Shown in pieces: positions 1 to 64,000 of a DNA stretch of 64,000 nucleotides. The stretch's first letter is position 1. Each line of letters opens with the position of its first letter. The notes below the pieces were generated by a model. The model was not told where the DNA came from and did not search any database. It saw only the letters and a list, made by a program, of their open reading frames with translations. This stretch comes from Neobacillus mesonae (lineage in GTDB: Bacteria > Bacillota > Bacilli > Bacillales > Cytobacillaceae): assembly GCF_001636315.1 (NCBI RefSeq), contig NZ_KV440949.1, positions 3,094,973 through 3,158,972 on the forward strand. The letters are read 5' to 3'. A program made the translations under genes and the position numbers.

Positions 1-237
1 ATCCAATTTAGAGATCAAGTAGAAGCCCTCTAGTTGCTGTCTAAAGCCAAAAATCCAATTTAGAGATCAATTAGAAGTGCCCTAGCTGCTGTCTAAAGTC
101 AAAAATCCAATTTAGAGGTCAAGTAGAAGCCCTCTAGCTGCTGTCTAAAGTCAAAAATTCGATTTAGAGATCAAGTAGAAGCCCTCTAGCTGCTGTCTAA
201 AGTTAAAAATCCAAATCAGAGGCCAAGTAGAACCCCC
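1..237. repeat. 52-bp tandem repeat array A (about 4.5 units, cut by window edge)
   Basis: Units begin at 1, 53, 105, 157 and 209, exactly 52 bp apart; the last is degenerate and fades before the stop codon of the neighbouring gene. Each unit holds the inverted pair TCTAAA / TTTAGA separated by 13 bases. The array probably continues upstream of the window. It has the same period as four other arrays here but a different sequence. I see no coding potential and no transposase. Confidence 0.9.
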
Positions 238-259
238 TGAAGTTGCACTTGGCCACCCC

Positions 260-1492
260 TCACTCCCCATAAAAACTAATCATCTCATCCCAATTCCACT
301 TTGAATAATAATTACTTGCCAAAGTAATATTGTTGATCCAGTATCTTTCCTCACCCGTTATGACATCTCCCTCCATTACAACTGCAGCTTTCCGATTGGT
401 CCTAACCCAATACAGCTGTTTATCAAAATAGTGCAAAATGAAATCACCTACAGTTACAGGGTGTCTGCCAATCTGATTTTGATGCGAACTGGAAAGAATT
501 ATTTTATACAAATATGGCAAGGGTGTTTGGTTTGGAGGACCTTGATTGGTTTCTACGGACCGTGATGCATAAAGCACTCCGCTGCCTTTCCAAATAAAAT
601 CAATATCTACATACCCCTTTGGTGTTAACGGCCTTTTCTTAAAGCTAGGAACATAAATAATCCGTAAATATTTGTTCACTGTTGCTTCCCGGCCGATGCC
701 GGTTATATATCCAAGGTTGCTGCCTACAGGGGCCCATTGGAACCAATCATCGTAATTTAACATTTCTGCTATTCTGCGAAACGTTTTACCATCTGCCGAC
801 AGTATACAAAGGGTATTACTGTCAGCGGATATCGAAGCCGTGGGTACAAGCAAGAAGCTAAGCCATTTTTGATCATGTGACCATTTAAATTGGCTTGTAC
901 TAACCACAATTTCATTTTCTCCCACGGGAACAGTATAAAAATGTTTCACTAAAGGCTCATCAGGGTATTTTCCTAAAAAGACCTTATATAAGAGGATATC
1001 AGAATTTAGCTGCTGATCTTTCTTTTTTGAGACTAATAATCCATCGCCTTTTGGGAGCCAGGAAAAGTTTTCAACGCCCTTAGCGGCCAATCTGACCGTA
1101 AATGGTTTGGCGGGGTCAGTGGTTACTACAAATACGTCTCTTTGGATCATAAAACTAAGCTGATTGTCATGGCTCGACCACTGAAAATTATTACTCACAT
1201 TTTCCTTCACCTTATAATGTTTATTCATCTGTACATGATAAACCCAAAGATCACCCAAATATCCATCGCTCTTTTTACCGCGTAAATAGGCAATCCGGCT
1301 TCCATCCGCCGACCATTTTGGAAAGCGTACATATTCACCGTTTGTTAATTGCTTTTCATTGCGGCCAATTTTAATCCAAAGATCATCATTTCGTATGAAA
1401 GCGGCTTTTAAGGAAGAATCTGCTGATACATTTAACTGAAAAGGAAGAAAGCTAATAAATATCACGAAAACTAGAACCATTTTTTTAAACAT
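260..1492 (-). CDS. Secreted TolB-like (PD40) beta-propeller protein, function unknown
   Basis: A 410-residue protein with an N-terminal signal peptide (MFKKMVLVFVIF, a hydrophobic run, then cleavage near NVSADS). The body carries repeated blade motifs of the type FPKWSADGSRIAYL, FQWSSHDNQLSF, FSWLPKGDG, FKWSHDQKWLSF and FQWAPVGSNLGY, the pattern of WD40-like/TolB propellers. I chose the ATG at 1492 because AGGTGA lies just upstream; an upstream in-frame TTG at 1519 has no such site. It is divergent from yebE, and its 3' end abuts repeat array A. There is no catalytic motif, so a binding or scaffolding role at the cell surface is only inference. Family confident, function unknown. Confidence 0.75.
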   Translation of the reverse strand: MFKKMVLVFVIFISFLPFQLNVSADSSLKAAFIRNDDLWIKIGRNEKQLTNGEYVRFPKWSADGSRIAYLRGKKSDGYLGDLWVYHVQMNKHYKVKENVSNNFQWSSHDNQLSFMIQRDVFVVTTDPAKPFTVRLAAKGVENFSWLPKGDGLLVSKKKDQQLNSDILLYKVFLGKYPDEPLVKHFYTVPVGENEIVVSTSQFKWSHDQKWLSFLLVPTASISADSNTLCILSADGKTFRRIAEMLNYDDWFQWAPVGSNLGYITGIGREATVNKYLRIIYVPSFKKRPLTPKGYVDIDFIWKGSGVLYASRSVETNQGPPNQTPLPYLYKIILSSSHQNQIGRHPVTVGDFILHYFDKQLYWVRTNRKAAVVMEGDVITGEERYWINNITLASNYYSKWNWDEMISFYGE

Positions 1493-1598
1493 AAAATCAC
1501 CTCGCCATAGTTTGTGCAAAATAAAGACTTACCAAAAATAAAATTTGTGATAAAGTGAAATCAGTATCGTGTATCGTAGTATATAAGGGGGCCTTATT

Positions 1599-2141
1599 GT
1601 GTTGGAAAATAGCTTTGTCATGGTTGCAATTATTTTAATTATTAATATCGTTTATGTATCATTTTTTACAATCAGAATGATCTTAACGTTAAAGGGTCAG
1701 CGCTATTTAGCCGCTTGTCTTAGTATGGTGGAAGTGGTTATCTATGTTCTTGGACTTGGGCTTGTTTTGAATAACCTAAATCAAATTCAAAACCTGATTG
1801 CTTATGCGGTTGGATACGGAATTGGTGTTATTGTCGGAATGAAGATTGAAGAAAAGCTGGCATTAGGATATATTACTGTTAATGTTATAACCTCGGAGTG
1901 GGATAAGGATTTGCCGAAGCTGTTAAGGGAAAAAGGCTATGGAGTTACCGACTGGCAGGCGCATGGACTTGAAGGCAACCGAATGGCGATGCAGATACTG
2001 ACGCCAAGAAAATTTGAACTAAAGCTATATGATTCGATTAAAAGTCTGGACCCAAAAGCATTTATCATAGCTTATGAACCGAAAACAATCCATGGCGGCT
2101 TTTGGGTGAAATCAGTGAAGCGAGGGAAACTGTTTAAATGA
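1599..2141 (+). CDS. yebE: YebE-type membrane protein (UPF0316: DUF5698 + DUF2179)
   Basis: A 180-residue protein with about three N-terminal transmembrane segments (residues 5-25, 35-58 and 62-82) and a soluble C-terminal DUF2179-like domain beginning near [10 protein letters not shown]. Such domains are thought to bind ligands, but the role of this family is not established. It starts with GTG preceded by AGGGGG. It overlaps the next gene by 4 bp (ATGA), indicating translational coupling. The yebE-yebG pair directly upstream of purE is the B. subtilis arrangement, which supports the name. Confidence 0.85.
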
Positions 2142-2329
2142 GCAAAAAGAAATTTGAAGTCGGGGAACAAGAAAGTATTGAAGAATGTTTAAATAGAATG
2201 AAGCAAGCAGGATATACCCCGATCAAAAGAATGGAGAAGCCAATTTTTCAAGAAGTGAAAAATGGCAATGAGACGATTTATGAACCAATTGGGCGAAAAA
2301 TCGTGTTTGAAGGTCAATTAATGAAGTAA
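2138..2329 (+). CDS. yebG: YebG-type small protein with NETI motif
   Basis: A 63-residue soluble protein ending in [16 protein letters not shown], the signature of the NETI family of short Bacillus proteins. It is basic and acidic by turns, with no membrane segment. Start and stop are coupled to yebE by a 4-bp overlap. The function is unknown. The gene ends just before the PurR boxes of the pur promoter, so it is probably co-transcribed with yebE and not with pur. Confidence 0.8.
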
Positions 2330-2330
2330 A

Positions 2331-2370
2331 ACACGAACGTTTTATTCAGGTTGTAAAAATAACGTTCGAT
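2331..2370 (+). promoter_or_regulatory. PurR box pair upstream of purE
   Basis: Two inverted half-sites, ACGAACGTT (2333-2341) and AACGTTCG (2361-2368), flank about 19 bp. Both contain the CGAAC core of Bacillus PurBoxes, and the pair sits directly upstream of the -35 element, as in the B. subtilis purE region. PurR represses here when PRPP is low. The site is seen directly; the regulator itself is not in the window. Confidence 0.8.
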
Positions 2371-2377
2371 TTATTAT

Positions 2378-2406
2378 TGACATCTGCCCAAAACGGCTGG
2401 TAAGAT
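2378..2406 (+). promoter_or_regulatory. Sigma-A promoter of the pur operon
   Basis: TTGACA (2378-2383), a 17-bp spacer and TAAGAT (2401-2406) form a near-consensus vegetative promoter. Predicted transcription start is about 2413, giving a leader of roughly 245 nt that contains the riboswitch. Confidence 0.85.
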
Positions 2407-2435
2407 AGAGGTAGTTAATTAAGAATTTACCTTTA

Positions 2436-2506
2436 CCCTCGTATATCCATGGGAATATGGCCCATAAGTTTCTACCCAATAACCGTAAATTATTGGACTA
2501 TGAGGG
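2436..2506 (+). promoter_or_regulatory. Guanine-class purine riboswitch aptamer
   Basis: The pairing arms CCTC/GAGG enclose the conserved three-way junction: CGTATATCC, ATATGG, AAGTTTCTACC and AACCGTAAAT, closed by GACTATGAGG. The junction base in GACTATG that decides specificity is C, which selects guanine/hypoxanthine; adenine riboswitches have T there. It precedes a terminator hairpin, so ligand binding should stop transcription into purE. Confidence 0.95.
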
Positions 2507-2581
2507 AAAGTCAATATGTTCGGCAGCAAATAGAGGGAGTCATAGGCTTTATTCCTTCGTTTTGTTGACCTGTTTTCGATG

Positions 2582-2635
2582 CCCGGACAAATGGCTTTCT
2601 CTTTTAGAGAGGCTATTTGCCGGGTATTTTTATTT
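2582..2635 (+). terminator. Riboswitch-controlled terminator of the pur leader
   Basis: The arms CCCGGACAAATGGC and GCTATTTGCCGGG form a long stem around a TTTT loop, followed by TATTTTTATTT. It lies 76 nt after the aptamer and 23 nt before purE. This is the expression platform of the guanine switch. Confidence 0.9.
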
Positions 2636-2657
2636 ATAGAAACAGGAGGCGAAAGGC

Positions 2658-3146
2658 ATGACAGCTCGTGTTGGTGTTATTATGGGGAGCAAATCAGATT
2701 GGGAAACGATGAAGCATGCTTGCGATCAGCTTGAGCAATTAGAGGTTGCTTATGAAAAGAAGGTTGTTTCCGCTCATCGGACGCCCGATTTGATGTTTAC
2801 ATATGCAGAAGAGGCTAGAGAAAAAGGCCTCAAAGTGATTATTGCCGGGGCTGGCGGAGCAGCACATCTTCCGGGAATGGTTGCGGCTAAGACAACTTTG
2901 CCGGTTATCGGTGTTCCAGTACAATCGAAGGCTTTGAACGGATTAGATTCCTTGCTATCAATCGTGCAGATGCCGGGCGGGGTGCCAGTGGCGACTGTGG
3001 CAATTGGAAAGGCTGGTGCAGTCAATGCAGGACTTTTAGCGGCACAGATTCTGGCGACAGAGGATGATGAGCTGGCGAAGAGACTTGAGGCAAGAAGAGA
3101 AGCAATCCGTCAAGAAGTGTTGGAAAGTAGTGATGAACTTGTATAA
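2658..3146 (+). CDS. purE: N5-carboxyaminoimidazole ribonucleotide mutase
   Basis: A 162-residue cytosolic enzyme that converts N5-CAIR to CAIR, the step after PurK. The N-terminus [20 protein letters not shown] carries the PurE phosphate-binding SDW motif, and SAHRTPD supplies the active-site His. GGAAHLPG-type and PVIGVPVQS loops follow. Length and order match B. subtilis PurE. The start ATG follows AGGAGG. It is the first gene of the operon behind the guanine switch and overlaps purK by 14 bp. Confidence 0.97.
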
Positions 3147-4287
3147 TAAAACAATTTTACCAGGTTCAACAATTGGCATTATCGGCGGCGGCCAGCTAGG
3201 ACGGATGATGGCATTGGCGGCCAAAGCGCAAGGCTTTCGGATTGCGGTATTAGAGCCGACAACTGATTCTCCCTGCGGGCAGGTGGCTGATGTGGAAGTC
3301 ATTGGCGCATACGATGACCGGGAGGCAATCAGCAAGCTGGCAGCAGTGAGTGACGTAATTACTTATGAATTTGAAAATATCGATGCAGAGACATTGCGGT
3401 GGATTTGTGAACAGGCATACGTTCCTCAAGGACCGGAGCTGCTGGCGATTACCCAGGACCGGATAAAGGAAAAAGCGGCGATCCGTGAGGCCGGAGTTCA
3501 GGTAGCACCGTATGAAGTGATCGAAAGTATGGATGATTTGGTTTTAAAAATCAAAACAGTCGGTTATCCAGCAGTGTTAAAAACAGCGAGAGGCGGTTAT
3601 GACGGCAAGGGTCAGCTCGTGATTAAGTCTCAGCAGGACCTGGCTCAGGGAGAGTCTCTCATCAATCATGGAGCCTGCGTTTTAGAAAGATGGATTCCAT
3701 TTGTAAAAGAAATTTCAGTAATTGTGACCCGCAGATTAGATGGTGAAACAGCAGTATTTCCGGTAGGAGAGAACATTCACATCGAAAACATTTTGCATCA
3801 GACGATTGTTCCAGCTCGAATTACGACAGGTTTGAAGCTAAGAGCAGTTGAAAAAGCAAAGCAGATTGCTGATTCACTTGGATTAGTTGGGACGCTGGCA
3901 GTCGAAATGTTTGTAACTGAAGACGGAACAATTTATATTAATGAATTGGCACCACGTCCGCATAATTCAGGGCATTACTCCATTGAAGCCTGCGAAACGT
4001 CACAGTTTGAACAGCATATCCGTGCCATCTGCAATTGGCACCTAGGAAGTACCGAGCTATTAAAACCGGCTGTAATGGTCAACCTATTAGGGGAACATCT
4101 AGATGAGCTGTTTTCAGAAATCCCTTCCTTGACAGACTGGAAGATTCATTTATACGGGAAAAAGGAAGCGAAGATCAAGCGAAAAATGGGTCATGTGACA
4201 TTGCTAAGGGATTCGGTAGAAGAGGCCCTGGCTGTGGTTGAAACGAGTAATATCTGGGGTGCTGTTAAGCAAAAGATCGGAGGATAA
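3133..4287 (+). CDS. purK: N5-carboxyaminoimidazole ribonucleotide synthase
   Basis: A 384-residue ATP-grasp enzyme that carboxylates AIR with bicarbonate and ATP to N5-CAIR. The N-terminus has [16 protein letters not shown], typical of PurK, followed by [12 protein letters not shown] (ATP-grasp glycine loop) and [19 protein letters not shown] (metal and ATP site). The reading frame extends upstream to 3064, but the ATG at 3133 ([11 protein letters not shown]) gives the family length and is preceded by GGAAAG within purE. A GTG at 3130 is an alternative. Overlap with purE suggests coupled translation. Confidence 0.95.
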
Positions 4288-4290
4288 GAC

Positions 4291-5589
4291 ATGATTGATC
4301 GTTATACGAGACCTGAAATGGGTGCAATTTGGACGGAGGAAAACCGCTTTAATGCCTGGCTGGAGGTTGAGATCCTGGCATGTGAAGCATGGGCAGAATT
4401 AGGCGAAATTCCGAAAGAGGATGTTAAGAAGCTGCGTGAAAATGCCTCATTTAATATTGAACGGATTAAGGAAATTGAAGAAGAAACTAGACATGATGTT
4501 GTCGCCTTTACCCGCGCTGTTTCGGAAACGTTAGGCGAAGAGCGGAAATGGGTTCATTACGGCTTAACTTCAACGGATGTTGTCGATACAGCCCTTTCCT
4601 ATGTACTGAAGCAGGCAAATGCGATTTTACTTAAAGACATCGAGAACTTTATCGAGATTCTGCGGAATAAGGCAATTGAACATAAATATACCGTGATGAT
4701 GGGACGTACTCACGGTGTTCATGCGGAACCGACAACTTTTGGTTTAAAGCTTGCTCTCTGGTATGAAGAAATGAAGCGGAATCTGGAGCGATTTAAACAA
4801 GCTGCAAACGGTGTGGAGTTCGGAAAGATTTCTGGAGCTGTTGGGACCTATGCAAATATCAATCCATTTGTTGAACAGTATGTTTGTGAAAATTTAGGCA
4901 TCCAGCCGGCACCGATTTCTACGCAGACTTTGCAGCGCGACCGTCATGCTCACTATATGGCAACGCTAGCTTTGATTGCGACATCGATTGAAAAATTCGC
5001 CGTTGAGGTTCGCGGATTGCAAAAAAGTGAAACCCGTGAAGTGGAAGAGTTTTTTGCAAAAGGCCAGAAGGGGTCCTCAGCAATGCCGCATAAACGAAAT
5101 CCAATTGGTTCTGAAAACATGACGGGGATGGCGCGCGTGATTCGCGGCTACATGATGACTGCATACGAGAATGTGCCGCTATGGCATGAACGCGATATCT
5201 CGCATTCCTCAGCTGAACGAATTATTTTACCGGATGCGACCATTGCATTGAACTACATGTTGAACCGCTTTGGTAATATTATCAAGAACTTGACGGTATT
5301 CCCGGAAAATATGAAACGGAATATGGACCGCACGCTTGGGTTGATTTACTCGCAGCGTGTACTGCTTGCGCTGATTGATAAAGGATTGTCTCGCGAAGAG
5401 GCTTATGATACTGTCCAGCCTAGAGCAATGGAGGCCTGGGAGAAGCAGGTTCCATTCCGCAGCTTGATTGAAGCAAATGAAAAAATTACTTCATTGTTGT
5501 CAGCAGAGGAAATTGCTGATTGCTTTGACTACAGCTACCATCTCCAGCACGTTGATACCATTTTCGACCGGCTGGGATTGAACGGGTAA
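4291..5589 (+). CDS. purB: Adenylosuccinate lyase
   Basis: A 432-residue lyase of the fumarase/aspartase superfamily. It acts twice in purine synthesis, releasing fumarate from SAICAR and from adenylosuccinate. The signature [15 protein letters not shown] is present, as are the [10 protein letters not shown] and [14 protein letters not shown] substrate loops. It follows purK after 3 bp. It is followed by a 107-bp gap with a GC-rich hairpin, one of only two loose joints in this operon. Confidence 0.97.
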
Positions 5590-5631
5590 TTTACGAGGCA
5601 GCTGATTACGACGAACTACTGCAAATAATTA

Positions 5632-5648
5632 GGGGGCCGTACGCCCCC
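5632..5648 (+). other. GC-rich hairpin in the purB-purC gap
   Basis: GGGGGC, a 5-base loop and GCCCCC form a strong short hairpin with no T-run after it, so it is not a standard terminator. It sits midway in the 107-bp purB-purC spacer. An mRNA processing or stability element is possible but unproven. Confidence 0.5.
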
Positions 5649-5696
5649 GCGCCTAACCTGAAGATTCCCAATATTACGAACAGGGAGTGACCTACC

Positions 5697-6410
5697 ATGA
5701 GAGAACTGCTATACGAAGGAAAAGCCAAACGGATTTACGCAACAGATAACGAACAGATTGTACTTGTTGAGTATAAGGATTCTGCCACTGCTTTTAACGG
5801 GCAAAAAAAGGCGGAAATTACAGGTAAAGGCCGTTTAAACAACGAGATTACCAGTTTGCTATTTTCAAAGTTAAAAGAACACGGAATTGACTCGCATTTT
5901 ATCAAGCGTGTATCAGATATAGAACAGCTCGTGAAAAAAGTTACCATCATTCCACTGGAAGTCGTTGTCCGTAATGCTGCTGCAGGCAGTATGGCAAAAC
6001 GATTGGGAATCGAAGAGGGCCGTCCGCTTACAACACCTCTTGTTGAGTTTTATTTAAAAAATGATGAACTCGGCGATCCCCTTGTTACGAAAAGCCATAT
6101 TCTTGAACTGGAAGCAGCAACAGCAGAAGAAATCAGCGTATTACGAGAAAAAGCACTGCAGATTAATGAAGTCTTATCCAATTTCTTTGCCGACCTAGGC
6201 ATTCGCTTAATCGATTTTAAGCTGGAATTCGGTAAGGACTCTGAAGGGCAGATTCTACTCGCAGATGAAATTTCTCCTGACACATGTCGTCTATGGGATA
6301 AAAAAACAAATAAGAAGCTCGATAAGGATGTATTCCGCCGTGATTTAGGAAGCCTTACAGAAGCTTATGAAACTATTCTACAAATACTTGGAGGTCATCA
6401 GCATGTATAA
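5697..6410 (+). CDS. purC: SAICAR synthetase
   Basis: A 237-residue enzyme joining CAIR and aspartate with ATP. It opens LLYEGKAKRIYATDNEQIVL, the canonical PurC start, and carries EVVVRNAAAGSMAKRLG and LADEISPDTCRLWD, the family's substrate and metal loops. AGGGAGTG lies before the ATG. Its last 8 bp overlap purS, whose ribosome-binding site (TTGGAGG) is inside purC. Confidence 0.97.
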   Translation: MRELLYEGKAKRIYATDNEQIVLVEYKDSATAFNGQKKAEITGKGRLNNEITSLLFSKLKEHGIDSHFIKRVSDIEQLVKKVTIIPLEVVVRNAAAGSMAKRLGIEEGRPLTTPLVEFYLKNDELGDPLVTKSHILELEAATAEEISVLREKALQINEVLSNFFADLGIRLIDFKLEFGKDSEGQILLADEISPDTCRLWDKKTNKKLDKDVFRRDLGSLTEAYETILQILGGHQHV

Positions 6411-6657
6411 AGTAAAGGTATATGTGACATTAAGAGAAAGTGTATTAGATCCGCAGGGAAAGGCCGTAACCAACTCGTTAAACGCGTTAAACTACCAGGA
6501 AGTCACCGATGTTCGGATTGGAAAATACATGGAGCTCAAGATTGAAAAGTCAGAACGTGATATTCATGATGTAGTCAATGAAATTTGCCATAAGCTTCTC
6601 GCAAATCCAGTCATTGAAGACTATCGCTATGAAGTAGAGGAGTGTGTTACCCAGTGA
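6403..6657 (+). CDS. purS: FGAM synthase subunit PurS
   Basis: An 84-residue small subunit of the three-part formylglycinamidine ribonucleotide synthase (PurS-PurQ-PurL). The sequence [20 protein letters not shown] matches the family. An upstream in-frame ATG at 6367 lies in purC and would give a 12-residue extension with no ribosome-binding site, so 6403 is preferred. It ends in a 4-bp GTGA overlap with purQ. Confidence 0.95.
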
Positions 6658-7337
6658 AGTTTGCGGTAATTGTCTTTCCGGGATCGAATTGTGATGTCGA
6701 TATGTACCATGCTATCAAAGATGAGCTTGGTGAAGAAGTAGAATATGTTTGGCATGATGCTGACTCTTTAGACGAGTTTGATGGCATTTTGCTGCCTGGC
6801 GGTTTTTCTTATGGGGATTATCTACGCTCAGGAGCCATTGCCCGCTTTAGTAAAGTGATGCAAGAAGTAATCAAAGCGGCTGAGGCTGGCAAACCTGTTC
6901 TAGGTATCTGCAACGGATTCCAGATCCTATTAGAAGCAGGTCTTCTTCCAGGAGCAATGAGAAGAAACGAGAGTCTTTCGTTTATTTGTAAACCGGTTGA
7001 GCTGAAAGTAGAAAACAGCGCAACGATGTTCTCAGCAGAATACGAAGAAGGTCAAACCATCACGATACCTGTTGCTCATGGGGAAGGAAACTATTACTGT
7101 GATGCGGAAACTCTTGCAAACTTAAAAGCGAATAATCAAATCGTATTTACTTATACACAAAACGTGAATGGCAGCTTAGAGGATATTGCCGGAATCATGA
7201 ATGAGAGAGGCAACGTACTTGGCATGATGCCGCACCCTGAGCGTGCGGTTGACACCTTATTAGGCAGCGCAGACGGACTGAAAATTTTTCAATCAATCGT
7301 AAAGACTTGGAGGGAAGCACATGTTGTTAAAGCATGA
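6654..7337 (+). CDS. purQ: FGAM synthase glutaminase subunit PurQ
   Basis: A 227-residue class I glutamine amidotransferase that feeds ammonia to Pur[18 protein letters not shown] starts the domain, [17 protein letters not shown] holds the nucleophilic Cys (GxCNGFQ), and MPHPERAVD gives the His and Glu of the triad. GTG at 6654 gives the B. subtilis length; an upstream GTG at 6642 sits too close to its AGAGGAG. It overlaps purS by 4 bp and purL by 17 bp. Confidence 0.95.
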
Positions 7338-9549
7338 ACCAAATCCGCAGCAGATTAAAACAGAAAAACTATACCAGCAAATGGGTTTATCCGATGAAGA
7401 ATTTACGATGGTTGAAAACATTCTCGGCCGCACTCCGAACTGGACGGAAACAGGGCTGTTTTCGGTTATGTGGTCAGAACACTGCAGCTACAAAAACTCT
7501 AAGCCGGTTCTAAAGAAATTCCCGACATCGGGTGAAAAAGTTCTTCAAGGTCCTGGCGAGGGTGCGGGAATTGTGGATATCGGCGATGGTCAGGCGGTTG
7601 TTTTTAAAATCGAAAGCCACAACCACCCATCAGCAATTGAACCATATCAAGGGGCAGCAACAGGCGTCGGCGGAATTATTCGTGACATTTTCTCCATGGG
7701 AGCACGCCCAATCGCGCTATTAAACTCGCTTCGTTTCGGAGAGCTGGATTCTGCCCGCGTTAAATATCTATTTAAAGAAGTAGTTGCTGGGATTGCCGGA
7801 TACGGTAACTGTATTGGAATTCCAACAGTCGGCGGCGAAGTACAATTTGAAGCATGCTATGAAGGCAACCCGCTTGTGAATGCAATGTGTGTCGGTCTCA
7901 TCAATCACGAAGACATTAAGAAGGGCCAAGCACATGGTCTTGGCAACACTGTTATGTATGTCGGGGCAAAAACAGGCCGTGACGGCATCCACGGGGCAAC
8001 CTTCGCTTCCGAAGAATTAACGGAACAATCAGATGAAAATCGTCCGGCCGTACAGGTTGGCGACCCATTCATGGAGAAGCTTCTCCTTGAAGCATGCTTA
8101 GAGCTTATCCAATCGGATGCCCTTGTTGGTATTCAGGATATGGGTGCCGCAGGTCTTGCCAGCTCGTCGTCAGAAATGGCAAGTAAAGCTGGCATGGGGA
8201 TTGAAATGAACTTAGACCTGGTGCCGCAGCGTGAAACTGGCATGACGGCTTATGAAATGATGCTGTCAGAATCCCAAGAGCGGATGCTGATTGTTGTGAA
8301 AAAAGGCAGAGAACAAGAAATTGTCGATCTGTTTAAAAAATATGATTTAGAGGCTGTCGCTATTGGGAAGGTAACTGATGACAAGCAATTCCGCCTTTTC
8401 CATCAAGGAGAAGTGGTGGCTGATATTCCGGTTGATGCACTAGCGGAAGATGCTCCAGTTTATCACAAGCCTTCAAAAGAACCTGCCTATTTTGCGGAGT
8501 ATCAAGCAATGGAAAATGAAATCCCGGCGGTTAACGATGTGAAAGAAACACTTGTGCAGCTGTTAAGCCAGCCAACCATTGCGAGCAAAGAATGGATTTA
8601 TGAGCAATATGATCATATGGTACGGACAAACACAGTGGTTGCACCTGGTTCTGATGCAGCGGTTGTCCGCATTAGAGGAACACGCAAAGCGTTGGCGATG
8701 ACAACCGATTGTAATTCCCGTTTTGTTTATCTTGATCCGGAAACAGGCGGAAAAATTGCTGTAGCAGAGGCAGCTCGTAATATTATCTGCTCCGGTGCAG
8801 AGCCATTAGCGATTACTGATAACTTAAACTTCGGAAACCCGGAAAAACCAGAGGTATTCTGGCAGATTGAAAAATCAGCGGACGGGATCAGTGAAGCCTG
8901 CCGTGTTCTAGAAACACCGGTCATTGGCGGAAATGTTTCTTTATATAACGAAACAAGCGGAACAGCCATTTATCCAACACCGGTCATCGGCATGGTAGGG
9001 CTTGTTACCGATCTTGATCATATCACGACCCAAGAGTTTAAAAACAATGGCGACCTTATCTACTTAGTTGGAGAAACTAGCCCTGAATTCGGCGGCAGTG
9101 AGCTGCAAAAATTGGTTAACAGCGGACGTGTATTTGGCAAGGCGCCTGAATTAAATATTAATCTTGAAAAAGCAAGACAAGAACAGGTACTGGCAGCGAT
9201 TCGTGCAGGTGTGATCCAATCGGCGCACGACCTTTCAGAGGGCGGATTATCCGTTGCACTTGCTGAATCCTTATTCGGCAGCAAGAAGCTAGGCGCGAAA
9301 GTAAATATTAGCGGCGATCTTGTCACTGCTTTATTCAGTGAAACACAATCCCGTTTCTTATTATCAGTGAAAAAGGAAGATCAAGAGAAGTTTGAAAGTT
9401 TAGTAGAAGCACAGCTGATTGGTGAAGTCAATCAAACGGGCAGCTTACAAGTTTCTGCTGAAGGGGAAATTGTTCTTGAGGCAGAAGTTGCAGAATTGCA
9501 GGCAGCCTGGAAAGGAGCTATCCCATGCTTGCTGAAATCAAGGGATTAA
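7321..9549 (+). CDS. purL: FGAM synthase large subunit PurL
   Basis: A 742-residue ATP-dependent synthetase subunit of the small, Gram-positive type that needs PurS and PurQ. Motifs include [15 protein letters not shown] near residue 50, [20 protein letters not shown] (ATP/FGAR site) and the duplicated second-half [15 protein letters not shown] and [17 protein letters not shown]. The length equals B. subtilis PurL. TTGGAGG within purQ serves as its ribosome-binding site. The end overlaps purF by 25 bp. Confidence 0.97.
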
Positions 9550-10934
9550 ATGAAGAGTGCGGCGTCTTTGGTGTCTGGGGACATCAGGATGCCGCCCAGC
9601 TTACCTATTATGGACTGCACGCCCTGCAGCATCGCGGCCAGGAGGGAACAGGAATTGTTGTTTCTGATGGCACAACACTTAAGGGTGTAAAAGGCGAAGG
9701 GCTGGTCACAGAAATTTTTACAGCAGATAGAATGGCGGAATTAACTGGCAGTGCGGCGATCGGCCATGTTCGTTATGCAACTGCAGGGGGCGGGGGCTAT
9801 GAAAATGTTCAGCCGCTTCTGTTCCATTCGCAAAGCGGCAGCCTGGCATTAGCGCATAATGGCAACTTGGTGAACGCTAATTCTTTAAAGCACCAGTTGG
9901 AAGCACAGGGAAGCATTTTTCAAACAAGCTCTGATTCAGAAGTATTGGCGCATTTAATCAGAAGAAGCGGATTTGCCCATAAGAACGACCAAGTGAAAAA
10001 CGCCCTTTCCATGTTAAAAGGTGCTTATGCTTACTTAATTATGACTGAAAATGAGTTAATGGTGGCACTTGATCCGCACGGTCTAAGACCGTTATCGCTT
10101 GCCTGCCTGGGTGATGCTTATGTCGTAGCTTCAGAAACATGTGCCTTTGACGTGATTGGCGCAGAATACATCCGAGATATTCAGCCAGGAGAACTATTAA
10201 TTATTAATGATAACGGATTGAAATCTGAGCAGTTTGCCGTTAATTCGACGAAGGCAATGTGCATGATGGAATATGTTTATTTTTCAAGACCTGATAGTAA
10301 TATTCTAGGCGTTAATGTTCATACAGCCCGGAAAAATATGGGGAAACGTTTAGCAATTGAGGCTCCTATAGATGCGGATGTCGTGACAGGGGTTCCCGAC
10401 TCCAGTATTTCAGCAGCCATTGGCTATGCCGAAGCGACCGGCATTCCTTATGAAATGGGCTTGATTAAAAATAAATATGTAGGGCGTACCTTTATTCAGC
10501 CGACACAGGCACTTCGGGAGCAAGGGGTAAAAATGAAGCTGTCTGCTGTCCGTGGTGTAGTCGAGGGCAAGCGTGTCGTCATGGTCGATGACTCCATCGT
10601 CCGCGGTACGACCAGCAGAAGAATCGTTAATTTGTTGAAAGAAGCAGGGGCAACGGAAGTGCATGTTGTGATCAGCTCACCGCCGATTAAAAATCCATGC
10701 TTTTACGGGATTGATACTGCGACAAAAGAAGAGTTAATTGCCTCTGATAAATCAGTCGAAGAAATCCGCCAAATCATTGGGGCTGATTCATTAACCTTCT
10801 TAAGCACAGAAGGAATGGTTGCTGCACTTGGCCAAACGGAAGGGGCAAATGGCTTCTGCCTCGGCTGTTTTACAGGGAATTACCCGACAGAAATCTATCC
10901 AGATACACTTCAATACTATTACCAAAGGGGGTAA
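9525..10934 (+). CDS. purF: Glutamine PRPP amidotransferase
   Basis: A 469-residue enzyme for the committed step, PRPP + glutamine to phosphoribosylamine. It begins [20 protein letters not shown]: an 11-residue propeptide before nucleophile Cys12, as in B. subtilis, which also carries a 4Fe-4S cluster. The C-terminal phosphoribosyltransferase domain has [18 protein letters not shown], the PRPP loop. The cysteines in GFCLGCFTG are consistent with the cluster. AAGGAG precedes the ATG inside purL. Confidence 0.97.
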
Positions 10935-10939
10935 CGGCT

Positions 10940-11974
10940 GTGGCAAATGCATACAAACAAGCAGGCGTTGATATCGAAGCAGGCTATGAAGCGGTAGAAA
11001 GAATGAAAAAGCATGTACAAAAAACAGCCAGAGCCGGGGTATTAGGCAGCCTCGGCGGCTTTGGCGGCATGTTCGACCTATCGGCATTGAATTTAAAAGA
11101 ACCGGTTTTGGTGTCAGGCACCGACGGCGTCGGGACGAAAATCATGCTTGCCTTTATGCTGGACCGTCATGATACGATTGGGATTGATGCGGTAGCGATG
11201 TGTGTGAATGATATTGTGGTTCAAGGTGCGGAGCCGCTTTACTTTTTAGATTATATTGCCTGCGGGAAGGCGGAGCCGGGGAAAATTGAGGCGATTGTGA
11301 AAGGTGTGGCAGACGGCTGTGAACAGGCGGGCTGCGCGCTAATCGGCGGGGAAACAGCGGAAATGCCTGGTCTATATCGCGAGGATGAGTACGACCTTGC
11401 TGGTTTTTCCGTTGGAGCCTGTGAAAAACAAAAGCTGGTGACCGGTGAATCAATCAAGCCGGGAGATGTGCTGATTGGGCTGGCTTCAAGCGGCATCCAC
11501 AGCAACGGCTACTCGCTGGTTCGCAAGGTGTTTAACAATTGGTCCCTGCTGGAATTTGTCGATGAACTCGAGTGCACATTAGGCGAGGAATTACTTAAGC
11601 CAACGAAGATTTATGTGAAATCGATTTTGTCTGCGCTAAAGAAATTTAATCTAAAAGGAATGGCTCACATTACCGGGGGCGGTTTTATTGAAAACATTCC
11701 ACGTATGCTTCCGGCCGGACTTGGCGCAGAGCTTGATGAAAAAAGCTGGCATATTCCATCCATTTTCAAATTAATATCCGAGGTTGGACAAATCGAATAC
11801 CAAGAGATGTATAATATTTTTAATATGGGAATCGGTATGGTCGTTGCAGTTGACCGTGAGGAAGCTGCCGCTGTGATTGAGCATTTTGAACAATGCGGTG
11901 AAACGGTTTATGAACTTGGCGTGGTTACAGACCAAGAAGGAATTGTCATCAATGGGCGCGGTGGCCGCCGATGA
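10940..11974 (+). CDS. purM: AIR synthetase (phosphoribosylformylglycinamidine cyclo-ligase)
   Basis: A 344-residue ATP-dependent cyclase closing FGAM to [35 protein letters not shown] and [10 protein letters not shown] are the family motifs. It starts with GTG five bases after purF, with GGGGG in the purF end as ribosome-binding site. It ends in an ATGA overlap with purN. Confidence 0.97.
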
Positions 11975-12573
11975 AAAACATCGCAATTTTTGCATCAGGA
12001 AGCGGCAGTAATTTTCAGGCGATTGTCGATGCTGTTCAAGCCGGACTTCTTAACGCGAATATTTCCTTGCTTGTTTGCGATCAGCCAGGGGCTTATGTGA
12101 TTGAACGGGCAAGAGCAGCCAATATCCCTTCATATATATTTCGTGCCAAGGACTATCCAAGCAAGGAGGATTTCGAAAACGAAATTTCCCTTTTGCTAAA
12201 AAACCGCAACGTGGAGTGGATTGTACTGGCGGGCTATATGCGTCTGATTGGGCCGACGCTCTTGAAGCAGTATGAGGGTCGGATCATCAATATCCATCCT
12301 TCGCTGTTGCCGGATTTTCCTGGTAAAGATGCGATTGGTCAGGCGATTGCCGCTAGAGCACAATGGAGCGGCGTGACGATCCATTACGTGGATGAAGGTA
12401 TGGATACGGGGCCGATCATTGCTCAGGAACGCACAAGGCTGGAAGAAGACGAGACAAGAGAAAGCCTGCAGCGGAAGATTCAAGCAATTGAACATAAACT
12501 ATACCCATCGATTCTGCAAATGCTGCTAACAATAGGAGATGTTAAACATGACGAAAAAACGGGCGCTTATTAG
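11971..12573 (+). CDS. purN: Phosphoribosylglycinamide formyltransferase
   Basis: A 200-residue enzyme transferring the formyl group of 10-formyl-THF to [18 protein letters not shown] is the phosphate-binding start, and [13 protein letters not shown] carries the catalytic Asn and His with [13 protein letters not shown] following. The ATG overlaps the purM stop. The last 26 bp overlap purH. Confidence 0.96.
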
Positions 12574-14086
12574 TGTTTCAGACAAAAATGGAGTTGGGGA
12601 ATTTGCCAAGGAGCTTGCGGGCCTTGGTTTTGAAATTATTTCGACTGGCGGAACAAAAAAAATGCTTCAAGAACTAGGAATCCCGGTTCTTGGTGTAAGT
12701 GATGTGACTGGCTTCCCGGAAATTCTTGAGGGCCGCGTTAAAACATTAAATCCGTTTATCCATGGCGGATTACTCGCAAAACATGATGATGAAGGCCATC
12801 AAAAACAGCTTGAGGAGCACAGCATTGAGCCGATTCAGCTAGTTTGTGTCAACCTTTATCCGTTCCAGCAAACGATTGAAAAGCCGGATGTAACGGTAGC
12901 GGATGCGATTGAAAACATTGATATCGGTGGTCCAACTATGCTTCGTGCTTCAGCGAAGAACCACCAGTATGTGACAGTGGTTGTAGACCCAGTTGATTAT
13001 GCGACAATTCTTGACGAGCTGAAGGCTGACGGTGAAACAACGCTTGAGACGCGGAGAAAGCTTGCGGCAAAGGTCTTCCGCCACACTGCTGCATATGACG
13101 CGCTAATTGCGGAATACATGACCGACCTTGCCGGAGAAGAAAATCCTGAAAAATTAACCGTTACTTACGAATTGAAACAGACTCTTCGTTACGGAGAAAA
13201 CCCACATCAACAGGCTGCTTTTTACCGTAAGCCCCTCGGATCTGCGTTCTCAATCGCCTATGCCGAGCAGCTCCACGGAAAAGAGCTGTCCTATAATAAT
13301 ATCAATGATGCCGATGCGGCCCTGCAGATTGTAAAAGAATTCGCGGAGCCCGCAGCGGTTGCGGTAAAACACATGAATCCATGTGGTGTCGGTACAGGAA
13401 ACACTATTTTTGAAGCTTTTGAAAAAGCATTTGCAGCTGACCCGGTATCAATTTTTGGCGGCATTATCGCTTTAAACCGTGAAGTGGATGCGGTAACCGC
13501 AGGGAAGCTTCATGAAATTTTCTTAGAAATTATCATTGCACCGTCCTTCACTAATGAAGCGGTTGAAATTTTAACAGCGAAAAAGAATTTACGTTTATTA
13601 ACCATTCCGTTTGATCAGGAGCAAAAGCCGGAAGCTAAGATGGTGACAATTGAAGGCGGACTGCTTGTTCAAGACCGTGATAGCTATACTTTAGAGGATG
13701 CGGAGATCACAATCCCAACGAAGAGACAGCCGACTCCGGAAGAGTGGGAAGCATTAAAGCTTGGCTGGAAGGTTGTGAAGCATGTCAAATCAAACGCCAT
13801 CGTTGTTTCAGATAAGGACATGACACTTGGGATTGGTGCAGGCCAGATGAATCGTGTCGGTTCTGCGGAAATTGCCCTTAAACAGGCTGGTGCCAAAGCG
13901 GAGGGTGCCGCACTCGCCTCTGATGCCTTCTTCCCTATGAACGACACTGTGGAAGCAGCGGCAAAAGCCGGCATCACAGCGATTATTCAACCAGGCGGCT
14001 CTATCAAGGATGCTGATTCCATTAAAAAAGCAGATGAATATGGCATTGCTATGGTGTTTACTGGGGTAAGACATTTTAAACATTAA
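12548..14086 (+). CDS. purH: Bifunctional AICAR transformylase / IMP cyclohydrolase
   Basis: A 512-residue enzyme catalysing the last two steps to IMP. The N-terminal cyclohydrolase half starts [16 protein letters not shown] and includes STGGTKKML. The C-terminal transformylase half has [23 protein letters not shown] (catalytic Lys-His) and [13 protein letters not shown] chose ATG 12548 over 12539, since AGGAG sits too close to 12539 and 12548 gives the family length. It is followed not by purD but by 690 bp of non-coding repeats. Confidence 0.96.
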
Positions 14087-14145
14087 TTTTTAAGGCGGCG
14101 CTAAAACGGCAGGTTCACGGCGATTCGCTAATAGCACTTCGAACA

Positions 14146-14670
14146 GCGCCGATATACGCGACCGAACGGCAGAAAAAAAGAGCCCCCCGGTCGCCTATAA
14201 GGTGTATACGCGACCGAACGGAAGAAAAAGAATCCCCATCGGTCGCCTATAAGGTGTATACGCGACCGAACGGGAGCCAAAAAGAGTCCCTCGGTCGCCT
14301 ATAAGGCGTATACGCGACCGAACGGGAGCCAAAAAGAGTCCCTCGGTCGCCTATAAGGCGTATACGCCACCGAACGGAAGCCAAAAGGAGCCTTCCGGTC
14401 GCCTATAAGGCGTATACGTGACCGAACGGGAGCCAAAAAGAGCCCTCCGGTCGCATATAACTCGTATACGCGACCGAGCGGCAGAAAAAAAGCGCTCCCC
14501 GGTCGCATATAAGGTGTATACGCGACCGAACGGGAGCCAAAAAGAGCCCTCCGGTCGCCTATAAGGCGTATACGCGACCGAGCGGCAGAAAAAAAGCGCT
14601 CCCCGGTCGCCTATAAGGCGTATACGTGACCGAACGGCAGAAAAAAAGAGAGCCAAAGTCGCCTATAGGG
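14146..14670 (+). repeat. 52-bp hairpin repeat array B inside the pur operon (10 units)
   Basis: The core CGACCGA recurs at 14159, 14211, 14263, 14315, 14367, 14419, 14471, 14523, 14575 and 14627, every 52 bp without a single slip. Between cores lies CGGTCGC - TATA - AGGCG - TATA - GCGACCG, a near-perfect 29-bp inverted repeat with a 5-base loop; base changes are scattered. It fills almost all of the purH-purD gap. There is no coding capacity: the readable frames on the minus strand are only repeats of the unit. Confidence 0.95.
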
Positions 14671-14735
14671 ATTAGAAGGTTAGATTCGCCTAATAACCCC
14701 CTTGAAGTCACTAATAAAACATGAAAATTCGTTAA

Positions 14736-16046
<1,311 letters not shown>

Positions 16047-16079
16047 TGTTCATAAATTCGCGGATAACACTTTAGAGCA

Positions 16080-16114
16080 AAAATCGGGCTCGAGATTAAC
16101 GAGCCCGATTTTTT
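16080..16114. terminator. Bidirectional terminator after purD
   Basis: AATCGGGCTCG and CGAGCCCGATT form an 11-bp stem followed by TTTT, ending the pur operon. The minus strand reads into the same stem at the end of the small opposite gene, which has its stop codon in the loop. Confidence 0.9.
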
Positions 16115-16206
16115 GAACGGCGCCTAAATGCGAAAAAAAGAGCAATAATGCCGCCAATCAAGATAATATAAACAAATGCCGAATGAACGAACCAATTGCT
16201 AAGCAT
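16096..16206 (-). CDS. 36-residue single-pass small membrane protein
   Basis: Reading the minus strand from ATG at 16206 gives a 36-residue peptide: NWFVHSAFVYIILIGGIIAL forms one transmembrane helix and FRRRSKNRAR a basic cytosolic tail, following the positive-inside rule. AAGGAAG lies about 10 bases before the start. It resembles the very small membrane proteins often found beside purD in bacilli, but the usual EYxxD motif is absent, so I give no name. The stop codon lies in the loop of the purD terminator. Confidence 0.6.
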   Translation of the reverse strand: MLSNWFVHSAFVYIILIGGIIALFFAFRRRSKNRAR

Positions 16207-16233
16207 CTGTTATCGACTTCCTTTCTATTAAGA

Positions 16234-16400
16234 CTGTCCCGTTAGTGAGATGGTGAACTTTATGAGAACAGAGTACCCCGGTTTTAAGTCTTTAAAGTTC
16301 TCATCAACACTTTATGAGAACAAAACGTCCCGATTTTAAGCCTATACTGTCCTCATATAGCTTTAGAGACAGAGCAAAAACCCTATTCAGTCCTCATCCC
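16234..16400. repeat. 52-bp repeat array E (about 3 units)
   Basis: TATGAGAACA starts at 16261 and again at 16313, 52 bp apart, with a degenerate third copy near 16365 and a partial one before 16261. Within each unit GTTCTCAT and ATGAGAAC form an 8-bp inverted repeat around a 9-base loop. It ends just before the stop codon of the adjacent minus-strand gene. Confidence 0.75.
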
Positions 16401-16405
16401 CCGCG

Positions 16406-16723
16406 TCAGGTCGGATTATGCGCTTCAACCTCATCATTCAGCCCTTCCATTCCATCCATAGACGAATATTCGGAAGAACCCCCGGCCGTAGAACCACATT
16501 TCTTCAACGGCTCCATAACCGGACATTTTTCATACATTGCCGTTAGCGGGCAATAGCGGACGATTCCTTCAGCCACTTTCATCGCCCCGCAGATCGCAAC
16601 AAGTAAGTATGACTCCCGCCAAGGACGTTTCACCAATTTTGCCGTACACCATGCAAGAATAGTTAACCCGGCAGTGATTCGAATTAACGCGTTTAAAATA
16701 CCAATATTCGGTTTCACATTCAT
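16406..16723 (-). CDS. DUF2892 / YgaP-type small membrane protein
   Basis: A 105-residue protein with two transmembrane segments around IRITAGLTILAWCTAKLV and SYLLVAICGAMKVAEGIV, followed by VRYCPLTAMYEKCPV. This is the DUF2892 layout, which in YgaP-like proteins is fused to rhodanese domains and includes paired cysteines. The C-terminal tail after residue 75 is low in complexity and acidic. I chose the ATG at 16723 because GAAGGAG lies 8 bases upstream; the GTG at 16732 overlaps it. Function unknown. Confidence 0.75.
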   Translation of the reverse strand: MNVKPNIGILNALIRITAGLTILAWCTAKLVKRPWRESYLLVAICGAMKVAEGIVRYCPLTAMYEKCPVMEPLKKCGSTAGGSSEYSSMDGMEGLNDEVEAHNPT

Positions 16724-16886
16724 GATGCTCACTCCTTCACAAAATATTTACATTAATTATCAATTCTTTACTGCTTTAAACTAGAAAATATGATAGTATA
16801 GTAATTAAGTATCCTTTGTAAGGGTTTTCTTACTGATAAAACCAATGTTTATATATAGATTTTTTTTTGCTGAGGGGGGACTTCGT

Positions 16887-18632
16887 ATGATTGAACAACG
16901 CTACCGTTGGAAAAATAAACATTTACGGACGCATGTTTCTGTTTTAGATGGGGAAACGTCACCCACTATACTTTTGAAAAATGCCACTTATTTGAACCAA
17001 ACGTTTCGGAAATGGATGAAAGCAAATATTTGGATTTACCAAGATCGCATTGTGTATGTTGGTGACAATTTACCATCACACATAAAAAATTGTGAAATAA
17101 TTGATTGTACGGGTCAAATACTTGTACCGGGCTATATTGAACCGCATGCTCATCCGTTTCAACTTTATAATCCCCATACGCTGGCGGAATATGCATCCCA
17201 GTTCGGAACAACCACAATCATTAGTGATAACATGCCTCTTGTATTAAATTTCAAGAAAAGGGAAGCGTTTTCATTGCTGAGGGATCTTCGGAACATTCCA
17301 ACCACAATGTTCTGGTGGTGCCGCTTCGATTCGCAAACGGAAATTTTGCATGAAGAAGAGACATTTTCACATAGTAATATTAAATCTTGGCTCGAACATG
17401 ATGCCGTTCTTCAAGGCGGGGAGTTAACAGGATGGCCGAAGCTGCTGGATGGCGATGATATGATGCTTCATTGGATTCAAGAGGCAAAAAGAATGCGGAA
17501 GCAGATAGAAGGCCATTTTCCGGGAGCTTCCGAAAAAACACTGGCCAAAATGATGCTGCTTGGGGCGGATAGTGACCATGAAGCCATTAACGGCGAAGAG
17601 GTATACAACCGCTTAATGCAAGGATATATGGTGTCATTGCGGCATTCGTCCATCCGGCCTGATCTTCCCAAGCTGTTAGATGATATGAAACGGTTAGGCA
17701 TCGATGCATATGACCGCATGATGTTAAATACCGATGGTGCTACTTCACCTTTTTATGAACAGGGTATTACCGACATGTTAATTCGAATCGCGATTGAAAA
17801 GGGCATTCCAGTCATTGATGCCTATAACATGGCGACGGTAAATATCTCCAGGTACTACAACATCGACCATCTACATGGTAATATTGCCACGGGCCGAGTT
17901 GCGAATATTAACTTCTTGGAAAGTAAGGAAAATCCGACACCTGTGTCTGTATTAGCAAAAGGGAAATGGGTAAAGCGTGACGGAGCGAAGGTTGAAGGTG
18001 TCTATCCTTCAATGGATTGGAGTGAATATGGTCTTAAACCATTAGAATTGAATTGGCATTTAACGATGGATGATTTACAATTTTCTATGCCGTTCGGAAT
18101 TAAAATGGAGAACTCTGTTATTACCAAACCATATTCACTTTCAATTGATATTTCTGGTGATGAACTGGAGATGACACATGATGAGAGCTTTTTCACTTTA
18201 ATTGACCGCCAAGGAAAGTGGCGCATTAACACATTATTAAAGGGATTTGCATCAAAATTGCATGCCTTAGCAAGCTCATTTTCCAATACTGGAGATATTA
18301 TTTTAATTGGGAAAAACAAACAAGACATGCTTACTGCTTTTAATAGAATGAAAGAATTGGGCGGAGGAATTGTGCTGGTCGAGAATGGCGAAATTGTTTG
18401 TGAACTTCCGCTGCCTTTAGGAGGGATTATGTCAGGTCTTCCTATTGAAGAACTGATGATTGCGGAAAAAACCCTTTTCGCTGAATTGAAAAAACGGGGC
18501 TATGACTTTAATGACCCGATTTACAGTTTGCTATTCTTTTCTTCGACACATTTGCCTTACATTCGGGTAACACAGCAGGGCATGTACGATGTAATGAACA
18601 AAACAGTTCTCTTTCCGACTATAATGCGTTAA
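16887..18632 (+). CDS. yerA: YerA, adenine deaminase-like amidohydrolase
   Basis: A 581-residue amidohydrolase-superfamily protein. PGYIEPHAHPF carries the HxH metal ligands, the DGDDMM and GADSDHEAI segments line the active site, and LNTDGATSP contains the catalytic Asp region. The C-terminal part matches the adenine deaminase fold, with GGGIVLVENGEIVCELPLPLGGIMSG close to its end. The activity of YerA itself is not firmly known. The start ATG follows GAGGGGGGA; an earlier in-frame start at 16845 lacks one. It begins the yerA-yerB-yerC block, as in B. subtilis. Confidence 0.85.
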   Translation: MIEQRYRWKNKHLRTHVSVLDGETSPTILLKNATYLNQTFRKWMKANIWIYQDRIVYVGDNLPSHIKNCEIIDCTGQILVPGYIEPHAHPFQLYNPHTLAEYASQFGTTTIISDNMPLVLNFKKREAFSLLRDLRNIPTTMFWWCRFDSQTEILHEEETFSHSNIKSWLEHDAVLQGGELTGWPKLLDGDDMMLHWIQEAKRMRKQIEGHFPGASEKTLAKMMLLGADSDHEAINGEEVYNRLMQGYMVSLRHSSIRPDLPKLLDDMKRLGIDAYDRMMLNTDGATSPFYEQGITDMLIRIAIEKGIPVIDAYNMATVNISRYYNIDHLHGNIATGRVANINFLESKENPTPVSVLAKGKWVKRDGAKVEGVYPSMDWSEYGLKPLELNWHLTMDDLQFSMPFGIKMENSVITKPYSLSIDISGDELEMTHDESFFTLIDRQGKWRINTLLKGFASKLHALASSFSNTGDIILIGKNKQDMLTAFNRMKELGGGIVLVENGEIVCELPLPLGGIMSGLPIEELMIAEKTLFAELKKRGYDFNDPIYSLLFFSSTHLPYIRVTQQGMYDVMNKTVLFPTIMR

Positions 18633-18696
18633 AATATAAGTGCAGTAAAGTGTAAAAGGATTTATCAGCCTGAATGGAAACAGGGGTGTTCATTGA

Positions 18697-19740
18697 ATGA
18701 AGAAATGGGCTGTTGCCGCAGCAGCAATCCTTCTATTGTTCTCTGGCTGCAGTAAGGAGAAAGTGAAGGAACCGGAGAAGAAGCAAAACAAAGTCGAACA
18801 AGTTGTGAAACAAGAGGAGCAGGTGCCAGAGCCAGCTTATTCTTTTCCCTTAACAGGTATTGCCACTGAAAAAGAGCCAGAGCAAAGAGCCATTGCGGTG
18901 ATGGTCAACAACCATCCCAAGGCAAGGCCGCAGTCTGGCTTGGATAAAGCTGATATTGTTTATGAAATACTCGCTGAAGGGGATATTACCCGCTTTTTAG
19001 CCGTTTTTCAAAGTGAAAAACCGAAAAATATCGGACCTGTCAGAAGTGCCAGAGATTATTATATCAAACTGGCGAAGGGATTGAATGCCCTTTATATTGC
19101 CCACGGCTTTAGTCCGGAAGCAAAGAAAATGCTGAACAATAAGTATATCGATAACCTGAATGGGATTTATTATGACGGTACATTGTTTAAACGCTCTAAA
19201 GCCCGAAAAGCACCGCATAATTCCTATATCACGTATGAAAATATTTTAAAAGGCGCCAAGCAGAAAAAGTTTTCGATGAAATCATTGCCGCCAGGCTTTC
19301 AATTTTTAACGGAAGAAGAAAGTAAAAATGTAACAGGCAATGACGTAAATTCGGTGAAAATTACCTACTCAAAAGGGGGAATATCGGATTCTGCATTTGA
19401 ATATGATGCCGCGCTTGGTAAATATAAACGCTTTTCCGGCGGTGATCAAACCGTTGATTTAGACACAAAAGCTCCAGTTTTGGTTGATAATATTCTCATC
19501 ATAGAAACCGTCCACCGATTCATTGATTCCTACGGTCGCCGGGATGTGGATTTAACTACAGGTGGAAAAGGATACCTGCTGCAAAAGGGCAAGGTAAATG
19601 AAGTGAAATGGGAGAATCGAGATGGCTTGATTGTCCCGGTAAGAGACGGTAAAGAAGTGAAGATGGTACCCGGTAAGACATGGGTAAATGTAGTGCCGAC
19701 AAATCCCGGCCTGCAAAAGAGTGTTAAAATCGCACCGTAA
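18697..19740 (+). CDS. yerB: YerB, DUF3048 lipoprotein
   Basis: A 347-residue lipoprotein. The signal MKKWAVAAAAILLLFSGC ends in a lipobox with Cys18. A charged linker (KEPEKK, VVKQEEQVPEP) leads to the DUF3048 domain with IAVMVNNHPKARPQSGLDKADIVYE and GPVRSARDYY. It lies outside the membrane. The role is unknown. It is separated from yerC by 15 bp and is likely in one transcript with it. Confidence 0.9.
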   Translation: MKKWAVAAAAILLLFSGCSKEKVKEPEKKQNKVEQVVKQEEQVPEPAYSFPLTGIATEKEPEQRAIAVMVNNHPKARPQSGLDKADIVYEILAEGDITRFLAVFQSEKPKNIGPVRSARDYYIKLAKGLNALYIAHGFSPEAKKMLNNKYIDNLNGIYYDGTLFKRSKARKAPHNSYITYENILKGAKQKKFSMKSLPPGFQFLTEEESKNVTGNDVNSVKITYSKGGISDSAFEYDAALGKYKRFSGGDQTVDLDTKAPVLVDNILIIETVHRFIDSYGRRDVDLTTGGKGYLLQKGKVNEVKWENRDGLIVPVRDGKEVKMVPGKTWVNVVPTNPGLQKSVKIAP

Positions 19741-19755
19741 AGGAGTAAGGATTAC

Positions 19756-20070
19756 ATGCAAATTAATAAATTACGAGGCAAAGAGCTCGATCAGTTATTT
19801 AAGTCGGTTCTTTCATTAAAGGATCTTGAAGAGTGCTATCGCTTCTTCGATGACTTATGTACGATTAATGAAATCCAATCGTTAGCTCAGCGTTTAGATG
19901 TGGCGAGAATGCTTCGCGAGGGAAATACGTATCATAAAATTGAAACAGAAACAGGTGCAAGTACAGCTACGATTTCACGGGTAAAACGCTGCTTGAACTT
20001 TGGCAACGATACGTACGAAATGGTGCTTGAGCGTATTAAAGAGCAAGATAGTAAAAAAGAAGTTGAATAA
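19756..20070 (+). CDS. yerC: YerC, TrpR-like helix-turn-helix protein
   Basis: A 104-residue DNA-binding protein of the TrpR/YerC/YecD family. AQRLDVARMLREGNTYHKI and ASTATISRVKRCLNFGNDTY form the recognition helices. The ligand and targets of the family are not well known. AAAGGAG precedes the ATG. The gene is followed by a clear terminator. Confidence 0.9.
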   Translation: MQINKLRGKELDQLFKSVLSLKDLEECYRFFDDLCTINEIQSLAQRLDVARMLREGNTYHKIETETGASTATISRVKRCLNFGNDTYEMVLERIKEQDSKKEVE

Positions 20071-20074
20071 ACGA

Positions 20075-20104
20075 ACCGAAGACCGAGTCTTCGGTTTTTC
20101 TTTT
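20075..20104 (+). terminator. Terminator after yerC
   Basis: ACCGAAGA and TCTTCGGT form an 8-bp stem followed by TTTTCTTTTT. It ends the yerA-yerC transcription unit. Confidence 0.9.
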
Positions 20105-20113
20105 TGGATGGAA

Positions 20114-20230
20114 TTGCAGATATAATTAAAAAACTGCAGATATAATGCCCAGAATTGCAGATATATTGTAAAAACTGCAGATATACAGTCTAAACCCGCA
20201 GATATCTCCCAAAAACCCGCAGATATTTGG
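20114..20230. repeat. Short 20-21-bp periodic array (TGCAGATAT)
   Basis: GCAGATAT recurs at 20116, 20136, 20157, 20177, 20198 and 20219, spacing 20, 21, 20, 21, 21 bp. The bases between copies vary. It fills the 296-bp yerC-pcrB gap together with the yerC terminator and a pcrB leader. Confidence 0.8.
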
Positions 20231-20366
20231 CCAGCCCAAAGCGAAATCTGACTTTATAAATAGTCTCACTATATATTTCCAACCTCAGATTCACTGTTTT
20301 CTTTTTTAATCGTTTCAGCAAATGCTATAATGGTGTAATGGAAATGAATATGGGAGGATTTATTAG

Positions 20367-21050
20367 ATGTACGACGTTAGCCAGTGGCGCCATGTGTTTA
20401 AACTCGACCCAAATAAAGAAATAACGGACGAACAACTTGAAAAAATTTGTGAATCAGGAACGGATGCTGTCATTGTCGGGGGCACGGACGGAGTGACGCT
20501 TGAGGGTGTCCTTGATTTAATGGCTCGGATTCGCCGTTATACCGTTCCATGTGTGCTGGAGGTTTCCAGTATCGAAACGGTCACCCCGGGCTTTGACCTT
20601 TATTTTATCCCAACGGTCTTAAACAGCAGCGACCCTAAATGGATTACCGGGCTACACCATCAAGCCGTTAAGGAATTTGGTGAAATTATGAACTGGGATG
20701 AGATCATCATGCAAGGCTATTGCATCCTAAATGAAGAATGCAAAGCAGCCCAGCTGACAAAGGCCAGCTCCCATTTATCAAAAGAAGATGTAAAGGCGTA
20801 TGCGATGATGGCGGAAAAAATGTTTCATCTGCCAATCTTCTATTTAGAATATAGCGGGGCATACGGTGATGCCGATTTAGTGGCCGATGTAAAGAAGGCA
20901 CTGGAGAAGACAACGCTTTTTTATGGCGGCGGCATATCCACAGCTGAACAAGCGGTCGAAATGGCCAAGCATGCGGATGTCATTGTCGTTGGCAACGCGC
21001 TTTACGAGGATTTTGATCAAGCGCTAGAAACCGTTAAGAGTGTCCGCTAA
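20367..21050 (+). CDS. pcrB: Heptaprenylglyceryl phosphate synthase PcrB
   Basis: A 227-residue TIM-barrel prenyltransferase that joins heptaprenyl diphosphate to sn-glycerol 1-phosphate, an archaea-like ether lipid step. [13 protein letters not shown] near residue 40, [14 protein letters not shown] and [11 protein letters not shown] plus VVGNALYED form the phosphate-binding sites. GGGAGG precedes the ATG. It lies upstream of pcrA and ligA as in B. subtilis, probably in one operon. Confidence 0.95.
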
Positions 21051-21115
21051 AAATTTGCTAGAAATGGATATAAACGATAAAATAAGAACAAATGTTTGTA
21101 ATGGTGGTGGAAAAA

Positions 21116-23374
21116 TTGCAATACTTAACTGATAAGCTATTAAACGGCTTGAACCCGGAACAGCAAAAGGCGGTCAAGGCAACAGACGGTCCGCTCTTGA
21201 TTATGGCAGGTGCCGGAAGTGGTAAGACTAGGGTATTAACGCATCGCATTGCCTACTTAATTGTGGAAAAGCGCGTGAATCCCTATAATATTTTAGCGAT
21301 TACCTTCACAAACAAAGCTGCACGGGAAATGAAGGATCGGATTGCCAAAGTGATGGGCGGAGCGGCAGAGGAAATCTGGATCTCTACGTTCCACTCAATG
21401 TGCGTTAGAATATTACGCAGAGACATCGACCGCATCGGCTTTAACCGCAATTTCACAATACTCGACACAACCGATCAGCAATCGGTGATTAAAGGTATTT
21501 TAAAAGATAAAAATATCGATGCGAAAAAATTTGACCCGCGGGCCATTCTTGGCACCATCAGCTCGGCTAAAAACGAGCTGATTGACCCGGAAGAATACGC
21601 TAAAATGTCAGGCGGTTACTATGAACAGACGGTCAGCGATGTGTATGAAGAATATCAAAAGCGTCTCCGCAAAAATCAAGCACTCGATTTTGATGACTTG
21701 ATTATGAAAACTATTCAATTATTCCAGCGTGTACCCGAAGTGCTGGAATACTACCAGCGAAAGTTTCAATATATCCATGTAGATGAATATCAAGATACAA
21801 ACAAAGCCCAGTACTTGCTCGTCAAGCTGCTGGCAAATCGTTTCAAAAACCTTTGTGTCGTTGGGGACTCGGACCAATCGATTTATCGCTGGCGTGGTGC
21901 TGATATTGCGAATATTCTATCGTTTGAAAAGGATTATCCAAACGCGAACGTAATTCTCCTAGAGCAAAATTACCGCTCAACCAAACGAATTTTGTTAGCG
22001 GCCAATAAGGTAATTGAAAACAACTTTAACCGTAAAGCGAAAAATCTTTGGACGGAGAATCCTGAAGGAAATAAGATTGTGTATTATCGTGCTGACAGCG
22101 AGCAAAGCGAAGCACAGTTTGTCGCTGGTAAAATAAAAGAATTAACCCGTGACAATAAATACAAGCTGTCCGACATTGCGATTCTTTACCGCACAAATGC
22201 ACAGTCGCGTGTCATGGAGGAAGTGCTGTTAAAATCTAATATCGGTTACCAGATTGTCGGCGGTACAAAGTTCTATGACCGTAAAGAAATTAAAGATATG
22301 CTTGCATATTTACGGCTTATTTCCAATCCGGATGATGATATCAGCCTGCAGCGGATTATTAATGTTCCAAAACGCGGCATTGGCGCGAGTTCTGTGGACA
22401 AAATTGCTAATTTCGCGGCGATGCATGATATTTCTCTTTTCCAAGCACTTGATTCCATTGAACTATTGGGATTAAGCCCGAAAATCACCAAGTCTGCAAG
22501 AGAATTCAGAGATCTAATCAAAAATTATACGCAAATGCAGGAGTTTCTTTCTGTTACTGAATTAGTCGAAGAAGTATTAGAAAAAACGGGATACTCGGAA
22601 ATGCTGAAAGCGGAGAAATCACTGGAAGCACAAAGCCGTTTAGAGAACCTTGAAGAATTATTATCTGTTACAAAAAACTTTGAAGAGGTCAATGAAGATA
22701 AGAGCCTTGTTGCTTTCTTAACGGATTTGGCTTTAGTGGCGGACATCGATTCAATGGATGATGAGGAAGAAAAGGCTGATTCAATCGTGCTGATGACTCT
22801 GCACTCAGCTAAAGGCTTGGAATTCCCGGTAGTTTTCTTAATCGGAATGGAAGAAGGAGTCTTCCCGCACAGCCGTTCATTAATGGAAGAGGCTGAAATG
22901 GAGGAAGAGCGGCGCCTTGCCTATGTGGGAATTACAAGGGCTGAACAAAGCCTATTCCTGACCAATGCTCAGATGAGAACGTTGTTTGGTCGTACCAACA
23001 TGAATCCCGCATCACGTTTTATCAGCGAAATTCCAGAAGATCTATTAGAAGGAGTCGAGGCGGAAAAAAGAACTCCGTTTGGTTCACGGCCGTTTGGTAG
23101 CAGCACAGGATCTTCTTCATTTTCATCGGGATCAAGATCTTCATTCGGGTCTCCGGCAGCACCGAGAAAACCGGTTATGCGACCAGCGGCTTCTGGCGGC
23201 GGTGAGGATGCTGACTGGAAGGTCGGCGATAAAGCCGAACACGGCAAATGGGGAATTGGAACAGTTGTCAGTGTCAAAGGTCAGGGAGAAAGCACTGAAC
23301 TTGATATCGCTTTTCCAAGTCCAACTGGTATCAAGCGTCTGCTGGCTAAATTTGCACCGATTAAAAAGGCCTAA
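21116..23374 (+). CDS. pcrA: ATP-dependent DNA helicase PcrA
   Basis: A superfamily 1A 3'-5' helicase of about 752 residues, essential for repair and plasmid rolling-circle replication. Motifs: [15 protein letters not shown] (Walker A), [12 protein letters not shown] (Walker B), [21 protein letters not shown], and [17 protein letters not shown] Ser/Gly/Pro-rich linker precedes the C-terminal Tudor-like domain ([20 protein letters not shown]). I prefer TTG 21116 as start because it aligns with the B. subtilis N-terminus and follows GGTGGTGG; an ATG at 21092 would add 8 residues. Confidence 0.95.
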
Positions 23375-23526
23375 TGAGGCAGCGATTCTGATAGTGAGAG
23401 TGGTTTCCTGACAAAAAGCGAAACCAAACCACCTTTGTTAGAGTCATATTATATGGATAAAGATATGGAAAAGAGCTGTGCGCGGCTTTAGTTATTCAGC
23501 CGGCGCGTATGTTATATCAGTTTTAG

Positions 23527-25548
<2,022 letters not shown>

Positions 25549-25564
25549 GAGGTGTACCAATTTT

Positions 25565-26728
25565 ATGAGAAAGCTCTCATTCCTTGCCCTTGCCCTCGTT
25601 CTTTTGCTTAGCGCCTGTGCACCTAATTTTGGGAAGCAAAATGAAGAGGTCCAAACAAAGGAGAAGACAAAGGGAAAGGCGATTATTCCAAAATATAATA
25701 TTTCAGACAAATATTATCGGACGATACTGCCCTTCAAACCAGGGCAAGCCCGCGGGCTCGTCGTCAATAATATAAATACAAGATTTGATTTGAATGAATT
25801 CGAAATGGGTTTAATGAGGATTGCCCAGCACAGCTTTGATACGGATAAGTATTATTTCCGTGAGGGCCAGGAAATCAAAGCGGACACAGTTCGGTTATGG
25901 TTAAACCGCAAATATACAAAAGAGCAGTTAAAGGAAAATAAATTAAAAGACTCTGAAAATATTGGGTTAAATCCGGTTAATACTGGATCGGTTGCTAATC
26001 CTAGCTCGCCGATTTATTTGGCTCACATTTTAGAGCATGATTATTTAACAAAAGATGATAAAGGGAATGTTAAGTTGGCCGGGATCACAATTGGACTGGC
26101 AATGAACTCCACTTACTATTTTAAGGTTCCAGTGGGGGCAGGCACAATTGAAAAGGAAGAAAGCATTTCTAAAGCTGAAATGGAGAGCCAAGGGAAGAAG
26201 ATTGCAGCCGAAGTTGTCAAACGTATGCGGCAAATGAAAGGCCTGTCGGAAATTCCTATTACAATTGCCATCTTTAGACAGGAATCGAAAACTTCCGTGG
26301 TACCTGGAAATTTCGTTGCCTATACAACGGTTGATCAGGGAAGTTCAAGTTTAAATAATTGGGAAAAGGTAAGTGAAAAATACTATCTATTCCCTTCAAC
26401 TAATGCGCAAAATGACCACCGGGATGATATGATTTCGTTTTTGAATTTTAAGCAGGATGTGGAGCAGTATTTTCCAAACTTTAACGGTGTGATTGGCAGA
26501 GCGTTTTATATTGGCGATCAAATGCAGGATTTAAATATTACGATCCCGATCCAATTTTATGGGAAAACGGAAGGGGTCGGATTCACGCAGTATGTAACCG
26601 GTTTGGTTATGCAGTATTTTCCTAAATATCTGCCTGTTTCCGTAAGTGTTACCTCTGTGGACGGACCAGAAGCGATTATTGTCAAAAAAGCAAATGATAC
26701 CGAGCCATTCGTTTATATTTATCAATAA
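25565..26728 (+). CDS. yerH: CamS-family lipoprotein (YerH)
   Basis: A 387-residue lipoprotein. MRKLSFLALALVLLLSAC has a lipobox at Cys18. The body matches the CamS family, named for the enterococcal/staphylococcal pheromone precursor, with ISDKYYRTILPFKPGQARG near residue 48 and GMNS/ALAMNSTYYF-like segments. Its role in bacilli is unknown; no pheromone activity can be inferred. AAGAGGTG precedes the start. It is followed by a terminator and closes the pcrB-ligA operon. Confidence 0.9.
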   Translation: MRKLSFLALALVLLLSACAPNFGKQNEEVQTKEKTKGKAIIPKYNISDKYYRTILPFKPGQARGLVVNNINTRFDLNEFEMGLMRIAQHSFDTDKYYFREGQEIKADTVRLWLNRKYTKEQLKENKLKDSENIGLNPVNTGSVANPSSPIYLAHILEHDYLTKDDKGNVKLAGITIGLAMNSTYYFKVPVGAGTIEKEESISKAEMESQGKKIAAEVVKRMRQMKGLSEIPITIAIFRQESKTSVVPGNFVAYTTVDQGSSSLNNWEKVSEKYYLFPSTNAQNDHRDDMISFLNFKQDVEQYFPNFNGVIGRAFYIGDQMQDLNITIPIQFYGKTEGVGFTQYVTGLVMQYFPKYLPVSVSVTSVDGPEAIIVKKANDTEPFVYIYQ

Positions 26729-26730
26729 TG

Positions 26731-26758
26731 TAACCGGCATGATTGCCGGTTATTTTTT
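26731..26758 (+). terminator. Terminator after the CamS-like gene
   Basis: TAACCGGC and GCCGGTTA form an 8-bp stem with an ATGATT loop, followed by TTTTTT. Confidence 0.9.
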
Positions 26759-26770
26759 GCTTTCGAACAT

Positions 26771-26822
26771 TTGATACTATATTATTATTCATGTAGAATG
26801 AAAGGTGATGTAAACGTTTTAA
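26771..26822 (+). promoter_or_regulatory. Promoter of pruA/rocA with overlapping cre-like site
   Basis: TTGATA (26771-26776), a 17-bp spacer and TAGAAT (26794-26799) make a good sigma-A promoter. Just downstream, TGTAAACGTTTTAA (26809-26822) matches the CcpA cre consensus TGWAANCGNTNWCA at all but one position. At about +3 to +16 it would suit CcpA roadblock repression by sugars; this is inference. Confidence 0.65.
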
Positions 26823-26840
26823 TACATAGGAGGGGTTAGA

Positions 26841-28388
26841 ATGGTACAACCATACAAGCATGAACCATTTACAGATTTTACAGTGGAAGAAAACCGTCAG
26901 GCCTATCTTCAAGGGTTAAAAACTGTTGAAAGCTATCTGGGTCAGGACTACGATTTGTTGATTGGCGGGGAAAGAATTTCTACTGAGGAAAAAATCGTTT
27001 CCTATAATCCAGCCAATAAAGAAGAAGTCATCGGCCGCGTATCAAAAGCCAGCCAAGAGCTTGCTGAAAAAGCAATGCAGTCAGCTGTAGAGGCGTTTAA
27101 AACATGGAGAAAAACAAATCCAGAAGCCCGCGCGGATATCCTTTTTAAAGCTGCTGCAATTATCCGCCGCCGTAAACACGAATTTTCTGCTCTGATGACA
27201 AAAGAAGCAGGAAAGCCGTGGAGAGAAGCAGATGCGGATACAGCGGAAGGAATTGATTTCCTAGAATATTATGCTAGACAAATGCTCGCTATCAAAAATG
27301 GCGTGCCGGTACAAAGCCGTCCAAACGAACATAACCAATATGGATATATTCCACTTGGTGTTGGTGTCATCATTTCACCATGGAACTTCCCATTTGCGAT
27401 TATGTGCGGCACTACTGTTGCGGCAATCGTATCCGGAAACACTGTTCTATTAAAGCCAGCTTCGACTACACCAATTATTGCGGCTAAATTTGTGGAAGTA
27501 ATGGAAGAAGCGGGACTTCCTAAAGGCGTTCTAAACTTCGTTCCAGGCAGCGGCGCTGAAGTGGGCGATTACTTAGTTGATCATAAGGATACTCGTTTCA
27601 TCAGCTTCACTGGTTCACGGGATGTAGGACTTCGCATTTACGAACGTGCCTCAAAATTAAGTCAAGGACAAATTTGGCTAAAGCGCGTCATTGCAGAAAT
27701 GGGCGGTAAAGATACAATTGTAGTTGATAAAGAAGCAGACCTTGAGCTTGCGGCACAATCAATTGTTGCGTCTGCGTTTGGCTTCTCCGGTCAAAAATGT
27801 TCTGCATGCTCTCGTGCCGTTATTGTTGAGGATGTATATGATCACGTATTAAATCGCGTGGTAGAATTAACGAAACAATTGAAGGTCGGTGACCCAACAG
27901 AGCAAGATACATTTATGGGTCCTGTTAATGATAACAATGCTTGGAAGAAAATCATGGAGTATGTTGAAATCGGCAAACAGGAAGGTAAATTAATGGCCGG
28001 CGGCGAAGGAGACAATTCAAAAGGCTACTTCATTCAGCCAACCATTATCGCCGACCTTGCTCCAGATGCCCGTATTATGCAGGAAGAAATCTTTGGTCCG
28101 GTTGTTGGTTTCACGAAAGCGAAAGACTTCGACGAAGCGCTTGAAATTGCAAACAATACAGAATACGGCTTAACAGGTGCGATTATTTCCAGCAACCGTG
28201 CACATGTCGAGCAGGCCCGTGAAGACTTCAATGTCGGCAACCTTTATATTAACCGCGGTTGTACAGGGGCCGTAGTCGGCTATCAGCCATTTGGCGGTTT
28301 CAATATGTCCGGAACCGACTCCAAAGCAGGCGGCCCAGACTACTTACTGCTGCACATGCAAGCAAAAACAACTTCTGAGCTGTATTAA
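26841..28388 (+). CDS. rocA: L-glutamate gamma-semialdehyde (1-pyrroline-5-carboxylate) dehydrogenase
   Basis: A 515-residue NAD-dependent aldehyde dehydrogenase that oxidises glutamate semialdehyde, the last step of proline and arginine catabolism. [18 protein letters not shown], the general base Glu286 in IAEMGGKD, and nucleophile Cys320 in [11 protein letters not shown] are present. The length equals B. subtilis RocA and PutC; which paralogue it represents cannot be told from the window, so rocA is a working symbol. AGGAGGGG precedes the ATG. A cre-like site suggests catabolite control. Confidence 0.9.
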
Positions 28389-28404
28389 TTCATATCGACA
28401 GCAT

Positions 28405-28443
28405 AAACAAACCTCTTTCCCCTTTGGAAAGAGGTTTGTTTTA
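28405..28443. terminator. Bidirectional terminator between rocA and the germinant operon
   Basis: AAACAAACCTCTTTCC and GGAAAGAGGTTTGTTT form a 16-bp stem with a short loop. It has T-runs on both sides and serves the two convergent units; the stop codon of the minus-strand gene is at its edge. Confidence 0.9.
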
Positions 28444-29604
28444 TATCGTTGGTCTAAGCTTTTGTTTTTCACCTTGTTTCACTTTTACTGTAACGGTGAT
28501 TTTTTGTAAGCTCTCTTTAGTTAAGGGTACTTTTCCGTTTTGTTCTATCTCTTTCCACGCTTTCACATTTTTACGATAAGCTTCTTCGGATAATCGAAAA
28601 ATATCTACATGGTGTTTTAAGCCTTCAAGGTATGTGGCCAAAATCTGGGCTTTAATTAATTTCTCAGATTCCTTCTCTATTTTGGTTAATTGTTCTGGTT
28701 TGACTATTTCTGAAAGGGAAGCCGTGACATCCAGCGAAAGCTGAAATTGGATTTGACCATTTTTTACGATCGTTTTTTTCTTTGGCTTTAATTTCCAAAC
28801 AATTAAACTAACATGTGATAACTCATTTGTTAAACTGAGCTCTTCCCGCTTAAAATCTTTATTCATCCATCTTAAGCCTTTGATGTTTTTAAAGGGTGCC
28901 ATTAGTTTTAAGCCGTTTTTGGTAAGAGCAGCTACTCCGGCGAATTCAATCAAAGGATTGGTTTTTGTAGTCTCCGTTTCCCATGTATTTTTCGCTAACC
29001 GAATATAAGGAATAATAGCCTCATGAGGAGGTTCATTTATTGCGATTAGAAATTCTCTCATATCAAGTGGACGAATAAATGACCTTTGCTCATAGGTGGC
29101 CCTAGGGTCGCCCAATTTGGAAAGAGAAGGGGCCAAACTTAAGGGTGGAACGCTCTTTAAAACCTCGGATAAAGGCTCTTTGGTCGCATATAGATTCAAA
29201 CTATACCGAGTTTCCCGATATCGGTCAAATCGATCAATCGTAGCCCGGATGTCTCCCTTTTTCAAAGCCTGTTCTGAAAAAACAATGAAGGATAAATGTC
29301 CCCAGAATAATCTTCGTTGGATGGATGCATATAAATTAAAGGCGGCTTCGTTCAATGTTTTGCCAGAGGCGTGCCCAACGACCACCTTGGTTGAGGTAAT
29401 ATCTCCTCTAACCTCGGATTTTGCTGTTAAGGAAGTATTGACTATCTGAATGTAAATTGTATATCTCAAACCATTATAGTCGACACCAATCCCTTGCACA
29501 TATACCATTCTTTCTGACTCATTTGTATCCCAGCAGCCGGAAAGAATACAAGCAGTGAGTAGAATAGTCAAAAACAGAATAATCCTTTTTTGGTTATTTC
29601 TCAT
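28441..29604 (-). CDS. Ger(x)C-family germinant receptor lipoprotein, copy 2
   Basis: A 387-residue lipoprotein: LLTACILSGCWDTNESERM has the lipobox and the CWD motif typical of the GerAC family. Conserved stretches such as VVVGHASGKTLNEAAFNLY and RRLFWGHLSFIVFSEQAL follow. C subunits join the A and B membrane subunits in the spore inner-membrane receptor. It is a tandem duplicate of the next gene (more than half the residues identical by eye), 15 bp after it, and ends the operon. Confidence 0.92.
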   Translation of the reverse strand: MRNNQKRIILFLTILLTACILSGCWDTNESERMVYVQGIGVDYNGLRYTIYIQIVNTSLTAKSEVRGDITSTKVVVGHASGKTLNEAAFNLYASIQRRLFWGHLSFIVFSEQALKKGDIRATIDRFDRYRETRYSLNLYATKEPLSEVLKSVPPLSLAPSLSKLGDPRATYEQRSFIRPLDMREFLIAINEPPHEAIIPYIRLAKNTWETETTKTNPLIEFAGVAALTKNGLKLMAPFKNIKGLRWMNKDFKREELSLTNELSHVSLIVWKLKPKKKTIVKNGQIQFQLSLDVTASLSEIVKPEQLTKIEKESEKLIKAQILATYLEGLKHHVDIFRLSEEAYRKNVKAWKEIEQNGKVPLTKESLQKITVTVKVKQGEKQKLRPTI

Positions 29605-29619
29605 TTACTGCCCCCTTGT

Positions 29620-30780
29620 TTAAAGAGTAGGTTTCATTTTTTGTTTTTCACCATGGATAATCTTTACGATTACAGTGATTTTTTGTAGACTGTCAGCTGT
29701 TAAGGGGACTTTCCCATTTCGCTCAACTTCCTTCCATGTCTTTAAATTTTTTCGATAAACAACCTCAGATAAGCGTAATATGTCTGTATTGTGTTGTAAT
29801 CCTCTCAAATAAGTGTCCTTTATTTCAGCAGAAAGTAATTTTTCAGCCTCCTGCTTTATCTTGGGCAGTTGTTCTGGTTTTTTGATTTCTGAGAGGGTGG
29901 TTGTCACATCGACAGTAATTTGAAATCTGATGGTTTTCGCATGTATTAATGGTTTTTTCTTTATTTTCAATTTTGTTACAACAAGACTGATAGGTGATAG
30001 ATTATTGGTTAATGTAATTTCTTCTCGCTTTAAATCATTATTCGTCCATCTTAGTCCCTTAAATTGGTTTAAAGGTATACTTTCTAATAATTCGTTCTTT
30101 GTCAGAAGTGCAGCACCAGAAAATTCAATAATTCGTACCGGTTTCGTTTCTGTTTCCCATGTTCCCTTGGTAAGCCTAATATAAGGAATAACGGCTTCAT
30201 GAGGAGGCTCATTCAAAGCGATTAATAATTCTCTTAAATTCAATGGACGAATAACAGATCTTTGCTCATAGGCAGCTTCGGGATCGCCCAAACGAGATAA
30301 GTAGGTTGACATTTCTAAAGGGGGGAGACTTCTTAAGACTTCTGTTAAAGGATCCCTCGTCACATAGAAATGAATACTATAACGTGTTTCTCGATAGCGG
30401 TCGAATTGATCAATCACCGCCTGAATATTTTTTTGCTTCAAAGCTTTTTCTGTTAACACGATAAAAGATAAATGGCCCCAAAATAATCGTCGCTGTGATG
30501 AGCTATATAAATTAAACATGGCTTGGTTAAGCGTTTTTCCTGATGCGTGGCCTACTACTAATTTTGTTGGGCTTGGCCCGCCCATGGCTTCCGTTTTGGC
30601 AGTTGTTGAAGTATTAACAATTTGAGCATAGACAGTGTATTTTTGATCTTTAAAATCAATACCTACCCCTTGGACATAAACCATTCTTTCGGGTTCATTC
30701 GTATCCCAGCAGCCAGAAAGAATGAATGAAGTGAAAAAAACAGGGAGCAGAATGATGATCCTTGTTCGAACCTTTATCAT
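29620..30780 (-). CDS. Ger(x)C-family germinant receptor lipoprotein, copy 1
   Basis: A 386-residue lipoprotein with FFTSFILSGCWDTNEPERM (lipobox Cys22 or so) and the same family stretches as its neighbour, including LVVGHASGKTLNQAMFNLY and RYRETRYSIHFYVTRDPL. Its ATG overlaps the stop of the GerA-type gene by 4 bp, so it is the coupled partner in this receptor. The second copy may provide a different C subunit or dosage. Confidence 0.92.
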   Translation of the reverse strand: MIKVRTRIIILLPVFFTSFILSGCWDTNEPERMVYVQGVGIDFKDQKYTVYAQIVNTSTTAKTEAMGGPSPTKLVVGHASGKTLNQAMFNLYSSSQRRLFWGHLSFIVLTEKALKQKNIQAVIDQFDRYRETRYSIHFYVTRDPLTEVLRSLPPLEMSTYLSRLGDPEAAYEQRSVIRPLNLRELLIALNEPPHEAVIPYIRLTKGTWETETKPVRIIEFSGAALLTKNELLESIPLNQFKGLRWTNNDLKREEITLTNNLSPISLVVTKLKIKKKPLIHAKTIRFQITVDVTTTLSEIKKPEQLPKIKQEAEKLLSAEIKDTYLRGLQHNTDILRLSEVVYRKNLKTWKEVERNGKVPLTADSLQKITVIVKIIHGEKQKMKPTL

Positions 30781-32291
30781 GTATTGCCTCCTTGCTTCGT
30801 GGGATCGGCAGGCTTTAAAGAGCCTGGGCGGCTATCATCTTTCTTTACAGGAATTCTCATAATGGCTTTTAGAACATATCTAAGGCTAAGCCTTTCCGCT
30901 ACCTGAAGATACGGTAAATTAAATGATTGAACCTTGGCTGTAAAAATTCCGATTAGGAAGATGGATGTAAAGAATCCGAAAAAACCCAATGTTGCGGAAA
31001 ATAATATAACCACAAAGCGTAACAACGAGATGGCACCAACAAGAGTCTGATTGACTAAGGTAAATGTAGCAATGGTGGAAGCGGCGATTACCACTAGCAT
31101 GGCGGGATTTGTCAGTCCGGCTCTAATCGCCGCATCTCCAATAATGAGACCACCAATGACACTTAAGGTTTGACCAATGGAGACGGGCAGCCTTAGTCCC
31201 GCCTCCCTAAATACTTCGAATAATATAAGCATTAATATGGCTTCCAATGCCGTCGGAAATGGAACTCCTCTCCTTGATTCAATAACAGTGGCTAATAATG
31301 TAAAGGGCAGTTGATTTTGATGAAATGATGTTAAAGCCACCCAAAATCCCGGAAGAAAGGTGGCTACAGCAATTCCTAAAGCTCTCATTATTCTTTGAAA
31401 AGCATTATAGAAATAGTTTGTTTCAGAATCTTCGGCTGCCTTTAAAAGGAAAAATAGATTAACAGGAGCAATATAGGCATACGGAACACCTTCAATTAAC
31501 ACAATAAATCTGCCGTTTAATAGTGATTGCACGGCAAAATCTGGCCTTCCGGTATAGGTATGGCGGGGAAACACAGAGTAGGGATTGTCATTTATTAACC
31601 CCTCAAATTGTGTCCCGCTGTATAGGCCATCAATGTCAATTTCATTTATTTTATTTCTTAAATCCTCAATGGTCTCTGGATTTGCCAGGTCTTTCATATA
31701 TAAAAGGGAAACTTTTGTTTTTGTACGTTTGCCGACCTCGAAGGATTCGCTCTGCAGTGAGGTCGTACGTAATCTTTTTCTAATTAGGGCGTAATTAACG
31801 AAAATATCCTCAATGAAGTTATCTCTGGGCCCCTTAATACTGATTTCCATATTTCCTTCTTCTGGCTTTCTTTGTGGCAGATCAGATGCCTCAACAGCAT
31901 AAACCAAATTAAGCCACGTGAAAATTAGCAATAACTTACCAGAAAATACTTCATCAATTGATTTTTCCCTTGTAACAACAGGTGTCACAGTTGGCAGTTT
32001 AAGGAACTGAAGGGTTTCTTCATTCATCTCATTTGGTACGTCCTTAAAAAATTCCTCAAGGCGTGAAGGAACCGTTTTATATAACATATCGTTATTAACA
32101 AGTCCCTTACAATAAACAAGGGTAACCTGATATTGCTTGAACTGGAGAACAGAAAAAACCACATCGGAAGAATCCTTAAATGTTTCTCGCAACTTTTTTT
32201 CATCAAGTGGAATAGTCTTATCCTCCGATATACTATTGTTTATCCTCCCTGCATCTTTGTCTTTATTAACAGAAAGCTTTTTAAAGTTCAT
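30777..32291 (-). CDS. GerA-family spore germination receptor subunit A
   Basis: A 504-residue protein. The N-terminal half is hydrophilic with the family's ligand-sensing subdomains; about five transmembrane segments follow from residue 290, including GLIIGDAAIRAGLTNPAMLV, a well conserved GerA element. PHTYTGRPDF- and EGVPYAYIAPVNLF-type motifs are present. I placed the start at ATG 32291 because GGAGG lies 7 bases upstream; an earlier ATG at 32330 lies inside the previous gene without one. It overlaps that gene by 11 bp. Confidence 0.93.
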   Translation of the reverse strand: MNFKKLSVNKDKDAGRINNSISEDKTIPLDEKKLRETFKDSSDVVFSVLQFKQYQVTLVYCKGLVNNDMLYKTVPSRLEEFFKDVPNEMNEETLQFLKLPTVTPVVTREKSIDEVFSGKLLLIFTWLNLVYAVEASDLPQRKPEEGNMEISIKGPRDNFIEDIFVNYALIRKRLRTTSLQSESFEVGKRTKTKVSLLYMKDLANPETIEDLRNKINEIDIDGLYSGTQFEGLINDNPYSVFPRHTYTGRPDFAVQSLLNGRFIVLIEGVPYAYIAPVNLFFLLKAAEDSETNYFYNAFQRIMRALGIAVATFLPGFWVALTSFHQNQLPFTLLATVIESRRGVPFPTALEAILMLILFEVFREAGLRLPVSIGQTLSVIGGLIIGDAAIRAGLTNPAMLVVIAASTIATFTLVNQTLVGAISLLRFVVILFSATLGFFGFFTSIFLIGIFTAKVQSFNLPYLQVAERLSLRYVLKAIMRIPVKKDDSRPGSLKPADPTKQGGNT

Positions 32292-33399
32292 TTGTCGACC
32301 TCCGTTTTGCAATAACTTGAATGAGGGCAATTATACATAAGAAAATGGATAAGCTAAAAAATATCCAAAAAGTTGATGGCAAAATAAAGGTTCTAAGCAG
32401 AGCGATAAATCGATGATCGGTAATGGGAAGCAGCGTTAAAATAATTGTGATTGCTGCAGAAAACAATAAGCTTCTACTTTTTCGTTTTTTTGAATTTAAA
32501 ACACTGAATTCCTTAATCATAAACAAAAATAAAGAGATACGAATAAAGACGCCTGATAACCATTGATAAATGGAAAGGAAATCAACATGTTCGATGTATC
32601 TGCCAATGGAGACAAGCCCCCATTCTTCATAGGGAGGGAATCTTTGGATAGATGCCTCCGTAGGCCCGAATTCAATAATGGCTCCGACCAAAGGCCCCAA
32701 TGTTAACACTGTTAGGATAAGACTAATGATGAAGTAATGACGAAACCGGATTGGCGTTTCAATTTTGTGCTGCAATAAAAGAAAGAAAAACATTTCTGAC
32801 ATACCCGAAGCCTGATAAATCATGCCATCAAAGACACGACCGTAGCCGTGTTCCAAGACCGGGAGCAATAATGATGGCTGTTTATGCTGAATATTTGCTA
32901 TCGCTACAAAAAAGCCAAATATCGTAATAAAAAACAATAGAAATACGTTAAGCATGCTGATAGTACGTAAATTATTTCCGGCCAGCATCCAGCAAATAAA
33001 AATAAAGACAATGACCAGTACAATTGGTGGTGTTGTAGGTAAAAAGGTAATATTTGTCCATGTAACCGTCTCTCGTAATGAAACACTAGTCAATATGATG
33101 AAATAGCACATCAAAAGGATGGCCAAAACCTTTGATAGTGTAGGACCAATTATATTTGATAGCCAAACAAAAAGCGGCTGTCTATTTGATTTCTTATGAA
33201 TGTACAGAATTAACGGGATCCAAAGGATTGTTGGCAGTAATGTTAACAGAACCGTGAGCCACGCATCTCTTCCGGAAGTATCAATTAAAGGAGAAATGAC
33301 AAACACATGATTATTTAAACCAATTGCCGTCATTGCCAACAAAATCATATGGACTGCTGTAATAGAATCTGATTGTTTAATAAACAGCACCCCTCTCAT
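32281..33399 (-). CDS. GerB-type endospore germination permease
   Basis: A protein of up to 372 residues with ten transmembrane segments, of the amino acid permease-like GerAB family that binds or admits germinants. IKQSDSITAVHMILLAMTAI begins the first helix. Start uncertain: the ATG at 33399 has its nearest GGAGGG about 14 bases upstream, while GAGAGGGG follows that ATG and sits 8 bases before an ATT codon at 33381. The gene heads a B-A-C-C receptor operon; the order B-A is unlike gerA of B. subtilis. Confidence 0.85.
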   Translation of the reverse strand: MRGVLFIKQSDSITAVHMILLAMTAIGLNNHVFVISPLIDTSGRDAWLTVLLTLLPTILWIPLILYIHKKSNRQPLFVWLSNIIGPTLSKVLAILLMCYFIILTSVSLRETVTWTNITFLPTTPPIVLVIVFIFICWMLAGNNLRTISMLNVFLLFFITIFGFFVAIANIQHKQPSLLLPVLEHGYGRVFDGMIYQASGMSEMFFFLLLQHKIETPIRFRHYFIISLILTVLTLGPLVGAIIEFGPTEASIQRFPPYEEWGLVSIGRYIEHVDFLSIYQWLSGVFIRISLFLFMIKEFSVLNSKKRKSRSLLFSAAITIILTLLPITDHRFIALLRTFILPSTFWIFFSLSIFLCIIALIQVIAKRRSTNEL

Positions 33400-33890
33400 T
33401 TAATTAAAAATATTATCCCTCCAAATATGACCAATTATGTGAAGTTGTACAAATATCCTTCAACAGCGAGTTTTGGGTAAGATGATGGAGCCTCTTTATC
33501 TTTTATTACTATTTAACTGGGAAAATTAAACAATTATAATCAAAAGATGTGAAATTTTGTTATATAAATATGTCTGTTAACCTAGGTTAAAGGAATCATT
33601 TTTGAAAAAAATGGGAAATCACCTTCATAGTTAACTAAGAAAATAGTAAGAAGGATATAATTCCCATTTTGATTTATCATTGTCGACATCCATTTTCCTC
33701 ATTTTTTTAATTTTCCCAATAAGGACCAAACTATTAATTTTTTTAACTATTGATTTCTGTGGCGCAAATCGACACAAACCCAATGATGAAAGAGTTATGT
33801 TTATAGCAGCACCTAGTTTTTGACATATAGTGTGCCGAGAAAGGAGGGCAGTAGATTATTGATTAAGGAAAATACTTAGGGGGGAAAAGG
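33400..33890. promoter_or_regulatory. 491-bp divergent control region: germinant operon / protease gene
   Basis: No gene is visible. On the minus strand TGAAGG (33457-33462), 17 bp and CATAATT (33433-33439) resemble a forespore sigma-G promoter, fitting the germinant operon; this is tentative. TTAACCTAGGTTAA (33577-33590) is a perfect 14-bp palindrome. TTGTCGAC at 33680-33687 resembles a Spo0A box loosely. Close to the protease start there is AAGGAGG at about 33842 without an obvious gene after it. Confidence 0.4.
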
Positions 33891-36800
33891 ATGAAAAGAA
33901 AGCAACACCGTTGGTTATCCATTCTGCTTACGGCTATTCTAGTTTTACCGTTACTCCTGCAGCCGCAAATGAATGTAAATGCTGCTGGAAAGGGTGTAAG
34001 CGCTTCAGTAAAGGATGAGCTGCAATCTCCTAAACAAAAAGTAACGAAATCGTTGTACAAACAATTTGGTGATCAAGACAAGGTCACGTTTCTTATCAAA
34101 ATGAAAGAGCAGGTGGATGCTGCAAAAGTGGCTAAGGAAGCGGAAAAGAAAGCCAAAACCCAGAAGGCAGCTCCTGCTAAAACAAAATCTATTAAGCGTA
34201 ATACCATCGTTTCCGAGTTGAAAGCAAAAGCAAAGGAAACGCAGACTGACGTATTAGCTTTTCTACAAGAACAAAAAAAGGCAGGAAAGGCAAAGGATAT
34301 TCATTCCTACTTTATTGTGAATGCCATTGCGGTAACGGCGACACAAGAGGTAATGGAAAAGGCGGCCGCATTCGCGGAGGTTGAAAAAATCTTACCGAAT
34401 GAAACGCGCCAATTGTTTGTTCCGCAACAATCGACTGCGACAGCTGTTAAAAAACCTGCTGCTGCGGAAACGACAGCCATTGAGTGGAATATCGACCGTG
34501 TTGGCGCCCCAGCCGTTTGGGAAATGGGGATTGATGGTAGCGGTATTGTTATTGGCTCGATTGATACCGGAGTTCAGTGGAATCACCCAGCTTTAAAGGA
34601 AAAATACCGTGGATATAATCCGGCTTCAGGTCAAATAGAGAATACGTACAGCTGGTTGGATGCGGTTAGAGGACAAACAACGCCATATGATGATCATGGG
34701 CATGGAACGCATACAACTGGAACAATGGTCGGTTCTGAGCCTGATGGGTCTAATATCATCGGGGTAGCCCCGGGTGCCAAGTGGATTGCGGTCAAGGCTT
34801 TCACCGCTGCTGGCGGGACGGATGCCGATTTATTGGAAGCTGGAGATTGGATGATTGCGCCGGGCGGTAACCCTGATATGGCACCGGATGTTATTAATAA
34901 CTCATGGGGCGGCGGTCCTGGACTCGATGAGTGGTATCGTCCGATGGTTCAGGCGTGGAGAGCAGCCGAAATCTTTCCTGAATTTTCTGCCGGAAATACA
35001 ACCTTAAGTAATCCTGGCGGTCCTGGGTCTGTTGCCAATCCGGCCAATTATCCGGAATCTTTTGCTACAGGAGCAACAGATATTAACAACAAACTAGGAA
35101 GCTTTTCCTTACTTGGACCATCTCCGTATGGGGAAATCAAGCCGGAAATTTCAGCACCTGGTGTTAATATTCGTTCTTCTGTTCCAGGCAGCGGTTATGA
35201 AGGGGGATGGAACGGGACATCGATGGCCGGCCCGCATGTATCAGCGGCAATTGCTTTACTGAAGCAGGCTAATGCCAGTCTAACGGTGGAAGATTTAGAA
35301 AGGATTCTACAGGAGACAGCCATTCCGTTAACTGACAATAAATTTCCGGAGTCGCCGAATAACGGGTATGGTTCAGGGCTGTTAAATGTTTATGATGCTG
35401 TTTCTTCTGTCATTTCCGGTTTAGGAAAACTGAAAGGACAGGTAACAAAAGAAGGGGACGACAGTGAAGCACCGGTGTTAACACATTCCGCACCTGCCAC
35501 GGTTTACGCAGGAATGCCGTTAACGTTAGAAGCCTCAGCTGCCGACAATATTAGTGTAACAGAAGTATCGGTCCAATATCAAAAGCCAGATGGTACATGG
35601 ACAACTGCAGCTGCTAAGCGAACAAGCGGTGATTACAAAAATGGAACATACCGTGTGACCATCCCAGGAGAAGAAATTGCCGGTGATGCTTTCGTCTACA
35701 AGTGGAAAGCGGTTGATTTCGGCGGAAATGAAGCGGTGAGTGAACATACACTTACTGTCCGTCCGGGAATTACGGTCGGCTACTTGCAGGACTTTGAAAC
35801 TACACCGGAAGGGTGGACTTCATACGGTGCCAATGATCCATGGCAGTGGGGCAAACCGACGAGCGGTCCTGGTAATGCTTTTTCCGGCGAAAAGGTTTAT
35901 GCAACCAATCTAAGCGGAAATTATGCAAGCAGTACCGATGCTTCATTACGGATGCCGCCAATTGATTTACCGCAAGGCAGCAGTTACCTGCAATTTAAGC
36001 AATGGCACGATTTAGAAAGAAACTATGATTTCGGTCATGTATATGTGTCAACTGATGGAGTCAATTGGGTTCAAAAGCTTCGCGTAAATAATGTATCAAA
36101 CGGCTGGATTGATGGTGAAGTGGATTTAAGTGAATACGCAGGGCAAAGAATTTATATTGCCTTTAATCTGAAAACCGATGGCAGTGTAGTGAAGGCCGGC
36201 TGGTATATCGATGATGTCCGGCTGACGAACGCACCGCTTTCGAACCCGCAAACTGCTGATTCGAAATTGGCGGTTGAAAAAGATAAAACTGCGGCCGATG
36301 ATGTTAAAAAGGACAAAGTCAATCCAGATAAATTTACCATGATGGTACCAAAGGTGAAAAATGATACGGGAACGGAAAAGGCTGCACCGATGCTGTTGCC
36401 GATGCAGGCTAAAGTAACTGTGTTAGAATCTGGCCGTTCGGTCAATACCAATCCGGCAAACGGAAGCTTTGAGCTTTCCCATGCGACTGGAACGTATACG
36501 GTTATTGCTGAAAGCTACGGGTACCAATCACAGACAAAAACAGTAACGATTGAGCAGGATCAAGAAGCTGCAGCAAACTTTACGCTTCAAGAATTAGCGA
36601 AGGGAACGGTATCAGGAAGCATTAAAAATCAAGCGTCCGGAGAGCCGGTGGCAGGGGCAACTGTATATGTTGTGGAGGATGCGGCTGTTCAGCCTGTCCA
36701 AACCGATGCCAACGGACAATTTACGATCACTGCCTATGAAGGTGACTATACACTTAAAGTGATTGCACCGCGGTTTTATAGCCAAGAAGCAACGATTAAA

Positions 36801-38192
36801 CTGAAAGGAAATATCGAGAAAAACTTTGATATGAAGCCTTTCATCGGTTATCCAGGGGAGATTGGCTATGACGACGGCACAGCCGAAAATGCACGGGCAT
36901 TTTATGATGCCGGAAATGGCTGGGCAGTTAAGATGTCGTTAGCGGAAGGACAGAAGAAGGCCTTAGTTACAGGCGGATTGTTCCGCTTCTGGACTTCAGA
37001 ATGGCCGGTTCCTGGCGGGACTGCCTTCAAAGTCGCTGTATATGATGCTTCTGGGGCAGGCGGAGCGCCTGGCAAAAAGCTGGCTGGTCCGTTTGATGCG
37101 ACAGCACTTCGTAACGGGCAGTGGACGTTAGTGGATTTAAGCAGACATGGAATCCTTGTTGAAGGAGATTTCTATATCGTCTACATCCAAGCAGACATAA
37201 ATACGAGATCGCCTGGGCTGGCTACTGACGAGAATGGTCAAAATGCGAAGCGGAGCTGGCAGCTTGTAAGTGGAGCATGGACGCAATCACCTGCGGACGA
37301 AGGGAACTATATGATTCGCGCTGTGGTTGATTACGAGGTAACAGCTCCATCAATCACCGCACCTGTTGATGGAACGTATACGAATGTTGAAACGGTAACC
37401 GTAAAAGGTGAAGCCGCTCCAACGACAAAGGTTCATATTTTTAATAAAGGAGAAGAAGCGGCTGCCGTTAATACGAAGGATGATGGCACATATGCTGTTG
37501 ACGTAAAGCTTAAAAAGGGCGAAAATCAGTTAACGGCAAAGGCTTCTACTGTACAAGGAATGACAGATGCATCCGCACCGGTTAACATCATCTTTGATGC
37601 CGAGGCGCCGGAGCTGTCTATCGATACACCAACAGATGGAAGTAAGATAAATACGGAAACCGTCACGGTAAAAGGGAAAGTGAAGGATGATTATTTACAA
37701 TCCGTAATGGTCAACGGAACAAAAGCCAAAGTTGAAAATGGCTCCTATTCGGCTAGAGTCATTCTGGATGAAGGAATCAATCAAATTAAAGTAACGGCTA
37801 AGGACGAGGCAGGAAATACGACGGAAAAAGCAGTAAAAGTCGATGTTAAATACACGGCCCCTGTCATTGAAAATGTAAAACCGGCTGAGGATAAGGAATT
37901 GAAGAAAGGTGAAAGTGTCAAAATTGAATTTACAAGCGAACCTGGCTTGAAAGCTACTTTTGCTATCCACATGCCGCTGACACAAACGAAAGCAGGACAG
38001 CTGTCAAATGCAACAGAGCTGCCGATGATGGAGGTTTCACCGGGATCTTATGTCGGTTACTATACCGCGACAAAGGACATGAAAGCCGCCGGGGCCGTCA
38101 TTGAAGTTAAGGTAGTTGACTCCTACGGGAACGAATCAAGAAAAACCGCCGAAGGAAAACTATATATCAACGAAAAGATAAAGAAAAACTAA
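33891..38192 (+). CDS. bpr: Bacillopeptidase F-like S8 serine protease
   Basis: A 1433-residue secreted subtilase, the same length as B. subtilis bacillopeptidase F. A signal peptide (to about residue 32) is followed by an inhibitor-like propeptide, then the catalytic domain with Asp225 (SIDTGVQ), His271 (HGTH) and Ser444 (NGTSMAGPH); ASN region FSAGNTT. Later parts hold a MAM/discoidin-like jelly roll near 630-790, a carboxypeptidase-regulatory-like repeat (SGSIKNQASGEPVAGA) and two Big-type repeats with TVTVKGK motifs near 1160-1330. GGGGGGAAAAGG precedes the ATG. Monocistronic, with a strong terminator. Confidence 0.92.
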   Translation: MKRKQHRWLSILLTAILVLPLLLQPQMNVNAAGKGVSASVKDELQSPKQKVTKSLYKQFGDQDKVTFLIKMKEQVDAAKVAKEAEKKAKTQKAAPAKTKSIKRNTIVSELKAKAKETQTDVLAFLQEQKKAGKAKDIHSYFIVNAIAVTATQEVMEKAAAFAEVEKILPNETRQLFVPQQSTATAVKKPAAAETTAIEWNIDRVGAPAVWEMGIDGSGIVIGSIDTGVQWNHPALKEKYRGYNPASGQIENTYSWLDAVRGQTTPYDDHGHGTHTTGTMVGSEPDGSNIIGVAPGAKWIAVKAFTAAGGTDADLLEAGDWMIAPGGNPDMAPDVINNSWGGGPGLDEWYRPMVQAWRAAEIFPEFSAGNTTLSNPGGPGSVANPANYPESFATGATDINNKLGSFSLLGPSPYGEIKPEISAPGVNIRSSVPGSGYEGGWNGTSMAGPHVSAAIALLKQANASLTVEDLERILQETAIPLTDNKFPESPNNGYGSGLLNVYDAVSSVISGLGKLKGQVTKEGDDSEAPVLTHSAPATVYAGMPLTLEASAADNISVTEVSVQYQKPDGTWTTAAAKRTSGDYKNGTYRVTIPGEEIAGDAFVYKWKAVDFGGNEAVSEHTLTVRPGITVGYLQDFETTPEGWTSYGANDPWQWGKPTSGPGNAFSGEKVYATNLSGNYASSTDASLRMPPIDLPQGSSYLQFKQWHDLERNYDFGHVYVSTDGVNWVQKLRVNNVSNGWIDGEVDLSEYAGQRIYIAFNLKTDGSVVKAGWYIDDVRLTNAPLSNPQTADSKLAVEKDKTAADDVKKDKVNPDKFTMMVPKVKNDTGTEKAAPMLLPMQAKVTVLESGRSVNTNPANGSFELSHATGTYTVIAESYGYQSQTKTVTIEQDQEAAANFTLQELAKGTVSGSIKNQASGEPVAGATVYVVEDAAVQPVQTDANGQFTITAYEGDYTLKVIAPRFYSQEATIKLKGNIEKNFDMKPFIGYPGEIGYDDGTAENARAFYDAGNGWAVKMSLAEGQKKALVTGGLFRFWTSEWPVPGGTAFKVAVYDASGAGGAPGKKLAGPFDATALRNGQWTLVDLSRHGILVEGDFYIVYIQADINTRSPGLATDENGQNAKRSWQLVSGAWTQSPADEGNYMIRAVVDYEVTAPSITAPVDGTYTNVETVTVKGEAAPTTKVHIFNKGEEAAAVNTKDDGTYAVDVKLKKGENQLTAKASTVQGMTDASAPVNIIFDAEAPELSIDTPTDGSKINTETVTVKGKVKDDYLQSVMVNGTKAKVENGSYSARVILDEGINQIKVTAKDEAGNTTEKAVKVDVKYTAPVIENVKPAEDKELKKGESVKIEFTSEPGLKATFAIHMPLTQTKAGQLSNATELPMMEVSPGSYVGYYTATKDMKAAGAVIEVKVVDSYGNESRKTAEGKLYINEKIKKN

Positions 38193-38198
38193 AACTTA

Positions 38199-38243
38199 AG
38201 GAAGCAAGAGGACCCAAACCGTCCTCTTGCTTCCTTTTTGTGG
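38199..38243 (+). terminator. Terminator after the protease gene
   Basis: GGAAGCAAGAGGAC and GTCCTCTTGCTTCC form a perfect 14-bp stem with a CCAAACC loop followed by TTTTTG. A second, minus-facing T/A-rich inverted repeat (AAACAACC / GGTTGTTT, near 38267-38287) may end the opposite gene. Confidence 0.95.
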
Positions 38244-38294
38244 GGTTACAAATTTACAATATAAAAAAACAACCAGTTTAGGTTGTTTTTTCGT

Positions 38295-38759
38295 TTAGAT
38301 ATCGGTTGTTGCATATATTTCCGAGTCCTTATGGATGGAGAGACTGCTGGCTATCAAAAACTGAGCGAAGTAGTAGGTTGTCATAATAAAAACATCAGAA
38401 AAAGCGATGCTTGAAATGAACATATTCCAGGATAGGATGGAGTCGGAGATGACAAACAGGATGCTGCCTGCTGCAGCAAATATGTTACCGGTCAGGAGAG
38501 CTGATATGGCCATCAGAGCTATGGTTAGTATGTAGGCGATAACCGGGACGACGAGTGTATCGTTTCCTTCCGCCAGTAAGGAGGCGATCAGCTGACGGCC
38601 AATGATAAATGAGTAAAAAGCCATCGGCAAAATGGCTGTCATACGTCTTCTATTTATACGAGAAGATTTTAAGAAGCCGCTTAAATAGAAGAGATGACCA
38701 ATCAAGAAAGCGCTGAGCCCGGCAACAAAAGACACGGCAATGAAGCCGTCGCCTAGCAT
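38295..38759 (-). pseudogene. YhhN/lysoplasmalogenase-type membrane protein, probably 5'-truncated
   Basis: A 154-residue multi-helix protein; FLIGHLFYLSGF and SDSILSWNMF match the YhhN (lysoplasmalogenase, TMEM86) family, whose members usually run to 200 residues or more. The ATG at 38759 begins inside the conserved MLGDGF motif and has no ribosome-binding site. The homologous reading continues upstream (HRLIIIGLFFC) but has no usable start codon. I infer loss of the first helices, although a rare start cannot be excluded. Confidence 0.55.
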
Positions 38760-39063
38760 ACAGAAAAACAGTCCGATGATAATAAGACGGTGGGTCGCCG
38801 CCGGTTCGGCGGGCTGCTGGCGGAATCCGAAATATATGAAGTGAAAGATTTTTGATCTCCATATGCAACAATTTTGGGGGGCAAGGCTATTTAAAGTGTC
38901 GGACCATTGTTCTTGCTTCTATTAAATTATCTTTTTATTATTTAAGGTGGTATTATTTGTTGGCTATTGTTTCGATGGTCGAAAGAAGCAATCATAATAA
39001 AACAAAAGGAAAATAGCCCATTTCCTGTACAGGGCGGGGTTCGGAAAGGATAGTGATTTCGCA

Positions 39064-39576
39064 ATGAAAATTTTGGAAACAGAACGGCTGATTCTTCGTT
39101 TGCAAACAAACGACGATGCCGATTTTATTCTTGAATTGCTTAATGATCCCTCTTGGCTGCAATACATTGGTGATCGTGGTATAAGAACCTTAGAGGACGC
39201 CCGTGCCTATATACTAAATGGACCTATTCGTATGTATGAGCAATTCGGCTTTTGTTTATATTTAGTCGAGCGAAAGGAAGATCATATCCCAATTGGAATT
39301 TGTGGTCTAATAAAAAGAGACTCCCTCGAAGATGTGGATATTGGTTTTGCTTTTCTTCCCAAGTATTGGGGAAATGGATATGCCTATGAAGCTGCTTCTG
39401 CAGTAATGGAATATGGTAAGGATGCATTAGGACTGAATCGAATCGTGGCTATCACGACTCAAGATAATCATGCTTCAGCCAAATTATTGGAAAAGGTAGG
39501 CTTGCAGTTTGAAAGATTGATCCAACTGCCCAATGATTCTGAAGAGATAAGACTGTTTGCATTTAATAATTTATAG
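39064..39576 (+). CDS. GNAT-family N-acetyltransferase (RimJ/RimL-like)
   Basis: A 170-residue acetyltransferase: ETERLILRLQTNDDADFIL begins the domain, LPKYWGNGYAYEAASAVMEY is the acetyl-CoA loop (R/QxxGxG/A type) and NHASAKLLEKVGLQFE the usual C-terminal motif. The family acetylates proteins or small amines; the substrate here is unknown. GGAAAGG precedes the ATG. It is followed by a remnant of a transporter gene. Confidence 0.9.
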   Translation: MKILETERLILRLQTNDDADFILELLNDPSWLQYIGDRGIRTLEDARAYILNGPIRMYEQFGFCLYLVERKEDHIPIGICGLIKRDSLEDVDIGFAFLPKYWGNGYAYEAASAVMEYGKDALGLNRIVAITTQDNHASAKLLEKVGLQFERLIQLPNDSEEIRLFAFNNL

Positions 39577-39624
39577 GAAAACAAATCAATCACCTTTAAA
39601 AATCATTAAACCAAAAATAATAAT

Positions 39625-39756
39625 GCCTTACCGCTGCTAAAGCAATATGATTCGCTTGTCATTGTTGCCTGGGCTATGTTGATCGGTGGTTTGGTATTAA
39701 GCTCGATTTATTCACATTGGCCGCTGCACTTTACTACTTTAACGCAAGAATATTAA
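39625..39756 (+). pseudogene. Fragment of an EamA/DMT-type permease gene
   Basis: A 43-residue open stretch with no start reads LPLLKQYDSLVIVAWAMLIG and continues to GLVLSSIYSHWPL and a stop. This resembles the middle of EamA drug/metabolite transporters (the K-x-S-x3-T-AWAMLIG-like segment). There is no gene before or after to complete it. I read it as a decayed gene piece. Confidence 0.55.
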
Positions 39757-39826
39757 ACATGTAAGGCACTTACTAATAATGTTTACATTTAATGTACCGC
39801 AGCCGAAAACATGGCAAATAGCAAAT

Positions 39827-39867
39827 GAAGGAAGCAAGGGTTCTCTTACTTCCTTTTTGTCATTTTT
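39827..39867 (+). terminator. Plus-strand terminator after the permease fragment
   Basis: GGAAGCAAG and CTTACTTCC form a 9-bp stem with one mismatch, followed by TTTTTG and a second T-run. It points in the direction of the fragment. The rest of 39757-39935 shows no gene. Confidence 0.6.
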
Positions 39868-39930
39868 ATTTGTCGTGTACTAATAAACTTACGATTGACT
39901 GTCTACCCCAGGCGTACAAATGTCCACGAG

Positions 39931-39945
39931 TGGTGTCAGGCACCA
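39931..39945. repeat. Short palindromic repeat TGGTGTCAGGCACCA
   Basis: The 15-mer is the exact reverse complement of 63639-63653. Here it overlaps the end of the lipoprotein gene and provides its stop codon (read from the minus strand as GGT GCC TGA). Confidence 0.7.
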
Positions 39946-40748
39946 ACTTCAACTACAAACGGTACTGTAAAGATTTCTCCTTCATGCTGGAATTGGCCCC
40001 AGATTTTGTAGATTCCCTTGTCCGGGAAGATGGTCATGAAGGTGACGTTTGGGCCGCTGCCTTCGAGTGTCATTGGGTGGATGTGGAGATATTTTTCCGC
40101 ATTGGCACTGATGGCGACGGTGTGGCCGAGTGCTCCTAAATATGGCTGAAGGGTTTCAATTGGCTTCCCCGATTTGGCGTCGTAGATGGAAAATGTCATG
40201 TGCAATGTTTTGTTCGCGGCCAAATGGTCAAACGACAGGGTCACTTTTTTGCCGTCAACTGTTTTCGTCAGCTTTTGATCCGGAATAAGCGGCTTCGGTG
40301 CAGCCTCCTCACCGGCAACCTTTTGCCAATGACTTTCGATACTACTGTCCACCCCGCCTTTAGGTGTAACCTCGGCAATCAGCTTATAATCACCGCCTGC
40401 AGGAAATGTGGTGGTAATATCAAATTCCCCATCACCTTTATATTTAGGATGGATATGGGAAAAATAAGACAAATCCTTGCTTACAATAAACATATGCATC
40501 TTCTTTTCATGAACGGTTTCAAATAATTGAATAGGCTGATCGGATTCGTCCTTGATTAAGATTTTGATTGGGGTTTCCTCATTGGCCATTGGCTTCTCGG
40601 GAAGAATCCACTCGGAGGAAGTTGGCACCGCATTGACAGGAGCAGCACTCATTTTATGGTCTCCCATTGATTTCGGCACCTTTAGAGAATTACAGCTAGT
40701 TAAATGAAAAACGGATAAAAGAATTAGGGCGATTGTAACACGTCTCAT
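39936..40748 (-). CDS. Lipoprotein with FixH/YtkA-like domains
   Basis: A 270-residue lipoprotein (ILLSVFHLTSC lipobox). Two Ig-like domains follow: one with IKILIKDESDQPIQLFETVHEKKMHMFIV and SHIHPKYKG, the other with LGALGHTVAISANAEKYLHIHP. This His/Met-rich pattern is that of YtkA/FixH-like proteins, often near copper handling, but the ligand is unproven. The last codons and stop lie in a short palindromic repeat. It is divergent from two membrane-protein genes of unknown role. Confidence 0.75.
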   Translation of the reverse strand: MRRVTIALILLSVFHLTSCNSLKVPKSMGDHKMSAAPVNAVPTSSEWILPEKPMANEETPIKILIKDESDQPIQLFETVHEKKMHMFIVSKDLSYFSHIHPKYKGDGEFDITTTFPAGGDYKLIAEVTPKGGVDSSIESHWQKVAGEEAAPKPLIPDQKLTKTVDGKKVTLSFDHLAANKTLHMTFSIYDAKSGKPIETLQPYLGALGHTVAISANAEKYLHIHPMTLEGSGPNVTFMTIFPDKGIYKIWGQFQHEGEIFTVPFVVEVGA

Positions 40749-40951
40749 AAAATCCTCCTTTCACAATTAGTCCATTCTATACTTTACATTACCTTATTAA
40801 TCCACTGCAAGAATAATTTGTAAAAATTAATCAACAATGGAAAAATTTAATGATAATATAGAGGAGGCAGAAACGTTTTACCTAGGAATTTCGTCTTGAT
40901 TAAGAGAAGATACAAGGTTTAATTTTTAGCTAAATTGGAGGAATTAGACAT

Positions 40952-41179
40952 TTGATACCATTGTATTTGTTTCACGTTACGGCAGTGGAGCACAGTGAAA
41001 GTGCGCTTTGGACTTGTCTCATTTGCAATATTTTTGTGGTTGCCTCGGGAATTGTGTTCATGTATAAACTGTTTACTCAGAAAGATGTTCGCAAGTCGGG
41101 AATAATATTTGCTATCGCTATTGTAATCAATTATATTTTTATCGCCATTTTTGGAGACCCGTTTGACCTTCTGGGATAA
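40952..41179 (+). CDS. Small membrane protein, 75 residues, unrecognised
   Basis: A short protein with two hydrophobic helices (LWTCLICNIFVVASGIVF and GIIFAIAIVINYIFIAIFG) and the N-terminal FHVTAVEHSE. TTG start at 40952, seven bases after GGAGG. It lies 20 bp before the next, larger membrane-protein gene, so both are probably co-translated. I do not recognise the family. Confidence 0.65.
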   Translation: MIPLYLFHVTAVEHSESALWTCLICNIFVVASGIVFMYKLFTQKDVRKSGIIFAIAIVINYIFIAIFGDPFDLLG

Positions 41180-41199
41180 ACAGGAGAGGAGATGAAGGA

Positions 41200-42186
41200 A
41201 TGAAGTATTACCGTTTATGGGTGCTTGCTTTTTTACTTAAATTTATTGGTTCGGCATGGGATGCGTCTTATCATTTCAAGTATTTATTCGAAGAATATTC
41301 AATCCCTCATATTGTGAATTTTATCGGATTTGCGCTTGGCGGGTATCTGCTTTTTAAAGAATGGAGAAAGTCGCAATTCATGGACCACTTCTCAAGAAAT
41401 CTGATTACCATCGGTTATGTGTTGTTCTTAATCGGCATTCCGCTGGATTTCACGTATCATATTGCCTATGGAATTGACCTGACAACCTGGAGTCCAACCC
41501 ATTTTATTTATTATATTGCTACATCAATTATGATTTTTGGCGTTTGGCGCGGCTATTATCAATTGACCCAGGACGTAGAGCCAACGTGGAAATCGATGCA
41601 TACTTGGTTTGCTATGTTTCTTTTGGAATGTTTCTTGTTTCCAAACATGCAGCAGGAAAATGGGGCGATTTCCTATGACCAGTACATTCATGGAAAATCG
41701 ATCGCCTCGCCGGAAATATTAGCATTGATTTCAAACCCGGCATCACAGATCTTCGGCGGAATTCCTGAATGGGTATATCCGATTTACTCCGTACTGATGG
41801 TAAGTTTACTGACGGTATTTACCATTCGGATTTGCCGCAATTTCACTATCCCTGTCATGGGAACCGCACTATATATTTTGATAAGATTTATTTTTAAAGG
41901 CGTCTTTTTCGCGGTTGGTTACCCAACTTCTTATGTGCCGATTACGATTCTATTCATCCCGTTGATTTATTTATTATTTCGAAAAACCAATTGGACAGCG
42001 GGGCTCGTCGGCAGCTTGTTGTATTTCCTTGGTGTGTTTGCGATTCACACACTTGGAATATTGATCACGCCGCCGCTGGTTTTATGGGAAGTCGTTCCCG
42101 CTGTTTTAGCTGGAGTACTTGTTCCGGTGATTGTCCCGCTGATTAAATTAACCCCGTCGTTAAAAAGAGCAAAATCAATCGTTTAA
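41200..42186 (+). CDS. Multi-pass membrane protein with repeated D-x2-YH ... H motif, unrecognised
   Basis: A 328-residue protein with about nine predicted helices. Two similar segments stand out: WDASYHFKYLFEEYSIPH near residues 19-36 and LDFTYHIAYGIDLTTWSPTH near 86-105. Each has Asp, then YH four residues later, then PxH or PH 12-14 residues on at the membrane edge. Such paired His/Asp sites suggest metal or heme binding, which is inference. AGGAGAGG precedes the ATG. The pair with the 75-residue protein faces a His-rich lipoprotein. Confidence 0.7.
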   Translation: MKYYRLWVLAFLLKFIGSAWDASYHFKYLFEEYSIPHIVNFIGFALGGYLLFKEWRKSQFMDHFSRNLITIGYVLFLIGIPLDFTYHIAYGIDLTTWSPTHFIYYIATSIMIFGVWRGYYQLTQDVEPTWKSMHTWFAMFLLECFLFPNMQQENGAISYDQYIHGKSIASPEILALISNPASQIFGGIPEWVYPIYSVLMVSLLTVFTIRICRNFTIPVMGTALYILIRFIFKGVFFAVGYPTSYVPITILFIPLIYLLFRKTNWTAGLVGSLLYFLGVFAIHTLGILITPPLVLWEVVPAVLAGVLVPVIVPLIKLTPSLKRAKSIV

Positions 42187-42193
42187 TTTTTGA

Positions 42194-42233
42194 GAGGTAT
42201 CCTTTTTATTTAAAAAGGGTGCCTTTTTTATTT
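42194..42233 (+). terminator. Terminator after the membrane protein gene
   Basis: GGTATCCTTTTT and AAAAAGGGTGCC pair with G-T wobbles around ATTT, followed by TTTTTT. Confidence 0.75.
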
Positions 42234-42255
42234 GTTGCTTCGCTTTATGTTGAGG

Positions 42256-42348
42256 ATTTCGCGGAATTTCAGTTTTATTTCGCGGGTTTTTGAAATGATT
42301 TCGCGGATTTTCAAAATAATTTCGCCGACTTCCACCATGATTTCGCGA
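42256..42348. repeat. Exact 21-bp periodic array of ATTTCGCGG
   Basis: ATTTCGCGG or a one-base variant (ATTTCGCCG, ATTTCGCGA) starts at 42256, 42277, 42298, 42319 and 42340, always 21 bp apart, with unrelated 12-bp spacers. It lies in the 348-bp gap before aceB, whose promoter (TATAAT-like at 42481) is further on. Confidence 0.85.
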
Positions 42349-42534
42349 ATCACTCTAATTCTCACATCCCCCAAGCAAAAATAACCAGCCAAATCCCGCT
42401 ATATATAAGCAACTGGGGAATATTTACCCATTTTTATAAAAATTTTCAGAAAAGTGGTTCCTTTTTTAAAAAGAGTGTTATATAATACAAAACGAGGACA
42501 GTTACTGTATTATAACAAAGAGGTGATCTAGTTC

Positions 42535-44127
42535 ATGTCGACGCAGACACGGGGGATTGAAGTGGTTGGGGCATTGAAAGCCCAATATGATGAGGTTTTG
42601 ACGCCTGAAGCGTTAAAATTTATTGAAGATTTAGAAAGAAATTTCGGCAGCCGAAGAGTGGAACTGTTACAGTCCAGGCAAACACGCCAAGAGGAAATTA
42701 ACAATGGAAAACTTCCTGATTTCCTTCCAGAAACAAAACATATTCGTAACGGGGACTGGACAATCGCACCGCTTCCGCAGGATCTGCAGGACCGCCGGGT
42801 GGAAATAACCGGGCCGACTGATCGAAAAATGGTCATTAACGCACTGAATTCAGGTGCAAAATTATTTATGGCAGACTTTGAAGATGCCACTTCACCGACA
42901 TGGGGAAATGTGGTCGAAGGACAAATCAACTTAAGAGATGCAGTAAGACGGACAATTTCCTTTGAAAATCCTAATGGCAAAAGGTATCAATTAAATGAAC
43001 AAACAGCTGTACTAATCGTGAGACCGCGGGGGCTTCATTTAGAAGAAAAGCATGTACTGGTAGACGGAAAACCAATCTCAGGGAGCTTTCTCGATTTCGG
43101 GCTTTATTTTTTCCATAATGCAAAAGAATTACTGGCGAGAGGGTCAGGTCCTTACTATTACTTACCGAAGCTCGAAAGCCATTTAGAAGCAAGGCTTTGG
43201 AATGATGTGTTTGTTTATGCTCAAGAACAGCTTGGCATCCCGCAAGGAACGATTAAGGCGACTGTGCTGATTGAGACGATAATGGCTGCGTTTGAAATGG
43301 ATGAAATTCTGTATGAGTTAAAGGAACATTCGGCAGGCCTTAACTGCGGCCGCTGGGATTACATCTTCAGCTATTTGAAAAAGCTGCGTAACCAAGACAA
43401 TGTGATTTTACCGGATCGCTCACAGGTTACGATGACCGCGCCGTTTATGCGCTCCTATTCACTGCTGACAATTCAAACCTGTCATCGTCGGAAGGCACCG
43501 GCAATGGGCGGCATGGCAGCGCAAATTCCGGTAAAAAATAATCCGCAAGCAAACGAAGAAGCGTTTGGCAAGGTACGCGCGGATAAAGAGCGTGAGGCAC
43601 GTGATGGTCATGACGGGACATGGGTTGCCCACCCGGGACTTGTTCCGGTGGCGATGGAAGTGTTCAACCGCGAAATGCCGACACCAAATCAAATCCATAC
43701 AGGTAAACAGCAAAAAATTACGGTTACCGCTCAAGACTTGCTTGAGGTTCCAAATGGCACAATTACTGAAGCCGGTATCCGTACAAACATAAATGTTGGT
43801 ATTCAATATGTTGCTTCATGGTTATCCGGACGGGGAGCTGCCCCAATCTACAATTTAATGGAGGATGCGGCAACCGCGGAAATTTCACGGGCGCAAGTTT
43901 GGCAGTGGATCCGCCACCCTAAAGGTGTACTGGAGGATGGCCGGAAAGTGACAGTTGAAATGTATGAGACGTTAAAGGTGGAAGAATTGGAAAAAATCAA
44001 GCAGGAAATTGGCGAACAGGCATATGCCAGCAGCCGGTTTGACGAAGCCGTTCAATTGTTTGATGACCTCATTTTAAAGGATGAGTTTGTGGATTTCTTA
44101 ACGTTACCTGGTTATAAGCTTTTATAA
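42535..44127 (+). CDS. aceB: Malate synthase A
   Basis: A 530-residue enzyme condensing glyoxylate and acetyl-CoA to malate in the glyoxylate shunt. [20 protein letters not shown] carries the Asp/Glu site, [17 protein letters not shown] and [19 protein letters not shown] are classic malate synthase motifs, and [15 protein letters not shown] follows. GAGGTGAT precedes the ATG. Forty-six bases separate it from aceA, so the two form an operon for growth on acetate or fatty acids. Confidence 0.96.
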
Positions 44128-44173
44128 AAATTTTTATATAAAAAAATTAATAGGTTAATAGGAGGAATTTATA

Positions 44174-45457
44174 ATGACTAATTCAAGAGCTGCTCAATTA
44201 CAAGAAAGCTGGGAAATGGATGCACGCTGGAAGGGGATTGCAAGACCGTATACGGCAGAGGATGTTATTAAGCTTCGCGGTTCCATTGATATTGAACATA
44301 CTTTAGCACGTAAAGGTGCCGAAAAGCTTTGGAAGCTTATTAATGAAGAAGACTATATCAATGCGCTGGGTGCACTTACTGGCAACCAAGCTGTGCAGCA
44401 GGTTAAAGCAGGCCTTAAAGCCATCTACTTAAGCGGCTGGCAGGTTGCAGCCGACGCCAATCTTTCTGGACATATGTACCCGGACCAAAGCTTGTACCCT
44501 GCAAACAGTGTACCATCTGTCGTAAAAAGAATTAACCAAGCGCTGCAGCGTGCTGACCAAATCAGCCACTCTGAAGGCGATAATTCGATCGACTGGTTTG
44601 CACCAATTGTAGCCGATGCTGAAGCAGGCTTTGGCGGCCAATTAAACTGCTTCGAATTAATGAAAGGCATGATCGAAGCAGGAGCTGCCGGCGTTCACTT
44701 CGAAGACCAGCTTTCTTCCGAGAAAAAGTGTGGCCACTTAGGCGGAAAGGTTCTTCTGCCAACTCAAACAGCGGTTCGTAACCTGATCGCAGCCCGTCTT
44801 GCCGCAGATGTTATGGGTGTTCCAACTGTATTAGTTGCCCGTACAGATGCTAACGCTGCTGATTTAATCACAAGCGATATTGATATGAATGATGCGCCGT
44901 TTATTACTGGCGAGCGTACACCGGAAGGCTTTTACCGCACAAATGCCGGTCTTGATCAAGCGATTGCCCGCGGCTTAGCTTACGCGCCGTATGCTGACTT
45001 GATTTGGTGTGAAACTTCCGAGCCAAATATTGAAGAAGCAAGACGTTTTGCTGAAGCGATTCATGAACAATTCCCTGGCAAACTGCTGGCTTATAACTGC
45101 TCACCTTCTTTCAACTGGAAGGCGAAGCTGGATGAAGAAACCATTGCGAAGTTCCAGCAAGAGCTTGGCAAAATGGGCTACAAGTTCCAATTCGTTACCC
45201 TTGCCGGCTTCCATGCGCTTAACCACAGCATGTTCGAGCTTGCTCGCGGCTACAAAGATAACGGCATGGCAGCGTACTCTAAATTACAGCAGGCCGAGTT
45301 TGCCAGCGAGCAGCACGGCTATACGGCAACCCGCCATCAGCGTGAAGTTGGTACTGGTTACTTCGACCAAGTTTCGATGGTGATCACTGGCGGAACATCA
45401 TCTACTACTGCACTTAAAGGCTCTACTGAAGAAGAGCAATTCACAGGTGCAAAATAA
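44174..45457 (+). CDS. aceA: Isocitrate lyase
   Basis: A 427-residue enzyme splitting isocitrate into glyoxylate and succinate. The signature [10 protein letters not shown] includes nucleophile Cys186; [10 protein letters not shown] and [13 protein letters not shown] bind metal and substrate; [10 protein letters not shown] closes the site. AGGAGG precedes the ATG. It is the second gene of the aceBA operon and ends at a terminator. Confidence 0.97.
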
Positions 45458-45469
45458 TAACCGTATGCA

Positions 45470-45512
45470 GGACCCTTTTCCCTTGAATTTTAGGGAAGGG
45501 TTCTTTTTTTGT
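45470..45512 (+). terminator. Terminator after aceBA
   Basis: GACCCTTTTCCCT and AGGGAAGGGTTC pair across a short loop, followed by TTTTTTTG. Confidence 0.85.
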
Positions 45513-45594
45513 TTGAAAAATTAACTCTAATCATTATTTTAAAATAATTTATAACAGTTGGTTAAAGTCCTCTATTCTATGAAAAAACTAACAA

Positions 45595-45623
45595 TTGACA
45601 ACTTTCGACATTTACAATACTAT
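45595..45623 (+). promoter_or_regulatory. Sigma-A promoter of the peptide transporter gene
   Basis: TTGACA (45595-45600), 17 bp, TACTAT (45618-45623), with start near 45630 and a 22-nt leader. Confidence 0.75.
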
Positions 45624-45651
45624 TTTAATATAGAATTGGAGGCTTAGTATT

Positions 45652-47187
45652 ATGTCAACGTTAAAAAAACAGAAAATTGAAGAAAGTATTCCGGTAGAAA
45701 CCTCTAATAGACAGAAAATTGTGGCTAGCGTTCCACAAAAAGGATTTTTTGGCCATCCTAAAGGATTATTTACGTTATTCTTTACAGAGTTCTGGGAGAG
45801 ATTTTCGTACTATGGAATGAAAGCAATCCTTGTTTACTATATGTACTATTCCGTATCAAAAGGCGGTTTAGGGATTGATCAACAAACTGCCCTTGCAATT
45901 GCTTCTGTATATGGAGCTTTGATTTATATGTCCGGGATTATCGGAGGATGGGTGTCTGATAGATTAATAGGTCCCTCTAAGTCGATGTTTTATGGCGGAG
46001 TCTTAATCATGTTTGGTCATATTGCATTAGCTGTACCGGGCAGTATGACGATGTTCTTTGTATCGATGATTCTGATTATCCTTGGTACAGGATTACTAAA
46101 ACCAAATATTTCAACTGTTCTCGGGGAAATGTACGATATTAACGATGCCCGTCGTGATGCAGGCTTCAGTATTTTTTACATGAGTGTAAACCTTGGCGCA
46201 TTTATTGCTCCATTCATTGTTGGAACGGTCGGCATGAACTACAATTTCCATTTAGGTTTTGGAATTGCCGCGATCGGTATGTTCTTAGCGTTAGTCACTT
46301 ATGTTCTTACTAGAAAGAAAAATCTTGGTCTTGCCGGCACGTTTGTTCATAACCCGTTATCACAAGAGGAAAAGAAAGGCACGTTTGTAAAATTCGGATT
46401 AGCAGCAGTTGTCATTGCGGTTATTGCCACTGTTGCCATAATGACTGGATTTTTAACCATTGACCGATTTATTGCTCTTGTTGGAATCCTTGGTTTTGTT
46501 ATTCCAACCATCTATTTTATTTACATGTATCGTAGTCCAAAAACAACGAAGGAAGAGCGTTCACACTTAATTGCATTTATTCCGTTATTCCTTGCATCTG
46601 TTATGTTCTGGTCAATCCAAGAACAGGGTTCAACGATTCTGGCAGCATTTGCCGATAAAAGGACACAACTGGATTTTGCCGGAATGCATATTAATCCTTC
46701 TTGGTTCCAATCATTGAATCCATTGTTTATCGTTGTGTTTGCGCCAATCATCGGGGCACTTTGGGTAAAACTAGGGAAAAAAGCACCTACGATACCAGTT
46801 AAATTTGGTTTCGGTATCTTGTTTGCTGGTCTTTCATTCGTTGTCATTTTAGTACCTGCATTAATTGGCGGTTCCGGTGCACTAGTAAATCCGTTATGGC
46901 TTGTGCTTAGCTACTTTATTGTCGTTCTAGGTGAATTGTGTTTATCTCCGGTAGGTTTGTCAGCGACAACGAAACTGGCACCGGCTGCTTTCTCAGCGCA
47001 AATGATGAGTATGTGGCTGTTATCAAACGCTGCGGCCCAGGCACTTAACGCACAAATTGTTAAATTCTATACACCTGCAACGGAAATGACGTATTTTGGT
47101 GTCATTGGGGTTGTAGCAATTGTACTTTCGGTTATTTTATTTGCCTTATCACCGAAGATTCAAACCTTTATGAAGGATATTCGCTAA
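45652..47187 (+). CDS. POT-family proton-dependent di/tripeptide transporter
   Basis: A 511-residue MFS transporter of the PTR2/POT family. FTEFWERFSYYGMKAILVYY near residue 45 holds the ExxER proton/peptide motif; ADR-like GWVSDRLIGP and GTGLLKPNISTVLGEMYD follow, and FSIFYMSVNLGAFIAPF is the second signature. About 14 helices. It imports short peptides. It has its own strong promoter and a terminator, so monocistronic. DtpT-like by resemblance. Confidence 0.93.
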   Translation: MSTLKKQKIEESIPVETSNRQKIVASVPQKGFFGHPKGLFTLFFTEFWERFSYYGMKAILVYYMYYSVSKGGLGIDQQTALAIASVYGALIYMSGIIGGWVSDRLIGPSKSMFYGGVLIMFGHIALAVPGSMTMFFVSMILIILGTGLLKPNISTVLGEMYDINDARRDAGFSIFYMSVNLGAFIAPFIVGTVGMNYNFHLGFGIAAIGMFLALVTYVLTRKKNLGLAGTFVHNPLSQEEKKGTFVKFGLAAVVIAVIATVAIMTGFLTIDRFIALVGILGFVIPTIYFIYMYRSPKTTKEERSHLIAFIPLFLASVMFWSIQEQGSTILAAFADKRTQLDFAGMHINPSWFQSLNPLFIVVFAPIIGALWVKLGKKAPTIPVKFGFGILFAGLSFVVILVPALIGGSGALVNPLWLVLSYFIVVLGELCLSPVGLSATTKLAPAAFSAQMMSMWLLSNAAAQALNAQIVKFYTPATEMTYFGVIGVVAIVLSVILFALSPKIQTFMKDIR

Positions 47188-47194
47188 TTTTAAA

Positions 47195-47226
47195 AACTGC
47201 GGGGGATGCTCTCCGCAGTTTTTTTA
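47195..47226 (+). terminator. Terminator after the peptide transporter
   Basis: AAACTGCGG and CCGCAGTTT form a 9-bp stem followed by TTTT. Confidence 0.9.
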
Positions 47227-47307
47227 TTGCCTCGATTTTTGGAGCGGAACGTTTCTTAGGGTATTATCATACATAATAATAGCCTTGATGATGGAGTTGA
47301 TTATGTT

Positions 47308-47733
47308 TTGAAAAAGCCTGGCGTTGAGGAGGTTCTGCAGCAAGGAATCCACGGACCTTTAGAAACGAAACCGGATGAGCGGCGAAAATACTTAGGGACA
47401 TTAAGGGAACGGATTGTGGTGGCCTTAAAGAAAATTCAGGTAGCGGAAGAAACGGTGTATCCGCAGGTGGAGAAGTTAATGAAGGAATACCCGAAAGCAC
47501 ATCTGTTTTTAAATGGGAATTTACCTTACGAGCAATTATCCAAGTATATAAAAAAGGCTGCCAAATATAATATTCGGCACACCATTGTGACCAATAAGGA
47601 AAGTGAAACAGACATTGGCCTGGTGCTGGCTATGGATTATGCGATTGAAAAGGATGAGATCTTTATTTTTAAAAAGGCACCAGAAATCCCGATTGCCAAA
47701 AAAGGTTTTTTTGCGAAGCTTTTTAAAAGGTAG
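47308..47733 (+). CDS. yueI: YueI-family protein (DUF1694)
   Basis: A 141-residue soluble protein matching the YueI family: EVLQQGIHGPLETKPDERRKYL, LRERIVVALKK and AHLFLNGNLPYEQLSKYIKKA. The family fold resembles an eL8/L7Ae-like ribosomal protein, but its function is unknown. The start is a TTG at 47308, 11 bases after GGAG; no better in-frame start exists. The gene ends just before repeat array C. Confidence 0.85.
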   Translation: MKKPGVEEVLQQGIHGPLETKPDERRKYLGTLRERIVVALKKIQVAEETVYPQVEKLMKEYPKAHLFLNGNLPYEQLSKYIKKAAKYNIRHTIVTNKESETDIGLVLAMDYAIEKDEIFIFKKAPEIPIAKKGFFAKLFKR

Positions 47734-47785
47734 GTTGATGAAAAAGTGTGTGACTCCAAGTGGGGCATGCGCTTTTTTGTTTTTA

Positions 47786-48311
47786 GTCGCGTTTTAAGTA
47801 CTATAGGCGACCGAGGAGCGAGAAAAAAAGTGAGCAGGGTAGCGTATAAGGGCTATAGGCGACCGAGGGGCGAGAAAAAAAGTGAGGAGGGTAGCGTATA
47901 AGGACTATAGGCGACCGAGAGGGGAGAAAAGAAGTGAGGAGGGTAGCGTATGAGGGCTATAGGCGACCGAGGGGCGAGAAAAAAAGTGAGGAGGGTAGCG
48001 TATAAGGACTATAGGCGACCGAGAGGGGAGAAAAGAAGTGAGGAGGGTAGCGTATGAGGGCTATAGGCGACCGAGAGGGGAGAAAAAAAGTGAGGAGGGT
48101 AGCGTATAAGGGCTATAGGCGACCGAGAGGCGAGAAAAAGAGCCAGCAGGGTAGCGTATAAGGACTATAGGCGACCGAGAGGCGAGAAAAAGAGCCAGCA
48201 GAGTCGCGTATAAGGACTATAGGCGACCGAGAGACGAGAAAAAGAGCCAGCAGAGTCGCATATAAGGACTATAAGCGACCGGGAAGAGCCAAAAACAGCC
48301 CGCCCGTCGCC
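47786..48311. repeat. 52-bp hairpin repeat array C (10 units, related to array B)
   Basis: GCGACCGA-type cores recur at 47808, 47860, 47912, 47964, 48016, 48068, 48120, 48172, 48224 and 48276, every 52 bp. The unit GTCGC - TATA - AGGAC - TATA - GCGAC has the same plan and much of the same sequence as array B, 33 kb away. It occupies the gap between two convergent genes (yueI and the lysozyme-like gene). No terminator or gene is visible inside. Confidence 0.95.
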
Positions 48312-48334
48312 AATCACGTCCATAATTAAATTTT

Positions 48335-48994
48335 TTAAAACGATTCACTACTATTCCTCTTGCCATCCCCATTCACCGTTACGCTATCGACCAGCAGCTG
48401 CATATTAGTTAGAACCTTTGTACTGTAGGTAAAATCGCCATAGCAGTAGGGGTAGCGGAAATTGCTTTTATCGCCGTTGCAATTATAAAGCTCCGGTTGC
48501 TTTTTTACCTGCATTTGTGAAAATTGCTTCGCCAGTTCTTCGCTGTGCTTGCCGCCGTGCTTTGCCACAAAGGTGATATAACCGCTGCCCATGTTGTAGG
48601 CTTGAATAACTGTAGGGAAATCAACCTTTTGCTGATTTCCATAAGTGAGGACCCGGTGGAAATGCTTAACCCCCGCTTGAATGCTTTGCTTTGGATCCTG
48701 TATTGTATTCCGTGCCAGACCTGCTGATTCCGAAGCCTGCATGGGATCGCCGCCATGGCCGTGGCTTTCCTGCTGCATTAATGCTAGTAAAACATCGGTG
48801 TATTTTTCAAGGTGGTATTTTTCTAATTCACTTTGGAGCTGCGGACGATACTGTTTGACGGCAGCGAATGGATCTACTTGCATAAGAGGCTCTTGAGTCT
48901 TATGTTGAAAATGATTTTGAATCGCGGCTAAAATGCAAAACAGCACGAATAGACCGAAAAACGTTTTGGATTTCTTTCGTCTTCGTTTTTTCAT
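48335..48994 (-). CDS. Membrane-anchored lysozyme-like transglycosylase
   Basis: A 219-residue protein with a basic start (MKKRRRKKSK) and one transmembrane anchor, then a lysozyme-like domain: DVLLALMQQESHGHGGDPMQ carries the catalytic Glu, and QSIQAGVKHFHRVL and VIQAYNMGSGYI match the CwlT-type muramidase family. It should cleave peptidoglycan outside the cell. It is followed directly by array C and separated from the OsmC gene by 16 bp, so probably in one transcript after it. Confidence 0.85.
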   Translation of the reverse strand: MKKRRRKKSKTFFGLFVLFCILAAIQNHFQHKTQEPLMQVDPFAAVKQYRPQLQSELEKYHLEKYTDVLLALMQQESHGHGGDPMQASESAGLARNTIQDPKQSIQAGVKHFHRVLTYGNQQKVDFPTVIQAYNMGSGYITFVAKHGGKHSEELAKQFSQMQVKKQPELYNCNGDKSNFRYPYCYGDFTYSTKVLTNMQLLVDSVTVNGDGKRNSSESF

Positions 48995-49010
48995 AAGTGA
49001 TTCTCCTAAA

Positions 49011-49463
49011 CTAGTTAAGCCCTGCTGAAACAGTGGCCTGCAGTTCGATTGCTACGTTGCCCTGAATCGCTCTGCTGATCATGCAGGAGGTTTCGGCCTT
49101 CTTGGCAAGCCGATGGGCAAGCTGAATATCCCGTTCAGTGGCATCTGGTTTCAAAACAATATGAGGACGGTGGATAATTTTTTTATAAGTAAATACACCT
49201 TTGGTAACGTCAACGATGCCGTCTGATTCCATGGTTAAGCTTTCTTTTTCAAGACCGCTGCGCTGCATCATTGCCGCGAGTGTGATGATATAGCAGGTTG
49301 CTGCCGCCCCAAGCAGCATCTCATCCGGATTGGTGCCGACCCCTGGACCATCCATTTCCGGAGGGATGGAGATTTTCGTTTTCAAATTTCCAGCCTCAAT
49401 CTCACCGACATCATTTCGTAAACCAGGCCAGTTTGCTGTTAAATGAAAAATATGTTCAGCCAT
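49011..49463 (-). CDS. OsmC-family peroxiredoxin-like protein
   Basis: A 150-residue thiol peroxidase-like protein. The reactive pair is Cys57 (GAAATCYIITL) and Cys127 (AETSCMISRA), and TNPDEMLLGAAATC is the OsmC motif. It probably reduces organic peroxides; the exact substrate is not known. I chose ATG 49463 because GGGAGG lies six bases upstream; an ATG at 49469 touches that site. It is upstream of the lysozyme-like gene in the same direction. Confidence 0.88.
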   Translation of the reverse strand: MAEHIFHLTANWPGLRNDVGEIEAGNLKTKISIPPEMDGPGVGTNPDEMLLGAAATCYIITLAAMMQRSGLEKESLTMESDGIVDVTKGVFTYKKIIHRPHIVLKPDATERDIQLAHRLAKKAETSCMISRAIQGNVAIELQATVSAGLN

Positions 49464-49608
49464 GCTCATCCTCCCTTACGTATTCATCTATTTTTTGAAA
49501 AATATGGTATAGTTAGTTTAATAGATGTTCGGAAACGTCATCGGCTTTATTTTACCATTGTTAACTGGCAGGTTCCAAAAACTTATTAGTATTTGGGGAG
49601 GTAAATAA

Positions 49609-49965
49609 ATGAAGTTTTTTCATTTTGGTCGTGAAGTGAGAAGGGAGATTACTGCATTTAATAGTATAAATGTTGGAATAACACCCATTGTTAAAAATGA
49701 AGCCCCCTCATCGATGGGCTGCATGTATTTGGATGAGGAAAGTGTTGTAGGAATGCATCCGGCTACGGTACCGCAGCTTTTTCTAGTAATAGAGGGTGAA
49801 GGATGGGTTCAGGTGGAAGGCGGCGAAAAAATAAAGGTTTCCAAAGGAACAGCTGTCTTCTGGGAAGACGGTGAGCAGCATGAGTCAGGAAGCAAAACTG
49901 GAATGACGGCTATTATTATTGAAAGTCCAAGCCTGAATCCGGAACAGTTTTTAAAAAGTATTTAA
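49609..49965 (+). CDS. Cupin-domain protein
   Basis: A 118-residue single-cupin protein: GMHPATVPQLFLVIEGEGWV and FWEDGEQHESGSKTGM give the two cupin motifs, with His and Glu positions for one metal. Function unknown. TTTGGGGAGG precedes the ATG. It stands alone between the divergent OsmC gene and a terminator. Confidence 0.8.
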   Translation: MKFFHFGREVRREITAFNSINVGITPIVKNEAPSSMGCMYLDEESVVGMHPATVPQLFLVIEGEGWVQVEGGEKIKVSKGTAVFWEDGEQHESGSKTGMTAIIIESPSLNPEQFLKSI

Positions 49966-49977
49966 ATAATAAAAATA

Positions 49978-50013
49978 GTGCATCCCAACTAGAGAGGATG
50001 CACTTGTAATTTT
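49978..50013. terminator. Terminator after the cupin gene
   Basis: AGTGCATCC and GGATGCACT form a 9-bp stem; the following TTGTAATTTTA is a modest T-rich tail. Confidence 0.65.
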
Positions 50014-50040
50014 ATTGTGGTCTGTCTATTTTGATTGATG

Positions 50041-50289
50041 CTAATCTACTTCTTTAAGCATTTTCTCAATATTTGTTAAACGCGCATTAAGATCATTAAT
50101 GGCGTTCATTTGCTGTTTTAGCATGATTGAATTTTCCCTATCCAATTTTAGTCGTTCCTCCGCACGCCGCTCCGTACGGCGAACAATTCGAACGACAAAA
50201 ATAATAAGAACAATAAGTAGGATAAGGGGAAGAAAAGCAACACCTAACCCAAACAATTGAAATAAAATATCCCCTGTATTTAAACCCAT
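50041..50289 (-). CDS. Small membrane protein with coiled-coil tail
   Basis: An 82-residue protein: one N-terminal helix pair around FGLGVAFLPLILLIVLIIFV, then a charged helix from RRTERRAEERLKL to the end with heptad-like spacing of L, I and M. No known domain is recognised. It lies 47 bp after an ArsR-like regulator gene in the same direction; AGGAGA precedes the start. It may be the regulator's membrane partner. Confidence 0.7.
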   Translation of the reverse strand: MGLNTGDILFQLFGLGVAFLPLILLIVLIIFVVRIVRRTERRAEERLKLDRENSIMLKQQMNAINDLNARLTNIEKMLKEVD

Positions 50290-50336
50290 AAAATTGATCT
50301 CTCCTTTAATGTTTCCTGGTATAAAAAGATAAAGTA

Positions 50337-50657
50337 TTACTCCTTCCTATTTTTTAAAGTTAAACTTTCTGCTAAATCGGCTATTAGCTGAGCATTAAGC
50401 GTGATGTTAAAAGAATTTAGCTCGTAGAATTTCATTGCTTTGCCATTCTCAGAAATTTCGTGATGACCTTTTATTAATTCCACGTCCTCTAATTTTTGCA
50501 GATGCAAATAAAGTAACGGCCTGCTGATACCTAACTCGCGAGCCAATTGGCTGACGTATTGTCTTTCTTGATGCAGGATGGCGATAATCCTGAGCCGATA
50601 GGGATTAGACAATGCTTCTAAAATCTTTAGTAACTCATTTCCATTTATATCTTTCAT
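50337..50657 (-). CDS. ArsR-type winged-helix transcription regulator
   Basis: A 106-residue regulator: ILEALSNPYRLRIIAILH, VSQLARELGISRPLLYLHLQKLE (recognition helix) and LIKGHHEISENGKAMKFYEL (wing). There is no obvious ArsR cysteine metal site, so a non-metal signal is likely. It probably represses its own operon with the small membrane protein. The promoter region between it and gatC is shared and divergent. Confidence 0.85.
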   Translation of the reverse strand: MKDINGNELLKILEALSNPYRLRIIAILHQERQYVSQLARELGISRPLLYLHLQKLEDVELIKGHHEISENGKAMKFYELNSFNITLNAQLIADLAESLTLKNRKE

Positions 50658-50819
50658 ATGTAATAATTTTATTACAGGTATAATGAAATCACAACAATAA
50701 AATAAGAAAAATCTTAAAACTCATATAACTTGTCCATACTGAAGAAGGAATCATTGCGGTAAAGCGAAAAAGTTTGGTATTATCAATAGTAAAATAAGAT
50801 TGGATCGGGGGGGACCGAA

Positions 50820-51113
50820 ATGTCACGAATTTCAACAGAGCAGGTAAAGCATGTGTCCAATTTGGCAAGGCTTGCGATTACAGAAGAAGAGGCTGAAAAG
50901 TTTACAAAGCAGCTTGATTCCATCATCGCCTTTGCGGAGCAGTTAAATGAACTGGATACCGAGAATGTTAAACCTACATATCATGTGCTCGATATGAAAA
51001 ATGTCTTGCGTGAGGACATTCCAAAGCCGGGATTACCGCAGGAAGAAGTATTGAAGAATGCGCCTGAACACAAAGATGGTCAATTTAAAGTGCCGTCGAT
51101 TTTAGCGGAGTAG
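50820..51113 (+). CDS. gatC: Aspartyl/glutamyl-tRNA amidotransferase subunit C
   Basis: A 97-residue subunit wrapping GatA and stabilising it. [20 protein letters not shown] and [22 protein letters not shown] are family hallmarks. GGGGGG precedes the ATG. First gene of gatCAB, with 11 bp to gatA. Confidence 0.95.
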
Positions 51114-51124
51114 GAGGAAATATT

Positions 51125-52582
51125 GTGAGTTTATTTGATCATAAAGTATCAGATCTTCATGAGCTTTTACATAAAAAAGAGCTGAAAGTATCTGACCTTG
51201 TCGACGAATCGTATAAACGAATCGCTGAAGTAGACAACAAGGTCCAGGCCTTTTTAACATTAGATGAAGAACGGGCACGGCAGACAGCACAAGCCCTAGA
51301 TGAAAAATTCAGCACCGATGCGGCCAAGGGGCTGCTGTTTGGCATGCCTATCGGAGTGAAAGACAACATTGTCACAAAAGGCTTAAGGACAACCTGTGCC
51401 AGCAAAATTCTTGAAAACTTTGACCCGATTTACGATGCGACTGTCGTACAAAAGCTAGCTCAAGCTGAAACAGTGACCATCGGGAAATTAAATATGGACG
51501 AGTTCGCGATGGGATCTTCAAATGAAAATTCCGGCTTCCAGAAAACACACAATCCATGGAATTTAGAGCGAGTTCCGGGTGGCTCTTCAGGCGGTTCTGC
51601 TGCTGCAGTGGCTGCGGGTGAAGTGCTATTTTCCCTTGGTTCTGATACAGGCGGTTCGATTCGTCAGCCGGCTGCTTTTTGTGGCGTCGTTGGTTTAAAA
51701 CCAACATATGGCCGTGTTTCCCGTTTCGGACTCGTAGCATTTGCTTCCTCCCTTGATCAAATCGGGCCAATCACGAGAACGGTTGAAGACAACGCGTATT
51801 TGCTGCAAGCAATTTCGGGACTTGATCCAATGGACTCAACGTCTGCCAATGTAGACGTTCCTAATTTCACCGGCAGTTTAACTGGTGATGTCAAAGGTTT
51901 GAAAATCGCGGTTCCGAAAGAGTACCTTGGCGAAGGTGTTAGTGAATCTGTACGTCAATCCGTTATGGATGCATTAAAGGTATTAGAAGGTCTTGGAGCG
52001 GTTTGGGAAGAAGTGTCGCTGCCGCATTCTAAATATGCGCTGGCCACTTATTACCTATTATCATCATCCGAAGCATCAGCAAACCTTGCCCGCTTTGACG
52101 GCGTGCGCTACGGTTACCGGACACCAAATGCCGACAACCTTTTAGATTTATATAAAAATACGAGAGCAGAAGGCTTTGGTGATGAAGTCAAGCGCCGTAT
52201 TATGCTCGGTACTTTTGCGTTAAGTTCAGGTTATTATGATGCTTACTATAAAAAGGCGCAAAAAGTACGTACTTTAATTAAGCAAGACTTTGAAAATGTG
52301 TTTGAAAAATATGATGTCATTGTTGGACCGACTACACCGACACCAGCGTTCAAAATTGGGGAAAATATCGAGGATCCAATGACAATGTACGTCAATGATA
52401 TTTTAACGATTCCAGTAAACCTAGCCGGTGTACCGGGAATTTCAGTGCCATGCGGTTTTGATGGCGGACTTCCTCTTGGTCTGCAAATTATCGGCAAGCA
52501 TTTTGATGAAGCAACGATTTATCGCGTTGCGCATGCGTTCGAGCAGGCAACAGACTATCATAAACAGAAGCCACAATTGTAG
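51125..52582 (+). CDS. gatA: Glutamyl-tRNA(Gln) amidotransferase subunit A
   Basis: A 485-residue amidase that frees ammonia from glutamine for Glu-tRNA(Gln) and Asp-tRNA(Asn) conversion. The Ser-cisSer-Lys triad is complete: Lys79 (GVKDNI), Ser154 (GGSSGGS) and Ser178 ([10 protein letters not shown]), the canonical numbering. GTG start after GTAGGAGG. The end is 12 bp before gatB. Confidence 0.97.
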
Positions 52583-52594
52583 GGGGTGAATAGA

Positions 52595-54022
52595 ATGGAA
52601 TTTGAAACAGTGATTGGACTTGAAGTCCACGTAGAGTTAAAAACCGATTCGAAAATTTTCTCGTCCAGCCCAAACCATTTTGGTGCGGAGCCGAACACAA
52701 ATACAACCGTAATTGATCTGGGTTATCCAGGCGTGCTTCCGGTTTTAAACAGGAAGGTCGTTGATTACGGAATGAAAGCAGCAATGGCGTTGAATTGTGA
52801 AATCGCAACGCACACAAAATTTGACCGTAAGAACTATTTTTATCCAGATAATCCAAAGGCCTATCAGATTTCGCAGTTTGACCAGCCGATTGGTGAACAT
52901 GGCTGGATTGAAATTGAAGTAAATGGTTACACGAAAAAGATTGGAATTACCCGCATCCATTTAGAAGAAGATGCCGGTAAGCTAAATCATGAAAAAGGCT
53001 ATTCATTGGTGGACATTAACCGTCAGGGAACACCGCTGATTGAAATCGTATCGGAACCCGATATACGCACACCGGATGAAGCCTATGCTTATTTGGAAAA
53101 ATTAAAATCGATTGTTCAGTATACTGGTGTATCCGATTGTAAGATGGAGGAGGGGTCATTGCGCTGCGATGCCAATATTTCCATACGTCCTGTGGGACAA
53201 GAAGAATTTGGTACGAAAACCGAGTTAAAGAACTTAAACTCATTCAACTTTGTCCGAAAAGGTCTTGAGTTTGAAGAGAAGCGTCAAAGAGAAGTTGTAT
53301 CTGCTGGCGGAAAAATCGAGCAGGAAACACGCCGCTTTGATGAAGCAACCGGTGCTACAATCCTGATGCGGGTAAAGGAAGGTTCTGATGATTACCGTTA
53401 CTTCCCTGAGCCAGACTTACTTGAGCTTTATATTGATGAGGATTGGAAGGCTCGTATCCGTGCAGAGATTCCAGAGCTTCCGGATGAACGTCAAAAGCGC
53501 TATGTAGAAGATCTGGGGCTGCCATTGTATGATGCCAAGGTGCTGACGGTCATCAAAGAAACAGCTGACTTCTTTGAAGCGACCGTTAATGCCGGTGCTG
53601 ATGCTAAACAGGCTTCCAATTGGATCATGGGTGAAGTTTCCGCTTATTTAAATGCCGAAGGAAAAGAACTGCACGAGGTTGCATTAACCCCGGAAGGTCT
53701 TGCCGGCATGATTAAATTGATTGAAAATGGCACTATTTCTTCAAAAATCGCTAAGACTGTTTTTAAAGAGTTAATCGAAAATGGTGGGGATGCTGAGAAG
53801 ATTGTGAAAGAAAAAGGACTTGTCCAGATTTCAGATGAAGGTACACTTCTAAAAATCATTTCTGAGGTTTTGGATGCAAATCCAAAATCGATTGAGGACT
53901 TCAAAGGCGGTAAAGCAAAGGCTGCCGGCGCCCTAGTTGGTCAGATTATGAAAGCTACAAAGGGACAGGCCAATCCGCAAGTAGTAAACAAACTATTGCA
54001 GCAGGAATTACAAAAACGCTAA
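52595..54022 (+). CDS. gatB: Aspartyl/glutamyl-tRNA amidotransferase subunit B
   Basis: A 475-residue kinase subunit that phosphorylates the misacylated tRNA. It starts [20 protein letters not shown] and has the [13 protein letters not shown] and [13 protein letters not shown] motifs; the C-terminal YqeY-like tail ([20 protein letters not shown]) follows. ATG 52595 is preceded by AGGGGGTG, the upstream GTG at 52586 being inside that site. Confidence 0.97.
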
Positions 54023-54026
54023 GATG

Positions 54027-54099
54027 ATGGCTGGCAGAAGACTTTCTGCCGGCTGTTTTTATGCTAAGGATGTCGATGCGGGTTTCGACATCCTTTTTG
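54027..54099 (+). terminator. Tandem terminators after gatB
   Basis: Two hairpins follow directly: GCTGGCAGAA / TTCTGCCGGC then GTTTTT (54028-54060), and GGATGTCGA / TCGACATCC then TTTTTG (54067-54099). Two in a row is unusually strong insulation. Confidence 0.9.
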
Positions 54100-54482
54100 C
54101 TATTTCCCGGGAAAAATCCTTTTGCAGTTGTGGGTTTATTGAGTTTTCAACTAAACGTTTGTTTGATATGGAAATATAGGAGTGTTTGTCGAATGGTGCT
54201 GGATGCGGGAGAGAAGGTTGTTTTTCAACAAATTACATGGGGAAATGAAATATTTCCTGGTACATAATCGACAATGTTTTACCGGATTTTGTGTGAGAAG
54301 CCTTATCATAATAGGTATTAGAGGGAATCTATTCAAACGTTTGAGTGAAAGTCATATTATGACAAAATTCAGTGGTGTTTTAAGGGGAGAAGCTTGATTT
54401 TTACAGGGAAATGTCTTTTTTTAATCAAACGTTTGTATGACGTAGAAATGTCGGAATAACACTAAGGAAATTTTTCGAAAAT
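54100..54482. other. Gene-free stretch with three CAAACGTTTG-type palindromes
   Basis: Between the gatB and putP terminators I see no supported gene. AAACGTTTG (54153-54161) and CAAACGTTTG (54334-54343, 54426-54435) recur; the core AAACGTTT is typical of LacI-family operators. Two tiny readable frames with passable ribosome-binding sites (start about 54194 and about 54391) are too short to claim. Confidence 0.4.
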
Positions 54483-54526
54483 AAAAACACCCGAACGGGA
54501 GTAATAATCCCCGTCCAGGTGTTTTT
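54483..54526 (-). terminator. Terminator after putP
   Basis: AACACC, GGG / CCC, and GGTGTT pair around a 9-base loop, with A-run on one side and T-run on the other. On the minus strand it terminates putP. Confidence 0.8.
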
Positions 54527-54528
54527 GA

Positions 54529-56025
54529 TTAGTTTTCTTCTTTTAACAAACGGATACTTTCATCAAACTCTTTTTCAATCTCTTCGTTTTTCTTATAGGT
54601 GATCAAGCTGACTACCACAGCAACGATGAGGTTGAAGACGAATCCCGGAACGATTTCATATAACGATTGCCCAAAGAATACTTTTCCAAGGTCGGCATTT
54701 TTCCAGACGATAACGGTAATGGCACCGACGATCATTCCGGATAATGCGCCCCAGTTCGTAATCTTTTTCCAGAATAAGCTTAAGAGAATAATTGGACCGA
54801 AGGAAGCGCCAAAGCCTGCCCATGCATAAGCAACAAGGTTTAAGATCGTGTTATCTTGCTTAAAAGCAAGTAAGGCGGCAATTACTGCAACTAGGAGCAC
54901 GGCCATTCTTCCTAAGAAAACAAGACGGCGATCTGTCGCGTTTTTATTCATAACTACTTTATATAAGTCCTCAACAAGCGCACTGGACGTTACGATTAAC
55001 TGTGATGAAATCGTACTCATGATGGCAGCAAGTATCGCTGCTAAAGCAAATCCCGCAAATAAGGGATGGAAGAAAATTTGGCTCAATGAAATGAACACTG
55101 CTTCCGCATTATTTAGGGTATGAGCTGTATTATTGTGGAAATAAGCAATACCGATTAAGGCCGTAAAGATTGTACCGATTAATGAGAAAATCATCCAGCC
55201 CATTCCAATACGGCGGGCGCTTTTTGTTTCTTTTACGGTTTTAATGGCCATAAAGCGGACAATGATATGCGGCTGGCCAAAGTAACCAAGTCCCCAGGCA
55301 GCGGCAGATACGATGCCGATAAAGGTTGTGCCTTTAAACAAGTCTAATAGAGTTGGGTCGATTGCCCGGATGGTATCAAATGTCTCAGCAGGGCCTCCAG
55401 TTTTGAAAATACCAATTGCCGGAACAAGGAGAAGGGCAATCAGCATCATCAATCCTTGAATAAAGTCCGTATAGCTGACGGCAAGGAAACCGCCGAACAG
55501 AGTGTAGGCAACAACAACGCCGCCGACAATGAGTAATCCAGTATGATAGCTGGTTCCAAATGAGTTTTCGAAAAAGACTGCGCCGGAAACCATTCCGGAA
55601 GAAACGTAGAAAGTAAAGAATAACAGGATAACAATACCAGAAACAATCCGTAATAACTTTGAATTGTCTTTAAAGCGGTTTTCTAAAAAACTAGGAATGG
55701 TAATGGAATCATTTGCAACTTTCGTGTAAGAACGTAAGCGCGGTGCAACAAACAGCCAGTTCAGATAAGCACCGATTGTTAACCCGATAGCAATCCACGC
55801 CTCAGCTAAACCGCTTACATAAATAGCTCCCGGCAGTCCCATTAACAGCCATCCGCTCATGTCAGCCGCACCGGCACTTAAGGCGGTTACTGCAGGCCCT
55901 AACGAACGGCCGCCAAGCATGTAATCTGTAAGATTGCTAGTTTTTCGATAAGCATACCAGCCAATCAAAAGCATCCCAACAATATAGATGATGATGGACA
56001 CAAGCTGTAAAGTTTGATGTGACAT
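54529..56025 (-). CDS. Sodium/proline symporter (PutP/OpuE type)
   Basis: A 498-residue solute:sodium symporter with 13 helices. YMLGGRSLGPAVTALSAGAADMSGWLLMG is split here as GGRSLGPAVTALSAGAADMS; GLGYFGQPHIIVRFMA follows and both are PutP signatures. In B. subtilis the osmoprotective OpuE lies beside gatC, so this is either osmotic uptake or nutrition. ATG 56025 follows GGGGGATTTAT; an ATG at 56052 has no site. Own transcription unit. Confidence 0.92.
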   Translation of the reverse strand: MSHQTLQLVSIIIYIVGMLLIGWYAYRKTSNLTDYMLGGRSLGPAVTALSAGAADMSGWLLMGLPGAIYVSGLAEAWIAIGLTIGAYLNWLFVAPRLRSYTKVANDSITIPSFLENRFKDNSKLLRIVSGIVILLFFTFYVSSGMVSGAVFFENSFGTSYHTGLLIVGGVVVAYTLFGGFLAVSYTDFIQGLMMLIALLLVPAIGIFKTGGPAETFDTIRAIDPTLLDLFKGTTFIGIVSAAAWGLGYFGQPHIIVRFMAIKTVKETKSARRIGMGWMIFSLIGTIFTALIGIAYFHNNTAHTLNNAEAVFISLSQIFFHPLFAGFALAAILAAIMSTISSQLIVTSSALVEDLYKVVMNKNATDRRLVFLGRMAVLLVAVIAALLAFKQDNTILNLVAYAWAGFGASFGPIILLSLFWKKITNWGALSGMIVGAITVIVWKNADLGKVFFGQSLYEIVPGFVFNLIVAVVVSLITYKKNEEIEKEFDESIRLLKEEN

Positions 56026-56250
56026 ATAAATCCCCCTTTTTTCAAAATTCAAATAATAATTGCAATAATATTTCCCCTTTGCTTAATATTCTATCAATTA
56101 GGCGCTCTTAATTCTAGTGGTAAAAATTATTTTTTTACGATAGTAAAATATATTTGTAAGATAGTTTTGGAACTATTTGTAAGCACCATCATTGTATGCT
56201 GTTCATAAAAGATTTATTATATAAACAAGTTGAAAGGAGTGGAAAGTTAA

Positions 56251-56805
56251 ATGGATTTAAATAGTTGGTTTCAAAAGGGAATGACGGTTGATGAGTACAT
56301 AATTGGTATGACCAGGAATAAGGAGGAAATGCAGTCAATTTACGAGCAGTTTACTTTAAAGGATGATGATCGGAGTAAGCTGGAGGCATTGAAGGGGAAG
56401 GGATTACGAGTAATCGTTTTATCTGAAGATTGGTGCGGGGATGCGCTGCTGAATAATCCTGTTTTACTTCGGGTGGCTGAAGGTGCTGATATCGATGTTC
56501 GTTTCCTGCTTCGCGATCAAAATCTTGAACTGATGGACCAGTATTTAACAAATGGCACATCGCGGGCGATTCCAATTTTTGTTTTTATTGATCAGGACGG
56601 GAATGAGATTGGCGTATGGGGTCCGCGCGCACCTGAAATGCAGGCACTAGTGGAAAAAGAGCGGGCTACGTTGCCTGATAAGGATGCTGCGGACTTCCAG
56701 GAAAAGCAAATGGCATTGTACAAAGGCCTTGCGAAAAGGTATCAAACGGAACCCGAAATTTGGCAGACGGTAGCGGCTAGTATTATTGCTACGTTATTAA
56801 AATAG
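56251..56805 (+). CDS. Thioredoxin-fold protein with WCGD motif
   Basis: A 184-residue protein. VIVLSEDWCGDALLNNPVLLR has the thioredoxin position but a single Cys (WCGD instead of WCxxC), and SRAIPIFVFIDQDGNEIGVWG holds the cis-Pro strand. This belongs to a known bacillar thioredoxin-like family with WCGD, thus it may be a monothiol or non-redox protein. AAAGGAG precedes the ATG. It is followed by repeat array D. Confidence 0.8.
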   Translation: MDLNSWFQKGMTVDEYIIGMTRNKEEMQSIYEQFTLKDDDRSKLEALKGKGLRVIVLSEDWCGDALLNNPVLLRVAEGADIDVRFLLRDQNLELMDQYLTNGTSRAIPIFVFIDQDGNEIGVWGPRAPEMQALVEKERATLPDKDAADFQEKQMALYKGLAKRYQTEPEIWQTVAASIIATLLK

Positions 56806-56851
56806 GCTGGGATTTGGATGAAGGACAAAATTGGCTGTGTGCCATGTGAAA

Positions 56852-57440
56852 ATGTCCTTCATAAGCGGTATGAAGGCCAAAAAAGGCTGTGGCTGGAGAG
56901 AAAATGGTCTTCATAAGCGGAATGAAGGCCAAAAAAGGTTGTGGCTCGAGTGAAAATGGTCTTCATAAGCGGAATGAAGGCCAAAATCGGTTGTGGCTGG
57001 AGAGAAAATGGTCTTCATAGGCTGAATGAAGGCCAAAATTAGTTGTGGCTGGAGAGAAAATGGTCTTCATAAGTGGAATGAAGGCCAAAAAAGGCTGTGA
57101 CTCGAGTGAAAATGGTCTTCATAAGCGGAATGAAGACCAAAAAAGGCTGTGGCACGAGTGGAAATGGTCTTCATAAGCGGAATGAAGACCAAAAAAGGCT
57201 GTGGCACGAGTGGAAATGGTCTTCATAAGCGGAATGAAGACCAAAAACGGTTGTGGCTGGGGAGAAAATGGTCTTCACAAGCGGAATGAAGACCAAAAAA
57301 GGCTGTGACACGAGAGAAATGGTCTTCATAAGCGGAATGAAGACCAAAAACGGTTGTGGGGCCATCTCACAATGTCCTTCTTAACCAAGATAAAAGACAA
57401 AATTGCTCCAAAACCAAGCAAAATGTCTTTCATTAATGCT
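56852..57440. repeat. 52-bp hairpin repeat array D (about 11-12 units)
   Basis: CTTCATAAGCGG-type motifs start at 56857, 56909, 56961, 57013, 57065, 57117, 57169, 57221 and 57273 (exact 52-bp steps), then 57324 and two decayed units. Many units have the perfect inverted repeat TGGTCTTCAT / ATGAAGACCA around a 7-base loop. It lies between the thioredoxin-like gene and plsY. Confidence 0.95.
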
Positions 57441-57534
57441 GTTTTGTAAAATTTGCTGTTTTCACTTTAGTTTGGACGCAAAAAAATGGTAACCCTTGGC
57501 GTAAAATTACACTTTTAAAATAAACTTCAAAATT

Positions 57535-57603
57535 TATCAGCGATTTTTTGAACGATATCAGCGAATCTAGGCTTTATCGGCGATTCAGCCAGTCTATCGG
57601 CGA
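57535..57603. repeat. Short 19-21-bp periodic array (TATCRGCGA)
   Basis: TATCAGCGA or TATCGGCGA starts at 57535, 57556, 57575 and 57595, spacing 21, 19 and 20 bp. It lies directly after array D and before the plsY terminator. Confidence 0.7.
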
Positions 57604-57639
57604 ATCACAAAACAACAATTCTTTAGAATAGAGCTTTCA

Positions 57640-57677
57640 TTAAAAAGAGGGCGCATTTAGAATGCTGGCCCTCTTTT
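57640..57677 (-). terminator. Terminator after plsY
   Basis: AAAAGAGGGC and GCCCTCTTTT form a 10-bp stem; the minus-strand T-run follows. Confidence 0.8.
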
Positions 57678-57678
57678 C

Positions 57679-58305
57679 TTACACCTTAAATCCGCTGCCC
57701 TTTGGCGGGATCAGGTCATTTTTTAAATTTTTATCATTAATTTTCGGCTCGATTCCTAGGATGAAGTTTCTGATATTGGAACGGTGAAGATAGATTAAAA
57801 AGAATGAAAATAATAAAAAGATTAGTTCAAAGTTAAAGTTAGCAGAATAGAAATCATAGATAAACATACTGAATCCAACAGAAATAGATCCTAAGAATAC
57901 ATATTTAGTTAAAAAGATGACCAGAAAGAAGATCAGATAAGCAATAATTAATAACGACAGGTCAGCAATTAACAAGGCCCCGGCGGTTGTTGCAATCGCC
58001 TTGCCACCCCTAAATCCGGCGAATATTGGGAAACAGTGACCGACAACTGCAGCCAGGCCAAAATACAATGGTTCCGCGTCGAGATGGAAAAACAGCGGAA
58101 GAGATGCTGCAAGGGCCCCTTTTCCAAGATCAATCAGCAGAACGAAGATAGCTGATTTTTTTCCAAGAACTCGGAGTGTGTTGGTCGCGCCCGGATTTTT
58201 GCTGCCAAGCTCACGGATATCTACTCCAAAGAATAACTTGCCCACAATTAAGGCAGTAGGAATGCTTCCTATTAAATAGGAAACAAAGAGGAGCAGCCAA
58301 AACAT
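57679..58305 (-). CDS. plsY: Glycerol-3-phosphate acyltransferase PlsY
   Basis: A 208-residue membrane acyltransferase using acyl phosphate to make lysophosphatidic acid. SYLIGSIPTALIVGKLFFG, ELGSKNPGATNTLRVLGKK and VVGHCFPIFAGFRGGKAIAT are the three PlsY motifs. It has about five helices; the C-terminus after residue 190 is basic. ATG 58305 lies 10 bases after AAGGG; an ATG at 58383 has no site. It is divergent from the methyltransferase. Confidence 0.93.
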   Translation of the reverse strand: MFWLLLFVSYLIGSIPTALIVGKLFFGVDIRELGSKNPGATNTLRVLGKKSAIFVLLIDLGKGALAASLPLFFHLDAEPLYFGLAAVVGHCFPIFAGFRGGKAIATTAGALLIADLSLLIIAYLIFFLVIFLTKYVFLGSISVGFSMFIYDFYSANFNFELIFLLFSFFLIYLHRSNIRNFILGIEPKINDKNLKNDLIPPKGSGFKV

Positions 58306-58412
58306 ATGAATCATTCCCTTATTTAGTAAATTTGTAGTATGATTGTAACATGAAGAAATGGTAGAATTTTGTTGCAATTTCACGAATTGGAAAATTAAAA
58401 GGAGCGCTTTAC

Positions 58413-59195
58413 ATGGAAAAAGTAGATTTTGGCCAAGTTGCTAATAGTTATGCCCGCTCAAGAGAAGATATTCCAATTGCCTTGATGGAAAGCTTGCAGC
58501 TGCGCAATTTTATTTTTGAAGGGAAAAAGGTTGCTGATATTGGCTGTGGAACGGGTGCGTTGACGAGAAAAATTGCCATGAGAAGAGCGGATATTGTTGG
58601 GGTTGAACCATCGGAACACCTGCTGGAACAAGCAAAGGTTTTGAATAAGGTTAAAAATTTTACAATACCTTATCTCCAAGGATCCGCGGAGAATACCGGC
58701 CTCATAGATTCACAGTATGATATTGTAACCGTTATGCGGGCATGGCATTGGTTTGACCGCGAAAAGGCAATACGTGAAATGAAACGGATTTTAAAAAAGA
58801 ATGGAACCATGATTGTGATCGATTCCGGGTTTCTGTCAGGGGCTCCCGTTGTTGAGACAACCTATAAAGTATTACATACATTTGTGGATAGCGGTTTAAA
58901 ACCAGCCGGCTCGAAAGCGGCATCCAGGCAGCGTATTAATGGTTTTCCGGTAGAGTGGTTTGCAGAATGGCAGGCGGCCGGCTTTGAACTGCGGGATTTT
59001 TACAAACTGAAATATTCGGTAGAGTTTACAAAGAATGAATGGGTAGAGCGAGTGGAATCGATATCCTGGCTAGCGGGACTGGATGAAGCCCGCCGAAAAC
59101 TAACACTAAATGAATTATCTAGCTCCCTTAAGGAAGAGGCCTCATTCACAATACCTCATGAATGCAATGTGTGTATTTTAAGATTAGCTGATTAG
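58413..59195 (+). CDS. Class I SAM-dependent methyltransferase
   Basis: A 260-residue methyltransferase: KVADIGCGTGALTRKIA is motif I, ADIVGVEPSEHLLEQA motif II, and DIVTVMRAWHWFDREKAIREMK motif IV, typical of UbiE-like enzymes. The substrate is unknown. AAGGAGCG precedes the ATG. It is convergent with the ABC importer genes; an imperfect inverted repeat at 59196-59230 may terminate both. Confidence 0.85.
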   Translation: MEKVDFGQVANSYARSREDIPIALMESLQLRNFIFEGKKVADIGCGTGALTRKIAMRRADIVGVEPSEHLLEQAKVLNKVKNFTIPYLQGSAENTGLIDSQYDIVTVMRAWHWFDREKAIREMKRILKKNGTMIVIDSGFLSGAPVVETTYKVLHTFVDSGLKPAGSKAASRQRINGFPVEWFAEWQAAGFELRDFYKLKYSVEFTKNEWVERVESISWLAGLDEARRKLTLNELSSSLKEEASFTIPHECNVCILRLAD

Positions 59196-59235
59196 CATAA
59201 AAAAGGAGAGAACAAAAGTCTCTCCTTTCCCTATA

Positions 59236-60063
59236 TTAGCCTTTCAAAAAGCGGCTTAAGAAGGTCCGCAGCCGTTCGCTTTTTGGTTTTTCAAAGATAT
59301 CTTTTGGTTTTCCTTCTTCTTCAATCTGTCCATCATGTAAAAAGACAACGCGGTCAGCGATATCACGGGCAAAGTCCATTTCATGAGTGACTAAAATCAT
59401 CGCCATGTCTGTTTCTTTCGCCAGGTCTTTGATAACCTGCAGTACCTCGCCAACAAGCTCCGGATCCAGGGCAGAGGTGACTTCATCAAACAGCATCACT
59501 TTCGGCTGCATCACGACGGCCCTTGCAATCGCAACCCGCTGTTTTTGCCCGCCGGAAAGCTGGGAAGGGTAAGCATCCAGCTTGTCACCGAGACCGACCT
59601 TTTCAAGCATATCCACTGCCCGGCGATTGGCTTCTTCTTTTGGCAGGCCGAGGACATGGATCGGTGCCTCGGTTACATTCCGTAATATCGTCATATGGGG
59701 GAAGAGGTTGAAGTGCTGGAACACCATACCGATATTCTTGCGCATTTCACGTAAATGCTTTTCATCAGCCGGCACCAATTTTCCGTTAACCTCCTTGTGC
59801 CATAGATGCTTTCCCTCGACTTTAATCGTACCTGAATCAGGCTGTTCCAACGTCATTAACATACGGATGATGGTCGTTTTTCCGGAACCGCTTGGGCCAA
59901 TTAAGGCAACCTTTTCACCAGGAGAGATTTTCAAATCCACCCCTTTTAAAACTTCAACGTCACCGTACGTCTTTTTAATATTCTCATAGGCTGCAATTGG
60001 TACCTTTTTGTTTTTCATAGGATATATATTAGAGGTTTCTAGTTTCCTTTCTGGTAAACTCAT
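59236..60063 (-). CDS. ehuA: Ectoine-type ABC importer ATPase EhuA
   Basis: A 275-residue polar amino acid-type ABC ATPase: GPSGSGKTT (Walker A), [15 protein letters not shown] (signature), [12 protein letters not shown] (Walker B), [18 protein letters not shown] (H loop). Last gene of the cluster, 31 bp after ehuD. AAGGAATGAG precedes the ATG. The ectoine assignment rests on the binding protein and gene order; other amino acids are possible. Confidence 0.8.
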
Positions 60064-60094
60064 CTTCTCATTCCTTCCTTTTTGTATAGAGTTA

Positions 60095-60805
60095 TTACAT
60101 TTCCGACCTTGCCTGGAATCGTTTCTTTACTCGCTGTTTTTTCTTTGGGCTGAAGGCCTGTTTCGACCGCTGCTCCAGCTTATTCATCAACAGGGCGGAT
60201 GGGTAACTAAGTAATAAGAACAATAATCCGACAATCGTAATTGGCTCGAGATATTTAAAGCTTTCGGACCCAATCAGCTGTGCTTTTTGCAGGAACTCTC
60301 CAATGCCAATAGCCATTAAAATAGGTGTTTCTTTAAATAATACAAGTAAATAATTGCCCAGCATTGGAATAACCGGGGGAATTGCTTGCGGTAAAATTAT
60401 TCGGAACCACGTTTGCGTCTTCGAGAAGTTCATCGTTTTGGCAGCCTCCCATTGACCATTAGGAACGGCTTCAATCCCTGAGCGATACACTTCGGATATA
60501 TACGTGCTGTAATGGATCCCTAATGTAAGGATTCCGGCCGCATACTTGTTAATGGAAATGCCTATGGCAGGCAGGGCAAAATAGACAAAGAATAATTGAA
60601 CAAGCGGGGGAGTACTTCTAATAAATTCAATACAACCACTGGTAAGCCATGATAATGGTTTAAATCTTGTTCTTCTGGCAAATGTCAGACCCAATCCAAG
60701 GATTAATGCGACCAAGAAGGCTCCGAATGTGATGGCAATAACAAGCCAAATGGCCTCGGAAATTTCAGGGAAAACATCAATCGCGAATTTCCAATCCCAG
60801 TTCAT
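60095..60805 (-). CDS. ehuD: Ectoine-type ABC importer permease EhuD
   Basis: A 236-residue permease of the HisM/EhuD type with five helices. The EAA-like loop [20 protein letters not shown] and [20 protein letters not shown] are the usual motifs. It pairs with EhuC, with which it overlaps by 4 bp. The C-terminal tail is basic. Confidence 0.82.
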
Positions 60806-61458
60806 GCATTAGCCACCCCTTTCGCATAACGTTTCTCCAATTTCTTAGCAGTAATAATCAGCGGCAGCGCAATGATAAAGTAAACAATCAAAAGGGTGGT
60901 GAAAACAGGCATTGTATAGCTGATGTTGGCATTTTGCAGAATTAACCCTTTGTAGGTTAAATCCGTTAACGTAATTAAGGAAACAAGCGATGTTCCTTTT
61001 AACAGCTCGATGGAAATATTTCCGAAGCCCGGAAGCATCATTCGGAAAGCCTGCGGAAGAATGACAAGTCTCATGCGCTGGAAATGGGTCATATTTAACG
61101 CAATCGAGGCTTCTGTCTGCCCTTTGGGGATTGCTAGAATGGCACCTCGGACGACTTCGGAGCCATAGGCGCCGTAATTCAGCCCAAGGGCGACGACACT
61201 GGCAAGAAAGGGAGTGAATTGGATACCGAAAGCTGGAAGGGCAAAGAAAACCCAAAATAATTGCACCAGCAAGGAGGTTCCTCGAAAAAGTTCTACATAA
61301 AAGGCTGACACTTTCCGAATGAAGGCGAACTTCGAAACGCGGCCAAGCCCGGCAATAAGGGCAACCGCAAAGGCTAATACGGCCGATGCAGCTAATATTT
61401 CAATGGTAACAAGTGCACCGGGTAAAAGTTTTGAAAATATATCTACATAAGTACTGAT
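60802..61458 (-). CDS. ehuC: Ectoine-type ABC importer permease EhuC, apparent ATC start
   Basis: A 218-residue permease: helices around LVTIEILAASAVLAFAVALI, then VELFRGTSLLVQLFWVFFALP and the loop AILAIPKGQTEASIALNMTHF. The conserved start region (STYVDIFSKLLPGA) is in frame but has no ATG, GTG or TTG between the TGA at 61462 and GTG 61311. GGAGGG sits 7 bases before ATC (61456-61458), which is therefore the best start. The GTG-only version (169 residues) would lose the first helix. Confidence 0.75.
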   Translation of the reverse strand: MSTYVDIFSKLLPGALVTIEILAASAVLAFAVALIAGLGRVSKFAFIRKVSAFYVELFRGTSLLVQLFWVFFALPAFGIQFTPFLASVVALGLNYGAYGSEVVRGAILAIPKGQTEASIALNMTHFQRMRLVILPQAFRMMLPGFGNISIELLKGTSLVSLITLTDLTYKGLILQNANISYTMPVFTTLLIVYFIIALPLIITAKKLEKRYAKGVANA

Positions 61459-61502
61459 GTTTCATCCCTCCAAAGTTGGTAGTTTTTAAGGTTACAAGAA
61501 AA

Positions 61503-61524
61503 GGCACTCTTTAGACGGAGTGCC
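61503..61524 (-). terminator. Hairpin between ehuB and ehuC
   Basis: On the minus strand GGCACTC and GAGTGCC form a 7-bp stem followed by TTTTCTTGT. It likely attenuates the transcript so that the binding protein is made in excess over the permeases, a common pattern in ABC importers. Confidence 0.65.
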
Positions 61525-61541
61525 TCTATTTTTCATAGTGA

Positions 61542-62411
61542 TTACTTGCAAAGTTCCTTCGCTGTTACATCACCAGGGATTTCTTTTTCGGTAAAACCGA
61601 ACTCACTGATAATGTCCAAAAGTTCTCCGGATTCTTTTAACTTTTTAAGTTCTTTGTTATAGGCTTGCAAAATTTCGTCATCACCAGGTTTAAAGGCAGC
61701 AGCCCCATACCCGCGGACACTTTCTCCGTCAACAACAGGCTGGGTGAAATCTTCGACGATTTCAATATTTTTAGCATTGGCTGTTTCAAGAGCGGATTTT
61801 AGTGTAGGCCCTGTCATGGTAATCGCGTCTACACGCTTCGATTCAAGTGCGGTGATGTTGGATGGAATATCGGTGACAAATTCCATCTGGCTTTCTTTCA
61901 CACCTGCAGCTTTAAGATACTCAATTTCAATTGCCCCGTTCATGACAGATACCTTAACGTCAGGATTTTTTGCAATGTCCTTGTAGTTGTGGATATTTTT
62001 GGGGTTTCCCTTTTGAACGGCAAGTGCTTCACCAATCGTATAATCCGGTTCCCCAAAAGCTACTTGTTCACAGCGTTTTGGTGTTATATACATTCCAGCT
62101 GTAATAACATCAAATTTCCCAGCCTTTAGCCCAGGTATGAGTGAGCTAAATTTCGTTAACTTTCCTTCCATTTCTTCAATACCCATTTTCTTAAAGATGG
62201 TACGGGCAACTTCAACGGCTTCACCTGTCAGGTTCCCGTTTTCGTCTTCGTATGCATATGGTTTTTCGCCGGCGAAGCCAACGACAATTTTTCCTTCCTT
62301 CTTTGCCTTTTCAAGGGTAGACATATTCTTATCCCCTGAAGTGGTGACCGAACATGCGGCAAGCAATAGAGCTGATAGACAAAATATCATAATGGCTTTT
62401 ATTTTTTTCAA
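61542..62411 (-). CDS. ehuB: Ectoine/hydroxyectoine-binding lipoprotein EhuB
   Basis: A 289-residue solute-binding lipoprotein: a TTG start at 62411 behind GAGGGGGA, signal IMIFCLSALLLAAC with lipobox, then KIVVGFAGEKPYAYEDENG, GMYITPKRCEQVAFGEPDY and VRGYGAAAFKPGDDE, all typical of EhuB. It binds ectoines outside the cell membrane for EhuCDA. Upstream in-frame ATGs (to 62513) are inside the promoter and were rejected. Confidence 0.82.
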   Translation of the reverse strand: MKKIKAIMIFCLSALLLAACSVTTSGDKNMSTLEKAKKEGKIVVGFAGEKPYAYEDENGNLTGEAVEVARTIFKKMGIEEMEGKLTKFSSLIPGLKAGKFDVITAGMYITPKRCEQVAFGEPDYTIGEALAVQKGNPKNIHNYKDIAKNPDVKVSVMNGAIEIEYLKAAGVKESQMEFVTDIPSNITALESKRVDAITMTGPTLKSALETANAKNIEIVEDFTQPVVDGESVRGYGAAAFKPGDDEILQAYNKELKKLKESGELLDIISEFGFTEKEIPGDVTAKELCK

Positions 62412-62840
62412 ATCAATCCCCCTCAAATTTTGTATTTCCTGATTGGAGAAATGGAAGAAAACTGGGCATGTGGGTATGTGTTTCATTGTAACGGATGGAA
62501 AATATTCAGACAAATCGGATATCTTAGGGTTATTTGGAGTGAGACTGTCTTACACGGTCTCTTGTCAAAAGAGCGGTTATTTACATAGTTATCCTCCCGG
62601 ATGCTCCTGAATGCTATACAATACTATGTATATTCGGTTAATTTATCCTAAAATAGAAAATGGAACCAAAGTCTCAATAGGAAACTTCAAACACGCATCA
62701 TACCAACGTTTTAGTGTGGGTGATGTGCTGGTATATGAAAATCCAAATAAAACTTTAAAAAATTATTAAAAAAAGTGTAGGGTTATTGCAAAATCATTTC
62801 GTCTATTACAGTGAACAAATCAAAAAGAAGGGGGGAGAGA
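62412..62840. promoter_or_regulatory. 429-bp divergent region: ehu operon / sigma factor
   Basis: For the minus strand TTGTCT (62508-62513), 17 bp and TACAAT (62485-62490) give a good sigma-A promoter for ehuB. GAGACTGT / ACGGTCTC at 62541-62561 is a small hairpin with no T-run. The plus-strand promoter of the sigma factor is not clear; CGTCTA at 62800-62805 resembles an ECF -10 but no matching -35 (AAC) is in place. No gene is visible. Confidence 0.5.
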
Positions 62841-63389
62841 GTGATTACGGACACTGTGTTAATTGAAGAAGTGCTGCAAGGCAATGACCATGCCTTCCGT
62901 TTGTTGGTTGAGAAATACCGTAATGATGTGTTCCGGACCGTCTTTGCGGTGCTTCATGACCAAAAGGAAGCAGAAGATGCGGCACAGGAAGTGTTTATAA
63001 AAATTTATACCTCTCTCCCCCAATATGAATATCAAGGCTTTAAAACATGGATGACACGAATTGCTGTAAATCATGCGATCGATGTGAAACGAAAACAAGT
63101 GAGAAGAAAAGAGGAAATCATTGAGACGATAGAAGAGCAAGTGGTTGGGACGCCGCGGGATGATGTAGAAAAAACGATTATCGAAACGGACCGGCGCAGG
63201 CTCGTTAGAAAAAGGCTGGGGGAGCTGCCGGAGAATTACCGTGATGTCATCTACGGATTTTATATCGAGGAAAAAAGCTATCAGCAAATGGCCAAGGAAC
63301 AGAACGTGCAAGTGAAAACAATTGAAACCAAATTGTACCGGGCGCGAAATTGGATGAAGAAGAATTGGAAGGAGGACGATTTTTCATGA
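62841..63389 (+). CDS. ECF-type RNA polymerase sigma factor
   Basis: A 182-residue sigma factor with sigma-2 (RLLVEKYRNDVFRTVFAVLH, AEDAAQEVFIKIYTSLP) and sigma-4 (LGELPENYRDVIYGFYIEEK, QMAKEQNVQVKTIETKLYRA) domains. The start GTG 62841 follows AAGGGGGG; a GTG at 62811 has no site. It overlaps its anti-sigma gene by 4 bp. Which stress it answers is not visible; it resembles SigX/SigV-type cell-envelope factors. Confidence 0.9.
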   Translation: MITDTVLIEEVLQGNDHAFRLLVEKYRNDVFRTVFAVLHDQKEAEDAAQEVFIKIYTSLPQYEYQGFKTWMTRIAVNHAIDVKRKQVRRKEEIIETIEEQVVGTPRDDVEKTIIETDRRRLVRKRLGELPENYRDVIYGFYIEEKSYQQMAKEQNVQVKTIETKLYRARNWMKKNWKEDDFS

Positions 63390-63895
63390 CGCATTACACC
63401 TATGAAGAATGGCTGAAATACGTACGAAATGAACTAGAAAGCAGTACTCGTGAAAATCTTGAAACCCATTTATACACATGCGACCAATGCTTAGAACACT
63501 ACCTGCAAGCCGTAGAAGCAAACGAAACATCGCTCCCAACCCTTTCAAACGAACAAAACTTCACCGACCTCGTCATGAAGCAAGTTTCGGCAGTACCGGC
63601 AGCGGTGCCTGACACTAATTCGGAAATAGTTCGGGAAATGGTGCCTGACACCAAAGATGACACCAAATTACAAAAAAGGCCATTTTATCAGCAGGCGGTG
63701 TTTCATTATTTGCTGGCGGTGGCTGCGACGTTGTTGTTGATGTTTTCTGGGGCGTTTCAGTCGCTGGTGAAGTATGCGGCAGTGTTTGATTCGCAGAGTG
63801 TGCAGGAAAGGAAGCCTTCGGTGACGGAAGGTGTTATGAATAAGACATTTGCATGGATGGACTCTTTGGAGAAGAAGGAGGCAATTAAGAAATGA
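63386..63895 (+). CDS. Zinc-binding transmembrane anti-sigma factor with repeat-encoded insertion
   Basis: A 169-residue anti-sigma factor: HLYTCDQCLEHY (residues 27-38) is a His-Cys-Cys zinc site of the ZAS type, and FHYLLAVAATLLLMFSGAFQ the membrane helix. Between them VPDTNSE and VPDTKDD (about residues 74-91) are encoded by two copies of a short palindromic repeat. ATG 63386 is 10 bases after AAGGAGG. It should hold the sigma factor at the membrane. Confidence 0.85.
   Translation: MTHYTYEEWLKYVRNELESSTRENLETHLYTCDQCLEHYLQAVEANETSLPTLSNEQNFTDLVMKQVSAVPAAVPDTNSEIVREMVPDTKDDTKLQKRPFYQQAVFHYLLAVAATLLLMFSGAFQSLVKYAAVFDSQSVQERKPSVTEGVMNKTFAWMDSLEKKEAIKK
63603..63653 (+). repeat. Two in-frame copies of the GGTGCCTGACACC repeat
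   Basis: GGTGCCTGACACT (63604-63616) and TGGTGCCTGACACCA (63639-63653) lie 35 bp apart inside the anti-sigma gene. The second is the reverse complement of 39931-39945. Confidence 0.7.
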
Positions 63896-64000
63896 AAAAC
63901 TCAACGAAGGCATTAACATTATCGTTATTTCCGGGCCTCGGTCATATTTACTTCGGTAACGTGGTTCGCGGTGGCCTTTATTTACTATCCGTTGTCGGCT
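63892..64000 (+). CDS. Start of a small membrane protein (cut by window end)
   Basis: The first 36 residues, KALTLSLFPGLGHIYFGNVV followed by RGGLYLLSVVG, resemble TM2-domain-type proteins with GxGHIY turn and a membrane helix. It overlaps the anti-sigma gene by 4 bp (ATGA) and so belongs to the sigma operon. The rest lies outside. Confidence 0.7.
   Translation, partial: MKNSTKALTLSLFPGLGHIYFGNVVRGGLYLLSVVG

Follow-up and report, generated by a model that had tools for sequence, protein, structure and literature searches.

A tandem array before purD in Neobacillus mesonae belongs to a class of intergenic 52-bp repeats that occurs genome-wide and has a common dyad layout

A tandem array of 52-bp units lies between purH and purD in the pur operon of Neobacillus mesonae, within a window of 64,000 nucleotides (the whole stretch of DNA analysed; NCBI RefSeq assembly GCF_001636315.1, contig NZ_KV440949.1, positions 3,094,973 to 3,158,972). 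Its position raises the question of whether it is a device that acts on purD. An earlier note on this DNA had read it in that way, as an element that reduces or insulates purD expression, with a weak promoter candidate at 14728–14756.

The array in the purH–purD gap

The gap between purH and the GTG start of purD at 14769 was found to be 682 bp long (14087–14768), not 691 bp as first described. Tandem Repeats Finder (TRF) placed the array at 14153–14650, with a period of 52, 9.6 copies, 86 % matches and 0 % indels. Identity at lag 52 over 104 positions reached 0.94, whereas 2000 shuffled versions of the gap did not exceed 0.46, confirming that the ten-unit array is real. With its terminal half-dyad the array extends to 14667 and occupies about 515 bp of the 682 bp; the earlier description of a gap made of ten 52-bp units thus holds for the units and not for the entire gap. 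The main features of the locus are as follows.

12539..14086, + strand: purH (NCBIfam model)
14122..14134, + strand: degenerate unit like the 21-bp class, left of the array (by reading; no independent TRF hit)
14153..14667, + strand: 52-bp array, with nine complete dyads and ten spacers between a right half-dyad and a left one
14189..14215, no strand assigned: first complete 27-bp dyad, GGTCGCCTATA-aggtg-TATACGCGACC; the rest start every 52 bp, to 14605–14631
14216..14240, + strand: first 25-bp spacer flanked by complete dyads; its centre is A-rich
14683..14740, + strand: to the right of the array, three degenerate units similar to the 21-bp class (by reading; no independent TRF hit)
14769..16046, + strand: purD, GTG start (NCBIfam model)

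In its dyad register the array comprises nine complete 27-bp dyads between 14189 and 14631 and ten spacers, bounded by a right half-dyad at 14153–14163 and a left half-dyad at 14657–14667. Each of the nine dyads has 9–10 of its 11 arm pairs in Watson–Crick form, and the spacers are 67 % purine on the + strand, which is here both the sense and the leading strand. The array is non-coding, and a coding repeat was rejected on the grounds that 52 is not divisible by three. The remaining pur genes are compact save ahead of purC, where the ORF list leaves about 107 bp, as had been noted; the names purE, purN, purH and purD are backed by NCBIfam models and the other pur names are those of the first reading. 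Upstream of the operon lies a purine riboswitch (2419–2520; Rfam), the sole match at the gathering score in the whole window, with none at the array.

A promoter consensus scan of 13900–16900 returned four promoter-like sites, none of them in the gap, with 3.8 expected by shuffling, and the promoter candidate at 14728–14756 was absent from its results. A terminator scan of the same region returned two terminator-like sites, both within purD and none in the gap, with 3.8 expected. The combination of a GC-rich hairpin and an immediate T run was unmatched in the gap, so the pur array is not an array of intrinsic terminators.

The gap was then compared among relatives, a check that the earlier note had itself proposed. 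The closest congener found, G065, has 84–87 % DNA identity over the pur flanks, and its matches to window positions 13300–14133 and 14727–15600 abut with an 11-bp overlap; since these flank matches lie side by side, there is nothing array-like between them. The next closest congeners, G029, G069 and G068, have 52, 68 and 166 bp between the matched flanks. All 58 congeners that carry the two genes together on a contig lack the array, judging by the distance between matched flanks, read by eye, of −14 to 390 bp (a 59th, G067, was left out, its genes being on different contigs). Nine of these gaps exceed 100 bp, the longest being the 390 bp of G078, and none leaves room for the array, as judged by length. 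Among named genomes, the closest PurD is that of N. kokaensis (93 %), whose purH–purD gap is 78 bp. The view that the array was inserted within the operon is therefore upheld, and a lineage-specific insertion after the split from the closest congener is the parsimonious history.

About four degenerate units resembling the 21-bp class described below flank the pur array, and N. kokaensis has one (by reading). Given these units beside it, the pur array seems to be surrounded by the remains of an array of 21-bp units. In other genera, 21-, 25- or 42-bp repeats occupy the same gap (L039, L041, L050, L063 and L071), and the purH–purD gap thus accepts different repeat types in different genera. Repeats of 15 bp with GGGACAG/CCCC words were also seen in the purH–purD gap of two Lederbergia (L072 3951–3980 and L076 3943–3973).

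A genome-wide class with a 27 + 25 bp dyad layout

To place the pur array in its genome, the window and 80 spaced 20-kb stretches were sampled, covering 1.664 Mb of 5.8 Mb. This sample held 39 arrays of period 52 (36 arrays) or 53 (three), with units that differ between arrays, and proportional extrapolation gives about 136 arrays of 52/53 bp per genome. The next commonest unit was 21 bp (21 arrays), followed by 42 bp (three), and other periods from 26 to 104 occurred once or twice each. Five arrays of exactly 52-bp period lie in the window, and the four besides the pur copy had been missed in the first reading.

1..236, no strand assigned: 52-bp array truncated at the window edge, its dyad weak
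16257..16356, no strand assigned: two-copy 52-bp repeat after purD, in a convergent region (TRF)
47795..48281, no strand assigned: 52-bp array in a convergent region, common to congener G065 and about 249 bp longer there
56818..57359, no strand assigned: 52-bp array in a convergent region before plsY

The array at 47795, with its longer matched stretch in G065, indicates that positions of the class are partly conserved. Arrays were sparser elsewhere, with seven in 380 kb of ten congeners and one in 300 kb of other families. The pur array thus belongs to a class of intergenic 52-bp arrays spread through the genome, and because 39 like arrays occur in 1.664 Mb, five of them in the window, it is no purD-specific device. 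Arrays of 53-bp period were seen at L018 7385–8351, L185 12207–12636, L205 12745–13442 and L031 1412–1726; five helical turns at 10.5 bp come to 52.5 bp.

The class itself is known. Subirana & Messeguer (PMC8161180) surveyed 176 Bacillus genomes, whose 4029 tandem repeats included 1886 arrays of 51–53 nt and 781 of 20–21 nt, and described the 52-nt repeats as constant in size, variable in sequence and of unknown function, proposing nucleoid proteins or small RNAs. The pur array belongs to this class: its period of 52, 9.6 copies and 0 % indels agree with the published 51–53 nt, four or more repeats and regular length. The Neobacillus arrays likewise share its period of 51–53, several families per genome, at least four units, non-coding location, patchy distribution across species, partly conserved positions and a companion class of 20–21 nt. 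The authors of PMC8161180 noted short signals and their reverse inside one repeat, and gave no sequence conservation and no placement relative to genes or replication. In contrast, we find a 27 + 25 bp dyad layout, purine-rich spacers on the leading strand, enrichment in convergent regions and an insertion in the pur operon that is absent from relatives. The layout is new with respect to PMC8161180 and the accessible part of PMC8625621; a 2020 J Bacteriol paper on the class may already describe part of it, and among the papers listed as citing this repeat work no title treats the layout.

When the arrays were registered on their best dyad, the unit resolved into a 27-bp dyad (arms of about 11 and a centre of about 5) and a 25-bp spacer. 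In this comparison the pur-array dyad is GGTCGCCTATA-aggcg-TATACGCGACC, and those of other arrays include GGTCACGTAGA-acctc-TCTACGTGACC and TGTCCTTCATA-agttg-GATGAAGGACA, among more. Arrays of period 52 with a dyad score of 0.6 or more, 48 of the 57, supplied 27 mutually dissimilar representatives. Their outer arm bases tend to KGTC/GACM, exactly so on both sides in nine representatives and on at least one side in 14, and their inner arm bases tend to AKA/TMT. Arm positions 5–8 hold all four bases yet are Watson–Crick paired in 22, 21, 23 and 26 of the 27, compared with 8.1, 8.2, 7.8 and 8.4 when arms were re-dealt (maximum 18 in 1000 shuffles); the register was the best of 52 centres, a choice that biases pairing upward. 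No marked pairing excess over re-dealing was found at position 4 (15 versus 12.4) or positions 11–13 (17, 10 and 9 versus 14.9, 8.9 and 8.6).

Per-array shuffle tests for any short-loop hairpin gave p ≤ 0.05 in 26 of 46 arrays. Among the 27 published consensus units (PMC8161180, Table 1), which are independent of the discovery of the layout, 14 contained such a dyad (p < 0.05 by shuffling) and the other 13 did not fit. Together these results show that the 'variable' 52-bp units have a common 27 + 25 bp dyad layout. A reading of the spacer as an inner hairpin, made by eye, proved not to be general and was dropped. One family of arms was observed to carry a repeated asymmetric mismatch, GGTA opposite GCCC rather than GGTC/GACC, in either orientation and in several genomes (L127 18577, L042 5509, L148 888, L205 12745 and L143 1437).

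The strict motif KGTCN4AKAN5TMTN4GACM had at least three hits in 23 of 199 Bacillales genomes, compared with one of 199 for the reversed control. Counts reached 225 per genome, and 144 of the 199 genomes had none. The motif-rich genomes, G000, G056, G124 and G174 among them, span 13 family labels (f1, f2, f6, f7, f9, f11, f14, f17, f20, f22, f29, f37 and f42). Among the matches listed, many neighbours lie 52 bp apart (a spacing seen rather than counted), and isolated hits occur among those listed in some other genomes; one array from another family, L157, fits the layout. As a search pattern, the motif recovers some members of the class outside this genome.

Integron attC sites vary in arm sequence while keeping complementarity, and their orientation relative to replication matters. 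The 52-bp dyads resemble them in these respects and differ in that the arrays are without gene cassettes. CRISPR arrays have unique spacers between identical repeats. They are similar in combining a palindromic repeat and a spacer of like lengths, a comparison also drawn in PMC8161180, whereas the spacers of the 52-bp arrays are near-identical, repeat with the unit and belong to 39 arrays in 1.664 Mb.

The companion 21-bp class was seen at window positions 20115–20205 and 42256–42347, at L010 3057–3176 and at L123 5085–5341. Its units have a conserved core of about 10 bases (TTCGC[GC]GA, TTCGCTAATA, GGCGGAATAA and GACGGGTAAA) and a loose remainder. Some of these cores are similar to half-arms from dyads of the 52-bp arrays (GTCGCCTATA and GGTAAAA), so the two classes may share recognition logic. 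In the 80 stretches of the same genome (L005–L024, L135–L154 and L172–L211), 15 arrays of the 21-bp class lie in the half nearer dnaA and two in the farther half.

Gene context and strand polarity

The placement of 35 of the 39 arrays was determined relative to genes called by a crude in-house script: 17 were in convergent, 15 in co-directional and three in divergent regions. Intergenic regions of at least 60 bp, taken as the baseline, comprised 124 convergent, 598 co-directional and 180 divergent. Arrays therefore favour convergent intergenic regions (convergent versus rest, odds ratio 6.7, p = 4e-7), with no difference between divergent and co-directional (p = 0.78). In genome G022, five of ten period-52 arrays were convergent, a count without a baseline. 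Location in an ori-proximal macrodomain was rejected: in G000, 25 arrays were nearer dnaA and nine farther (p = 0.08 by stretch), and in G022 the spread was even. Ori-proximity, which is expected of some nucleoid roles, is thus not significant.

GC skew changes sign beside dnaA (2.642 Mb) and near 5.2 Mb. On the strand of positive skew, purines exceeded half of the spacer in 45 arrays out of 57 and fell below half in 11. The mean purine fraction of spacers on the leading strand was 0.643, compared with 0.511 for intergenic 25-mers, and none of 10000 resamples was as high; this null came from the own genome alone, 18 of the 57 arrays come from relatives and the arrays are not all independent. 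Nine of 12 further G022 arrays agree with this polarity.

Spacers of co-directional arrays are also purine-rich in sense orientation in 17 of 24 cases. The two influences part in four co-directional arrays whose genes oppose the skew, and in all four the polarity follows the skew, two of them sitting at weak skew (0.021 and 0.035). Spacer polarity thus apparently follows replication rather than transcription, and it may amount to a stronger version of the bias that leading strands show in general.

AGCGG is the Chi sequence of B. subtilis. It was present on the leading strand of 14 of the 39 own arrays (8.4 expected; 33 occurrences in total), and its complement in none of the 39 (5.7 expected). 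It was rejected as a general feature, being present in none of 12 G022 arrays. The SpoIIIE-type motif GAGAAGGG was found in none of the 39 own arrays (0.4 expected).

Candidate explanations for the class

Our preferred reading, held tentatively and rated somewhat below an even chance, is that these are DNA-level dyad arrays whose dyads are docked by a factor or form cruciforms, with the pur copy passively transcribed. Under it, a unit of 27-bp dyad and 25-bp spacer would set dyads about every five helical turns on one face of the DNA, a helical reading of which the literature on the 21-nt class already gives a hint. A DNA-binding factor, either dimeric or able to recognise structure, would dock at the dyads, or the dyads would extrude as small cruciforms, and the setting would be the supercoil-prone 3′ ends of genes and convergent regions. 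The purine-rich spacer would give each array a polarity set by the replication fork. The class would act as DNA and not as RNA, and the pur copy, having probably entered the purH–purD gap after the split from the closest congener, would simply be transcribed through.

A broader form of this reading posits one Bacillales element with the grammar KGTC-N4-AKA-n5-TMT-N4-GACM and a 25-bp leading-strand-purine spacer, whose dyad structure a putative factor would read irrespective of variable-arm sequence, and which would serve the chromosome at the 3′ ends of genes in an orientation set by replication; we regard this as doubtful. A reader of fixed sequence needs no co-varying positions, so recognition of structure, or several specificities, must be assumed. 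In 864 kb of the own genome outside arrays, there were four dyads with at least 9 of 11 arm pairs (1.2 expected), and so few isolated good dyads would be odd for ordinary binding sites.

That scarcity of solo copies is also what would be seen if the arrays were neutral or selfish minisatellites, a strong rival that we consider a serious possibility without expecting it to be correct. Hairpin-prone units would amplify and shrink by replication slippage, template switching would keep the dyads matched, and the arrays would persist without function at harmless gene ends. The presence or absence of the array at the pur site and the length difference at 47795 between close species fit such a process, as do the avoidance of most coding sequence, the enrichment where no promoter is needed, the replication-linked polarity of the spacers and the partial conservation of 52-nt repeats between B. 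coagulans strains (PMC8161180). Among 48 arrays used for an array-end test, ends fell at the dyad centre somewhat more often than by chance (17 of 47 on the left and 17 of 46 on the right, about eight expected for each; Rayleigh p = 0.0007 and 0.08). The stricter claim that arrays end exactly at the dyad centre looked strong at first and weakened in this formal test. Minisatellite behaviour alone, however, leaves unexplained why unrelated units have 27 + 25 bp and outer KGTC/GACM in common across 13 bacterial family labels, and why only 52 and 21 bp are common as lengths.

An RNA-level role, in which rows of hairpins in 3′ untranslated regions stabilise the upstream mRNA or separate purD mRNA from the upstream message, is unlikely in our estimation. 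It would agree with the gene-end location, with the purine-rich sense orientation of co-directional spacers (17 of 24) and with the presence of 52-nt repeats in B. coagulans RNA-seq data (PMC8161180 and the accessible part of PMC8625621). The sense RNA of the gap also folds better than shuffles (z = −7.3), but the antisense strand folds better still (z = −9.4). If RNA hairpins were selected, imperfect pairs should be G.U over A.C on the transcribed strand. In 56 of 63 period-52 arrays, the sense orientation had 27 G.U versus 18 A.C distinct states (p = 0.23), or 41 versus 50 by cells, and the leading orientation had 58 versus 57 states, with no G.T excess for a single-strand hairpin. There is thus no significant G.U/A.C asymmetry marking RNA-level selection; polarity that tracks replication in all four discordant arrays and a gap without a terminator also stand against an RNA element.

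The same evidence bears on purD. The pur copy has 38 counterparts in the 1.664 Mb sampled, and 15 of the 35 placed arrays are co-directional. It contains no promoter- or terminator-like match, it folds better in antisense, and the spacer polarity of the class follows replication where replication and transcription disagree. A purD-centred reading is therefore not supported, and a primary role as a purine-operon regulator was rejected for a class that is genome-wide and without promoter or terminator matches; an incidental effect of the array on purD mRNA may occur. The lesson of the pur operon is one of caution, in that a conspicuous array before a gene need not regulate that gene. The parts worth following are the dyad layout and the replication polarity, with a bound factor, cruciforms or a mutational process as candidate causes, and enigmatic repeats of constant length and no common sequence thereby gain a layout and polarity that can be tested.

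REP/BIME elements (GTAG and CGTC families; PMC3733652 in its accessible part) are likewise extragenic palindromes, often clustered, and the outer GTC of the 52-bp dyads resembles the REP CGTC tag by letters. REP tags are unpaired (same source), whereas the outer KGTC pairs with GACM, and 52-bp copies are unlike REP in forming exact arrays with few dispersed dyads and no supported link to a Y1 transposase. A REP-like mobile palindrome spread on single-stranded hairpins by a Y1 (RAYT-type) transposase is very improbable: three Y1_Tnp genes in the genome, a replication-oriented polarity and Y1_Tnp in 22 of 23 motif-rich genomes versus 137 of 176 others (p = 0.052) favour it, but Y1_Tnp is widespread in any case (159 of 199 genomes), G144 combines 29 motif hits with the lack of any Y1_Tnp match, tandem arrays are absent from the three Y1 loci of 3.3 kb, and no unpaired tag is evident. 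RAYT-driven spread was rejected on this basis, the association being weak rather than zero. Two of the three own Y1_Tnp genes (L169–L171) are intact and RAYT-sized (253 and 218 aa), and one carries a stop.
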